Below are positions 1-49,919 of a stretch of DNA of 49,919 bases, piece after piece; within the stretch, counting starts at the first letter, position 1; each line of letters starts with the position of its first letter. Below the pieces are notes generated by a model. That model was not told the DNA's origin, ran no database searches, and worked only from the letters and a program-made list of their open reading frames with translations. The stretch spans positions 1 to 49,919 of the forward strand of contig JAFDZQ010000029.1 in the NCBI GenBank assembly GCA_018266895.1, written 5' to 3'. The translations under genes and the position numbers were made by a program. The stretch is from Bacteroidota bacterium (lineage in GTDB: Bacteria > Bacteroidota > Ignavibacteria > Tepidaquicellales > Tepidaquicellaceae).

Positions 1-1
1 T

Positions 2-595
2 CATCCGCAATTATTATTGTTTAATAGAGGCGACAGGGACTTTATGAAATACAGGATTTATAAAAGGAACTATGTATCATATCTTTATAATTTATTTGAC
101 AGCACGGAAAGCGATCATTACATCGATACTACGGAAGATCTTCTTTATATGAATGTTGAGCCTGCAGATCCGATTCCTGATAATCTGTTTTATTATGCAG
201 TTGCCGTTGATAATTCTTACAAAGTTTCAGTAACTTCTGACACAATATCATATCCGGCTTATGTATGTCCGACTTGCGAAGGCGCGATCGGTCCGGATAA
301 CTTTGTAGTTTCAAATGAAACCACCGAATCGCCGAAAGAATATTCCTTAAGTAATTATCCGAATCCTTTTAATCCCTCGACTAAAATAAAATACACTTTA
401 CCAAAAGAAGGGATTGTAAAAATTACAATTTACAATTCGCTTGGTCAGAGAGTAACTGAATTAGTAAATGAATTTAAACAACCCGGAGCATACATTGCTG
501 AATTCAATGGCGTTGATTTTCCTTCAGGAATTTATTTTTATCAACTTGAATCAAACGGTATTTTACTGACTGGGAGAATGCTTTTGATTAAATAA
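2..595 (+). CDS. C-terminal part of a secreted T9SS cargo protein (5' end outside window)
   Basis: The reading frame is open from the first bases of the window, so this is the 3' end of a longer gene; the TTG at 17 is not a convincing start. The first 80 or so residues resemble a fibronectin-like module also seen near the C-terminus of the M6-like protein at 7371-9680 (FMKYRIYKR here, FKYFIYRTD there). The last 80 residues are a T9SS sorting domain: YPNPFNPSTKIKY, then GQRVTELVNE, then FPSGIYFYQ, ending in a short basic tail. Such domains direct outer-membrane translocation by the type IX system and are then cleaved. The upstream catalytic part is not visible, but the similarity suggests another M6-like cargo protein. 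Confidence 0.85.
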   Translation, partial: HPQLLLFNRGDRDFMKYRIYKRNYVSYLYNLFDSTESDHYIDTTEDLLYMNVEPADPIPDNLFYYAVAVDNSYKVSVTSDTISYPAYVCPTCEGAIGPDNFVVSNETTESPKEYSLSNYPNPFNPSTKIKYTLPKEGIVKITIYNSLGQRVTELVNEFKQPGAYIAEFNGVDFPSGIYFYQLESNGILLTGRMLLIK

Positions 596-616
596 ATTTA
601 CTCGAGTGTAATACTT

Positions 617-692
617 CGTCGGCAGAGTCGTCCTACAGAAAGTTGCTCTATCTTTTAAATGCGGTCAGAAGAATGGCTCTGCCGGAATGACG
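617..692. repeat. Degenerate palindromic element with CGGCAGAGTC / GGCTCTGCCG ends
   Basis: Two short inverted arms, GTCGGCAGAGTC near 618 and GGCTCTGCCGGAATGAC near 675, enclose about 40 bases. They resemble the CCGCAGAGTC-ended hairpins at 9990-10503 and 14233-14832 and are probably a diverged member of that family. The rest of the 601-1021 intergenic stretch holds the short 21-base repeat at 826-867 and a good ribosome binding site (AAGGAGG) just before 1022; nothing else is recognisable. Confidence 0.5.
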
Positions 693-825
693 GAACTATT
701 TGGCTTCGTTCAGACAAGTCACCCCGTAAAAAGTCATTTTTCAACAATTACTTCCTAACTAACTCTGCTTTAAGCGGAAAGGTCTCGCCAAAGTATGTAA
801 CATTCTTTAAAAATCCTTAGTTTAT

Positions 826-867
826 GATACCAAAAACAAAATCGAAGCCATCGAAAACAAAATCGAA
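826..867. repeat. Two copies of a 21-base tandem repeat
   Basis: Two units, GATACCAAAAACAAAATCGAA and GCCATCGAAAACAAAATCGAA, stand head to tail. They are followed by GTCATT, as is the end of the longer array at 10511-10636. The unit is clearly the same family as that array. The copy is non-coding here. Confidence 0.7.
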
Positions 868-1021
868 GTCATTTCCGCCGTCGGTAAATTGTGAATCAAT
901 TCGGGAAGGTAAAGGTATGCCAAATTTGACTTGAATTTTAAGACTATCTTTTACAAAATCATATCCCAGGGGTTCTTTAATTTTTATTTCTTATATTTCC
1001 CCCAAAAAAAGGAGGTTCATA

Positions 1022-2176
1022 ATGAAACCTATCCAAGCATTAATCGCATTTCTAATTTTATTTTTTTTTATTTCTCAAAAAGATTGTTATACACAAGATT
1101 TATATGAAAACATTATTAATCCCCGGTGTGGAACTGGAAGTTCATTCGGTGATTATTGCGGTTTTCCAACTTACTTCCCTATGACTAATGACACTTTAAA
1201 AGCTCTTGTAATATTTGCCGTTTTTCATGAGAGTAATTGGGACCCTATTAATAATAATTCAAGCATTATTTATATGTAACATTGGCCTGGAGCAACATAC
1301 AATCAAAAGCCATCTTGGGCTGATTCAGTCATCTGCCCTACAACTACAAATGTTTGGCATCCTTCTATAACTGGGCAACTTCGACAAAGTAGCAATGGGA
1401 AGTTTTGGTTAATTGGCGATGTGTATGAAGATCTTGTTGTAACAGATCATGATTATACTTATTATACTTCAGCAAATGGTAAAAATATTGGTTACGCAGT
1501 AAAGGAAATAATTGATAAAGTAACTCCAAATGTGAATTGGAGTGATTATGATAGAATGGATCCATGTGATGCGGACACTGACGGTAAGCGTAACGAATCT
1601 GATGGACCAGTCGATTTTATTTTTCTAATGTTAAGATTTGCTCATTCTTCTGCTACGGATGGCTATGGCTACACAGGTATCGCTGCATTAGGTGGACTTT
1701 CGGGGAGGTTTGGAGATAGTGTTGTTATAACCAGGCAGGGAAAGAAAATCAGTGCTAGTTGGCCACGTTGGGATGGTTCAGGTTCAGGCTGCATTTCAGA
1801 AATGCCTCATAGGTGGTCAATTGGTGTTCCACAACATGAATTTGCTTTTCATTATGCTTTTGGAGGGGATAGAGCGAATGGATTAGGCTCACATAATATA
1901 CAGGGTGGAGGTCTAGCTTCTGCATTGGATAGGGAGCAACTTAGTTGGACTTTTGGAAATATTTATCAACCCACATCAAATAGTACAAATATAAATATAA
2001 GAGACTATGCAACAACTGGTGATTATATAAAAATTCTCAGAAATGGAAAGACCTATTATATTGAGAATAGGCGCAGATTAAATTTTTATTCTTCGTCAAA
2101 TATGCACAAATGGAGATGGACTTTGAACGAACCCTTGATGTCCTTGCAAGCGGATTCAGGTTTATATATTTTGTAA
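1022..2176 (+). pseudogene. Decayed M6-metalloprotease-like secreted protein gene
   Basis: A ribosome binding site (AAAGGAGG) precedes an ATG and a signal peptide (MKPIQALIAFLILFFFIS). The product aligns along its length with the intact paralogue at 7371-9680: both share PSWADSVICPTTTNVW/PTWADSIICPTTTNVW, GKFWLIGDVY, GGGL.SA.DRE and TTGDYIKI. The frame is broken by an in-frame TAA at 1277-1279, where the paralogue reads LLQYWPG. Reading continues in the same frame to 2176, where the gene stops next to the IS3 element, after roughly 385 of the paralogue's 769 residues. The C-terminal half and the T9SS sorting domain are gone. The putative metal site reads HEFAFH, that is HExxxH rather than HExxH, as in the intact copy. 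A functional truncated product cannot be excluded but is unlikely. Confidence 0.85.
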
Positions 2177-2245
2177 TGCTTCAACTGGAAAAGGAATTTC
2201 AAAATAATTATTTTAGTAAACTTAAAATAAAAGGAGATTCCGAAA

Positions 2246-2557
2246 ATGTCAGAAAGAAAACGTCATACAGCAGAACAGAAAGTAATGATTCTCAGAGAGT
2301 TGCTTGAGAATAATGTTCCGATCAGCCAGCTTGCTGAGAAATACAGCATACATGTTAATGATATTTATAACTGGAAGAAGAAACTGTTCGAATCGGCAGC
2401 TGATATCTTTAATTTTAAAAGTGATAAACAAACTAATTCAGCAGCTGAAAAGAGAATTGAGATTCTGGAAGAGAAACTAAAGAACAGAGAAGAGGCAATT
2501 ACTTATCTTGTAACTGAAACTATTGAATTAAAAAAAAACATAAATGGGGAGGATTGA
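2246..2557 (+). CDS. IS3-family transposase OrfA (DNA-binding subunit)
   Basis: This 103-residue protein has the usual OrfA layout. An N-terminal helix-turn-helix covers about residues 1-55 (MSERKRHTAEQKVMILRELL, then ISQLAEKYSIHVNDIYNWKK). A leucine-zipper-like coiled coil follows from about residue 68 (EKRIEILEEKLKNREEAITY) and would mediate OrfA/OrfAB multimerisation. A ribosome binding site (AAAGGAGA) lies just before the ATG. The 3' end contains the slippery run at 2533-2539 and overlaps orfB. Confidence 0.9.
   Translation: MSERKRHTAEQKVMILRELLENNVPISQLAEKYSIHVNDIYNWKKKLFESAADIFNFKSDKQTNSAAEKRIEILEEKLKNREEAITYLVTETIELKKNINGED
2533..2539 (+). promoter_or_regulatory. Probable -1 programmed frameshift site (A AAA AAC)
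   Basis: In the orfA frame the codons read TTA AAA AAA AAC, giving the heptamer A AAA AAC in the X XXY YYZ phase. A -1 slip continues as CAT AAA TGG GGA GGA TTG and runs into orfB without a stop. That is the standard way IS3 elements make the OrfAB transposase. Any stimulatory stem-loop downstream was not worked out. Confidence 0.75.
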
Positions 2558-3513
2558 GGGGGCTTTGGGTTGAACCTGATATTCGCGATGACGTGATAAA
2601 CTTTATTTCCATAATTACCAAAAAAACTGAAATTAAAGTAACAAACTTGTTGAAACAGATAGACATAGATTCCGGTAAGTATTATTCCTGGTCAGCCAGG
2701 GAAGGATTGCCGAATTTTCATAACGGCAAGATCCCAAAACAGAACTGGCTATTGGAATGGGAAAAGGAAGCTATTATTAATTACGCAAAGTCTCATTTAG
2801 GAGAAGGTTACAGGCGACTGACTTATATGATGCTTGATGAAGATATAGTAGCAGTCAGTCCTTCATCTACTTACAGAGTGCTTAGGTTTGCAGGACTGCT
2901 CAACAGATGGAATGAAACTAAAACCAACTCTAAAGGAACCGGTTTTATTCAGCCACTGGGACCTAATGAGCATTGGCATGTTGATATTAAATATATAAAT
3001 TTCAAAGGAACGTTTTTATTTTTGATCTCTGTGATTGACGGATACAGCAGATACAATGTTCATCATGAACTAAGACAAAATATGCAGGAGTATGATGTTC
3101 AGCTGACGATCCAGAAGGCAATCGAGAAATATCCGGCTTACAGACCCAGAATAATCTCGGATAACGGATCTCAGTTTATCTGCAAAGATTTTGCCCAGTA
3201 TATGAAGTTTGCAGGTTTGCAGCACATAAAAACTTCAATTGCATATCCGCAGGGTAACGGTAAGATCGAACGTTATCATAGAACAGCAGGTGAAGAATGC
3301 TTATCTAAGTCATCGTTTATAGATCTTGAAGATGCAAGGAAACAGATTGCAGAATTTGTAGAGTTTTATAATACAAAAAGATTACACAGTTCATTACACT
3401 ACTTAACCCCTGAAGATTTTATGCTTGGAAGAATGAAAGAAAAATTAGAAGTGAGAGAAAGCAAATTAACTGAAGCCAGAAAAAACAGAATTGAAATGAG
3501 AAATGCAGTCTAA
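2554..3513 (+). CDS. IS3-family transposase OrfB (DDE integrase core)
   Basis: The 319-residue frame lies in -1 relative to orfA and is probably translated mainly as an OrfAB fusion; the TTG at 2554 is only the first possible start. An HTH_21-like segment (YRRLTYMMLDEDIVAVSPSS) is followed by an rve-type integrase core. The three acidic residues are visible in HWHVDIKYI, RIISDNGSQF and YPQGNGKIERYHRT, with the last two spaced as in DD(35)E enzymes. The C-terminus (FYNTKRLHSSLHYLTPEDF) is also typical of IS3. It would cut and join the element ends. No disruption is seen. Confidence 0.93.
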   Translation: MRGLWVEPDIRDDVINFISIITKKTEIKVTNLLKQIDIDSGKYYSWSAREGLPNFHNGKIPKQNWLLEWEKEAIINYAKSHLGEGYRRLTYMMLDEDIVAVSPSSTYRVLRFAGLLNRWNETKTNSKGTGFIQPLGPNEHWHVDIKYINFKGTFLFLISVIDGYSRYNVHHELRQNMQEYDVQLTIQKAIEKYPAYRPRIISDNGSQFICKDFAQYMKFAGLQHIKTSIAYPQGNGKIERYHRTAGEECLSKSSFIDLEDARKQIAEFVEFYNTKRLHSSLHYLTPEDFMLGRMKEKLEVRESKLTEARKNRIEMRNAV

Positions 3514-3514
3514 A

Positions 3515-3799
3515 TTATACCATAATATTTTTTACAAAATTCCTGTTTCCGGTGAACCAATACACATTACAGAAATATTCTATAAATTGAAATTTTATGT
3601 CCTTGTATGGGGGATAAATATTAACATTTTCAGCTGTCAAGATAATATTAACTTGCTCTGTTTGTGGTAGTGTTAAGGTCTTAATCGTTATGGGATATTC
3701 TATAAGCAATCCACAAAACTGAGAGTCCCCATAAATTCCAAGCTCATCACCTAAATGTACTCTTCCTCCCCAAATGAATTCCGATTTCGTTGAAGTCAT
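3515..3799 (-). CDS. Hypothetical protein, 3' end replaced by IS3 sequence
   Basis: The frame starts at an ATG at 3799 with AAAGAGA upstream. About 80 codons are native; from 3559 to the stop at 3515 it reads through the right end of the IS3 element. The native part (IWGGRVHLGDELGIYGDSQF ... PITIKTLTLPQTEQ) alternates short hydrophobic strands and looks beta-rich. No family is recognised. It is most likely the N-terminal remnant of a longer gene cut when the IS arrived or when adjacent DNA was deleted. Confidence 0.45.
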   Translation of the reverse strand: MTSTKSEFIWGGRVHLGDELGIYGDSQFCGLLIEYPITIKTLTLPQTEQVNIILTAENVNIYPPYKDIKFQFIEYFCNVYWFTGNRNFVKNIMV

Positions 3800-4025
3800 T
3801 TTATCTCTTTGTTTTTATAAAAGGAATAATTCTATTTTATTGTTGACACTACATTATTAAATTAAAATGTAATCATTATCCTTAACATTAACTCAATATT
3901 TTTTTTCAATACAAATAAGTCTTGGGTTAGGACACTGAATAAACCAATAATTATCAGAGGTAGTTAAAGCGAAAAAAAATTTGAGTTAATGTTCTTATCA
4001 AAATTTTTAGCTTTTGAAACTTTTC

Positions 4026-4247
4026 TTAGTCATCCACCGGAAAGACATTAATTAATCTTCCATCTTCATCATACTCATAAATCCACCATTGACCATCCTT
4101 AAAAACTAATTCAAAGGAATTACTGATTCTATTATTAAGAAGAAGTGACGGTAGATTACTTTCATTTTTTGTTCTTAACTCATTTCCGAGAACTGGAAAG
4201 CTGCTTGTGAAAAACAATACCACGATTAAGAAAAATATTTTTTTCAA
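4026..4247 (-). CDS. Small secreted hypothetical protein
   Basis: The chosen start is the TTG at 4247 because AAGGAGG lies just upstream of it; the ATG at 4277 would place that motif inside the gene. The 73-residue product starts with KK and a hydrophobic stretch (IFFLIVVLFFTSSFPVLG) that fits a signal peptide cleaved near VLG. The mature part is about 50 residues, acidic at its end, with FKDGQWWIYEYDEDGRLINV. This could be a single beta-hairpin module. No family is recognised, and it stands alone between divergent genes. Confidence 0.5.
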   Translation of the reverse strand: MKKIFFLIVVLFFTSSFPVLGNELRTKNESNLPSLLLNNRISNSFELVFKDGQWWIYEYDEDGRLINVFPVDD

Positions 4248-4434
4248 ATTTCCTCCTTTTATTTTGCTTTTATACAAGTTTAAGAGGATTTGAAAACTTA
4301 TGGAAACCTCATTTATGTCTAAATGTCGCTCATTCTATTTTTTATATTGTATGTGTTGAAATAAAAACATTGAAGTTTTCAATTATTTTAATAACTTGCA
4401 TATGGTACTTGTCCCCTAGACACCTCATAATTTT

Positions 4435-5955
4435 ATGGTTACTTCAATTTCAATACTAAAGGAATTTTCAATCGAGGAACTAAAGCGTTTTGAACGCTTT
4501 CTTAGTTCCCCTTACTATAATTGTAGCAAGAAAGTAACTAACCTTTTTAAAGAATTAAAAAAGTTTCATCCAGCCTTCGATAGTCCAAATTTGACTAAAG
4601 AGTATCTTAGTTCAAAAATCTCACCAAGCCTTGCTTATAAGGATTCAACTATTCGAAATTTACTTGCAGATTTACAAGGATTAATAGAAAAGTTTTTGAT
4701 AGTTGAAAAAGTTTTTTCGAATGGATTTGAAAAAGATATTCTGGCTTTGAACTCATTTATTGAAAAAAAACAGATTGGGCTTTTTGACCTTACAGTAAAT
4801 AGGACTTTAGAGCATATTGAATGCGAAGGTATTGATGGAGATTACTATTACTTTAAAAGTTGTATTATGGCAAGTAAGTTTAACCATAATTTAAGTAATG
4901 GAAATGAAAAGTCGCAGCATACGATAGAGTCTAATATTCAAATTTTAAGAGATTATTGCGTTTCTTTATTAAGCTTTTCAATTTCTGAAATTATTCAATC
5001 ATATCTTAAACTGAATGTACAAGAATCAAAGTATTTGGTAGCAGGAAATACGTCCGATATTCAAAGAATTATTGAAGCATTAAACATTAATGATTTAATT
5101 GTTAGTCTTAGAAATTTCGATAAAGATAATTTCATTGTTGATTTATACGGAAAGTTGTATTACATGTTTAAGCATATGGAAGATATTGGTTATCAGGAAT
5201 ATAAATCTTGCGTTTCAAAGTTTTCTAAGAAAATGAGCAAAGATGAATTATCATATCACTATTCTATGCTCATTTCATATTGCATAATCAAATATTCTTT
5301 AAGTAGCAGTAAATTGTACTACAATCAAGAATTATTTGGAATATATAACACATTGTTAAAAGAAAAATTATTTTTGGATAGAAAGTCAAAACATATCTCT
5401 GAAGAACTCTTTAGAAACATATTAGTTTTATCTTTACGTTTAAAGAAGTTTGATTGGACCTTAAGCTTTATAAATAATTATTCTAAATACATGCATCCTC
5501 AAAAAATTAAAAATATGAGGAATTTATCATATGCCGAATATTACTATCATATGGGGTGCAATAATAATTCCCAAGATCTTTTGAAAACAGTTTTCGATTA
5601 CATTACTAAAATATCAGATGAATCTTTTATAATAAAATATGATATTCGGATTTTATATTTGATGCTATATTATGATTTGAATGACTTTGATGGGTTGCTT
5701 TCTGAAATGAAAAATTTTAGACAATTCCTTCAAAGAAATAGTTTAGTAGTAAAAAGTCGGAAGCAAAAATTATTTAAATCCTTAAATATTTTAGAAAAGT
5801 TAATTTATTTAAAAGAAGGAAATCCCAATATTGATATTGTGAAATTAAATATGGATGTTCAACATTTGTCAAATTTTAACTATCAACAGTGGTTGTACGA
5901 TAGGGTCGACTGTTTTACTAACAAATCCACGTTTTCGAAATTAAGACATGGTTGA
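4435..5955 (+). CDS. Uncharacterised 506-residue helical-repeat-like protein
   Basis: The start ATG at 4435 is the first in frame; no clear ribosome binding site is seen. The N-terminus (FSIEELKRFERFLSSPYYN, then VTNLFKELKKFHP) matches, from memory, a family of uncharacterised proteins frequent in Bacteroidota and relatives, in which this block is followed by long helical, TPR-like repeats. The rest is helical with many Tyr, Leu and Lys residues, and no signal peptide or membrane segment is visible. No catalytic motif is recognised. It is probably cytoplasmic and binds another macromolecule, but that is inference from the helical repeat character only. Confidence 0.65.
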   Translation: MVTSISILKEFSIEELKRFERFLSSPYYNCSKKVTNLFKELKKFHPAFDSPNLTKEYLSSKISPSLAYKDSTIRNLLADLQGLIEKFLIVEKVFSNGFEKDILALNSFIEKKQIGLFDLTVNRTLEHIECEGIDGDYYYFKSCIMASKFNHNLSNGNEKSQHTIESNIQILRDYCVSLLSFSISEIIQSYLKLNVQESKYLVAGNTSDIQRIIEALNINDLIVSLRNFDKDNFIVDLYGKLYYMFKHMEDIGYQEYKSCVSKFSKKMSKDELSYHYSMLISYCIIKYSLSSSKLYYNQELFGIYNTLLKEKLFLDRKSKHISEELFRNILVLSLRLKKFDWTLSFINNYSKYMHPQKIKNMRNLSYAEYYYHMGCNNNSQDLLKTVFDYITKISDESFIIKYDIRILYLMLYYDLNDFDGLLSEMKNFRQFLQRNSLVVKSRKQKLFKSLNILEKLIYLKEGNPNIDIVKLNMDVQHLSNFNYQQWLYDRVDCFTNKSTFSKLRHG

Positions 5956-5998
5956 TAAACACATTCTAAATGAATAAATTTATATTTGTGTCTACATA

Positions 5999-7285
5999 TC
6001 ATTTTAAAAAAACGAATTGTTTTGTGTCGACCTTCATTTCATCGATCCATAAAGAATAAAAGTAAACCCCACTCGATAAATTATTCGCCTCAAAGAAAAA
6101 TTCATAATTTCCAGTTGGTTGAATTTTGTTGACTAATTTTTTCACCATATTCCCAAGGACATCATAAATTCTTAAAGAAACGAAACCACTTACTGATAAC
6201 TGATATTTAATTGTTGTGCTTGGATTGAATGGATTCGGAAAATTCTGGTATAGCCAATATTTGTTAGGTATTACTTCTGAGTTGTTATATGTACTAACCA
6301 TAATTCCGCGGTTGAAAGTTTTCATTATCATCCCGTTATCTCCAACAACGAACCCCGTGTCTCTATTTAGAAACCAAATGCCCCGCAAATTTGAAAAAGT
6401 ATTACTGACTTGTCTTGACCAATTAGATCCAGCATCAGAAGTAAATAAAATCGTTCCTGAATCCCCTACTACATGGCCTTGTTTAGTATCATGAAAATAT
6501 AAATTTCTGAGAGGTTTGGTATTGTTAGTAGGAACATTATGAAATAAATTCCCGCCATTTGTCGACCTTATTACTATTCCTCTTGTGTCGGTCATGAAAA
6601 TTGTGTCTAAAAAAGGGTTAGACATTTTTCCATCATAGGTCGGTAATCCGGAAATATCTTCCCAGGTACTTCCTCCATTTGCTGTCCTCAAAAAAGATGC
6701 ACCTTTTGTGGCTCCGTTGTTAATATCTTTAAATTCTATATCATAATAATCAACACCTGCTCTGAATGATTCAAACCAGTTTAGTCCGGAATTTGTGGTT
6801 TTAAAAATTATTCCATCTACGTAAAAACTTGGACCAATCATTCCATACTCATTTCCACAAACAAAAAACACATTTTCATTTATCATACTGATTTCTCTGA
6901 GCCAAATAAAAGCCGGAGATCCGATTGGAACTATATCCGAAATACCTGAAGTCCAGTTCACTCCAGCGTTTGTTGACGTCCAAACCATACCTGAAGCTGT
7001 TCCCCCTGCGATTACTCCCATTTTATTTTCATTTAACACAAAACCCGCCTTGAGTGGTGGACCAAAAGTTGTTGCAGTATTAACGATCCAATTCATTCCC
7101 TGATTTGTCGTCTTCAGAATAACCCCATCATCACCTATAATGTAACCGGAATTGTTATTTATGAAATTTATTGCTACATAATTTCTTGTTCCAATGGTTT
7201 GATTAATCCACCCTGTTTGAGATATCAAATTATTGTATGAAATAACGAGAATTAGACTACTTAGAAATAATATTATTGTTTTCAT
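5999..7285 (-). CDS. Secreted YCF48/BNR-type beta-propeller protein with T9SS sorting domain
   Basis: A signal peptide (MKTIILFLSSLILVISYN) leads into repeated modules of the type GYIIGDDGVILKTTNQGMNW, GHVVGDSGTILFTSDAGSNW and GFVVGDNGMIMKTFNRG. These are typical of YCF48-like or BNR propeller proteins, with about six or seven blades over residues 25-335. The last 80 residues are a T9SS sorting domain (YQNFPNPFNPSTTIKYQ, then LSSGVYFYSL, ending KQFVFLK). It is expected at the cell surface or secreted. The ligand is unknown; the YCF48 similarity does not imply a photosystem role here. It lies downstream of the M6-like gene on the same strand, with a terminator between them. Confidence 0.88.
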   Translation of the reverse strand: MKTIILFLSSLILVISYNNLISQTGWINQTIGTRNYVAINFINNNSGYIIGDDGVILKTTNQGMNWIVNTATTFGPPLKAGFVLNENKMGVIAGGTASGMVWTSTNAGVNWTSGISDIVPIGSPAFIWLREISMINENVFFVCGNEYGMIGPSFYVDGIIFKTTNSGLNWFESFRAGVDYYDIEFKDINNGATKGASFLRTANGGSTWEDISGLPTYDGKMSNPFLDTIFMTDTRGIVIRSTNGGNLFHNVPTNNTKPLRNLYFHDTKQGHVVGDSGTILFTSDAGSNWSRQVSNTFSNLRGIWFLNRDTGFVVGDNGMIMKTFNRGIMVSTYNNSEVIPNKYWLYQNFPNPFNPSTTIKYQLSVSGFVSLRIYDVLGNMVKKLVNKIQPTGNYEFFFEANNLSSGVYFYSLWIDEMKVDTKQFVFLK

Positions 7286-7331
7286 TTAACCCAAAATTAT
7301 ATTATAAAAATATACGAATCTGATGTTTTGA

Positions 7332-7359
7332 AAATGGCTGTCAAAAGTGACAGCCATTT
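7332..7359 (-). terminator. Probable intrinsic terminator after the M6-like gene
   Basis: A perfect 12-base-pair stem (AAATGGCTGTCA with TGACAGCCATTT) with a 4-base loop lies just downstream of the minus-strand stop at 7371. It separates that gene from the next one on the same strand. The trailing T-run is short, so efficiency is uncertain. Confidence 0.65.
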
Positions 7360-7370
7360 ATTTAATAGAC

Positions 7371-9680
7371 TTATTTTAATAGGAGCATTTTTCTTACATT
7401 GCTATAAGATCCAGTCTGAATTTTATAATAATAAACTCCACTTGGAAGATTTGAAGCATTAAATTCAATAGAGTATTGACCTTTATCTTTATACTCACTT
7501 ACTAATTGAATCACTTGTTTTCCAGTTACATCGTAAACATTTAGATTCACAAATGTTTGCTCTGGTAAATCAAATTTGATAATTGTTGTTGGATTAAATG
7601 GATTTGGGAAATTGTCATACAATTGATATTGATTTATTTCGTGGCTTAGACCTAACTCAGAATTATTTTTTGTATTAGAATTGGAATATGGCATAGGTCC
7701 GATGGGAGCACATGGATCCGAATAACCGACAATATTTGTCCTTACCGATTTAACGGATTCTTTACGAGTATTATCGATTGATGACACTTTGTACGCATAG
7801 CCCAAGGCATAATATGCGCATGGACCAGAACCTCCACCTGATGCATAAAGTGTTAAAGATAAATCTATGTAAGAGGTGTCAGATGTAGAATCTATTAGTG
7901 TATATGAATAATATTCTTCACCGGTTGTTGGATTTGCGTCTGTTCTATATATAAAATATTTAAAGTGATCGGGTTCTAAATTTCTATTCCATGTAATCTT
8001 AGGATTAAATAAATAAGGATCAATAGTTGACTGCGCAGAAACCAATCCTTGTGGTTTTGAGGGAGATGCTCCCAATATATTAGTAAAATATATTTGCAAT
8101 GATAAACTACCATTCGAATTTCTTCCCGAAATTTCAATTGTTAAACTATCATTTGTATTTGAAACCGGAAGAGGGGGGTTACTCCATGGTGAATAGACCT
8201 GATTATAATCTACATCAAAGCAAGTATTACTATCTCCGTTTACTCCCATATATGTGACAGTACTAGTAGTTCCAAAAACGGGGGAAACAATTGTTTGACA
8301 GTCTGGTGTCAAAGCACTCTTCAACCTAAGGTCAAATGTACTTTCTCCAGCAAATCTGTTTAGTGTACTATGGGCAAAAATATTAAAGGTAGGTGAAGCG
8401 TAATTAACTTTGTATTGACCTCCACCACATTTAGCCCAGTTCCAATGCCCATTTGCCGATTCAATTTCAAACGACCGAAAGCCAGTATTTCTATATATTA
8501 GTAAACCCGAATCAGGCATTATGGGATATCTTGGATCACTTGATAACCACTTCCAACCTCTGAAATTATTTGAAGCATAGTAACTCAACCTTCTTCTATT
8601 TTCGAGATAAATAACATCGTTTGTTCTCTCAATTTTTATATAGTCACCGGTAGTTACGTAATCTCCTAATGTAGTCGAAAGATTTGAGGTAGGAGATGAA
8701 CCAGAAGAATTCCAATTAAGATATTCTCTATCATAAGCGGAAGGTAAGCCACCACCATTAATATTAAATGATCCCATATTCTCACTGTGACCACCACCAT
8801 ATGAATAGTGCTCAGCAAATTCATGAATAGGTATACCCAATGTCCATGGATTTTGCATTTCGTAAATGCATCCGGAGCCCGGAAAGCATGCGAAAATTCT
8901 TTTACCATCTAATGTTATTTCAGAAACTCCAGAACCAAAGTTAGAACGTAGTCCTCCCAATAAGGCAATTCCGGTATAACTTCCGAGATCTATAGTGTGA
9001 GCATTTGTAAATCTAAAATTAATAAAAATAAAATCAACAATGCCATCCGGCTCTCTCCTATTATCATTATGATTAAAGTCATAAGGGTCAAACTTATCAT
9101 AATTCGAATAATTAACATTAGAATTTATATTTTCCAAGAGTTCTTTTACCGCAAATCCAATACCTCGGGATGAATTTGCATAATACGCGATACTTCTTTG
9201 AAATATATAAAGGTCTGGATAAACATCTCCAATGAGCCAAAATTTTCCTTGGCTTGCGTCCCTAAAATATCCTGTTAAGCTTCTATCCCAAACATTTGTT
9301 GTCGTAGGACATATAATTGAATCCGCCCAAGTCGGTTTAACTTCTGCTTGAGACCCAGGCCAGTATTGTAGTAAGGACGATCCTGATATATCAAAGCTTC
9401 CACCGCTATCCGCTGCAAAATTACAAAAGACTACTAATGCTCGTAAAGTATCTTCATCTATAGGAAAAAATGGTAAGGAATAACTTGAATCACATTGTCC
9501 TATTGATGTTAATTCTTCATTCATGCCGCAAAACAAATTTGTTGCATTAAAATTTACATTTAATTCCTGAGGAATTACTGATGATAAATTAAGATTTAAA
9601 AACAATATTGTAAATATTGAAATTTTAAGATGCATTTTAAGATCAATAATTCTAAAAGTATTGCTAATTAAGTTTTTCAT
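7371..9680 (-). CDS. Secreted M6-metalloprotease-like protein with altered metal motif and T9SS sorting domain
   Basis: The ATG at 9680 follows AGGAG by a few bases, so it is preferred to the internal Met16. Residues 16-38 form a hydrophobic signal segment. The middle resembles M6 (immune inhibitor A-like) peptidases: PDGIVDFIFINFRF around residue 215, a putative metal site at 286-298 (HEFAEHYSYGGGH), then INGGGLPSAYDREYLNW. The spacing HExxxH differs from the canonical HExxH, so catalysis is uncertain. A fibronectin-like module lies near residues 560-660. The last 80 residues are a T9SS sorting domain (YDNFPNPFNPTTIIKFD, then LPSGVYYYKI). The decayed gene at 1022-2176 is a close paralogue. 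Possible roles are a surface protease or a non-catalytic binding protein. Confidence 0.85.
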   Translation of the reverse strand: MKNLISNTFRIIDLKMHLKISIFTILFLNLNLSSVIPQELNVNFNATNLFCGMNEELTSIGQCDSSYSLPFFPIDEDTLRALVVFCNFAADSGGSFDISGSSLLQYWPGSQAEVKPTWADSIICPTTTNVWDRSLTGYFRDASQGKFWLIGDVYPDLYIFQRSIAYYANSSRGIGFAVKELLENINSNVNYSNYDKFDPYDFNHNDNRREPDGIVDFIFINFRFTNAHTIDLGSYTGIALLGGLRSNFGSGVSEITLDGKRIFACFPGSGCIYEMQNPWTLGIPIHEFAEHYSYGGGHSENMGSFNINGGGLPSAYDREYLNWNSSGSSPTSNLSTTLGDYVTTGDYIKIERTNDVIYLENRRRLSYYASNNFRGWKWLSSDPRYPIMPDSGLLIYRNTGFRSFEIESANGHWNWAKCGGGQYKVNYASPTFNIFAHSTLNRFAGESTFDLRLKSALTPDCQTIVSPVFGTTSTVTYMGVNGDSNTCFDVDYNQVYSPWSNPPLPVSNTNDSLTIEISGRNSNGSLSLQIYFTNILGASPSKPQGLVSAQSTIDPYLFNPKITWNRNLEPDHFKYFIYRTDANPTTGEEYYSYTLIDSTSDTSYIDLSLTLYASGGGSGPCAYYALGYAYKVSSIDNTRKESVKSVRTNIVGYSDPCAPIGPMPYSNSNTKNNSELGLSHEINQYQLYDNFPNPFNPTTIIKFDLPEQTFVNLNVYDVTGKQVIQLVSEYKDKGQYSIEFNASNLPSGVYYYKIQTGSYSNVRKMLLLK

Positions 9681-9937
9681 TTCTACTCCTATTTTAATAA
9701 AAGTTTTAGAATGTATGAATTATAATAATTCAAATTTTATGGTCCCCGAATCATTATTCACCACGTTTAAATTGTCAATCTTAATGTTATTGACCTCAAA
9801 TAAATGAAACTTAGTCTTTATGATTGGGGAGTTTTAAACTGAAAACTTTATGAGGGCTTAACCTAATTTAAAAAGGAATAATGTCAAATGATAATATCAT
9901 TATTTTGGAAATGTCGCTTATTTAAAATTGAATCCAT

Positions 9938-10660
9938 TTATTTTTGTTCCCGCAGAGTCTTCCATATGAACTGTTCTCGTCCTTTCGATGTCCCCGCAGA
10001 GTCACTGCCTTCCTGCGTTTCCAATCGAAGTGAAGCTTTAAAGGCAGGACTCTGAGGGCGAGAGGCAGGCGAATACCTATGCAACAAATAATATTGTTTC
10101 CGATTTATGATTGAGTTGGTTTTTCAAAAGAGGACACCTTCACTCCCGCAGAGTCCTCTCTTAAGGTTCGATCAGTCGAGAAAATGAAGACTGGGAGTGA
10201 CTCTGCGGGGACGAAAAACGCTCTAAGACAGACCAAATGACATTCAACAACACGACAGAAAAGAAGGGAAGCATCTAACAGCGGTTTGGCGTAATGGCGA
10301 GTTCAATGGTAAATTGAACAGTAGCAATTCTAATAAACATTTCGATGTCCCCGCAGAGTCACTGCCTGCCTGCGTTTCCAATCGCAGTGAAACTTTAAAT
10401 GCAGGACTCTGCGGGCGAGAAAAATAATATTCACTCCCGCAGAGTCCTCCCTTAAGGTTCGATCAGTCGAGAAAATGAAGACTGGGAGTGACTCTGCGGG
10501 GACGAATAAAGCCGTCAAAACCAAAATCAAAGCCGTCAAAACCAAAATCAAAGCCGTCAAAACCAAAATCAAAGCCGTCAAAATCAAAATCGAAGACATC
10601 GAAATCAAAATCGAAGCCATCAAAAATGAAATCGAAGTCATTCGTATGAACATTTTTACT
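9938..10660. repeat. Left copy of a ~700-base direct repeat made of hairpin modules
   Basis: From TTATTTTTGTTCC at 9938 this stretch repeats, in the same orientation and at high identity, at 14181-14882. It contains four hairpins of two kinds. Type 1 (about 9990-10061 and 10347-10417) has an interior rich in CTGCCT and AGGCAG. Type 2 (about 10142-10212 and 10432-10503) has the interior TTAAGGTTCGATCAGTCGAG. All share arms close to CCCGCAGAGTC and GACTCTGCGGG. A linker of about 134 bases (10213-10346) joins hairpins 2 and 3. The 21-base array at 10511-10636 sits at the right end. The 250 bases before it, back to 9681, hold no gene. Confidence 0.85.
10511..10636. repeat. Six-unit 21-base tandem repeat
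   Basis: Six head-to-tail units of GCCGTCAAAACCAAAATCAAA and variants run from 10511 to 10636. They become progressively more degenerate towards the right (GACATC and GCCATC starts). Because 21 is a multiple of three, all frames lacking a stop stay open and encode a seven-residue periodic peptide such as AVKTKIK. The overlapping frames on both strands look like a by-product rather than genes. The stretch from 10661 to 10970 holds a small CTGCCG/CGGCAG hairpin near 10742 and a ribosome binding site before 10971. Confidence 0.9.
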
Positions 10661-10970
10661 GAACGATGCATAATCTTTCCCTGCCGTTGTTAAATACTTA
10701 CTGTTTGACAAAGAATCTATACCAAATTTAAATGAATCTTTCTGCCGATGCTACGGCAGAGATTTAAAAAATAAATATTCCGACCGAGTCCCGGAGACTC
10801 CGACATTTATTGTAGCCATGCTTGTAAATATATATTAATTATATTAAGTTAAGATAGTACTAAACTAAGGAAAATAAAATATGACATAGATTTTTTTTTA
10901 TTATTCCAAAAAGATTGTCAAATTTAATTTCTTTTTTAATTTAAAAATTTTTTAATGAGGAGAAAATATT

Positions 10971-12596
10971 ATGTTAGCAAATTTTGGAGTATTTGAAGAA
11001 GGTCCAGAAGATTCAAAAGTTACAGCAGTTCACGCCGCTCTAATTCATACAGATAAAGTATTAATTTTTCATTGCAGAAGTTACCCGATGTGGACACGTC
11101 TTTACGATCCTGTAAATAATGAAATGTCAGGAGGAAATTTGGTAGTACCAATTTGGCCTGTTGCCACTGAAGAAAGACCGATTGAACCATCAAGAATCTT
11201 TTGTGCAGGTCATTGTTTTATGATGGATGGAAAGTTGTTAGTTGCAGGTGGAGAAAAAAATGTGCCATATCCAGATTATTTTATACCACCTAATGATCAA
11301 CCATTTCGAGGAATTGATTATTGTTTTATTTTTGATCCTTTAAATGATCCTCCTTGGATTGTTCCTAATTCTAATAATTTACCGCACCAAATGGATGACG
11401 GAAGGTGGTATCCATCTTTAACAGTTTTAAATGATGGTAGGATATTAGCTTTGGGCGGGTTAAGCAGTATTTTAGACCCTTATTATGTTGCACAAGTCAA
11501 TGATATCCCAGAATTTTATATTGCTATTAATGGATGGGATTTTTTCTCTAGTAATACCAGTGATCCAACAATGCCAGGAGATCTCAGCTATTATTATCCT
11601 GCCGGTCACTTAATTCCGACCGGAGATTACGCAGGAAAAATATTTTTTTCAACAACACAACTTCTTCCTTCTATTAACCCAACTCCACCACCAACTCTTT
11701 TATACGGAGCACCCGGCAATACACAGCTTTTTGATCCGGATCAAGCTGGTTCTAGTCCGTATTGGCGGGATGTCGGGGGTCAAAGACAAAATCCAAGTCA
11801 AAATTCAAATCATCTGCTTCTTCCTATTAGATTAGGAGCCAATAACAATTCCAGAGTTATTGTATTAGGAGGTTGGTGGGGGGATGTATTGGATACAGTT
11901 GAAATGATTGACCTAAGTGATCCTCAAAATCTGACACCTGATTGGACAACAATAGATCCAATGTCCGCTCCCCGTCAAAATCATAACTCAATAATTCTAC
12001 CCGATAGAAAAATTTTGGTAATTGGAGGCAATAACGATAATGGACCATGTAATGTACCTGAATTATTAGATTCAGATACTTTAAACTGGGAAACTTTTGA
12101 GAATGAAACTACCGGGATGGATATCGCAAGAAATTATCATTCAACGGCTTTATTATTGCCAAATGCAAAAATTTTTCTTGGAGGAGGAAGAGTAACAGAT
12201 GGCGGAGATGTTGAAGATGACACTGAAAGAAGAATAACAATTTTTACGCCGTATTATTTATTGGATGGAACTCAACCTATGATAGGAAATGCTCCAACAG
12301 AAGTAACTTATGGCGAAGAATTTAGTATTTCGCTTGGAGATTACGCAATAGATTCGATGGCATTTATTAAACCTATGTCAGTAACTCACGGATATAACAG
12401 CGAACAACGGTATATTGAATTGGCTTTTGAACCGGACATAAATGTAGGAGGGTTTATCGTTACTGCACCTGCAAATGCTAATATAGCTCCTCCCGGATAC
12501 TATATGTTTTTTGTGCTGAAAGATGTTTCTGAAAGTAATTCAGGAGAATCAAAAATACCATCCAATGCAGTATTTATAAAACTTTCATTGACATAA
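10971..12596 (+). CDS. Copper radical oxidase (galactose oxidase/glyoxal oxidase type)
   Basis: A kelch-type beta-propeller is followed by a galactose-oxidase-like early-set domain (DUF1929) from about residue 425. Residues matching the copper/radical site of galactose oxidase are visible: Cys78 in IFCAGHCFM and Tyr147 in RWYPSL (the Tyr-Cys cofactor pair), Tyr389-His390 in ARNYHSTALLLPNAKIFLG, and His473 in SVTHGYNS. The family oxidises primary alcohols or aldehydes with O2, releasing H2O2; the substrate here is unknown. AGGAGAAA lies 8 bases before the ATG. No signal peptide is seen at this start, unlike most family members. The gene overlaps the next by one base (TAATG), so the two form an operon, bracketed by the long direct repeats. 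Confidence 0.88.
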   Translation: MLANFGVFEEGPEDSKVTAVHAALIHTDKVLIFHCRSYPMWTRLYDPVNNEMSGGNLVVPIWPVATEERPIEPSRIFCAGHCFMMDGKLLVAGGEKNVPYPDYFIPPNDQPFRGIDYCFIFDPLNDPPWIVPNSNNLPHQMDDGRWYPSLTVLNDGRILALGGLSSILDPYYVAQVNDIPEFYIAINGWDFFSSNTSDPTMPGDLSYYYPAGHLIPTGDYAGKIFFSTTQLLPSINPTPPPTLLYGAPGNTQLFDPDQAGSSPYWRDVGGQRQNPSQNSNHLLLPIRLGANNNSRVIVLGGWWGDVLDTVEMIDLSDPQNLTPDWTTIDPMSAPRQNHNSIILPDRKILVIGGNNDNGPCNVPELLDSDTLNWETFENETTGMDIARNYHSTALLLPNAKIFLGGGRVTDGGDVEDDTERRITIFTPYYLLDGTQPMIGNAPTEVTYGEEFSISLGDYAIDSMAFIKPMSVTHGYNSEQRYIELAFEPDINVGGFIVTAPANANIAPPGYYMFFVLKDVSESNSGESKIPSNAVFIKLSLT

Positions 12597-14155
12597 TGCT
12601 AATTAATTATATGAAATTATTTATCGTTATAATTATTGCTATTTCATTTTTTCAAACTAAATTAGTTTTTTCTCAAATGCAGTTTGATTGGGTGAGAGTT
12701 TATAATGGAATTTTTACTGGTGGTGAAGATGCTGCTCAATCAATATTTATTGATTATCAGGGAAATATATTGGTAACAGGGGGAAGTCAAAATGGATCTA
12801 GTACATATGCATGTGTAACTATCAAATATAATCAATCAGGAGATATATTGTGGACAAAAGAATACTATAGACTAGGTAATTTCATAGGATCAGATATTCA
12901 TAGTGATGACTCAGGAAATGTTTTTATAGCTAATGGTGCAATAATCAAATATGATATTAAAGGAAATTTAATATTTGATTCTTATGATTCAGTCGCATAT
13001 TACAGAGTACTATTAGATCCTTCCGGAAATATTTATGGGGGAGGAATAAGACTGGGAAAACTAACAGTAGGAAAATATAATAAAAACGGAAATAGAATCT
13101 GGAGAAAAGAATATTCTTTTTCAGGCTCGGCTGGAGTTGACAGGTTTGGCGGTTTTACTAAAGATAAATCAGGAAATTTAATCATTACAGGTCGAAGTAA
13201 ATCAAATACTACGTTTTATGATTATGCTACCCTTAAATATTCAAACGATGGTGATTTACTCTGGAGCAGAAGATATAACGGACCTTCTTCCACTTCATTT
13301 GATGATGCCGAGGGTGTTACAACAGATATTTTTGGAAATATTTATGTTACCGGTACCAGCATGGATAGTCTTAATCATTATAATTGTACAACTATAAAAT
13401 ATGATAGTAAAGGAAATGTAATCTGGCTGAAAAGAATTCCTGCTGATAATTTTATTGCTGATATAGGATACAATATCAGGACAGATAGTTCACAAAATGT
13501 TTTTATTGCAGGTAGACTGGAAGGTAGGACTACTATAATAAAGCTGGATATAAACGGGAATGTTTTATGGTACAGAGTATATTCTGAAGGTAGCTTAATT
13601 ACAAATAACTATCCTGTTATAGTTCTTGATTCAATATACAACATTTACACAACCGCAATAAGCACTGCCACAGGAGGTGCAGACTATGCTGCAATAAAAT
13701 ACGACAGCAGTGGCAATCAGATTTATACCGTTACTTATAATAATTCAAGTTATGATTATGTTTATGATTTAGCATTAGGTAAGTATGGTGACATCTATTT
13801 AACGGGTGAGTTTTCAGCTAATGGTTGGGGTTATGGAACAGTAAAATTCACACCTATCATAACAGGCATCTCAGAAAACGAAATAAAAACTTATAATTAT
13901 AAGCTTGAGCAGAATTATCCGAATCCGTTTAATCCGGCAACAATTATCAATTATCAATTATCAATGTTCAGTAATGTTAGTTTGAAAGTATATGATGTAC
14001 TGGGTCAAGAAGTAAAAACTTTAGTAAATGAAAACAAACCTGCAGGAAGATATGAAGTTACTTTTAACGGAGCTGATCTTCCAAGCGGAGTTTATTTTTA
14101 CAAATTAGATGTAAATGATTTTTCTGAAATTAAGCGGATGGTTATTTTAAAATAA
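12596..14155 (+). CDS. Secreted SBBP-type beta-propeller protein with T9SS sorting domain
   Basis: The ATG at 12596 overlaps the stop of the oxidase gene; Met6 (12611) would give a cleaner signal peptide (MKLFIVIIIAISFFQTKLVF). Repeated units of the type DKSGNLIITG ... YATLKYSNDGDLLWSRRY, at roughly 45-55 residue spacing over residues 30-430, identify SBBP-like propeller blades. The C-terminus is a T9SS sorting domain (EQNYPNPFNPATIINYQ, then LPSGVYFYKL). It probably reaches the cell surface. Translational coupling suggests it acts with the copper oxidase, perhaps as a binding partner, but no direct evidence is visible. The product ends just before the right direct repeat. Confidence 0.85.
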   Translation: MLINYMKLFIVIIIAISFFQTKLVFSQMQFDWVRVYNGIFTGGEDAAQSIFIDYQGNILVTGGSQNGSSTYACVTIKYNQSGDILWTKEYYRLGNFIGSDIHSDDSGNVFIANGAIIKYDIKGNLIFDSYDSVAYYRVLLDPSGNIYGGGIRLGKLTVGKYNKNGNRIWRKEYSFSGSAGVDRFGGFTKDKSGNLIITGRSKSNTTFYDYATLKYSNDGDLLWSRRYNGPSSTSFDDAEGVTTDIFGNIYVTGTSMDSLNHYNCTTIKYDSKGNVIWLKRIPADNFIADIGYNIRTDSSQNVFIAGRLEGRTTIIKLDINGNVLWYRVYSEGSLITNNYPVIVLDSIYNIYTTAISTATGGADYAAIKYDSSGNQIYTVTYNNSSYDYVYDLALGKYGDIYLTGEFSANGWGYGTVKFTPIITGISENEIKTYNYKLEQNYPNPFNPATIINYQLSMFSNVSLKVYDVLGQEVKTLVNENKPAGRYEVTFNGADLPSGVYFYKLDVNDFSEIKRMVILK

Positions 14156-14180
14156 GGTCATCTGTTTTATCAAAATTATA

Positions 14181-14882
14181 TTATTTTTGTTCCCGCAGAG
14201 TCTTCCATATGAACTGTTCTCGTCCTTTCGATGTCCCCGCAGAGTCACTGCCTGCCTGCGTTTCCAATCGCAGTGAAGCTTTAAAGGCAGGACTCTGCAG
14301 GATAGAGTCAGGCGAATACCTATGCAAAAAATAATATTGTTTCCGAATTCACTCCCGCAGAGTCCTCCCTTAAGGGTTCGATCAGTCGAGAAAATGAAGA
14401 CTGGGAGTGACTCTGCGGGGACGAAAAACGCTCCAATACAGACCAAATGACATTCAACAGCACGACAGAAAAGATGGGCAGCATCTAACAGCGGTTTGGC
14501 GTAATGGCGAGTTCAATGGTAAATTTAACAGTAGCAATTCTAATAAACATTTCGATGTCCCCGCAGAGTCACTGCCTTCCTGCGTTTCCAATCGCAGTGA
14601 AACTTTAAAGGCAGGACTCTGCAGGGACGAAAAACGCTCAAAGACAGACCAAATGACATTCAACAACACGACAGAAAAGAAGGGCAGCATCTAACAGCGG
14701 TTTGGCGTAATGGCGAGTTCAATGGTATTGAACAGTAGCAATTCTAATAAACATTTCGATGTCCCCGCAGAGTCCTCCCTTAAGGTTCGATCAGTCGAGA
14801 AAATGAAGACTGGGAGTGACTCTGCGGGGACGAATAAAGCCGTCAAAACCAAAATCGAAGCCATTCGTTAGAACATTTTTAC
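14181..14882. repeat. Right copy of the ~700-base direct repeat
   Basis: The same modules as 9938-10660 occur in the same orientation: hairpins at about 14233-14301 (type 1), 14350-14422 (type 2), 14557-14629 (type 1) and 14761-14832 (type 2). The 134-base linker occurs twice (14423-14556 and 14630-14760), against once on the left, and contains CATCTAACAGCGGTTTGGCG. The last hairpin has perfect 14-base ends, GTCCCCGCAGAGTC and GACTCTGCGGGGAC. After it only one unit of the left-type 21-base repeat remains (14839-14859), followed by ATTCG and ACATTTTTAC as on the left. Confidence 0.85.
14761..14832. repeat. Palindromic element with perfect 14-base inverted ends
   Basis: GTCCCCGCAGAGTC at 14761 and its exact complement ending at 14832 enclose about 44 bases. 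The inner CTCCC and GGGAG can extend the stem. This is the clearest copy of a hairpin family with at least eight near copies in the window. It has no coding capacity. It could be a MITE or REP-like element, or a recombination site. Confidence 0.8.
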
Positions 14883-14883
14883 C

Positions 14884-15114
14884 GTGCGTTGGGAAATCTT
14901 TACCGTGTGTTGGAAAATCTTTACAGTGCGTTGGGAAATCTTTGCCGTGTGTTGGAAAATCTTTACAGTGCGTTGGGAAATCTTTGCCATTCGCTGGAAA
15001 ATCTTTACCATACGTCGGGAAATCTTTGCTGTGCGTTGGAAAATCTTTGTCGTGCAACAGCAAATCTTTCCTCATCTTATGTAAATCTTTTTCATCATAA
15101 GTAAATCTTTTCTA
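14884..15114. repeat. Eleven-unit 21-base tandem repeat with alternating unit types
   Basis: Units of the form GTGCGTTGGGAAATCTTTGCC and GTGTGTTGGAAAATCTTTACA alternate over the first five positions, giving a 42-base higher-order period. Later units degenerate while keeping AAATCTTT in phase. The sequence is unrelated to the GCCGTC array at 10511 but has the same 21-base period and follows directly after the same element. Several overlapping frames stay open through the array on both strands and look like artefacts of the period. Confidence 0.9.
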
Positions 15115-15596
15115 TTCGGAAGCAGTTTTTTTCTCCTCGCAGGCAAACATTTATATAAAATGATGAAATTTTAATTGAATTTACAAAAATCACACATTAT
15201 TTATGCTGGTTAGTTATAAACCACTCTTTTAAAATATTTTCGCAAATCGGAAATTTTACCATTTGACCTCCCGCTCCGAAATCAATAGCTTTGTCTGAAC
15301 TTAATTAATATTATGAAATCATAAAAACATTCAAGAACTCCGATTGAAGTAAGACAGGTATAAAAACAGACACTTTAATCATTAACCAAAATTAAGATTA
15401 AATCAAAATGGATGAAATTAAATTCATTAAATTTCTTGTAGTCAGGCTTTGCTGCAGTACCCAGCCGCTTTGAGAGAAAGAAAGGCTGGCAGTGAGAATA
15501 ATAGATATGATGGAGATAATTAAAATTTACAATTGCTGATCTCCCGGTGTTTAAAATGTTGATGTATTATAAAAGTAATTTTATTTATTTTAAAGC
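15115..15596. other. AT-rich intergenic stretch without a recognisable gene
   Basis: I see no gene in this stretch. A short inverted repeat (CCAGCC at 15461 and GGCTGG at 15484) is present but has no T-run. No clear ribosome binding site precedes the Rieske gene at 15597; a promoter for the Rieske-queG pair presumably lies here but was not identified. Confidence 0.5.
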
Positions 15597-15941
15597 ATGA
15601 AAGATGAATTTGTAAAAGTATGCATGGTCTCTGAAATATACAGCCGCAAGGGCAGGAGATTTCAGTTAGATGATGAAAATGAGATAGCGCTGTTCAAAGC
15701 CGGCGGAAATATTTATGCAATTGATAATATCTGTCCGCATAATCACACTGCGCAGATGTATGACGGATACATTGAAAATATGTACATCGCCTGTCCTGTA
15801 CACGGATTTCAGTTTCATTTAAAGACAGGCGAACAGCCGACAAAGGAAGGATGCAGACTCCGGACTTTTGAGGTAAAGATCGAAAACGATATTGTATATG
15901 TAAAGAAACCCTCGGAAAAAAGATTTGATTTTAAATTCTGA
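15597..15941 (+). CDS. Rieske [2Fe-2S] ferredoxin-like protein
   Basis: This 114-residue protein carries one Rieske domain. Cys46 and His48 (ICPHNH) and Cys66 and His69 (ACPVHGFQF) supply the four cluster ligands, and the rest fits a NirD- or ferredoxin-type small Rieske protein. It is likely a soluble cytoplasmic electron carrier; no signal peptide or membrane anchor is visible. Its stop overlaps the start of queG by one base (TGATG), so the two are translationally coupled. It may pass electrons to QueG, which needs an external reductant, but this is inference from gene order. Confidence 0.88.
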   Translation: MKDEFVKVCMVSEIYSRKGRRFQLDDENEIALFKAGGNIYAIDNICPHNHTAQMYDGYIENMYIACPVHGFQFHLKTGEQPTKEGCRLRTFEVKIENDIVYVKKPSEKRFDFKF

Positions 15942-16885
15942 TGGATAAAACCCGCCTTGGAGAAATAATAAAAAGCAAATGTATTGAAGCGGGATTTTTC
16001 AAAGTTGGTTTCGCCAGAGCGGAAAAAACTGATCGCGAAGCGCTGTATCTCAGAGAGTGGCTTGATGAAAAACGTAATGCGGACATGAAATGGATGGCGA
16101 ATAATTTCGAAAAGAGAACCAATCCTTCGGAAATAATGGAAGACATCAGATCAGTAATTTCATTGGCATACTTATACGACACACCCGTAAAGCATTCTGA
16201 AAATATAAACATTCCAAAAATTTCCCGTTATGCCTGGGGAGAACGCGATTATCATAAAATCATTAAGAAGAAATTAAAAACTCTTTGTAATGAAATAAAT
16301 TCGCTTTCACCGGAAATTAAGACAAGGGCTTATGTTGACGACGGTCCGGTTATGGACAAAGCGTGGGCTGTGAGATCGGGCATCGGCTGGATGGGAAAGA
16401 ATACAAATGTAATAGATCCGGATACAGGAAGTTTCTTTTTTCTTTCGGAGATTCTTATCAATGCAGAACTTGATTACGACACAACCGTTGAGGACCTCTG
16501 CAAAAGCTGCAGTATCTGCATTAATGCATGTCCGACAGGAGCTTTGTATGAAGAATATAAACTTGACGCAAATCTCTGCATATCATATCAGACAATTGAA
16601 AACAGAAATGAAATTCCGGATGAGATTAATCTTGACGGATGGATTTTCGGATGCGATATCTGTCAGGATGTATGTCCGTTCAACGGAAAAAATAAATTTA
16701 CAACAGACGTTAACTTCTTCCCGAAATCAGAGATAATAAATAAAACTTACGACGAACTTCTGAATCTTTCCGAAGATGAATTCAATAAAATCTTTGAAGG
16801 AACTCCCGTCAGAAGAACTAAATACAATGGATGGAAAAGAAATCTGCAAAAAGCTAAAAATGATTTACAGATTAAACGGATATGA
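15941..16885 (+). CDS. queG: Epoxyqueuosine reductase
   Basis: The product reduces epoxyqueuosine to queuosine in tRNA, the last step of queuosine synthesis, using cobalamin and two [4Fe-4S] clusters. The conserved core YVDDGPVMDKAWAVRSGIGW and WMGKN are present. The ferredoxin-like cluster motifs follow as CKSCSICINACPTGAL and GCDICQDVCPFN. At 314 residues it is the short form without C-terminal HEAT repeats. It follows the Rieske gene with a one-base overlap. The gene ends shortly before a convergent minus-strand gene. Confidence 0.93.
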   Translation: MDKTRLGEIIKSKCIEAGFFKVGFARAEKTDREALYLREWLDEKRNADMKWMANNFEKRTNPSEIMEDIRSVISLAYLYDTPVKHSENINIPKISRYAWGERDYHKIIKKKLKTLCNEINSLSPEIKTRAYVDDGPVMDKAWAVRSGIGWMGKNTNVIDPDTGSFFFLSEILINAELDYDTTVEDLCKSCSICINACPTGALYEEYKLDANLCISYQTIENRNEIPDEINLDGWIFGCDICQDVCPFNGKNKFTTDVNFFPKSEIINKTYDELLNLSEDEFNKIFEGTPVRRTKYNGWKRNLQKAKNDLQIKRI

Positions 16886-16919
16886 ACTATGAAGCAATAA
16901 TCATAAAGGGAGGAGTATA

Positions 16920-17990
16920 TTATTTTGCGATCAGATCTTTAGTGATCTTACTGACTGAATCGCATCCGCATAAAGCCATAGCAAGATCAAGTTCATTTCT
17001 AAGGATATCAAGCACTGAACTTACACCGTTCTCTCCTTCTGCTGCAAGTCCCCACAATACAGGTCTTCCAATGAGAACTGTTTTTGCTCCGAGAGCAATT
17101 GCTTTTAAAATATCAGTACCTCTTCTGATCCCGCCGTCAAGCATAATTTCAATTTTACCGCTTACAGCATCAGCAACTTCAGGCAGTACATCTATTGTAG
17201 CACGGCATGTATCGAGTTGTCTACCTCCGTGATTAGATACTACAATTCCATCAGCACCGTATTGAACAGCAAGCAAAGCGTCTTCTTTACATCCAATTCC
17301 TTTTATTAAAACAGGTAAACTTGTTTTTGACTTCAGCCATTCAATATCTTTCCAGTTAAGCGAAGGGTCCAGATTCTCGGAAAAATATCCCGCTATTCCT
17401 GAATCGTGATTTAAGGAAAGTTTTTCTTTGTAATACGGCTCTAAGTTTTTCACAGTAAATCCGTCAGGTAAATTAAATTTATTTTTAACATCTCTTTCCC
17501 TTAATCCCAGGAACGGAGCGTCAACTGTAAGAACCAATGCTTTGCAGCCTGCATTCTCGACTCTTTTTATAAGATTTACTGTAATTTCTCTATCTTTAAA
17601 AACATAAAGCTGAAACCAGATATTTCCATCAGACGCCTTTGTAACTTCTTCGGCAGATGAATTTGAAAGAGTACTCAGTATCATTATTGTTCCTGCTTTT
17701 GTTGCAGCTTTTGCGACTGCCACTTCTCCGGATTCGTTTGCCATTTTATGAAATGCGGTAGGAGCAATCATCAAGGGCATAGAGATCTTATTTCCGAGTA
17801 CTTCGGTAGTCAAATCTCTTTTGCTTACATCTTTAAGCACTCTGTATATAAGAAAAATCCTTTTATATGCCTCACAATTTTCTCTTAAAGTAATCTCATC
17901 ATTCGCGCCGCTTGAATAATAATCATAAGCGGACTGAGAGAGTTTTTCTTTAGCGATAATTTCGTAATCTGAAATACTGACTGCTGTCAT
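16920..17990 (-). CDS. FMN-dependent alpha-hydroxy acid dehydrogenase/oxidase (LldD/lactate oxidase family)
   Basis: The 356-residue protein matches the full length of the FMN-linked alpha-hydroxy acid dehydrogenase family. Visible signatures are AYDYYSSGANDEITL near the N-terminus, MPLMIAPTAFHKMA (FMN site), a lysine in PVLIKGIGC (Lys230), and the catalytic motif SNHGGRQLD (His254, Arg257). It oxidises a 2-hydroxy acid such as lactate or glycolate to the 2-oxo acid; the substrate and whether O2 or a quinone accepts the electrons cannot be told from the sequence. It is monocistronic and convergent with queG. An overlapping plus-strand frame at 16882 is a shadow. Confidence 0.9.
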   Translation of the reverse strand: MTAVSISDYEIIAKEKLSQSAYDYYSSGANDEITLRENCEAYKRIFLIYRVLKDVSKRDLTTEVLGNKISMPLMIAPTAFHKMANESGEVAVAKAATKAGTIMILSTLSNSSAEEVTKASDGNIWFQLYVFKDREITVNLIKRVENAGCKALVLTVDAPFLGLRERDVKNKFNLPDGFTVKNLEPYYKEKLSLNHDSGIAGYFSENLDPSLNWKDIEWLKSKTSLPVLIKGIGCKEDALLAVQYGADGIVVSNHGGRQLDTCRATIDVLPEVADAVSGKIEIMLDGGIRRGTDILKAIALGAKTVLIGRPVLWGLAAEGENGVSSVLDILRNELDLAMALCGCDSVSKITKDLIAK

Positions 17991-18034
17991 TTAATAATTG
18001 TTTTCTGAGTCAAACAATATAAAATATAAATTTT

Positions 18035-18268
18035 TCAATCGGAATAGCGTGAAGTGTACTGATCAAGCAATTTTCTGATTACTTTCTGATACTGACTTCC
18101 GTTTTTCTTAGCAATTTCTTTAAAAAAATCAATGCTAGTTTTGCTTAAATTCAATGTAACTTTAACATTGTTTTCTTTAAGAGCCAGTTCCTCCGGGCGT
18201 GGAAGAAAATCCCTGACAACCTCAATATCGCCAATGCGTTCATTTGTGTATTTTATTTTCTTTTTCAT
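18035..18268 (-). CDS. brnA: BrnA-type antitoxin (DUF4415-like)
   Basis: I chose the ATG at 18268 (MKKKIKYTNERIGD) rather than 18301 because AAAAGGA lies just upstream and this is the usual length. The 77-residue product has the C-terminal ribbon-helix-helix pattern VKVTLNLSKTSIDFFKEIA followed by KVIRKLLDQY. The start overlaps the end of the toxin gene by about 29 bases, as in translationally coupled type II pairs. It should bind BrnT and repress their shared promoter upstream of 18530. Confidence 0.8.
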   Translation of the reverse strand: MKKKIKYTNERIGDIEVVRDFLPRPEELALKENNVKVTLNLSKTSIDFFKEIAKKNGSQYQKVIRKLLDQYTSRYSD

Positions 18269-18530
18269 ATATTTTTTTTCCTTTTCTCCAATAACCTGCA
18301 CCTATTATTCTGATTTTATTATTTCTGTATATAAATCTGACAGTCAGAATGTTCTCATCAGTTTTACCAAAGCAATAATATCTTTCTTCACGACTACTAT
18401 GCTCAATATCTCTGGCAATTATCCTTTCTGCATCCATAAAAGCGTATTGCGCTTCTTCAAAAGAAACATCATGCTTTTTCTGATTTAAAAGGTTTTTTCT
18501 TTCATCCCATTCAAATGATATTTTATCCAA
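18240..18530 (-). CDS. brnT: BrnT-type toxin (RNase)
   Basis: The 96-residue product fits BrnT family toxins, which are small RelE-like ribonucleases. The hallmarks are FEWDERKNLLNQKKHDVSFE near the N-terminus, AFMDAERI, then ERYYCFGKTDENILTVRF and IRIIGAGYWRKGKK near the end (usually IISARRA or similar). The toxin gene lies first with the antitoxin overlapping its 3' end, the standard brnTA order. The pair stands alone between an oxidoreductase and ppdK. Confidence 0.88.
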   Translation of the reverse strand: MDKISFEWDERKNLLNQKKHDVSFEEAQYAFMDAERIIARDIEHSSREERYYCFGKTDENILTVRFIYRNNKIRIIGAGYWRKGKKIYEKENKIHK

Positions 18531-18804
18531 AATAAAATAAAATTTATGACATATAAATATACATACTTACATATGGTTTATCAAGAATAAATTTATGTAT
18601 TCGGTAAATAAAAAATTGACTTTGAATTGAAATTATTATTCCTATAATATCTTCCGTTTTTCATTGCAGCTTTTTAAAATTACGATGCGGAAAAATAAAA
18701 AAGCATATGATAAAACATTATATGCAAAAATATAATGAAATACCAAATGCTAATTTTAAAGAAGTAATCAGAATTAATATCTTCTTGAAAAATGTTCTGA
18801 ATGC

Positions 18805-21528
18805 TTATTTCTTAACTTTATTCAGACTGGCTCTTGCTGCTGCAAGTCTTGCAACAGGAACCCTGAAAGGCGAACAGCTGACATACTCAAGTCCGAGCTG
18901 ATCGCAGAAAGTTATTGAATCGGGTTCGCCTCCGTGTTCACCGCATATGCCGAGCTTTATGTCAGGTCTTGTTTCCCTGCCTTTTCTGACAGCCCATTCC
19001 ATAAGCATTCCCACTCCTTCTGTATCAATAGATTCGAACGGATCCCTGTTAAGTATTTCCTTTTCCCTGTAATCCGGCATAAATGAAGCTGCATCATCCC
19101 TTGAAATTCCGAATGTCATCTGCGTTAGATCGTTTGTTCCGAATGAGAAAAATTCAGCGTACTTAGCGATCTTGTCAGCAACCAGAGCAGCTCTCGGAAT
19201 CTCGATCATAGTACCGACTTTATATTTGAATCTGATCTTTTTTTCCTTCATAACTTCTTCAGCAGTCCTTCTGATGATTGTTTCCTGTTCAATGAATTCT
19301 TTTTCATTTCCGATAAGAGGTATCATTACTTCAGGATAAACTTTTATCCCTTCCTTTATCACTGCAGCGGCAGCTTCAAATATTGCTCTCGACTGCATTT
19401 CAGTAATTTCAGGGAAAGAGATTCCCAGTCTGCATCCTCTGTGACCGAGCATCGGATTGAATTCCTTCAGAGCATTGAGTTTGTATTTTATTTCATCAAC
19501 ATTTGTTCCTATAAGTTCCGCAAGTTTCGTGATCTCGTTTTCAGTATGAGGAAGGAATTCGTGCAAAGGAGGATCCAATGTTCTTATAGTTACGGGAAGA
19601 CCTTTCATTACCCTGAATATTTCCGTAAAATCCTTTCTCTGATACGGCAGAATCTTAGCAAGAGCTTTTTTTCTTCCTTCTGTGCTGTAGGCAAGTATCA
19701 TTTCTCTAACTGCATTTATCCTGTCACCGCCGAAGAACATATGTTCAGTTCTGCAAAGCCCTATGCCTTCAGCTCCGAAAGCAATTGCATTATCGCACTG
19801 ATCCGGCTGATCTGCATTAGTTCTTATTTTAAGTCTTCTGTATTTATCAACCCATTTCATGAATGTAGCATAGTAGTAATAAGGCCTGGATTTTTCGGGT
19901 TTAAGCGTTTTGTCAACAAGCACCTGAAGTATCTCTGACGGTTTCGCCTGAAGTTTTCCGACTATGACCTCTCCCGTAGATCCGTCAATTGATAAATAAT
20001 CACCTTCTTTTATCAGATGAGGCTTGCCCTTGACCTTGATAGTCTTCAGAAGATAGTCAATGTCAAGCTGACCGCATCCTGCAACGCAGACTTTTCCCAT
20101 CTGCCTTGCAACAAGAGCAGCGTGCGAAGTCATTCCGCCGCGCGAAGTAAGTATTCCTTCTGAAGCGCTCATACCCCTGATGTCTTCGGGAGAAGTTTCA
20201 ATTCTTACAAGTATAACAGTTTCACCTCTTGCATGAGCATTAACCGCGTCAAAAGAATTAAAATAAACTTTCCCGCATGCAGCGCCCGGACCGGCATTCA
20301 GACCCGTAGCAAGAAGTTTACCGCTTCTTACGGCTTCCTGCTTTTCGGTTAAGCTGAAAATAGGTCTGAGAAGCTGATTAAGTTGTTCGGGATCGACTCT
20401 GAGGACTGCTTCCTTTTCACTGATAAGTTTTTCCTTTACCATATCAACGGCAATTTTTACTGAAGCATAACCCGTTCTTTTCCCTGCCCTGCACTGAAGC
20501 ATATACAATACTTCATCCTGCATAGTGAATTCTATATCCATCATATCGTGATAATGCTTCTCGAGATTTTTTCTGACCTGTTCAAGCTGTTTGTAAATTT
20601 TCGGTTTTGCTTTTTTCAATTCGGACATTGGCAGAGGTGTTCTTGTTCCTGCCACGACATCTTCACCCTGCGCATTCATCAGATATTCACCGTAGAATTC
20701 ATTCTCTCCGTTTGAAGGATTTCTCGTGAATGCCACTCCCGTTCCGGAAGTATCTCCGAGGTTTCCAAAAACCATTGACTGAACATTCACGGCTGTACCC
20801 CATTCCACCGGAATGTTATTCAGTTTCCTGTAAACAATCGCCCTGTCATTCATCCAGGAACTGAATACTGCTCCCACAGCTCCCCATAACTGCTCCATCG
20901 GATCGTCCGGAAAATTCTTTCCGGTATCTTTTTTGATTTCCTGCTTGAATTCCTCTGCAAGTTCTTTCAGATCCTGCGCACTGAAATCAATATCGCTTTC
21001 AATGTTTCTTTTCTTCTTTTTAGCTTCAATGATCACTTCAAAAGGATCTATCTGATGCTTGTCCTTCGGCTTCAGATCCATTACAACATCACCGTACATT
21101 TGAACGAATCTTCTGTAAGAATCATATACAAATCTCTCATTGCCTGTCTTAGCAATCAGACCTTTAACCGTAGCGTCATTCAATCCGAGATTAAGCACAG
21201 TATCCATCATGCCGGGCATTGAAGCTCTTGCTCCGGAACGGACACTCAGAAGAAGCGGATTAACGGGATCACCGAATTTACATCCCATATCTTTTTCCAC
21301 TTTCTTCAGCGCGCTTTCTATCTGAGATTTCAGTTCTTTCGGATATTTTTTTTTGTTAGCGTAATATGCATTGCATACAGCCGTTGTAATTGTAAATCCG
21401 GGAGGAACGGGAAGTTTTATGTTAGTCATTTCTGCGAGATTTGCGCCTTTGCCTCCGAGAAGCGATTTCATATCTGCCCTGCCCTCGGCTTTTCCTTTGC
21501 CGAAGTAGTAAACGTATTTAGTTGCCAT
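18805..21528 (-). CDS. ppdK: Pyruvate, phosphate dikinase
   Basis: The 907-residue enzyme interconverts pyruvate, ATP and phosphate with PEP, AMP and PPi. Domains appear in the usual order: N-terminal nucleotide-binding ([23 protein letters not shown]), the phosphohistidine domain with [19 protein letters not shown], and the C-terminal PEP/pyruvate barrel ([53 protein letters not shown]). It is full length with no break. Its neighbours give no operon; it would work in gluconeogenesis or PPi-dependent glycolysis. Confidence 0.97.
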
Positions 21529-21876
21529 GATTAGTTTTGATAATTTTATAAATAGTTGATTTGGTATTTGCTGAGTGAGAAGTTTTCTTTACCTGAATAA
21601 TTGCGGGAATGCTGGTCATTTGAATTTATAGGATCATTATCTCGTTAACTTCGTTTTCATAAAGACAAATTTCTCTGTTAATTTTGTTTCGAATTAAAAA
21701 AAAGCAGTTATTGTAATTATGAACTTGTTTAATTGATATAAAATAAAATATTTAGAATTAAATTAATACTTACTAATTCAGCACTGTATTAAATCTTCTA
21801 ATATGATTTCAATTTTAAATTGAAGTTCGTATTAATTACTCAAGCTGACCGTTTTAATCTTCGAAGATTATTTTTC

Positions 21877-21954
21877 GCCACAAATTACACGAATTTACAC
21901 CAATTGTATTGAAGATACATTTTCTAATTTGTGTCAGTTAGTGAAATTAGTGGC
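21877..21954. repeat. Imperfect inverted repeat GCCACAAATTACACGAA...TTAGTGAAATTAGTGGC
   Basis: The left arm GCCACAAATTACACGAATTT and the right arm GTTAGTGAAATTAGTGGC are imperfect complements about 40 bases apart. Sequences of this kind (GCCAC..ATTACACGAATT) recur in non-coding DNA of Bacteroidota/Chlorobi-type genomes, from memory. The remaining intergenic stretch, 21529-22111, is AT-rich and holds nothing else recognisable; promoters for ppdK and the divergent MFS gene presumably lie in it. Confidence 0.55.
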
Positions 21955-22111
21955 AATTTCTTGTTTTCAATCTTGAAGCTTATTTCCCTATTAAAATAAT
22001 GCAAGCATAAAATCATGAGAAATGAATACCGGAATTTTATAATTATAAAGCGACAAAATACAAACTTGAATAATCCTTCATAAAAAAGCAGATTGCAGAT
22101 AAAATTTTTAA

Positions 22112-23362
22112 TTGGATAAATCAGCTGAATCAAAGGATAAACCTGATCCGTATGCTGCTCTGCGATTCTGGGAATTCAGAAATTTCACTATAGCGAGACT
22201 GTGCATAACTATAGCTTCACAGATGCAGGCTGTTATAGTCGGATGGCAGATCTATGAAATCACAAAGGATCCTTTTTCACTCGGGCTGATCGGACTTGCT
22301 GAAGCAATTCCCTCTATTTCCGTTCTTCTGTTTGCAGGTCATATTACCGATATCAGTAACAGAAAAAAGATTGTTCTTTACTCTGTACTGCTTATGAGTT
22401 TCTGTTCGGCAATGCTTCTGCTTATTACATCTGATCTTATACATTCCCTCAGCTCCGCAAAATTAGTTCTTATATATTCAGTAATATTTCTGAGCGGCAT
22501 CGGAAGAGGATTTTCAGCTCCTTCTTTCTTTGCATTCGTATCACAGCTTGTTCCTAAAGAAACACTGCCTAATGCAATCACATGGAATACCACTACCTGG
22601 CAGACTGGGGCTGTAACCGGTCCTGCAATAGGAGGACTGCTTTACGGATTCATCGGTGCTGCAAATACTTACATTACGATCGTCATATTCTGGATCATTT
22701 CTGTTCTGATGATCATTCCGATAAAAGATAAACCGATTCCTGAAATAATCGGCATTCAGACCTTAAAAGAAAAGTTAACCGCAGGTCTGAAATTCGTTTT
22801 TGAAAGGAAGATCGTTCTCGGCGCAATATCTCTGGATCTCTTTGCAGTACTTTTCGGAGGGGCGGTGGCTTTGCTCCCGATATTTGCTGGTGAAATACTT
22901 TTCGCCGGACCTGAAGGACTCGGAATTCTCAGAGCCGCTCCTTCAATCGGGGCAGTGATTATGGCTGTAACAATGACACGGAGACCTTTTACTAAAAATG
23001 CAGGAAAGAATCTGATCATAAGTGTTTTCGGATTCGGGATTTGCATAATTATTTTTGCACTTTCAAAAAACTTTTATCTTTCACTTGTAATCCTTGCTTT
23101 AAGCGGAGCCTTTGACAGTGTCAGCGTCGTGATCAGGGCTACGATAATTCAGCTGATGACGCCTGACAATATGAAAGGAAGAGTCTCTGCGGTGAACAGC
23201 ATATTCATCGGATCGTCAAATGAGATCGGTGCTTTTGAATCCGGTGTTGCCGCGAAGCTGCTCGGGACTGTGCCGTCGGTGATCTTCGGCGGAGTGATGA
23301 CTATACTCGTAGTTACTTTTGTTTCTATTTTCTTTCCTAAATTAAGAAGACTGAAGCTGTGA
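22112..23362 (+). CDS. MFS transporter (EntS/MFS_3-like exporter)
   Basis: The 416-residue protein starts at a TTG and shows about twelve hydrophobic helices. RFWEFRNFTIARLCITIAS opens the first helix, and the loop after helix 2 carries GHITDISNRKKIV, the MFS motif A pattern. The second half repeats this architecture. It resembles the MFS_3 group that includes enterobactin exporter EntS and macrolide-type exporters; the substrate is unknown. The gene ends 2 bases before the convergent SRAP gene. Confidence 0.88.
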   Translation: MDKSAESKDKPDPYAALRFWEFRNFTIARLCITIASQMQAVIVGWQIYEITKDPFSLGLIGLAEAIPSISVLLFAGHITDISNRKKIVLYSVLLMSFCSAMLLLITSDLIHSLSSAKLVLIYSVIFLSGIGRGFSAPSFFAFVSQLVPKETLPNAITWNTTTWQTGAVTGPAIGGLLYGFIGAANTYITIVIFWIISVLMIIPIKDKPIPEIIGIQTLKEKLTAGLKFVFERKIVLGAISLDLFAVLFGGAVALLPIFAGEILFAGPEGLGILRAAPSIGAVIMAVTMTRRPFTKNAGKNLIISVFGFGICIIIFALSKNFYLSLVILALSGAFDSVSVVIRATIIQLMTPDNMKGRVSAVNSIFIGSSNEIGAFESGVAAKLLGTVPSVIFGGVMTILVVTFVSIFFPKLRRLKL

Positions 23363-23364
23363 GT

Positions 23365-24045
23365 TCAGCTCTGCATCTCCTCTGTTTTGATCTCTTCATT
23401 GGACGGCTTAAGCTTCTCAAGATTTTCTTCAAGAGAATCCGTAAAATAACTGAATACATTTTCTTCATCGAGTATCACCGGCATTCTGTTATGTATATCT
23501 TTCAGGAAACTGCTGGGTGAAGTGGTGACAAGAGAAAATTCAGATTTACCTTCTTTGTTTTTCCAGTAAAGCCCCGGAACAAAAAATATTTTTTTGTTCT
23601 TTAATTCGATTTTTATTTTTAGTTTTTTCTTCTGACCAATGTCTTTCCATTCGTAGAATCCCGTCATCGGAATCAGTATCCTGTTCCTGTCAAATAATTT
23701 CTTCCAGAACGGCTTTGTTCCAATGGTGTCATCTCTTGAATTGAATATCAAAGGAGTTTTCTTTGCAGGGTCAAACATTATTCCCCACTTCATTTCCGTT
23801 ATTATCTTTTCGCCGTTATCATAAGCCAGCAGCGGAATTTTATGTGTAAGTATAGCGTCGTAACCTTCTGACTCCCGTTTATGCTTCTTCTGCTCTTCAA
23901 TTTCTTTTTCAATTTCCTCTTCGAGATTTTCCTCTTCTTTGCGTATCTCATCGAGTAGCTTAATTTTTATATCTTCATTGTAAATGGATTTTAGTAATTT
24001 ACTTAAGCCGGACATTTTACCGGCTGTTATGAACTGTCTGCACAT
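23365..24045 (-). CDS. SRAP/YedK-family abasic-site DNA-protein crosslink protein
   Basis: The family shields abasic sites in single-stranded DNA by forming a thiazolidine link through Cys2. Visible residues are the N-terminal MCRQF with Cys2, Asn102 in FNSRDDT, Glu122 in GFYEWK and His175 in IHNRMPVIL, matching the active site of YedK/HMCES. A highly charged insertion of about 30 residues (33-60, many Glu and Lys) lies near the N-terminus and could be a coiled coil. The product also ends in an acidic tail. It is convergent with the MFS gene. Confidence 0.92.
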   Translation of the reverse strand: MCRQFITAGKMSGLSKLLKSIYNEDIKIKLLDEIRKEEENLEEEIEKEIEEQKKHKRESEGYDAILTHKIPLLAYDNGEKIITEMKWGIMFDPAKKTPLIFNSRDDTIGTKPFWKKLFDRNRILIPMTGFYEWKDIGQKKKLKIKIELKNKKIFFVPGLYWKNKEGKSEFSLVTTSPSSFLKDIHNRMPVILDEENVFSYFTDSLEENLEKLKPSNEEIKTEEMQS

Positions 24046-24134
24046 ATTTTATTTTTTTGTAAAATCAACAGACTTTTATTAATTGTCAATTCTTATTTTA
24101 AATGTAAAATGTTTAAACAAAGAATTTTACTGTC

Positions 24135-24947
24135 ATGAAAATGAAGTTTGAATTAAAAAAACGGGAGTACAACTGCGATACGGTAAAACCAACAGATATA
24201 TCAATTCCGTTATTATTCAACGAAGAGCAGCCAAACACATATAATGTCAACAAAGCTACATCCAAAGCATATTCAACAGGTGATTTCATCGGAGATACCA
24301 GACTCGGAGGCGGATGCAATTTTGAAGAATACCGTCTGATACCGCACTGCAACGGGACTCACACTGAATGCGTAGGTCATATTTCTCTGGAAAGAATTTC
24401 CGTAAGCATGACACTGAAAGAATCTTTTATTCCTTCAACTCTTATTACAGTCAATCCCGAAAGAGCATTCGATACAAATGACATTTACATTCCCGAAAAA
24501 AGCGAAGACGATATGATGATAACTAAAGTCATTCTCCAGGAAAAACTTGAATTTGCCGACAGGGATTTTTTTGAAGGTCTGATCATAAGGACGCTTCCCA
24601 ATGACGATTCCAAAAAATACAGAAAATATATGGACTACCTTCCGCCGTTTTTTTCAATTGATGCAATGGAATATATCAGGAAGCTTAATGTAAAACACAT
24701 TCTCATTGACATTCCCTCTGTTGACAGGACATTTGACGACGGAAAGCTTTCGGCGCACCATATTTTCTGGGGAATTCCCATGGGTTCAAGGGAAGCGGAT
24801 GTTAATAATCATTCCCTCAACACAATTACAGAAATGATTTATGTTCCTGATGAAATTGAAGACGGAATTTATTTCACGAATATTCAGATACCAAATTTTG
24901 TCTCTGATGCAGCTCCGAGCAGGGTATTCATTTATAAAGTCAGCTGA
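24135..24947 (+). CDS. Cyclase-family hydrolase, possible kynurenine formamidase
   Basis: The protein belongs to the metal-dependent cyclase/kynurenine formamidase family. The metal motif is seen as H71-C-N-G-T-H76-T-E78 (IPHCNGTHTECVGH), followed by FFSIDAMEYI, LIDIPSVDRTFD and AHHIFWG. Family KynB enzymes have HxGTHxD, so the spacing and last acidic residue differ. At 270 residues it is longer than KynB (about 210). Its place at the head of a run containing kynureninase and kynurenine monooxygenase suggests it hydrolyses N-formylkynurenine to kynurenine, but no dioxygenase gene lies nearby. Another acyl-amide substrate is possible. It is 63 bases upstream of the first Ntn-hydrolase-like gene. 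Confidence 0.78.
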   Translation: MKMKFELKKREYNCDTVKPTDISIPLLFNEEQPNTYNVNKATSKAYSTGDFIGDTRLGGGCNFEEYRLIPHCNGTHTECVGHISLERISVSMTLKESFIPSTLITVNPERAFDTNDIYIPEKSEDDMMITKVILQEKLEFADRDFFEGLIIRTLPNDDSKKYRKYMDYLPPFFSIDAMEYIRKLNVKHILIDIPSVDRTFDDGKLSAHHIFWGIPMGSREADVNNHSLNTITEMIYVPDEIEDGIYFTNIQIPNFVSDAAPSRVFIYKVS

Positions 24948-25010
24948 AATAATTAGAACCGAATTTTGTTTTTCATACAAAGTTAATTTATCAAATAAAA
25001 AAGTATTATA

Positions 25011-26042
25011 ATGGGTCTCGTAAATTCGTTAAAATTCAGTTACAAATCAGGCGCAATAATCACAGATGAGGAATTTTTCATCGGGGGAAGAAGGAGAGTA
25101 CATACCGCAGATAATCTGCAGTCTCTTATTACTGAAGAGATGAGCAATGAATTTGGTCTGGAAGCGGTTTTCGGCGGAGCAGGAAATCTTTCAGTTGTCA
25201 AGGATGTGATAAGCATGATCAAATCAAAACTGCAGTCGGAATATTCCGAATACAAGAGAAGAGGAAGTGAAAACCCCGTGTTCAGAACTGTAGAAGATGT
25301 AGCCAGAATTGCTTTAAGAGTTTTTCAGGATATCTCTCATGAAAAAGTAAGTAAAAAACTTTACGGTCTTCTTGGTTTTACGATCGACGACTTTAACAGA
25401 GGATTTTATTTTTCTGAGGGAAAAAAGATCGAGATAAAAGATGATAAAATTGTTTCCAAGGCAATGGAGATCATAATGATGAAATCATCGAATATGAAGG
25501 ACATTCAGGAAGTGGAAGCAATTATTATAGGAACAGACCAGGAATCAGGATTTAATGCTTTCGATTTTTACGGCGGAATGACACATCTTTATCTTTCAAC
25601 AAGTATTTACAATTCTGTCGGCGCAGGTTCTACAAGCACTTCACTTGACTTTGTAAATATGATTAATTCTCTCGATCTTGACCAGAGAAGAAACGGCATA
25701 GATAAAATACTCGGTCTTGTCGAGCTGGTCAGAATTACAAATCAGTCGGCAATTAAAAACAGCGAGATCGGCGGTTACTATGATATTATATACCTCGACG
25801 GTAACGGAAGAAATCATAACGAAAGATTCTTCGATATTAACGGTGAAAAGACACAGCTCCTTAAGGAAATAGTGGGAGCTTACGATCACAATCTTATTCC
25901 GAAAGATGTCTGTCATGACCTTGCGGAGAAGATCGTTTACAATAAAAAAGAATTCAGCTTTGCTGAAACTGAAGCCGCTTTTTTCAGCAATGCATCCGAC
26001 AAAGACAAGCTTAATATGTTTTTAAGAGGATATAAAGTATAA
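25011..26042 (+). CDS. Proteasome-like Ntn-hydrolase-fold protein, probably inactive paralogue
   Basis: This 343-residue protein aligns from end to end with its neighbour at 26076-27116 (MxxVNxxKF, SGAxxxDE, IGxxR, LEAVFGG; last residues FLRGYKV). The N-terminal half fits a proteasome beta subunit start: a strand, then D19 at the usual Asp17 place, then a GG turn. Two catalytic positions are lost: the residue after Met is Gly instead of Thr, and the position for Lys33 is Asn35 (TADNLQ). A VGAGST motif corresponds to GSGS of proteasome subunits. An insertion of about 90-100 residues follows residue 60. It is likely a structural partner of the next gene product, like alpha or dead beta subunits, but that is inference. 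It is cytoplasmic. Confidence 0.7.
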   Translation: MGLVNSLKFSYKSGAIITDEEFFIGGRRRVHTADNLQSLITEEMSNEFGLEAVFGGAGNLSVVKDVISMIKSKLQSEYSEYKRRGSENPVFRTVEDVARIALRVFQDISHEKVSKKLYGLLGFTIDDFNRGFYFSEGKKIEIKDDKIVSKAMEIIMMKSSNMKDIQEVEAIIIGTDQESGFNAFDFYGGMTHLYLSTSIYNSVGAGSTSTSLDFVNMINSLDLDQRRNGIDKILGLVELVRITNQSAIKNSEIGGYYDIIYLDGNGRNHNERFFDINGEKTQLLKEIVGAYDHNLIPKDVCHDLAEKIVYNKKEFSFAETEAAFFSNASDKDKLNMFLRGYKV

Positions 26043-26075
26043 ATTTTCAGTTAAAAAATTTTTTAATACACAATC

Positions 26076-27116
26076 ATGACTGTCGTAAATGCTATAAAAT
26101 TCAATTCTCATTCCGGGGCTATGTGCTGCGATGAGCAGACTACTATCGGTTCGGTAAGAATCATGTTGTCATCGGACAAAATACAAAAAATAATTCCTAC
26201 AGTGATCCGTGAAAATGTAAAGCTTGAAGCCGTGTACGGCGGAACGGGTACGACTGCTATCGGAGATGAAGTAAGAAAATCAATCAAGCAGAAACTGCTG
26301 AAAGAATTTGAAATAATGCGGAATAAATCATCTGAAATGTCGAAAAATTTCAAGACAATTGATGAGATCTGCAGGATGGGATTTGAATCAATGCTTGCGG
26401 TAAAGCACAGGCATATTAATGATATTGTAAAAGGCTATTTTAATTTTGACACAAATGATTTTACTCAGGGATTTTATCATAAAGACAAGGATGAAAAGAT
26501 CGAAATTACGCAGAAGGATCTTAAGGAAAAAGTTTATGACCTTATGAACTGGAGGAATGCAGAAGAAGTCGATTCGGTTTTTCTGAACGCCGCAATAATC
26601 TGCGGCTTTGATTCGAATGAGGAGTTTAAGATATGCAAACTCTCCCTGAAGACTGAAATGAATATGGAGATGGCAGGTTCAATTTTTGAAACTGTCGGCT
26701 CAGGTTCGGATTCCGCACAGATAATCTTTTCCGATTATGTTAGCAGCAAAACACTTGACGAAAGAAGAAACAGCATTGACAGGGTCGAAGGAATGATACA
26801 GCTTTTAAGGGCTACTATCGCCGCGGCTAAATTCAATATGGGTGTCGGAGGATATTTCAACATTCTTATCTTTGATGCAAAGGAAAATGAACCCGACAAA
26901 AGGTTTGTCGAAATATTTGACAACAGGGCAAAGCTTGCAAGCGAGATAGTTCATTCTTATTACAATGAATTCATATCGTATGAAGATACTTACGAACTGA
27001 TAAACGAGCTTATTTACAACAGACAGAAATCCTTTGAGGAGGCGAACGAAGCATTTCTGAAAGCATCATTAAATCCCGTTAAAATGGGAAAATTTCTCAG
27101 AGGCTATAAAATTTAA
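26076..27116 (+). CDS. Proteasome-like Ntn-hydrolase with intact Thr/Asp/Lys set
   Basis: After removal of the initiator Met the protein would begin TVVNAIKFNSHSG, with Thr1 as possible nucleophile. Asp18 (CCDEQTTIG) and Lys34 (LSSDKIQKI) fall one residue beyond Asp17 and Lys33 of HslV and proteasome beta subunits. A GGTG turn follows at 55-58, VGSGSDSA near 207 matches the conserved GSGS segment, and GVGGYFNILIFD near 256 matches the SGG-VNLY strand. At 346 residues it is about 100 longer than usual because of an inserted helical region (about 65-165). No propeptide is visible. No AAA+ unfoldase lies in the window. It lies 33 bases after its paralogue and 27 before kynureninase. An amidase rather than a protease role is possible. 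Confidence 0.75.
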   Translation: MTVVNAIKFNSHSGAMCCDEQTTIGSVRIMLSSDKIQKIIPTVIRENVKLEAVYGGTGTTAIGDEVRKSIKQKLLKEFEIMRNKSSEMSKNFKTIDEICRMGFESMLAVKHRHINDIVKGYFNFDTNDFTQGFYHKDKDEKIEITQKDLKEKVYDLMNWRNAEEVDSVFLNAAIICGFDSNEEFKICKLSLKTEMNMEMAGSIFETVGSGSDSAQIIFSDYVSSKTLDERRNSIDRVEGMIQLLRATIAAAKFNMGVGGYFNILIFDAKENEPDKRFVEIFDNRAKLASEIVHSYYNEFISYEDTYELINELIYNRQKSFEEANEAFLKASLNPVKMGKFLRGYKI

Positions 27117-27143
27117 ACTGATCTAAATACAAACCATCAAATA

Positions 27144-28442
27144 TTGTTGAAAGAATACAGTTCAGACAAACAGTTTGCAGCCGAAGCGGATGAAAATGAT
27201 CCTTTAAAAAATTTCCGTGAAAAATTTTTAATTCCCGTAAGACCTGACGGTGAAAAAGTAATTTACCTTGCGGGAAATTCTCTCGGTCTTCAGCCGAAGT
27301 CTCTAAGATCATACGTTGAGCAGGAATTAAAAGACTGGGAAACGCTTGGCGTGGAAGGTCATGTTCATGCAAAGAATCCGTGGCTGCCTTATCATGAATT
27401 GCTGACGGATAAAACTGCTAAGATAACCGGCGCTAAACCGGAGGAAGTAATTAACATGAATTCACTTACTTCAAATCTTCATTTTCTTTTTATTTCATTT
27501 TACCGTCCGGATAAAAAGCGTTATAAAATTTTAATTGAGTCGAATGCTTTCCCTTCGGATCATTATGCGGTTCAGTCACAGATTAATTTTCATTCAATGA
27601 TTGCGGGAACTGACTGCTTTGATGCAGGGAATGCTTTGATTGAAATGAAACCGCGGAAAGGAGAAGACAGGATAAGAACTGAAGACATAGAAGATCTTAT
27701 TGAAAAAGACGGTGAATCCATTGCCTTAGTCTGGTTTGCCGGAGTAAATTATTATTCGGGACAGGCATTTGACATTGAAAGAATTACCAAAGCAGCTCAT
27801 AAAAAAGGATGTACCGCCGGATTTGATCTTGCCCATTCCGCAGGGAATATGCTGCTTAAACTTCACGAATGGAACGTTGACTTTGCCGTCTGGTGCAATT
27901 ATAAATATCTTAACGGCGGACCCGGGGCAATAGGCGGGGCTTTTGTTCATGAGAAACATCTGAGAGACAATACGCTTCCGAAATTTCTCGGCTGGTGGGG
28001 ACACGACAAGAAAACAAGATTTCTTATGGATCACAGATACATTCCGATCCCGACTGCTGAAAGCTGGCAGCTGAGTAATCCGCCTATTTTGCAACTTGCT
28101 GCGCTTAATGCTTCTCTTGATATTTTCGAAGAAGCGGGAATGGAAAACTTAAGGATCAAAAGCGAAAAACTTACGGCATATCTTGAATTTCTCCTGAAAG
28201 AAAAAAATGATAATAATATTGAAATCATAACTCCTTCTGAAAAAAATGAAAGAGGATGTCAGCTTTCTCTCAGATTAAGATCCGGGGGAAGAGATACTTA
28301 TAACAGACTCATAGGTGAAGGAGTTATCTGCGACTGGAGAGAACCTGATGTTATAAGAGTTGCGCCGGTTCCTCTTTATAATACTTTTGAAGAAGTCAGA
28401 AATTTTTCCGGGATTTTGCACGGAGATAAATTATATTTTTAA
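27144..28442 (+). CDS. kynU: Kynureninase
   Basis: The PLP enzyme cleaves kynurenine or 3-hydroxykynurenine to (hydroxy)anthranilate and alanine. The start is a TTG 27 bases after the Ntn gene. Key parts are visible: YLAGNSLGLQPKSL, GHVHAKNPW, NMNSLTSNLHFLF, Asp228 in GFDLAHSAGN, and the PLP lysine Lys254 in WCNYKYLNGGPG. The length, 432 residues, matches the family. Together with the next gene it forms the kynurenine to 3-hydroxyanthranilate branch. Confidence 0.96.
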   Translation: MLKEYSSDKQFAAEADENDPLKNFREKFLIPVRPDGEKVIYLAGNSLGLQPKSLRSYVEQELKDWETLGVEGHVHAKNPWLPYHELLTDKTAKITGAKPEEVINMNSLTSNLHFLFISFYRPDKKRYKILIESNAFPSDHYAVQSQINFHSMIAGTDCFDAGNALIEMKPRKGEDRIRTEDIEDLIEKDGESIALVWFAGVNYYSGQAFDIERITKAAHKKGCTAGFDLAHSAGNMLLKLHEWNVDFAVWCNYKYLNGGPGAIGGAFVHEKHLRDNTLPKFLGWWGHDKKTRFLMDHRYIPIPTAESWQLSNPPILQLAALNASLDIFEEAGMENLRIKSEKLTAYLEFLLKEKNDNNIEIITPSEKNERGCQLSLRLRSGGRDTYNRLIGEGVICDWREPDVIRVAPVPLYNTFEEVRNFSGILHGDKLYF

Positions 28443-28519
28443 AAACAGACTCCTTTATCTTTAATATATCTTTGAAAGAATAAAACCATTATTTTTTATT
28501 TGCAAATAATTTTATACAG

Positions 28520-29881
28520 GTGAAAAAAATAACAATAGTCGGAGCAGGACTTGCAGGTTCACTTCTCTCTGTATACCTTGCAAAAAAGGGATTTGAAGTC
28601 AGTGTTTATGAAAGACGACCGGATATGCGCAAATCAGGAGCAGCAGGAGGCAAATCCATAAACCTGGCGCTGTCGACACGGGGCATTCATGCTTTAAAGG
28701 AAGTTGGATTGTACGATGAGATCAGGAAGATTGCAATTCCGATGTACGGAAGAATGATCCATCTGGTCGAAGGTGAACTTTCATTTCAGAGATACGGCAA
28801 AGACGATTCCGAATATATCAATGCTGTTTCGAGAGCCGACCTTAATAAATCACTTATGGATCTTGCAGAGAAGAATCCCGGGGTGAAGATACTTTTTAAT
28901 CAGCGCTGCAGCGGAATTGATTTTAAGAACGGTGAAATAAATTTCCGTAATGAGCTGACAGGAGAGACTTCGCTTGTTAAGTCTGACAGGATTATTGCAA
29001 CAGACGGCGCAACTTCCGCTGTAAGATTAGAAATGCAGAAGATCCCGCGATTCAATTTTGCACAGCATTATGAAAATTACGGTTATAAGGAACTGATGAT
29101 TCCGTCTGGAAAAGACGGCAGTTTTCTTATGGATAAAAATGCGCTGCATATCTGGCCACGAGGTTCTTTTATGCTTATCGCGCTTCCAAATCCTGACGGG
29201 AGTTTTACATGTACTTTATTCCTGGCATATGACCTTTCTCTCGGAGAAGAAAACAGTTTTGAATATCTCAGTACGGAAGAAAGAGCCGATGCATTTTTCA
29301 AAAAACAATTTCCGGATACATACGAAATGATTCCGGATTTCAAAAAAGATTTTTTTCATAATCCTACCGGAAGTCTGATGACTGTCAAATGCTATCCCTG
29401 GATCATAGAAGACAGGGTCGCATTGCTGGGAGATGCATGTCATGCAATTGTGCCTTTTTTCGGACAGGGAATGAATGCTGCATTTGAAGACTGTACTTGC
29501 CTGAATGAATGTATTGAAAAATACGGTACGGACTGGAAAAAAATATTCAGCGAGTATCAGGAACTGCGCAAAATTAATTCGGATGCCATAGCCGATCTTG
29601 CTCAGGAAAATTTTATAGAAATGAGAGATCTGGTATCAGACAGAGATTTTTTACTAAGGAAAAAAATTGAGACCGAACTTTATAAAAAATACCCGGATAC
29701 ATTTGTTCCTAAGTATTCGATGGTTACATTCAGCAGAATTCCGTATTCCGTTGCCTTAAAGAGAGGCAGGATTCAGGAAGAGATTCTGAAAGAATTAAGC
29801 AAAGGAGCCGAAAGCGGTGAAAGTTTTGATAAAGATAAAGCTGATAAACTGATAAAGGAAAAACTCGGTAAAATATTTTAA
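28520..29881 (+). CDS. kmo: Kynurenine 3-monooxygenase
   Basis: The FAD-dependent hydroxylase converts kynurenine to 3-hydroxykynurenine with NADPH and O2. The start is a GTG at 28520. The Rossmann FAD site is IVGAGLAGSLLSVYLAKKG followed by VYERRPD; the second FAD motif is LLGDACHAIVPFFGQGMN, with Asp305. GGKSINLALSTRG near residue 44 is typical of KMO. At 453 residues it fits bacterial KMO, and its C-terminus shows no clear membrane anchor. It is the last recognisable pathway gene in this run. Confidence 0.95.
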   Translation: MKKITIVGAGLAGSLLSVYLAKKGFEVSVYERRPDMRKSGAAGGKSINLALSTRGIHALKEVGLYDEIRKIAIPMYGRMIHLVEGELSFQRYGKDDSEYINAVSRADLNKSLMDLAEKNPGVKILFNQRCSGIDFKNGEINFRNELTGETSLVKSDRIIATDGATSAVRLEMQKIPRFNFAQHYENYGYKELMIPSGKDGSFLMDKNALHIWPRGSFMLIALPNPDGSFTCTLFLAYDLSLGEENSFEYLSTEERADAFFKKQFPDTYEMIPDFKKDFFHNPTGSLMTVKCYPWIIEDRVALLGDACHAIVPFFGQGMNAAFEDCTCLNECIEKYGTDWKKIFSEYQELRKINSDAIADLAQENFIEMRDLVSDRDFLLRKKIETELYKKYPDTFVPKYSMVTFSRIPYSVALKRGRIQEEILKELSKGAESGESFDKDKADKLIKEKLGKIF

Positions 29882-29941
29882 TCTGATAAATCTACTGCCG
29901 TAATTATTATTTATTCAAATTTTATTTTAAATTTAACAAAC

Positions 29942-31087
29942 ATGTTTGAAGAATTTGTACAAAATAAAATTGACCGCGAAAACGAGATCATTTTCAGTCT
30001 GAGCGAAATCAATAAGGAACAGATTGTAAAGAGCGGTTTGTCGGATTTTACAAAAAATTATTTTTTAATTGAATTCGATCCGCATTCGGGCAGGGATGAG
30101 ATATTGGAACAAATTTCGAAGTCAAACAAACTATATTTCAATTACGCGATCCGTCCAAAATGGACTTTGCAGACATTTCTGTTTAAGAATTTCGAATCAC
30201 GTCCGCCTAACGATTTACTCAATAAGCTTAACTATTTTCCTTTTTATAAATTTTATTCGGAATCAATACAGAGTTTTATAAATGAAAGTTCTCCTATATT
30301 TGTCACAAAGACAGAACTGAGTTCTATTATTGACAGCACAAATAATGCATTATACGGAAAACTGACAAATGACATTTCAAATGTCAAAATAAAGAATTTT
30401 TTCCTTCAGATCTTTTTACTTAAATATGAGACGGAAGCAAATTACAATCTTGAATCTTCTGTGCCGTATTCATTTATAAAGATCTTTCTGGAAGATAAAT
30501 CCTATCACAGTCTTGCTGATAAATTCACCGGAATAAAAGATCTGTCCGAAGAATCCGGGATAAGTTTAAAAGATATAATAAAAATCCTGACTGACAAATA
30601 CAGCTATCCGGTAAAGGAAGAAACTTCTTTAGCAGATTTATCCGGAAATAATTCTTTTATACCGGAAAAAGAAAATGTTATTACCATAGAACTGCCTTTA
30701 GAAACTGAAATGCCTGTTGCTTCTGAAAAACCCGTTGAATTAAAAATTGCAGTGGAAAAGGAGAAGATTTATTCCGAAGAACTTTCAAATGCACAGGAGA
30801 AAAGTACTGTAACTAATGCTGATATCGAAAGGAATAATTCAGCTAAGATTAAAAACTTAAAGGATTTATTTGATGAGAAGCAGAGTGAAAAAATCCTTGA
30901 CAGGATTTATGATTCCGACATAATGAAAAGAGAAAAGTCTTTTAATAAATTAAGCAATTATAAAACATGGTTTGAGGCATCAAATCATCTTAAGGAAGTA
31001 TTCCTTTCAAACAGAGTGGACATATACAATAAAGATGTGGTAAAATTCGTAAATATTCTAAATGATTATTTTAAAAGTAAGGAGTGA
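29942..31087 (+). CDS. Hypothetical protein upstream of obgE
   Basis: The 381-residue product has no signal peptide and no motif I recognise. The N-terminal 240 residues are mixed alpha/beta with many aromatic residues (YFNYAIRPKWTLQTFLFKNF). A low-complexity Glu/Pro/Val linker spans about 235-290 (ETEMPVASEKPVELKI), and a helical C-terminal region of 90 residues follows (IYDSDIMKREKSFNKLSNYK). The layout suggests two domains joined by a flexible linker. It ends 3 bases before the obgE start, so the two are probably translated together. Confidence 0.65.
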   Translation: MFEEFVQNKIDRENEIIFSLSEINKEQIVKSGLSDFTKNYFLIEFDPHSGRDEILEQISKSNKLYFNYAIRPKWTLQTFLFKNFESRPPNDLLNKLNYFPFYKFYSESIQSFINESSPIFVTKTELSSIIDSTNNALYGKLTNDISNVKIKNFFLQIFLLKYETEANYNLESSVPYSFIKIFLEDKSYHSLADKFTGIKDLSEESGISLKDIIKILTDKYSYPVKEETSLADLSGNNSFIPEKENVITIELPLETEMPVASEKPVELKIAVEKEKIYSEELSNAQEKSTVTNADIERNNSAKIKNLKDLFDEKQSEKILDRIYDSDIMKREKSFNKLSNYKTWFEASNHLKEVFLSNRVDIYNKDVVKFVNILNDYFKSKE

Positions 31088-32107
<1,020 letters not shown>

Positions 32108-32161
32108 GTTATATTTTGCCGCCGGAAAAATTATCAAACAAAAATTTTAATTTAAAATATT

Positions 32162-32935
32162 TTGAATAAAAAACCTGTGATACTGATTTCAAATGATGAC
32201 GGAATAGAGTCAGAAGGAATAAAAGCATTATGGAGAGCAATAAAAAAATTCGCCGAAGTGATTGTAGTAGCGCCTAATACTCAGCAAAGCGCAGTCGGAC
32301 ATTCGATCACAGTTGCCAATCCTGTCAGATACAGAAAAAATTTAATTGACAAAAATTATTACGGATACGCAGTGGAAGGTTCTCCTGCAGATTCCGTAAA
32401 ACTTGCAGTAAGAAATATTCTGAAAAATAAAAAGATCGATTTGCTGATCTCCGGGATCAATCACGGAGCAAACACGGCAATTAATATTATTTATTCGGGA
32501 ACTGTTTCGGCTGCCACGGAAGGAACAATTCTCGGCATCCCGTCTGTTGCCGTATCACTTGCTAGTTTTACTTACAGAGATTTTTCCGTTGCATCTTCAT
32601 TCGCTTCTAAGATCGCAAAGACAGTTCTGAAAAAAGGTCTTCCAAAAGGAACTCTTCTGAACGTGAATATACCTCCGGTGAGCAAAAAAGAAATAAAAGG
32701 GGTTTTGATAACCAAGCAGGGAAAATCCGTCTGGGATGACCATTACGAATCGAGACTTGATCCGAATAACAGGGAATATTTCTGGCTTACCGGAAAAATG
32801 GATATACTGGATGATAACCGTGAATTCGACCAGATTGCAATAGGAGAAAATTTCATATCAGTTACTCCTGTTCATTACGATCTGACTGATTACAAAATTC
32901 TTGATGAATTAAAAAACTGGAATTTAAAGCTCTAG
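32162..32935 (+). CDS. surE: 5'-/3'-nucleotidase SurE
   Basis: The metal-dependent phosphatase hydrolyses nucleoside monophosphates and is often linked to stationary-phase survival. The start is a TTG. The N-terminal motif ISNDDGIESEGI carries the Asp pair that binds metal; VVAPNTQQSAVGHSIT and LISGINHGANTA complete the active site. At 257 residues it is full length. It ends just before a bidirectional terminator and closes the plus-strand run that starts at 24135. Confidence 0.96.
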   Translation: MNKKPVILISNDDGIESEGIKALWRAIKKFAEVIVVAPNTQQSAVGHSITVANPVRYRKNLIDKNYYGYAVEGSPADSVKLAVRNILKNKKIDLLISGINHGANTAINIIYSGTVSAATEGTILGIPSVAVSLASFTYRDFSVASSFASKIAKTVLKKGLPKGTLLNVNIPPVSKKEIKGVLITKQGKSVWDDHYESRLDPNNREYFWLTGKMDILDDNREFDQIAIGENFISVTPVHYDLTDYKILDELKNWNLKL

Positions 32936-32947
32936 ATGTAAATTAAA

Positions 32948-32983
32948 AAAGCTGTTCCGGAAATAAATTTCCCGAACAGCTTT
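32948..32983. terminator. Bidirectional intrinsic terminator
   Basis: AAAGCTGTTC and GAACAGCTTT form a 10-base-pair stem, extended inside by GGAAA and TTTCC around a 4-base loop with one C-C mismatch. It lies between convergent surE and the cyclophilin gene. The flanks are A-rich on the left and T/A-rich on the right, so it can serve both strands. Confidence 0.85.
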
Positions 32984-33004
32984 AATAAAAATTTTTTATG
33001 ATAT

Positions 33005-33727
33005 TTATTTATCAGTAAGAGTTACTTTCGTCATCTTTACATCAGTAACGGGTTTGTCATTAGGACCGGTTTTTACTTTCCCGATCTTATTAACTACATC
33101 CATACCTTCGATCACTTCTCCGAATATTGCATGCTTTCCGTCAAGCCATGGAGTTGCAGCAAGAGTTATGAAAAACTGCGAACTGCCGGTATTAGGACCT
33201 TTGTTTGCCATGGAAAGTATTCCGGCTTTAGAGTGTTTTAAGCCGGGACCGAATTCATCCGGAATAGTTTCTTTTGAACCGCCTGCCCCTGTACCGGTGG
33301 GGTCACCTCCCTGAATCATAAATCCGTCAATGACTCTGTGGAAAAGTATCCCGTTATAATATCCCTCGTTTACCAGTTTCTTAAAGTTTGTTGTGGTAAT
33401 CGGAGCTTTATCGGTATACAGTTTTATTTTAATTGTACCCATTGTTGTTTCCATCTTTACAATGTCACCGCTTGAGGACTTTGTCTGATCTGTCTTTTCT
33501 ACTGCTTTGTTTTTTTCCATTGAACTGTCTTTTTTTTCAGTTGTTTGAGTTTGAATTGATTTTACCGTGTCTGTTTTGGTAATTGTTGTTGTGGTTTTGG
33601 TGTCTGTTGTCTTACTCTCTGTTGATTTAATATCAGTTGTTGTAGTTTCTTTCTTTTCCCCGCAACCGATAAGTAAAGCGGAAATGATTACAATGGTAAA
33701 CATTGCCGTTATTTTTTTTCTTAACAT
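33005..33727 (-). CDS. Cyclophilin-type peptidyl-prolyl isomerase lipoprotein
   Basis: An N-terminal signal with lipobox LLIGC (lipidated Cys near residue 22) predicts a membrane-anchored lipoprotein. A linker of about 65 residues rich in Thr, Lys and Ser follows. The cyclophilin domain covers about 90-240: the active-site patterns FHRVIDGFMIQGGDPTGTG, FGPGLKHSKAGILSMAN, SSQFFITL and WLDGKHAIFGEV are intact. It would assist folding of envelope proteins. It lies downstream of pheS on the same strand, 80 bases away. Confidence 0.95.
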   Translation of the reverse strand: MLRKKITAMFTIVIISALLIGCGEKKETTTTDIKSTESKTTDTKTTTTITKTDTVKSIQTQTTEKKDSSMEKNKAVEKTDQTKSSSGDIVKMETTMGTIKIKLYTDKAPITTTNFKKLVNEGYYNGILFHRVIDGFMIQGGDPTGTGAGGSKETIPDEFGPGLKHSKAGILSMANKGPNTGSSQFFITLAATPWLDGKHAIFGEVIEGMDVVNKIGKVKTGPNDKPVTDVKMTKVTLTDK

Positions 33728-33807
33728 TTACTTCTCCTTTTGAATTTATTTATTTTTTATTTCATTCGGTATATTGATTATACCGGTTTTATGTAAAAAA
33801 ATCTGAT

Positions 33808-34833
33808 CTAAAATTGTTTAAGAAATCTTACGTCATTTTCATAAAACAGCCGTATGTCGGGAATTCCGTATTTTATCATAAGCGTCCTTTCAAGTCCCAT
33901 TCCAAAAGCGTAACCGGAATAAACTTCAGGATCATATCCGATAATTTCAAATACATTCGGATCGACCATTCCTGCTCCTCCTATTTCCAGCCAGCCTGTG
34001 TATTTGCAGACTCTGCATCCCTGACCTTTACAAAGAAAACATTCAACGTCAAATTCTGCCGAAGGTTCCGTGAAAGGAAAGAAAGAAGGTCTTAATCTTG
34101 TTTTTAACTGTTCACCGAAAAATTCCTTCGCAAAATAATTCAAAGTTCCTTTCAGCTCCCTGAAAGTTACATTTTTATCAACATACAGAACTTCAAACTG
34201 ATGAAAGAATGCCAGTGATCTTGCGCTAATTGCCTCATTTCTGTAACATTTACCCGGGACAATAACCCTGATCGGCGGAGTATTATTTTCCATTACTCTG
34301 ATCTGACCGGTTGAGGTATGACTTCTGAGAAGATACTTTTTGTCTTTTCCTTTGCTGTCAATATAAAATGTATCCTGCATATCCCTTGACGGATGATAAT
34401 CAGGCGTATTAAGAGCGTCAAAATTATGATATTCATCTTCTATCTCATCGCTTTCATAAATTCTGAATCCGATCCTTCCGAAAATATCAAGAATCTCATC
34501 TAGGGCTGAGTTAATCAGATGCTTCGTCCCTTTATTGTATTTTAAACCCGGCATAGAAATGTCTTCGGTTTCGGAATTTTTTCCGGATAAAGTTTCAATG
34601 GTTTGTTTTTTTTCATCATAAATTTTATGCAGATAAACCTTGAGTTCGTTCAGATTCTTTCCGACAACGCCTTTTGATTCCCTGCTGACTTCTTTAAACT
34701 CTTCAAATAAAGAATTCAGAAGCCCGTTTCTGCTGAGATATTTAAGACGAAAGTCTTCAAGAGATTTTCCGTCTTTGATAATGCCGGATTCTGAAGAAGC
34801 TTCGGATTTTAAGGATTCGATTTTATCAAGCAT
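33808..34833 (-). CDS. pheS: Phenylalanine-tRNA ligase alpha subunit
   Basis: The alpha subunit holds the catalytic site of the heterotetramer that charges tRNA-Phe. The N-terminal coiled coil covers about 1-90. Class II motifs follow: FDALNTPDYHPSRDMQDTFY, motif 2 GKCYRNEAISARSLAFFHQF, a cysteine-rich segment CFLCKGQGCRVCKYTGWLE, and motif 3 GYAFGMGLERTLMIKYG. Its length, 341, is normal. It follows rplT in the classical thrS-infC-rpmI-rplT-pheS order. pheT is not adjacent, unlike in many bacteria. Confidence 0.97.
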   Translation of the reverse strand: MLDKIESLKSEASSESGIIKDGKSLEDFRLKYLSRNGLLNSLFEEFKEVSRESKGVVGKNLNELKVYLHKIYDEKKQTIETLSGKNSETEDISMPGLKYNKGTKHLINSALDEILDIFGRIGFRIYESDEIEDEYHNFDALNTPDYHPSRDMQDTFYIDSKGKDKKYLLRSHTSTGQIRVMENNTPPIRVIVPGKCYRNEAISARSLAFFHQFEVLYVDKNVTFRELKGTLNYFAKEFFGEQLKTRLRPSFFPFTEPSAEFDVECFLCKGQGCRVCKYTGWLEIGGAGMVDPNVFEIIGYDPEVYSGYAFGMGLERTLMIKYGIPDIRLFYENDVRFLKQF

Positions 34834-34861
34834 AGATTTGTTTTACCTTTGAAAATAAAAC

Positions 34862-34885
34862 AAGGCGAATAAACTTATCCGCCTT
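34862..34885 (-). terminator. Probable terminator or attenuator between rplT and pheS
   Basis: On the minus strand AAGGCGGATAAG pairs with TTATTCGCCTT, with one mismatch, and is followed by TGTTTTATTTT. It lies between the rplT stop and the pheS start, so it could end or attenuate the ribosomal-protein transcript before pheS. Confidence 0.65.
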
Positions 34886-34912
34886 ATTTTTAGTATCTGA
34901 CAAATAATGAAA

Positions 34913-35260
34913 TTACTGTAATGCAAATTTTACTATCTCACTGAAAGCAGCAGAGTTACTGTATGCGAGTTCAGCAAGGATCTTTCTGTTTATATCAATA
35001 TTTTTTTTGTTCAGAGCGTTGATCAGTTTCGAATAAGTAGTGTCATTTAATCTTGCCGCTGCATTTATTCTGGTTACCCACAGGCTTTTATACTCTCTCT
35101 TTTTTAATCTTCTGTCTCTGTAAGCGTGAGTAAGTCCTTTTTCAACTGAATTTTTTGCAACAGTATATACTTTGCTCCTTGCACCAACGTATCCTTTTGC
35201 TTCTTCGAGTATTCTCTTTCTTCTTCTGTGCGATGCTACTTTGTTTTTTGAGCGAGGCAT
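34913..35260 (-). CDS. rplT: 50S ribosomal protein L20
   Basis: The 115-residue protein is full length and basic. The signature [40 protein letters not shown] and FRDRRLKK-like [15 protein letters not shown] are typical of L20. L20 is an early assembly protein of the 50S subunit and, in many bacteria, represses translation of its own infC-rpmI-rplT transcript. ATG 35260 is preceded by AAGGAG. Confidence 0.98.
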
Positions 35261-35285
35261 TTTTTCTCCTTAAAAAAATTTATAA

Positions 35286-35480
35286 TTATGCTTGAATAAG
35301 CCTTTTGACTGTTCTGGTTTCCGATACTGAAACCAGTGTTGCTTTTCCTAACTGTCTTTTTCTCTTGTTGGATTTCTTTGTAAGAATATGACTTCTGTAG
35401 GCTTTTTCCCTTTTTACTTTTCCAGTGCCGGTAACTTTGAATCTCTTCTTAGCGGCTCTGTTTGATTTCATTTTAGGCAT
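35286..35480 (-). CDS. rpmI: 50S ribosomal protein L35
   Basis: The 64-residue protein begins [20 protein letters not shown] and has the usual [15 protein letters not shown] segment. The start overlaps the infC stop by 8 bases (ATGCCTAA), so the two are translationally coupled. It is a structural component of the 50S subunit. Confidence 0.98.
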
Positions 35481-36117
35481 CTTCTTTTTCTGTGGTTTTA
35501 TTTTCTTTAGTAATTAAACTTATAGTTTCTTTGTCTTCAGCAGATTTAATTTGCTGCTTTTTCTCTTTGGATAAATTATCCTTGTATATCTGAATCTTGT
35601 TTTTATCCGGCAAAAAATATGCAAATAACTGCTTGCCTTCCATACGCGGCGGAGATTCAAGTTTTGCTATGTCATTTAACTTTTCAACAATATCGTTCAT
35701 CAGCTTCCTTCCTATTTCAGGATGCGTTATCATTCTTCCTTTAAACATTACATAAGCTTTTACTTTATGACCTTCCACAAGGAATTGCCTCAAATGCTTA
35801 GTCTTGAAATCAATGTCATGTGTATCTGTATTAGGATTGAAACGGATCTCCTTGATGTGCATGACATGTTGATTTTTCTTTGCAAGCTTTTCCTTTTTCT
35901 GCCTTTCGTAATTAAACTTACCGTAATCCACTATCTTGCATACCGGCGGTTTGGAAGTCGCCGAAATCTCGACTAAATCCAGTCCCCTTGCAGAAGCTAT
36001 CTGCAAAGCTTCATAACTTGACATTACTCCTAGAGCATTTCCGTCTTCATCTACTACTCTGACCTGAGGCGCACGTATCTGACTGTTAGTGCGTTCCTTT
36101 TGCTGTTTGCCTTTAAT
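35473..36117 (-). CDS. infC: Translation initiation factor IF-3 with ATT start codon
   Basis: IF-3 binds the 30S subunit and proofreads start-codon choice. The only ATG (36024, MSSYEALQ) would remove about a third of the N-terminal domain. Upstream, the frame continues through [19 protein letters not shown], typical of the IF-3 N-terminus, back to a TAG, and holds no ATG, GTG or TTG. The second of two ATT codons, at 36117, is followed by AAA GGC, the same context as the E. coli infC AUU start. A product of 214 residues results. The AUU start normally lets IF-3 repress its own synthesis. The C-terminal domain ([32 protein letters not shown]) is complete. Confidence 0.9.
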
Positions 36118-36135
36118 AATCTATATTTGATTTAT

Positions 36136-38067
36136 TTAATTGTAATCTTCCCTGTTAGAAGACTGTAATTTAATCTTTTCCTTAAACTCATTCAATTCAA
36201 ATTTTCCTATATCACCTTTTAAATGCTGCCTGACCGAAATATTATTGTTTTCAACTTCTTTATCGCCTATTATAATCATATAAGGGATTTTCTTATTCTC
36301 CGATTCCCTTATCTTGAATCCGATCTTTTCGTTTCTGTTATCTACATTCACCCTGAATCCATCTTTTCTGAGTTCATCATAAATCCTTTTTGCATAATCT
36401 TTATGTGAATCCGTAATAGGAAGTATGTTTACCTGCACCGGTGTCAGCCATAAAGGAAAATAACCTGAATAGTGTTCAGTTAATACTCCGACAAATCTCT
36501 CAAAAGAACCGAAGATAGCCCTGTGTATCATAACAGGTCTGTGAATCTTACTGTCAGCTCCTATGTATTCCAGTCCGAATCTTTCCGGCATTGAAAAATC
36601 AAGCTGTATTGTGCCAAGCTGCCAGTCCCTTCTGAGACTGTCCTTTACTACAAAATCTATCTTCGCTCCGTAAAAAGCGCCGTCACCTTCGTTTATCTTG
36701 TATTTCACTCCTGCAGTTTCAAGAGCTGAAGCAAGTGATTTTTCCGAACTGTTCCATACTTCGAGTGATCCGATATATTTCTCGGGTCTTGTAGAAAGAT
36801 ATACTTTCACATCATTGAATCCGAAAGTATTATAAACATCAAATATGAGTTTAATAAGAATGCTGATTTCTTCTTCGATCTGATCAGGGGTGCAAAAAAT
36901 ATGCGCATCATCCTGAGTAAAACTTCTGACTCTGAAAAGTCCGGACAAAACTCCCGACAATTCATGTCTGTGCACAAGTCCGAATTCAAAAAGTCTTAGC
37001 GGCAGGTCCCTGTATGATTTCATCGAAGTTCTGTAAACCATAGTGCTTCCCGGACAATTCATAGGTTTGACTGCAAAATCCCTTTCATCTATTTCTGTGA
37101 AATACATATTCTCTTTGTAATTCTCATAATGTCCCGATTGCAGCCAGAGTTTCTGATTAAGTATTATGGGAGTATTTATTTCCTGATAATCAAGTTCCGC
37201 TAATTTACCCCTGAGATATTCTTTAAGATTGTTAAGCAATATCATTCCGTTATTATGCCAGAACGGGAATCCCGGACCTTCTTCGTGGAACGAAAAAAGC
37301 TCCAGTTCTTTGCCTAATTTTCTGTGATCGCGTTTTTTGGCTTCTTCAAGATTCTTTAAATATTCATCAAGTTCTTTTTGCTTTGGAAATGAGATTCCGT
37401 ATATTCTCTGAAGCATCTGTCTCTTTTCATCACCTCTCCAGTAAGAACCGGAAACAGAAAGCAGTTTAACTGCTTTAACCTTCGCAGTGGTAGGCAGATG
37501 AGGTCCTCTGCAAAGATCAGTAAACTCACCCTGACTGTACAGCGAAACATTTTCTTCGTCTTTTGCAATTGTTTCAAGTATTTCTACCTTATAAGGATCT
37601 TTCCTTTCTGAATTAAAATAATTTATCGCATCGGCTCTTTTCAGATATTTTCTTACGGGTTTAAGATCTCTCTTTGAAATCTCAAGCATTTTTGATTCGA
37701 TCTTTGCCAGATCTTCATCAGAAAATTTTTTATCGGAATCTATATCGTAATAAAATCCGTTTTCGATCGGAGGTCCGACTCCGAATTTAGCTCCTGGAAA
37801 TAACTCTTCAATCGCCTGCGCCATTATGTGTGACGTTGTATGCCAGTATACTTCCCTGCCTTTTTCAGAATCAAATTTATGAAATACGATTTCCGAATCT
37901 TCATTTAAAGGAGCTGAAAGATCTTTCATTTTACCGTTAACTTCCGCTACCAGTATATCATCAGCCAGCTTTCTGCTGATAGACGCGGCTATTTCGTAAG
38001 AATTTATGCCTTTTTCAAATTCTTTAATGCTTTTATCCGGAAATGATATTTTTATCTTATCGCTCAT
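36136..38067 (-). CDS. thrS: Threonine-tRNA ligase
   Basis: The 643-residue enzyme charges tRNA-Thr and edits mischarged Ser-tRNA. The N-terminal TGS domain covers about 1-65. The editing domain carries HTTSHIMAQA and the later LCRGPHLPTTAKVKA. The class II core holds the zinc-binding NCPGSTMVYRT with Cys, and RLFEFGLVHRHE; the anticodon domain closes the protein (PVQVNILPITDSHKDYA). It stops 18 bases before the infC ATT start. It opens the cluster; the tRNA-Val gene lies upstream. Confidence 0.98.
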   Translation of the reverse strand: MSDKIKISFPDKSIKEFEKGINSYEIAASISRKLADDILVAEVNGKMKDLSAPLNEDSEIVFHKFDSEKGREVYWHTTSHIMAQAIEELFPGAKFGVGPPIENGFYYDIDSDKKFSDEDLAKIESKMLEISKRDLKPVRKYLKRADAINYFNSERKDPYKVEILETIAKDEENVSLYSQGEFTDLCRGPHLPTTAKVKAVKLLSVSGSYWRGDEKRQMLQRIYGISFPKQKELDEYLKNLEEAKKRDHRKLGKELELFSFHEEGPGFPFWHNNGMILLNNLKEYLRGKLAELDYQEINTPIILNQKLWLQSGHYENYKENMYFTEIDERDFAVKPMNCPGSTMVYRTSMKSYRDLPLRLFEFGLVHRHELSGVLSGLFRVRSFTQDDAHIFCTPDQIEEEISILIKLIFDVYNTFGFNDVKVYLSTRPEKYIGSLEVWNSSEKSLASALETAGVKYKINEGDGAFYGAKIDFVVKDSLRRDWQLGTIQLDFSMPERFGLEYIGADSKIHRPVMIHRAIFGSFERFVGVLTEHYSGYFPLWLTPVQVNILPITDSHKDYAKRIYDELRKDGFRVNVDNRNEKIGFKIRESENKKIPYMIIIGDKEVENNNISVRQHLKGDIGKFELNEFKEKIKLQSSNREDYN

Positions 38068-38129
38068 TTATTTGTATATGTATGATGCAATTAAACACTG
38101 AGAATTTTCAATTGATAATTGAAATATTG

Positions 38130-38203
38130 TGGGCGGTAATGGATTCGAACCAATGACCTCTACGATGTCAACGTAGCGCTCTAACCAACTGAGCTAACTG
38201 CCC
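38130..38203 (-). tRNA. tRNA-Val (anticodon GAC)
   Basis: The minus strand folds as a tRNA: acceptor GGGCAGT with ACCGCCC, D-stem GCTC/GAGC, anticodon stem CTACG/CGTAG with loop TTGACAT (anticodon GAC), variable loop AGGTC and T-arm ATTGG TTCGAAT CCATT. Two positions do not pair: A5 with C68 in the acceptor stem and T50 with T64 in the T-stem. The 3' CCA is not encoded; the discriminator A is followed by CA. It sits just upstream of thrS. Confidence 0.92.
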
Positions 38204-38368
38204 GTAAAATTGTAACTTTCAAAATACTAAATCTGAGAATTTTTTACAATGATTGTTTTTATCTGATTCTGGAAAGCCGGAATTAACATTAAAATCACAT
38301 TCCTTTTTATTAAAATCACTGTTTCAGGAAGAAAAAATATCTCAAAGTATTTCTTATTATAACTTATC

Positions 38369-39142
38369 TTGAAAAATATGAAAAACTCAGACAGTACTCA
38401 AAGATTTTCAAACCGTGTTGAAAATTATGTGAAATACAGACCCGGATATCCTTCCGAAATAATAAATTTTCTGAAAACGAAATGCAATCTGTCAGATAAG
38501 AACGTGATTGCAGATATCGGATCAGGAACAGGTATCTCTGCAAAATTATTTTTAAACAACGGAAATAAAGTTTACGGAGTAGAACCAAATAATGAGATGC
38601 GCAATGCTGCTGAAAATTTTCTCGGAGAATTTCCGGAATTCATCAGCATAAACGGGACTGCAGAAAACACTCAACTTGAAAATAAAAGTATCGACATGAT
38701 AATTTCATGTCAGGCATTTCACTGGTTTGATAAAGACAAATGTAAACCGGAATTTAAAAGAATTCTTAAAAAAGACGGATATGTAATTCTTATCTGGAAT
38801 GAAAAGACAGAATCAAATGATTTTATGAAAACTTATTATGATTTATTAAAAATATACGGAACCGATTATGAGAAAGTAAATCATTCTGCAAATACAGACG
38901 ATAAAGTTATAAATAAATTTTATTCTCCTTATAATTTCAATAAGAAGATTTTTAATTATCGGCAATCACTTGATTACAAAGGACTTGAAGGCAGATTGCT
39001 TTCTTCATCTTACATTCCTCTCGAAGGCGAAAATTTCGATAATATGATTAAAGATTTAAAAAATATGTTCCGGAAGTTCAATGTGAAGGGAGAAGTCGCT
39101 TTGGATTATGATACGCTGGTTTATTACGGGAAATTGAAATAG
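38369..39142 (+). CDS. Class I SAM-dependent methyltransferase
   Basis: The 257-residue protein has motif I VIADIGSGTGISAKLFLNNG, then YGVEPNNEMRNAA, and IDMIISCQAFHWFD in the order of UbiE/Methyltransf_11-type enzymes. The N-terminal RFSNRVENYVKYRPGYP is common in a broad family of small-molecule methyltransferases. The C-terminal half is variable and probably decides the substrate, which cannot be inferred. It stands alone, converging with prfA. Confidence 0.85.
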   Translation: MKNMKNSDSTQRFSNRVENYVKYRPGYPSEIINFLKTKCNLSDKNVIADIGSGTGISAKLFLNNGNKVYGVEPNNEMRNAAENFLGEFPEFISINGTAENTQLENKSIDMIISCQAFHWFDKDKCKPEFKRILKKDGYVILIWNEKTESNDFMKTYYDLLKIYGTDYEKVNHSANTDDKVINKFYSPYNFNKKIFNYRQSLDYKGLEGRLLSSSYIPLEGENFDNMIKDLKNMFRKFNVKGEVALDYDTLVYYGKLK

Positions 39143-39201
39143 CAAAGTGAAAATAAACAGTTAAATAAGAAATAATCAAACTACTGATTTATAAATATTA
39201 A

Positions 39202-40272
39202 TCATCCGACATCACCGAGCCGCTCAGCCCTGTCAGCAGTTTTCAGCCGGTCAATTATCTCATCGAGGTCCCCTTCCATTACATCCGAAAGATTATAAAG
39301 CGTTAAGCCGATCCTGTGATCCGTAAGACGGTTCTGAGGAAAGTTATATGTTCTGATCTTATCGCTTCTGTCTCCGGACTTTACCATATTTTTACGCTGG
39401 GATATTTGCTCTTTGTCTCTTTTTTCAAGTTCAAGCTCATACAGTCTTGACCGCAGAACTTTCATTGCCTTGAGTTTATTTTTTAACTGTGAGCGTTCAT
39501 CCTGGCACTGTACAACAGTGTTTGTAGGAAGGTGAGTGATCCTTATAGCCGTTTCCACTTTGTTCACATTCTGACCGCCAGCCCCGCCTGATCTGAATAC
39601 ATCTATTTTCAGGTCATTATCATTTATAACAAGATCAAAATCCTCAGCTTCGGGAAAAACTGCGACTGATGCAGCAGAGGTATGAACTCTTCCTTTTGTT
39701 TCGGTTTCGGGAATTCTCTGAACCCTGTGCACACCGCTTTCGTATTTCAGGTCACCGTAAATACTTTTACCGCTTACATTGAGAACGGCTTCTTTGATTC
39801 CTCCGGGATTGGAAGATTCACTGAATTCTATGGTTTCAACCTTCCATCCTTTCAGTTCAAAATATCTTGTGTACATTCTGTAAAGATCATGAGCAAAAAT
39901 AGACGCCTCTTCGCCGCCCGTACCGGCTCTGATTTCAAAGATTGCATTTTTATCATCTTCAGGATTTTTAGGGATGAGAAGTTCCTTTATTACATTTTCA
40001 ACTGAGGATAATTTATCCTCAAGTCTTTCCTGCTCTTCCCTTGCAAGCTCTCTCATTTCGCTTTCATTTGTATCATAGATCAGCTGTTTGTTCTCTTCAA
40101 TCTCCTTTTTTGTCTGCAAATAAATATCGTAATTGTTTACAATATCCTCCAGATCAGAGTATTCTTTTCTTAATTTTCTGAATTCATTCTGATCTTTTGT
40201 AATTTCAGGATTTAAAAGAAGCTCAGCGATCTGATTATATCTTGATCTGACTTTTTCTAATTTATCGAACAT
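39202..40272 (-). CDS. prfA: Peptide chain release factor 1
   Basis: RF1 ends translation at UAA and UAG. The peptidyl-tRNA hydrolysis motif GGQ is in FRSGGAGGQNVNKVETAIRI, and the codon-recognition tripeptide P-E-T is in QRIPETETKGRVHTSAASV. The PxT form identifies RF1 rather than RF2. At 356 residues it is full length. No frameshift is present. The neighbours are a convergent methyltransferase and a small membrane protein upstream. Confidence 0.97.
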   Translation of the reverse strand: MFDKLEKVRSRYNQIAELLLNPEITKDQNEFRKLRKEYSDLEDIVNNYDIYLQTKKEIEENKQLIYDTNESEMRELAREEQERLEDKLSSVENVIKELLIPKNPEDDKNAIFEIRAGTGGEEASIFAHDLYRMYTRYFELKGWKVETIEFSESSNPGGIKEAVLNVSGKSIYGDLKYESGVHRVQRIPETETKGRVHTSAASVAVFPEAEDFDLVINDNDLKIDVFRSGGAGGQNVNKVETAIRITHLPTNTVVQCQDERSQLKNKLKAMKVLRSRLYELELEKRDKEQISQRKNMVKSGDRSDKIRTYNFPQNRLTDHRIGLTLYNLSDVMEGDLDEIIDRLKTADRAERLGDVG

Positions 40273-40373
40273 TTGATTTATTTGAAAATTTAAAGCGTAA
40301 AGCCGAAAGAAAACTCATTTTGAATTACCGGCGGTTGTATTTTACTTTTAACTATACACTTTTAACCCGTTAC

Positions 40374-40748
40374 TTAAAAAATTTCTTTATCACGCAAATA
40401 ATTTTTTACCTCATCTTTATTAAGATAAGACATTATAATTATTCCGAAAATGAAACTTACAATATTTCCCGTAATTATAGTTACAATTTGAAACACGGCT
40501 GCAGTCTGTACGGTGCTGAAAGTACCTTTTTGGTTAAGAGTGTTCAGCTTATTATAGGCAATAAAATCCATAACGGAGCTTATTATATTTACAACCGGAA
40601 GAAACCCGAGCAGGCACCCTATGCCGCATGATGCTATACCTCCGACAACCGTGGAAGTGCCCCAGCCGAGAAAACCGAGAATATTAATTATAGCAGATAC
40701 TAAAAAAAATGTTTTTGCGGTTTGTAATTCTGCAGGCATTGTATTCAT
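40374..40748 (-). CDS. Small membrane protein, unknown function
   Basis: The 124-residue product has about three hydrophobic helices (TFFLVSAIINILGFLGWG, GIGCLLGFLPVVNIISSV and IVTIITGNIVSFIFGIIIM) and a charged C-terminal tail (KDEVKNYLRDKEIF). It is likely in the inner membrane. No family is recognised with confidence. The neighbour at 40910-41248 is another small membrane protein on the same strand, so they may be a pair. Confidence 0.6.
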   Translation of the reverse strand: MNTMPAELQTAKTFFLVSAIINILGFLGWGTSTVVGGIASCGIGCLLGFLPVVNIISSVMDFIAYNKLNTLNQKGTFSTVQTAAVFQIVTIITGNIVSFIFGIIIMSYLNKDEVKNYLRDKEIF

Positions 40749-40857
40749 AATCTGATTTTAATTTGAAATTTTATCTGTGTTACGAAATAAACTATCAATA
40801 GTTTGCCTTCAGTTTTTTATAAACTTATGATAAACAATACGGAAGCAGAATTAAAAA

Positions 40858-40888
40858 AAGCAATCCGCTTTGTGTGAGCAGATTGCTT
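40858..40888 (-). terminator. Intrinsic terminator after the DUF4870-like gene
   Basis: On the minus strand AAGCAATCTGC pairs with GCGGATTGCTT (one mismatch, loop of about 9 bases) and is followed by a run of T residues (complement of AAAAAAA at 40853). This is a good rho-independent terminator for the gene ending at 40910. Confidence 0.85.
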
Positions 40889-40909
40889 AAATATAAAAAT
40901 TTAAAAAAT

Positions 40910-41248
40910 CTATTTTACCAGATTGAACTTTTCACCATACTGACCAACGACCGGCAAAACTTTCATTTCTCCGTTAGCTGCATTCATTATTCCCATAATT
41001 AACAGAATAATACACGGAATCCACAGAATTATTCCTATTCCGCAGGTAATGCTTGCGATGATACTTGAAATGACATAACATATTAACACAACGATAGATT
41101 GTTCCGTATGGAACATCACAAATTTATTCTTTCTCATATCATCCATTAAAAGAGGTATGAAAAAAATAAAGTAGGAAATGATAGCCATTGTTTTGCCTTG
41201 CTGGATCTCTTCTGGCGTGACACTAAGGTTTCTTGTAGATTCTGACAT
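40910..41248 (-). CDS. DUF4870/Tic20-like small membrane protein
   Basis: The 112-residue protein has a soluble N-terminus and then three or four membrane segments (AIISYFIFFIPLLM, SIVVLICYVISSIIASITCG, IILWIPCIILLIMGIMNA). The arrangement, with FVMFHTEQSIV after the first segment, fits DUF4870/Tic20-like small membrane proteins. The function is unknown. A strong terminator follows it. Confidence 0.7.
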   Translation of the reverse strand: MSESTRNLSVTPEEIQQGKTMAIISYFIFFIPLLMDDMRKNKFVMFHTEQSIVVLICYVISSIIASITCGIGIILWIPCIILLIMGIMNAANGEMKVLPVVGQYGEKFNLVK

Positions 41249-41299
41249 TTAAATTCTCCCTTCGGATTATAATTAGTTTAGAGATGATTTTTTAAATAT

Positions 41300-41719
41300 C
41301 TATCTGAATATTGCTTTAATACTTCCCCAGGTGCTTCTTATTCCTGATACTGTATGAGATACAGTGATATGATTAGTGTATGTGTAATTACCATTCTGAT
41401 CCAAACACTTCAGTCTGTAAAAATAAATTGATGATGATACATCAGTTCCGGATTCAACCGAATTATCCTGGAAAGAATAATAAGAATTATTTCCTGTTGC
41501 AGTTTTATAATCTATATAAATAAAATTATCGGGAGTATCGGCGCTTCTTTCTATTTCAAATCTGGATGTTCCGCCTTCTTCACCAGTTTTCCACTCAACC
41601 AAAACCCCGTTAGCTACATCTCTGGCGGTGAAATACTGAAGAGTAACAGCGCCGTAAAGAAGTCCTGAAGTTATTAAAAACAACAAGACGAATTTTATAT
41701 TTAGTTTTATTCCGTTCAT
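41300..41719 (-). CDS. Small secreted fibronectin-like protein
   Basis: The 139-residue protein starts with a signal peptide (KFVLLFLITSGLLYGAVTL). The mature part is one fibronectin type III-like domain: NGVLVEWKTGEEGGTSRFEI, FIYIDYKTATGNNSYYSF, SIYFYRLKCLDQNGNYTYTN. The C-terminus GIRSTWGSIKAIFR lacks a T9SS domain. This module is widespread as part of larger surface proteins in related bacteria; here it occurs alone. It is probably in the periplasm or at the cell surface. Its partner is unknown. Confidence 0.7.
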   Translation of the reverse strand: MNGIKLNIKFVLLFLITSGLLYGAVTLQYFTARDVANGVLVEWKTGEEGGTSRFEIERSADTPDNFIYIDYKTATGNNSYYSFQDNSVESGTDVSSSIYFYRLKCLDQNGNYTYTNHITVSHTVSGIRSTWGSIKAIFR

Positions 41720-42199
41720 TTCTGTTCAAATATAATCTCATTAGAATGTAATATCAAGGATTTAATAAGGAGTATCTGAAATAATTTAACTTTTTTATTT
41801 AAAGTATATTTTCCGGTAAAATATTTCACTGTCAGACTTTTCTTTTAAATTAATTCTCACCTGACAGATTCAACTTTTTACTGTTTTACAAAACAATTTA
41901 TATGTTTTTTTAGACAATATAAATCTTTTTTTCCGATGTACGCATTTCTCTCGCAGTTGACACAGATTTACACAGAAAGACATAAATACTCTTACCCGGG
42001 TTTTAATCTTAGTAATATTTTTTATATCGTTTTGGGCAGAGTTGATTGATTCATCCAATTATCAGAAATTATTCATATAATTTTATATAATAATTTGTTA
42101 TTTTTAAAAATATACCATTCTAATTTTTAAACCCAGTTCATTTCTGGTAACTAATTTTTATAATTTAAAAACAATATTTTAAGGAGCAAAAAAAATTTA
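41720..42199. other. AT-rich intergenic region upstream of the amide-ligase operon
   Basis: I see no gene in this stretch; the minus-strand frame at 41870-42058 lacks any gene-like character. A stretch TTGACACAGATTTACACAGAAAGA near 41956 resembles decayed intergenic repeats of this lineage. AAGGAG at 42181 is the ribosome binding site of the next gene, and its promoter should lie here. Confidence 0.5.
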
Positions 42200-43216
42200 A
42201 TGAAAAAAATCGGAATTTTATTCGGTCAGGAAAATACTTTTCCTCAGGCGCTGGTAGATAAAATCAATGAAAAGAACACTGAAGGGATCACCGCGGAATT
42301 TGTTACAATTGATAAAGTAATACAGGGTGAGTTTTGCGGATATGATGTCATATTTGACAGAATTTCACAGGATGTGCCGTTTTACAAGGGTTTTCTTAAA
42401 AATGCTTCGATTGCAGGAACAGCCGTTATTAATAATCCTTTCTGGTGGTCTGCTGATGATAAGTTTTTTAATAATGCACTTGCTCTAAAAGTCGGCGTAC
42501 CGGTTCCTAAGACTGTTTTACTTCCTTCTAATCAGAATCCGCCTGATACGAATTCAAATTCATTCCGTAACCTTTCTTACCCTCTTGACTGGGAATCGAT
42601 ATTCAATTACATAGGTTTTCCTGCATATTTCAAGCCTTTTTCAGGAGGAGGATGGAAAAGCGTATATAAAGTTAACGATGCTGCGGATTTTTTTGAAAAA
42701 TACAATGAAACCGAACAGCTTGTGATGATGCTTCAGGAGGAGATTACATTTGATCAGTACTTCAGATGTTACTGCATAGACAGGAAAGATGTTCTTATAA
42801 TGCCTTATGAGCCGAGAAATCCGCATCATCTCAGATATGTAGTAGAAGATTATGCGGTAGATCAGAGTCTTCTTGATCTTGTAAAAGATTATGTTCTGAG
42901 ATTAAATATAGCGCTCGGATATGATTTCAATACAGTAGAATTTGCAATAAGGGACGGAATTCCTTATGCAATTGATTTCTGCAATCCGGCACCGGATGCT
43001 GATGTTAATTCAGTCGGTCAGAAAAATTTTGACTGGGTAGTGGAAGCTGCTGCGAATATGGCTATAAGAAAAGCTAAGGAGCATCAGCCGGGAGTCAACA
43101 ATATGACATGGGGTAATTTTATAAAATCATCTGCGAATCAGGAAATGCTTACAAACGGTTTATCTGAAAAAAAAAAGACTAAATCCGGAAAATCCGGTTC
43201 AAAAAAGAATAAATAA
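42200..43216 (+). CDS. RimK/ATP-grasp-type carboxylate-amine ligase
   Basis: The 338-residue protein has an N-terminal Rossmann-like region (KIGILFGQENTFPQALVD) and an ATP-grasp core: FPAYFKPFSGGGWKSVYKV binds ATP, LVMMLQEEI follows, and YDFNTVEFAIRDGIPYAIDF with CNPAPDAD supplies the acidic and Asn metal ligands. It should join a carboxylate to an amine through an acyl phosphate. A lysine-rich tail ends it (KKTKSGKSGSKKNK). It is the first gene of a four-gene operon and is spaced 33 bases from the next. The substrates are unknown. Confidence 0.85.
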   Translation: MKKIGILFGQENTFPQALVDKINEKNTEGITAEFVTIDKVIQGEFCGYDVIFDRISQDVPFYKGFLKNASIAGTAVINNPFWWSADDKFFNNALALKVGVPVPKTVLLPSNQNPPDTNSNSFRNLSYPLDWESIFNYIGFPAYFKPFSGGGWKSVYKVNDAADFFEKYNETEQLVMMLQEEITFDQYFRCYCIDRKDVLIMPYEPRNPHHLRYVVEDYAVDQSLLDLVKDYVLRLNIALGYDFNTVEFAIRDGIPYAIDFCNPAPDADVNSVGQKNFDWVVEAAANMAIRKAKEHQPGVNNMTWGNFIKSSANQEMLTNGLSEKKKTKSGKSGSKKNK

Positions 43217-43249
43217 AACTTCAATTTATAATACGGAGAATTTTAATTT

Positions 43250-44422
43250 ATGAGCGGTGAAAGATATACTCTTGGAATAGAAGAAGAATTTCAAATTGTC
43301 GATCCGGTCAGCAGAGAACTTCAGTCCCATATTCAGACAATTTTTGAAGAGGGAAAAATGCTGTTAAAAGAAAACTTCAAGCCCGAAATGCATGCGTCGG
43401 TGATTGAAACCGGAACAAACATCTGTGAAAATATAAAGGAAGCCAGGCAGGAAGTCACCGATCTTAGAAATTCTCTGGCTAAACTTGCCGATCAGCACGG
43501 TCTTAGGATTGCGGCAGCCGGCACTCATCCTTTTTCTGACTGGCGGGAACAGAAGATTACGGATCATCCGCGCTATGTCGAGATAATTAATGAAATGCAG
43601 GAAACTGCAAGGGCTAATCTTATTTTCGGAATGCATGTCCATGTGGGAATTGCAAACAGGGAAATAGGTATTCAGATAATGAATGCAGCAAGATATTTCC
43701 TTCCTCATATTTTCGCCTTGTCTACAAATTCGCCTTTCTGGCTTGGAAGGAATACAGGATTTAAATCCTACAGGGTTAAAGTCTTTGACAAATTTCCGAG
43801 AACAGGAATTCCGGATTTTTTCAGAAGTCTGTCAGAGTATGACAGTTTTATCAATCTCCTTATTAAAACCAACTGCATTGATAATGCAAAGAAAATATGG
43901 TGGGATATAAGAGCGCATCCTTTTTACAATACACTGGAATTCAGGATCTGCGACGTACAGATGACAATAAACGAGACAATAGCGCTTGCTGCGCTGATCC
44001 AGGCAGTAGTGGTTAAACTTCATAAGCTCATACAGAAGAATCTCGGATTCAGAATTTATGAAAGATCTCTGATGATGGAAAATAAATGGAGAGCTGCAAG
44101 ATACGGAATTCACGGAAAGTTAATTGACTTCGGAAAGCAGGAAGAAGTGCCTTTTATATCACTTGCAGGAGAACTTTATGACTTTATTGATGATGTTCTT
44201 GATGAGCTCGAAAGCAGGGAAGAAGTAAATTATATTTTTAAAATGATGGAAAAAGGCACCGGAGCCGACAGACAGCTTAAAGTATGGAACGAATCCGGAA
44301 ATGATTTTAAAAAGCTGGTTGATTATATTATAGAAGAAACTAATACAGGCATTGACTACAAACCTGCAATTATTAACAAATCAAATGAGAATAATTCAAA
44401 TTCAAAACAAACAATATTATAA
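43250..44422 (+). CDS. GCS2/YbdK-type carboxylate-amine ligase
   Basis: The 390-residue protein belongs to the glutamate-cysteine ligase 2 family (YbdK-like, glutamine synthetase fold). The N-terminal GIEEEFQIVDPVSREL carries the acidic metal ligands, GMHVHVGIANREIGI the central strand, and HPFYNTLEFRICDVQMTINE the C-terminal part of the active site. It would make an amide bond, usually with Glu-like and amine substrates, using ATP. Its stop overlaps the next start by one base (TAATG). The two ligases in one operon suggest two successive condensations. Confidence 0.93.
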   Translation: MSGERYTLGIEEEFQIVDPVSRELQSHIQTIFEEGKMLLKENFKPEMHASVIETGTNICENIKEARQEVTDLRNSLAKLADQHGLRIAAAGTHPFSDWREQKITDHPRYVEIINEMQETARANLIFGMHVHVGIANREIGIQIMNAARYFLPHIFALSTNSPFWLGRNTGFKSYRVKVFDKFPRTGIPDFFRSLSEYDSFINLLIKTNCIDNAKKIWWDIRAHPFYNTLEFRICDVQMTINETIALAALIQAVVVKLHKLIQKNLGFRIYERSLMMENKWRAARYGIHGKLIDFGKQEEVPFISLAGELYDFIDDVLDELESREEVNYIFKMMEKGTGADRQLKVWNESGNDFKKLVDYIIEETNTGIDYKPAIINKSNENNSNSKQTIL

Positions 44423-45444
44423 TGAAAAATACTTTTATCACTGAAATTGATTTTGATACGGAATTGTCACAGGGTGCTTACAATGCAATAAACGCCTGTC
44501 TGCGTCTGAAACCCGAAGAAAGAATAACGCTTATTACTGATAATGATTCGATAGAAATTGCAGCTTCGCTTATAAGCGAGATAAACAAAATCGGTTCGGA
44601 ATACAGTCTTATGGTCCTGGAAGATTTCGTTGTGAGACCTACTCCCAATATGCCTAAGGAAATTCTTGACGATATGCTCAAATCACAGGTAAGCATCTTC
44701 TGTGCGCAGGCGCAGACAGGTGAACTTAGTTCGAGAATACAGATGACTTCAGTAGTAAACTCCAACAAAATGCGACACGGTCACATGGTCAACATAAATA
44801 AGCAGATAATGATGGAAGCAATGCGCGCTGATTACAAAAAAGTAGATGAACTCAGCCAGAAACTCATTGAGAAAGCAAGAAAAGCCAGGTATATAAAATG
44901 CAAATCCCGGGGAGGCACTGACATTGTTGCGGAATTTTCTCCCAAACTAAACTGGCTGAAGACCAGCGGCATTATTTCAGTTGATAAATGGGGAAATCTT
45001 CCGGGAGGTGAAATATTCACTTCACCAATGAATGTTGAAGGATTGTTTGTATGTGACGGAGTAGTCGGTGATTATCTTTGCCAGAAATACGGTGATCTCA
45101 AAGACACGCCTCTTTATATTGACATAGAAGATTCAAGAATAAAAGAAATGAACTGCCGCAACACATATCTTCTGGAAGAAATGACAGCTTATACAAAAAC
45201 TGATGAAAACAGTAACAGGGTCGGTGAATTTGCAATAGGAACAAACATAGCAATATCAAAAGTAATAGGTCATATTCTTCAGGACGAAAAGCTCCCGAGC
45301 ATTCACATGGCATTCGGACATCCTTATTCCGAGCACACGGGCGCTGACTGGGTTTCCACAACTCACATAGATTGTGTCGGAATTGATTTTGATATCTGGC
45401 TTGAAGACGATAAAGTAATGGAGAACGGAAAATTTCTCATCTGA
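44422..45444 (+). CDS. M29/aminopeptidase T-like metallopeptidase
   Basis: The 340-residue product resembles family M29 (AmpS/AmpT/PepS) enzymes, which carry two metal ions. Residues expected to bind metal are seen in order: Glu197 in GNLPGGEIFTSP, Glu269 in VGEFAIGTN, His295 in IHMAFGH, His315 and Asp317 in STTHIDCVG. It is shorter than classical M29 enzymes (about 410). Coupled by a one-base overlap to the GCS2 ligase gene, it may trim or release the product of the ligases. It is likely cytoplasmic. Confidence 0.85.
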   Translation: MKNTFITEIDFDTELSQGAYNAINACLRLKPEERITLITDNDSIEIAASLISEINKIGSEYSLMVLEDFVVRPTPNMPKEILDDMLKSQVSIFCAQAQTGELSSRIQMTSVVNSNKMRHGHMVNINKQIMMEAMRADYKKVDELSQKLIEKARKARYIKCKSRGGTDIVAEFSPKLNWLKTSGIISVDKWGNLPGGEIFTSPMNVEGLFVCDGVVGDYLCQKYGDLKDTPLYIDIEDSRIKEMNCRNTYLLEEMTAYTKTDENSNRVGEFAIGTNIAISKVIGHILQDEKLPSIHMAFGHPYSEHTGADWVSTTHIDCVGIDFDIWLEDDKVMENGKFLI

Positions 45445-45516
45445 GTTTTTCCGGACTTGATTTATATTTTTCAGGAAATACATTTTACTGTACATAACTT
45501 CATAATTCCGTAAATT

Positions 45517-46704
45517 TTGATTTCTCACTTAAGGAACAATTACAATTCATCTTTCACTGAAGAAAAGTATAATTCATTTCTGAAATATTTAGACTCAGAG
45601 TTTAATTATCATATTGAATACAGGATAGCGGAGACTCCGGTTTTTATTCCAAAAGATTTTCTGAATGAGATCCTGAAAGCTTCGGATGAAATCCTTGCAA
45701 CACTTGATTCGAAAGATTTCCGCGAGTATTCTGAAAAAGCTCTGCCGGATAAATTCCGCGTTCCGGATGAGGACAGGAATCCGCTGTTGCTTTCGCTGGA
45801 TTTCGCCGTCTGCAAAGACAGTGAAGGAAAGCTTATCCCGCAGTTAATTGAGCTGCAGGGCTTTGCTACTTTGTACTGTTATCAGCATCTGCTTAACACC
45901 GCCTTCAGAAAATTTTTCAGCATTGATGACAGTCTCACAAATTACTTCAGCGGTCTTAATGAGGACACATACATCAGCAGAATTAAAGAAGTAATAGTAG
46001 GAGATTCCGATCCGGAAAATGTCATCCTTCTGGATATCGAACCCGAAAAGCAGAAGACTTATATTGATTTTTTATGCACAGAAAAATATCTGGGAGTTAA
46101 ACCGGTATGCATCACAGAAGTGATAAGAAGAAAAAATAAATTGTTTTACAAAAAAGACGGGAAAGAAATTCCCGTAAACCGGATTTACAACAGAGTAATT
46201 AACGATGAACTTGAAAAAAGAAACGATATTAAATATGATTTTAATTTCACGGATGATATTGACGTAAAATGGGTAGCTCATCCCAACTGGTTCTTTAAGA
46301 TCAGCAAATATTCGCTTCCGTTTTTTAAAAATAAATATGTTCCTGAAACAAAATTCCTGAATGAATATGTTGAATTTCCCGATGACACTGAAAATTATGT
46401 ATTGAAACCGTTGTATTCATTTGCCGGAGCAGGCGTGAAATTTGATCTGAAAAAATCCGATCTTGAGTCAATAAGCGAAAATGAAAAACAGAACTACATT
46501 CTTCAGAGAAAAATAAATTACGAGCCCGTAATCTCCACGCCTGAAAGCCCTGCTAAAGCTGAGCTCCGGCTTCTGTATCTCTGGGAAGACAAACCCGTGC
46601 TCGTCAACAATCTTGTTCGTCTAAGCAAAGGAAAAATGATGGGCGTTGATTTCAATAAAGAAAAAACATGGGTCGGATCAAGCATAGCGTATTATGAGAA
46701 ATAA
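45517..46704 (+). CDS. ATP-grasp-like protein, last gene of the ligase operon
   Basis: The 395-residue frame starts at a TTG; the true start is uncertain as no ribosome binding site is clear. The central part DFAVCKDSEGKLIPQLIELQ gives a pre-ATP-grasp-like region, and ENYVLKPLYSFAGAGVKF with ILQRKINYEP and AELRLLYLWEDKPVLVNNL looks like the nucleotide-binding core of a divergent ATP-grasp fold. The family is not recognised precisely; a non-catalytic role is possible. It lies 72 bases after the peptidase gene on the same strand and precedes a convergent gene. Confidence 0.65.
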   Translation: MISHLRNNYNSSFTEEKYNSFLKYLDSEFNYHIEYRIAETPVFIPKDFLNEILKASDEILATLDSKDFREYSEKALPDKFRVPDEDRNPLLLSLDFAVCKDSEGKLIPQLIELQGFATLYCYQHLLNTAFRKFFSIDDSLTNYFSGLNEDTYISRIKEVIVGDSDPENVILLDIEPEKQKTYIDFLCTEKYLGVKPVCITEVIRRKNKLFYKKDGKEIPVNRIYNRVINDELEKRNDIKYDFNFTDDIDVKWVAHPNWFFKISKYSLPFFKNKYVPETKFLNEYVEFPDDTENYVLKPLYSFAGAGVKFDLKKSDLESISENEKQNYILQRKINYEPVISTPESPAKAELRLLYLWEDKPVLVNNLVRLSKGKMMGVDFNKEKTWVGSSIAYYEK

Positions 46705-46751
46705 TACATTGTAAAATCCCTTTTTCATAAACGTAATATATCCGACAGTAT

Positions 46752-49700
46752 TTATCTTAATATTACCAGTTTCTGTATTGCCGTTTCAGATTTTAATTCC
46801 CCTTCCGTAACAATCTTGTACAGATATGTTCCGTTTGCCGGCATATCGCCGTCATTATCCCTGCCGTCCCAGAATACTTTATTAAATCCGATCACTGCAT
46901 TGAAATTTATTTCTTTGATCAGCCTTCCCGCCGTTGTATAAATTTTTATTTTAGAACTAAAGGGATTGGAATCGCCCGTCAGATTAAAAACAAAATCAGT
47001 TTCTCCTTTCATCGGATTCGGAAAATTGTAGAGGTCTTTTACTTTCAGGATATTGCTTACAGTAAAATCATAAATCACAGTATCAGGATCATCTCTTTCA
47101 TTTTTTAAGATCAGACCAAGCCTGTTCGTACCTTCAATGAATTCCGGTAAAAAGACATAAGACATTACTGTTTCAGTGCTTTTATCGGAAACAATGTTTT
47201 CATAAAATCTGAACTTATCATTCTGATTCCCGTTCACGGAATACGGAACGTATTTTTCATTAAGCATTAACTTCAGAAGGCTGGTATCAGTACCTGACTT
47301 CAGCATTACTTCAGTATTTAAAGCGGAAATATTTATTTTCATCTCAGGTTTTCTTCTGACAATCTCTCCGCTGTTAACCAGTACTCCGTCACTGAAAATC
47401 TCAACTTTTGCAAGAGAGGAACTGCGCTTCAATGTGAGATTTAAAGTTACGGGATTGTTGTAAGTATTTAAGTCATTGTTTTCGCCTTTGGGAATTACTT
47501 CAACATACACGGGCATTTTACTGTCTGATGAAGTCACATAATTAGGTACTATGAATTTACCGTAATAAGAATACAAACCGTCTACATTCAAAACTGAACT
47601 GACAGTGTCTGACACCATAAGATTCGAAGGGGAAGGCGATTCTTTATATGAGTTCACTATCATTCCGGGAATTGATGAATAACCGGCGTTGTGCAGATTA
47701 AACTTGAATTTAAATTCGCTTCCTACACCAATAAGAGTATCGGATGTTCTGAGAGAATATTTATCCGAAACAATATCGCACGGAGCAATGTAATTCACTT
47801 TCAGGGAATTCAAAACCGAAGAAAGATTTCCCGTATTTGTATCAATGGATATCTTCGAAAGAAGATTCAGATACGGATACTGATATGAGTTAACCGAACT
47901 TAAATTCACAAAAGTGTTTGTGTTTACATTTGTCTGAAGTGTAGTCTGATTGCCGTTCCTGTCAATTCCTATTACATCAAACAAAACCGTGCTCTGCGGA
48001 TTAAGGATCTGCGTCCAGGAAAAATCTTTCCAGCCCTGTGAAGGACCTATGATATTAGAAACCGTCCCGAATGTTTTTTTGTAAGTTCTCGTCAGCGAGC
48101 TGTTTGATTCCAGCCAGCCTTGTGAAACCGTGTATTTAAAATACTGTTCGGATACATCAGACGGACCCGCTCCCAAAGATCCGATAAAACTCCATGTATC
48201 AAAATATCCGAACTTGAACATGCTGTCAATTTTCGTGCTTCCGAAAGTCCTGATCTTCGCCCTTGCCCCGGCACTCATTTGCTGAACGGAGTTGTAATCT
48301 ACATAAGAACAGTTCAGAGCCATCAGATAATATGTAGTATCAAAAGTATTCAGGAAATTTATAACCGAGTCAGATGAACTAGCCGCAGTCATTTTGAAAT
48401 TTTTCAGATCAATTATGCTTCCGTTTACCTTCTTTACTTTCATCATATTCAATCCTGCAGATCTTCCGCCGTCGTAGTTTACGCCTTTATCATTTACATT
48501 AAAATATGAAATTTCCGCTCCGGAAGTGCCAAAAGATCTGACGGAAAGGTTCAAAGTAAATTCATTAAGTCTGACTCCGCTTCCGCTGAAATTTGTGTTA
48601 TTAAGATCACTTTGCGGGAACTGATTACTTTTGAATTTTGAAATAAGAATATTATTTGTATCAGTCTGAGTGCTTACATAACCCGCCCTGCTTAGTTCAG
48701 GCTGCAGAAATGAAGGTGTATTATATGAAAAAGACTGCACCTTTGTCCAGCCGGAACTGTCATTGTTTATTATTGCATTAGTTCTCCAGTAATAAAGTAC
48801 TGCAGGATTCAGTAAAGGAATTGAAGTTTTAAACTTTGTAAGTGCGCCTGTGAAATTTGATTTGACGAGCGTTTTCTTCAGCGGCGAATTAAAGGATTTT
48901 GTCGTATCCATTTCAATAATTACCCTGGAATTAATCAGACTTTGCCTGACATAGGGATTTACACCTACAAATTCAACGCTGTCTGTTTTCAGGACTGAAT
49001 TATCAACCGGCTTTACAGTAATAAATGAAATGTTTTTAAGAGGAATATTTACGTTTATACTGTTGTTGTTTTTATTCTCATACGGATACCAGTTGCCGTT
49101 GTCAAGTATTGCCTGAACGGAATAATTCTGAAGTGAATCAAGCTTAAAAGTAAATGAAACTGAATCAGAGTATTTAAAAGCTTTCAGAACAGTATCCCTG
49201 AAAACTGTGGTAGCATTATCTTTTTTAAGATTGAATCTGATTTTTACGGAGTCGGCATACAGTCCGAAGTTCTTAGGATAAATTGTCATTGTAACATTTT
49301 CACCGACAACAGGAAAATCATTTGACAGTTTATACTCGGAATTTGTTATGGAAAATTCCGGCATTTTCGGCATTGCAAGCTCCAGCGCAGGATCTCCGCT
49401 CAGTCCGTAACAATTAATCGTATGCCTGACTGACGAACTGTTTGAATCATACAGTATGCTTTTCATTCCGAATTTTATAATATCTCCGATTCTTCTCAAA
49501 GTATCATGCGCAACTCCGTACAGCATCCAGTTCTGGAATGTATTTCCCGAATAAGTCCAGCCCCATCCCGATGAACCGATAAAACCCATAGCTCCCCTGT
49601 TTGCAAGACCCATGAACTGTTCCCCGAAAATTCTTTTTACCGGATCGGCAGTTTTACCGGTATAGCAGGTCATACTGAGTACCAGCGGAAGCTTGCCGTA

Positions 49701-49919
49701 ATTACTGAGAGTTGAAGGATCCTGCATTCCGTCTTCCCAGTTTTCATTTCCCGCATGCCCCTGAAAATTCACTATCATTGTGCCGTTGTCTATGTCTCTT
49801 CTGATTGAATCCTTGTAATTGTAAGTTATCTGTGTCGTATAATCCGTTCTGTATATTTTATGGGCATTTCCTGAAACCGGAGGAGGATTAATATAATTAG
49901 TAACAAAAGGATTTATGAG
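46752..49919 (-). CDS. Gingipain-like C25 protease with FlgD-like C-terminus (5' end outside window)
   Basis: The frame is open to the right edge of the window (49919), so the N-terminus is missing; the ATG at 49778 is internal. Just inside this end IVNFQGHAG and LVLSMTCYTG carry the catalytic His and Cys of C25 cysteine peptidases. Long beta-sandwich (CARDB-like) modules follow, with repeats of the type SVEFVGVNPYVRQS and LYSYYGKFIVPNY. The C-terminal 80 residues (LYNFPNPMKGETDFVFNL, KIYTTAGRLIKEINF, VFWDGRDNDGDMPANGTYLY) are a FlgD-like or T9SS-type Ig domain. A surface protease or PorU-like sortase is possible; PorU assignment cannot be proven from the partial sequence. Confidence 0.88.
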   Translation of the reverse strand, partial: LINPFVTNYINPPPVSGNAHKIYRTDYTTQITYNYKDSIRRDIDNGTMIVNFQGHAGNENWEDGMQDPSTLSNYGKLPLVLSMTCYTGKTADPVKRIFGEQFMGLANRGAMGFIGSSGWGWTYSGNTFQNWMLYGVAHDTLRRIGDIIKFGMKSILYDSNSSSVRHTINCYGLSGDPALELAMPKMPEFSITNSEYKLSNDFPVVGENVTMTIYPKNFGLYADSVKIRFNLKKDNATTVFRDTVLKAFKYSDSVSFTFKLDSLQNYSVQAILDNGNWYPYENKNNNSINVNIPLKNISFITVKPVDNSVLKTDSVEFVGVNPYVRQSLINSRVIIEMDTTKSFNSPLKKTLVKSNFTGALTKFKTSIPLLNPAVLYYWRTNAIINNDSSGWTKVQSFSYNTPSFLQPELSRAGYVSTQTDTNNILISKFKSNQFPQSDLNNTNFSGSGVRLNEFTLNLSVRSFGTSGAEISYFNVNDKGVNYDGGRSAGLNMMKVKKVNGSIIDLKNFKMTAASSSDSVINFLNTFDTTYYLMALNCSYVDYNSVQQMSAGARAKIRTFGSTKIDSMFKFGYFDTWSFIGSLGAGPSDVSEQYFKYTVSQGWLESNSSLTRTYKKTFGTVSNIIGPSQGWKDFSWTQILNPQSTVLFDVIGIDRNGNQTTLQTNVNTNTFVNLSSVNSYQYPYLNLLSKISIDTNTGNLSSVLNSLKVNYIAPCDIVSDKYSLRTSDTLIGVGSEFKFKFNLHNAGYSSIPGMIVNSYKESPSPSNLMVSDTVSSVLNVDGLYSYYGKFIVPNYVTSSDSKMPVYVEVIPKGENNDLNTYNNPVTLNLTLKRSSSLAKVEIFSDGVLVNSGEIVRRKPEMKINISALNTEVMLKSGTDTSLLKLMLNEKYVPYSVNGNQNDKFRFYENIVSDKSTETVMSYVFLPEFIEGTNRLGLILKNERDDPDTVIYDFTVSNILKVKDLYNFPNPMKGETDFVFNLTGDSNPFSSKIKIYTTAGRLIKEINFNAVIGFNKVFWDGRDNDGDMPANGTYLYKIVTEGELKSETAIQKLVILR

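Follow-up and report, generated by a model that had tools for sequence, protein, structure and literature searches.

Genes at the locus

The window, that is, the whole stretch of 49,919 nucleotides analysed here, carries two adjacent genes, together referred to as the A-B pair, which lie between genes of probable kynurenine degradation. The genes of this neighbourhood are as follows.

24135..24947, forward strand: cyclase-family (PF04199) protein, probable kynurenine formamidase (neighbour)
25011..26042, forward strand: subunit A, proteasome-like paralogue without the Thr nucleophile and without the Lys (343 residues, MGLVN...)
26076..27116, forward strand: subunit B, proteasome-like paralogue that retains Thr/Asp/Lys (346 residues, MTVVN...)
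27144..28442, forward strand: kynureninase (neighbour)
28520..29881, forward strand: FAD monooxygenase, probable kynurenine 3-monooxygenase (neighbour)

The preliminary description of this DNA had reported two adjacent open reading frames of 343 and 346 residues, and their coordinates were matched exactly. A and B are paralogues that align end to end and are 30% identical (353 columns, E=1e-55). In the window, an in-frame stop codon lies 4 codons 5' of the ATG of A and another lies 3 codons 5' of the ATG of B, with no start codon between in either frame; in the relative G007 a stop is found immediately 5' of the ATG of A. Because the stops lie just upstream and leave no alternative start, A begins with MG or MA and B begins with MT, so there is no room for a propeptide. 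The N-termini of both proteins are thus nearly forced.

Some other features of the window were also recorded. Positions 1421-2176 encode an M6-metalloprotease-like fragment (PF05547, E=2e-6), 3' of which lie IS3-family-type transposase genes (2246-2557 and 2554-3513); this arrangement suggests that the M6-metalloprotease-like gene was cut by an IS3-type insertion. The open reading frames at 17-595 and 5999-7285 end in C-terminal domains of the "NFPNPFNPSTxIKY" type, which we take to be typical type IX secretion sorting signals. Moreover, a 381-residue protein encoded 5' of obgE (29942-31087) has no database match and is 45–54% identical among relatives, while its neighbouring genes are at 70–80%.

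Predicted fold and family searches

We modelled A and B as monomers with AlphaFold2 from 12 aligned rows. The models reached a pLDDT of 84.1 and a pTM of 0.82 for A, and a pLDDT of 82.7 and a pTM of 0.82 for B. Compared with the PDB by Foldseek (E<=0.001), A gave 971 matches and B gave 921, and the top 50 for each are all 20S subunits or Anbu, with a probability of 1.00. Target TM-scores are mostly 0.55–0.75. Identities are 6–17%, and it is for this reason that sequence searches give so little for these proteins. In a fold search of a viral structure library the top match was a phage protein annotated as HslV, and none was closer. The models thus support the view that A and B share a proteasome beta-like fold, with an S1–S11 core and helices H1–H4, as had been proposed earlier. 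However, residues 22–31 of B, the loop before Lys35, are modelled poorly (pLDDT <50), so the geometry of Thr, Asp and Lys in B is not established by the model.

Sequence profiles gave much less. The preliminary description had pointed to the Pfam Proteasome profile PF00227 as a check, and with a cut-off of E<=10 none of the 14 A/B members matched it. No model in Pfam, NCBIfam or PADLOC names either protein, and neither a proteasome nor a defence assignment resulted. Searches of the PDB by sequence profile returned chance matches only (a ribosomal protein, a DNA polymerase and similar chains). Since neither PF00227 nor any PDB chain is matched by sequence, the fold is known from models predicted with 12 sequences. 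The only sequence-level tie to known families is PHROG 1040 (phrog_1040, "peptidase HslV family"), which matches residues 1–294 of B weakly (E=8.3e-6), though over its full length, and 4 of the 14 aligned members. Comparison of the A/B profile by hhalign with HslV and with orphan homologues was not significant, with shallow profiles that make it underpowered. An hmmsearch match (E=1e-5) to the open reading frame at 1421-2176 covered 40 residues of the M6-metalloprotease-like fragment, and we discarded it as a chance hit; a warning applies here, that isolated hmmsearch scores of 5–11 bits carry little meaning.

Catalytic residues of B and their counterparts in A

We then compared the positions expected to take part in catalysis among the seven orthologous pairs (see Distribution and evolution).

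26079..26081, forward strand: B, Thr2, presumed N-terminal nucleophile once Met is removed (7/7 orthologues)
26130..26132, forward strand: B, Asp19, corresponding to proteasome Asp17 (7/7 in B and also 7/7 in A)
26178..26180, forward strand: B, Lys35, corresponding to proteasome Lys33 (7/7)
26238..26249, forward strand: B, GGTG turn, residues 55–58, probable oxyanion-hole region (by motif alignment to HslV)
26694..26708, forward strand: B, VGSGS motif, residues 207–211 (sequence)
25014..25016, forward strand: A, Gly2 replacing the nucleophile (Gly/Ala in 7/7 orthologues)
25113..25115, forward strand: A, Asn35 replacing the catalytic Lys (Asn/Cys/Ser in 7/7)
25623..25625, forward strand: A, Ala205 replacing Ser of GSG (Ala in 6/7)

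In B, Thr2, Asp19, Lys35, the glycines 55–56, Gly58 and Ser209 of GSG are invariant in all seven pairs. The same columns of A hold Gly or Ala (7/7), Asp (7/7), Asn, Cys or Ser (7/7), the GG and following G (7/7), and Ala (6/7). Numbered from Thr = 1, the Asp and Lys of B fall at 18 and 34, and the HslV of a close relative has 1/17/33, which bears out the reported spacing of "canonical plus one". Such shifts are tolerated elsewhere: BPH, a characterised relative, has Lys37, according to PMC5777263.

As judged from the alignment, A has lost three catalysis-specific residues and kept the Asp and the structural glycines. Gly for Thr and Asn for Lys had been noticed in the preliminary description, and both residues are missing from all seven A orthologues; the Ala at the Ser of VGSGS is a further change that it did not contain. 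Loss of Thr among close homologues would have spoken against the whole idea, and B keeps its Thr in 7/7. The proposed split into catalytic and non-catalytic subunits is thus borne out as a sequence pattern conserved in all seven pairs, which is one mark of a heteromeric active/inactive type. B carries the Thr, Asp and Lys that characterise the broad proteasome-like family (PMC8665760), namely T2, D19 and K35 in 7/7; A keeps the Asp of this set but has neither the Thr nor the Lys, and would belong to the family by its fold and its paralogy to B only.

Distribution and evolution

Within the family to which the window belongs (Ignavibacteria-type), 7 of 29 genomes, representing 5 of 16 genera, have an A-B pair, always in the order A then B. 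The two genes are adjacent in every carrier, even in the two whose neighbourhood differs, and in one carrier they overlap by 4 bp. The relatives that have a name are MAGs under the titles Ignavibacteria or Bacteroidetes bacterium. No real A or B was found outside the family in 294 genomes of the class and 395 sampled genomes of the phylum, where partial matches with E of 0.002–0.004 were rejected as chance. Plasmids and phages searched by tblastn, and viral contigs searched with the conserved patterns, also contained none.

In the tree, the A clade and the B clade are each monophyletic with 100/100 support, which points to one duplication and role split before the carriers radiated. For both A and B, dN is 0.06–0.22 while synonymous differences are near saturation (pS 0.70–0.77), and kynureninase is similar. 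Strong purifying selection therefore acts on both A and B, and A is being maintained as a protein rather than decaying as a spare copy. When presence of the pair was mapped on the kynureninase tree, at least three changes were needed, so it has been repeatedly gained or lost.

Insertions and comparison with known proteasome-like proteins

B is far longer than HslV, and the extra length was placed from the model and from length comparison.

26442..26588, forward strand: B, insertion after helix H2 at the pore-loop site, residues 123–171, about 50 residues (by model secondary structure and length comparison)
26919..27113, forward strand: B, C-terminal helical extension, residues 282–346 (by model and length comparison)

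The preliminary description had spoken of one insertion of about 100 residues. Extra length does exist, but relative to HslV it is divided into three parts: about 77 residues separate the GG turn from GSG, which correspond to longer H1/H2 plus the pore-loop insertion; another 18 follow GSG, ahead of the last core strand; and 72 make up a helical C-terminal tail. In the model, helices H1/H2 (residues 60–82 and 95–122) are present and long, and residues 224–235 form an insertion between H3 and H4. Extra sequence at these two sites, the pore loop and the H3/H4 interval, is expected to hinder ring or double-ring assembly (PMC8665760). With the C-terminal extension added, a canonical HslV-type double ring appears doubtful from the model, and the insertions of B could instead form a lid or provide other interfaces.

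The pair was compared with five known types. First, HslV (ClpQ) resembles B in a triad spacing within one residue, in the GG turn and GSG, and in the match to the phage HslV-family profile. However, HslV is compact (about 170–190 residues, without insertions), A and B are twice as long and have no PF00227 match, and HslU is absent from the locus, with no AAA+ unfoldase among the neighbours; an ordinary HslV is encoded elsewhere in the same genome. Indeed, none of the A-B neighbourhoods examined contains an AAA+ unfoldase gene, as the preliminary description had said of the partner gene. Second, Anbu is alike in fold (5nyg, 5nyj and 5nyw are among the PDB matches of B), in having no AAA+ partner and in a C-terminal helical extension; it differs in that A-B lacks a PF00227 match and consists of two paralogues, one of them inactive by its residues. 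The Anbu operon with transglutaminase, ATP-grasp and Alpha-E, described as frequent rather than universal in PMC5666114, is not seen, and the neighbours of A-B are kynurenine-pathway or crotonase genes. Third, the 20S alpha and beta subunits, with the inactive beta subunits of eukaryotes, likewise comprise catalytic and non-catalytic paralogues of one fold, but A and B reach only 6–17% identity to them over the fold alignments, and their models have no alpha-type N-terminal helix.

Fourth, PMI-3 and PMI-4, compared here by their published description, share with the pair the fold, the Thr/Asp/Lys and the absence of a propeptide and of an AAA+ neighbour. They are defined by insertions that follow H2 and that lie between H3 and H4 (PMC8665760), and the B model shows both. 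The pair differs in its tandem inactive partner, its long helical C-terminal tail and its range of one bacterial family. That the pair is a divergent member of PMI-4 or PMI-3 (Fuchs et al. 2021) we consider rather unlikely, although it is the strongest of the alternatives. Besides the similar predicted insertion sites, PMI-4 has been reported from Bacteroidetes (PMC8665760), and L117, an orphan protein of the same order that matches PF00227 (E=2.4e-6), carries a similar-looking "GLTLSDF" insertion at the corresponding site. Against this, hhalign and hmmsearch comparisons with L117 are not significant (P 0.02–0.28; 46–290 of 1000 shuffles did as well), the membership of L117 in PMI-4 is itself unproven, and a tandem inactive partner is absent from Fuchs et al. 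2021, whose search kept sequences with conserved active sites (PMC8665760). Searches for a PMI-type family seeded with L117 recovered no relative from plasmids, phages, viral contigs, 296 genomes of the phylum or its own order. Orphan proteasome-like proteins elsewhere in the phylum are L115 (genome G182), L117 (G033), L118 (G099) and L112 (G017); L115 and L118 start with apparent signal peptides, which are unusual in the superfamily.

Fifth, connectase is likewise a proteasome-like Ntn enzyme without an AAA+ partner, but it is without H1/H2 and carries a two-helix insertion between S3 and S4. B, in whose model H1/H2 are present and long, does not fit that description. B might still be a stand-alone, substrate-specific Ntn hydrolase or transpeptidase, a connectase-like monomer or small oligomer, with A kept separately, for example for binding or regulation. 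The insertions at ring-interface sites and the missing AAA+ neighbour are consistent with this, as is the fact that connectase is a monomeric ligase (PMC8665760). We regard it as improbable, because the long H1/H2 set B apart from connectase and the strict tandem co-retention in 7/7 genomes, at two kinds of locus, argues for a joint function.

Genomic context

Five of the seven carriers have the same arrangement as the window, with the cyclase-family gene (probable formamidase), A, B, kynureninase and FAD monooxygenase on one strand with short gaps; in the window the gaps from the formamidase-like gene to A, from A to B and from B to kynureninase are 63, 33 and 27 bp. In G007 and G019 the pair lies 3' of a crotonase-family gene at 4–15 bp, and kynureninase is located elsewhere in the genome. 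The slot between the formamidase-like gene and kynureninase (24135-28442 in the window; compared with L057–L065) varies within the family: it may hold the A-B pair or a gene for a THAP4-like haem-binding barrel protein, or stand empty.

The pair may serve the kynurenine (tryptophan-degradation/NAD) pathway, by processing, activating or removing an enzyme or by hydrolysing an amide intermediate. The position inside the operon in five carriers is in line with this. All seven carriers also have kynureninase and tryptophan dioxygenase, and the pair is missing from all 15 genomes that lack kynureninase (Fisher p=0.002, with relatedness not corrected for). However, 7 of 14 kynureninase genomes lack the pair, several of them having the same operon with the slot empty or filled by another gene; two genomes keep it beside the crotonase-family gene, far from kynureninase; and the operon slot may be merely permissive. 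We do not prefer this role, since half of the kynurenine genomes do without the pair and the slot is variable; the association is suggestive, and the role itself seems to us unlikely.

Proposed function of the A-B pair

The account we favour, and hold to be moderately probable, is that A and B are two subunits of one Thr-type proteasome-like Ntn hydrolase, with B as the catalytic subunit and A as its non-catalytic partner. It is carried by the paralogy, the predicted fold, the catalytic loss confined to A, the tandem co-retention and the purifying selection. We infer that the initiator Met of B would be removed, exposing Thr2, which would act as the nucleophile with Asp19 and Lys35 activating it, while the GGTG turn would form the oxyanion hole. 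By analogy with the inactive beta or alpha subunits of 20S proteasomes, A would pair with B, probably shaping the chamber or controlling access to it. Because A and B have no propeptide and no dedicated AAA+ unfoldase is adjacent, the enzyme probably works alone, on small, unfolded or specific substrates.

It is very unlikely that the fold resemblance is real but A and B are non-enzymatic structural or binding proteins: the low-confidence loop by the active site would allow it, but T, D, K and Ser are kept in B, and exactly T, K and mostly Ser are lost in A.

Under the two-subunit account, the pair might represent an AAA+-independent bacterial hydrolase outside the 20S alpha/beta lineage, with obligate catalytic and non-catalytic paralogues and insertions of its own, a separate invention of the division into active and inactive subunits and possibly not a ring; this extension is tentative, and we lean slightly against it.

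Significance

The preliminary description had suggested a new family. This stands in so far as no Pfam or NCBIfam model covers the group, but the proteasome-like superfamily had already gained 22 subfamilies in 2021 through the work of Fuchs, Alva and Lupas, among them PMI-3 and PMI-4 with similar insertions (PMC8665760). By its sequence, then, the A-B group is invisible to these databases and appears to join an already diverse superfamily. A bacterial tandem active/inactive pair of this type is not described in PMC8665760 or, by term search, in PMC5666114, PMC5777263 and PMC13022661, and the last gives a single beta subunit for nearly all bacterial core particles.

The superfamily's new branches are mostly without any function, and A-B adds a group to it, one in which both products of a single duplication have stayed next to each other while the family radiated. 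Catalysis has typically been lost in the alpha subunits and in several eukaryotic beta subunits, which are known by this trait. If the reading of A and B as catalytic and non-catalytic partners is true, the pair would be a second, bacterial case, and a simple two-gene system would allow one to test why inactive subunits are retained in a compartmental protease.
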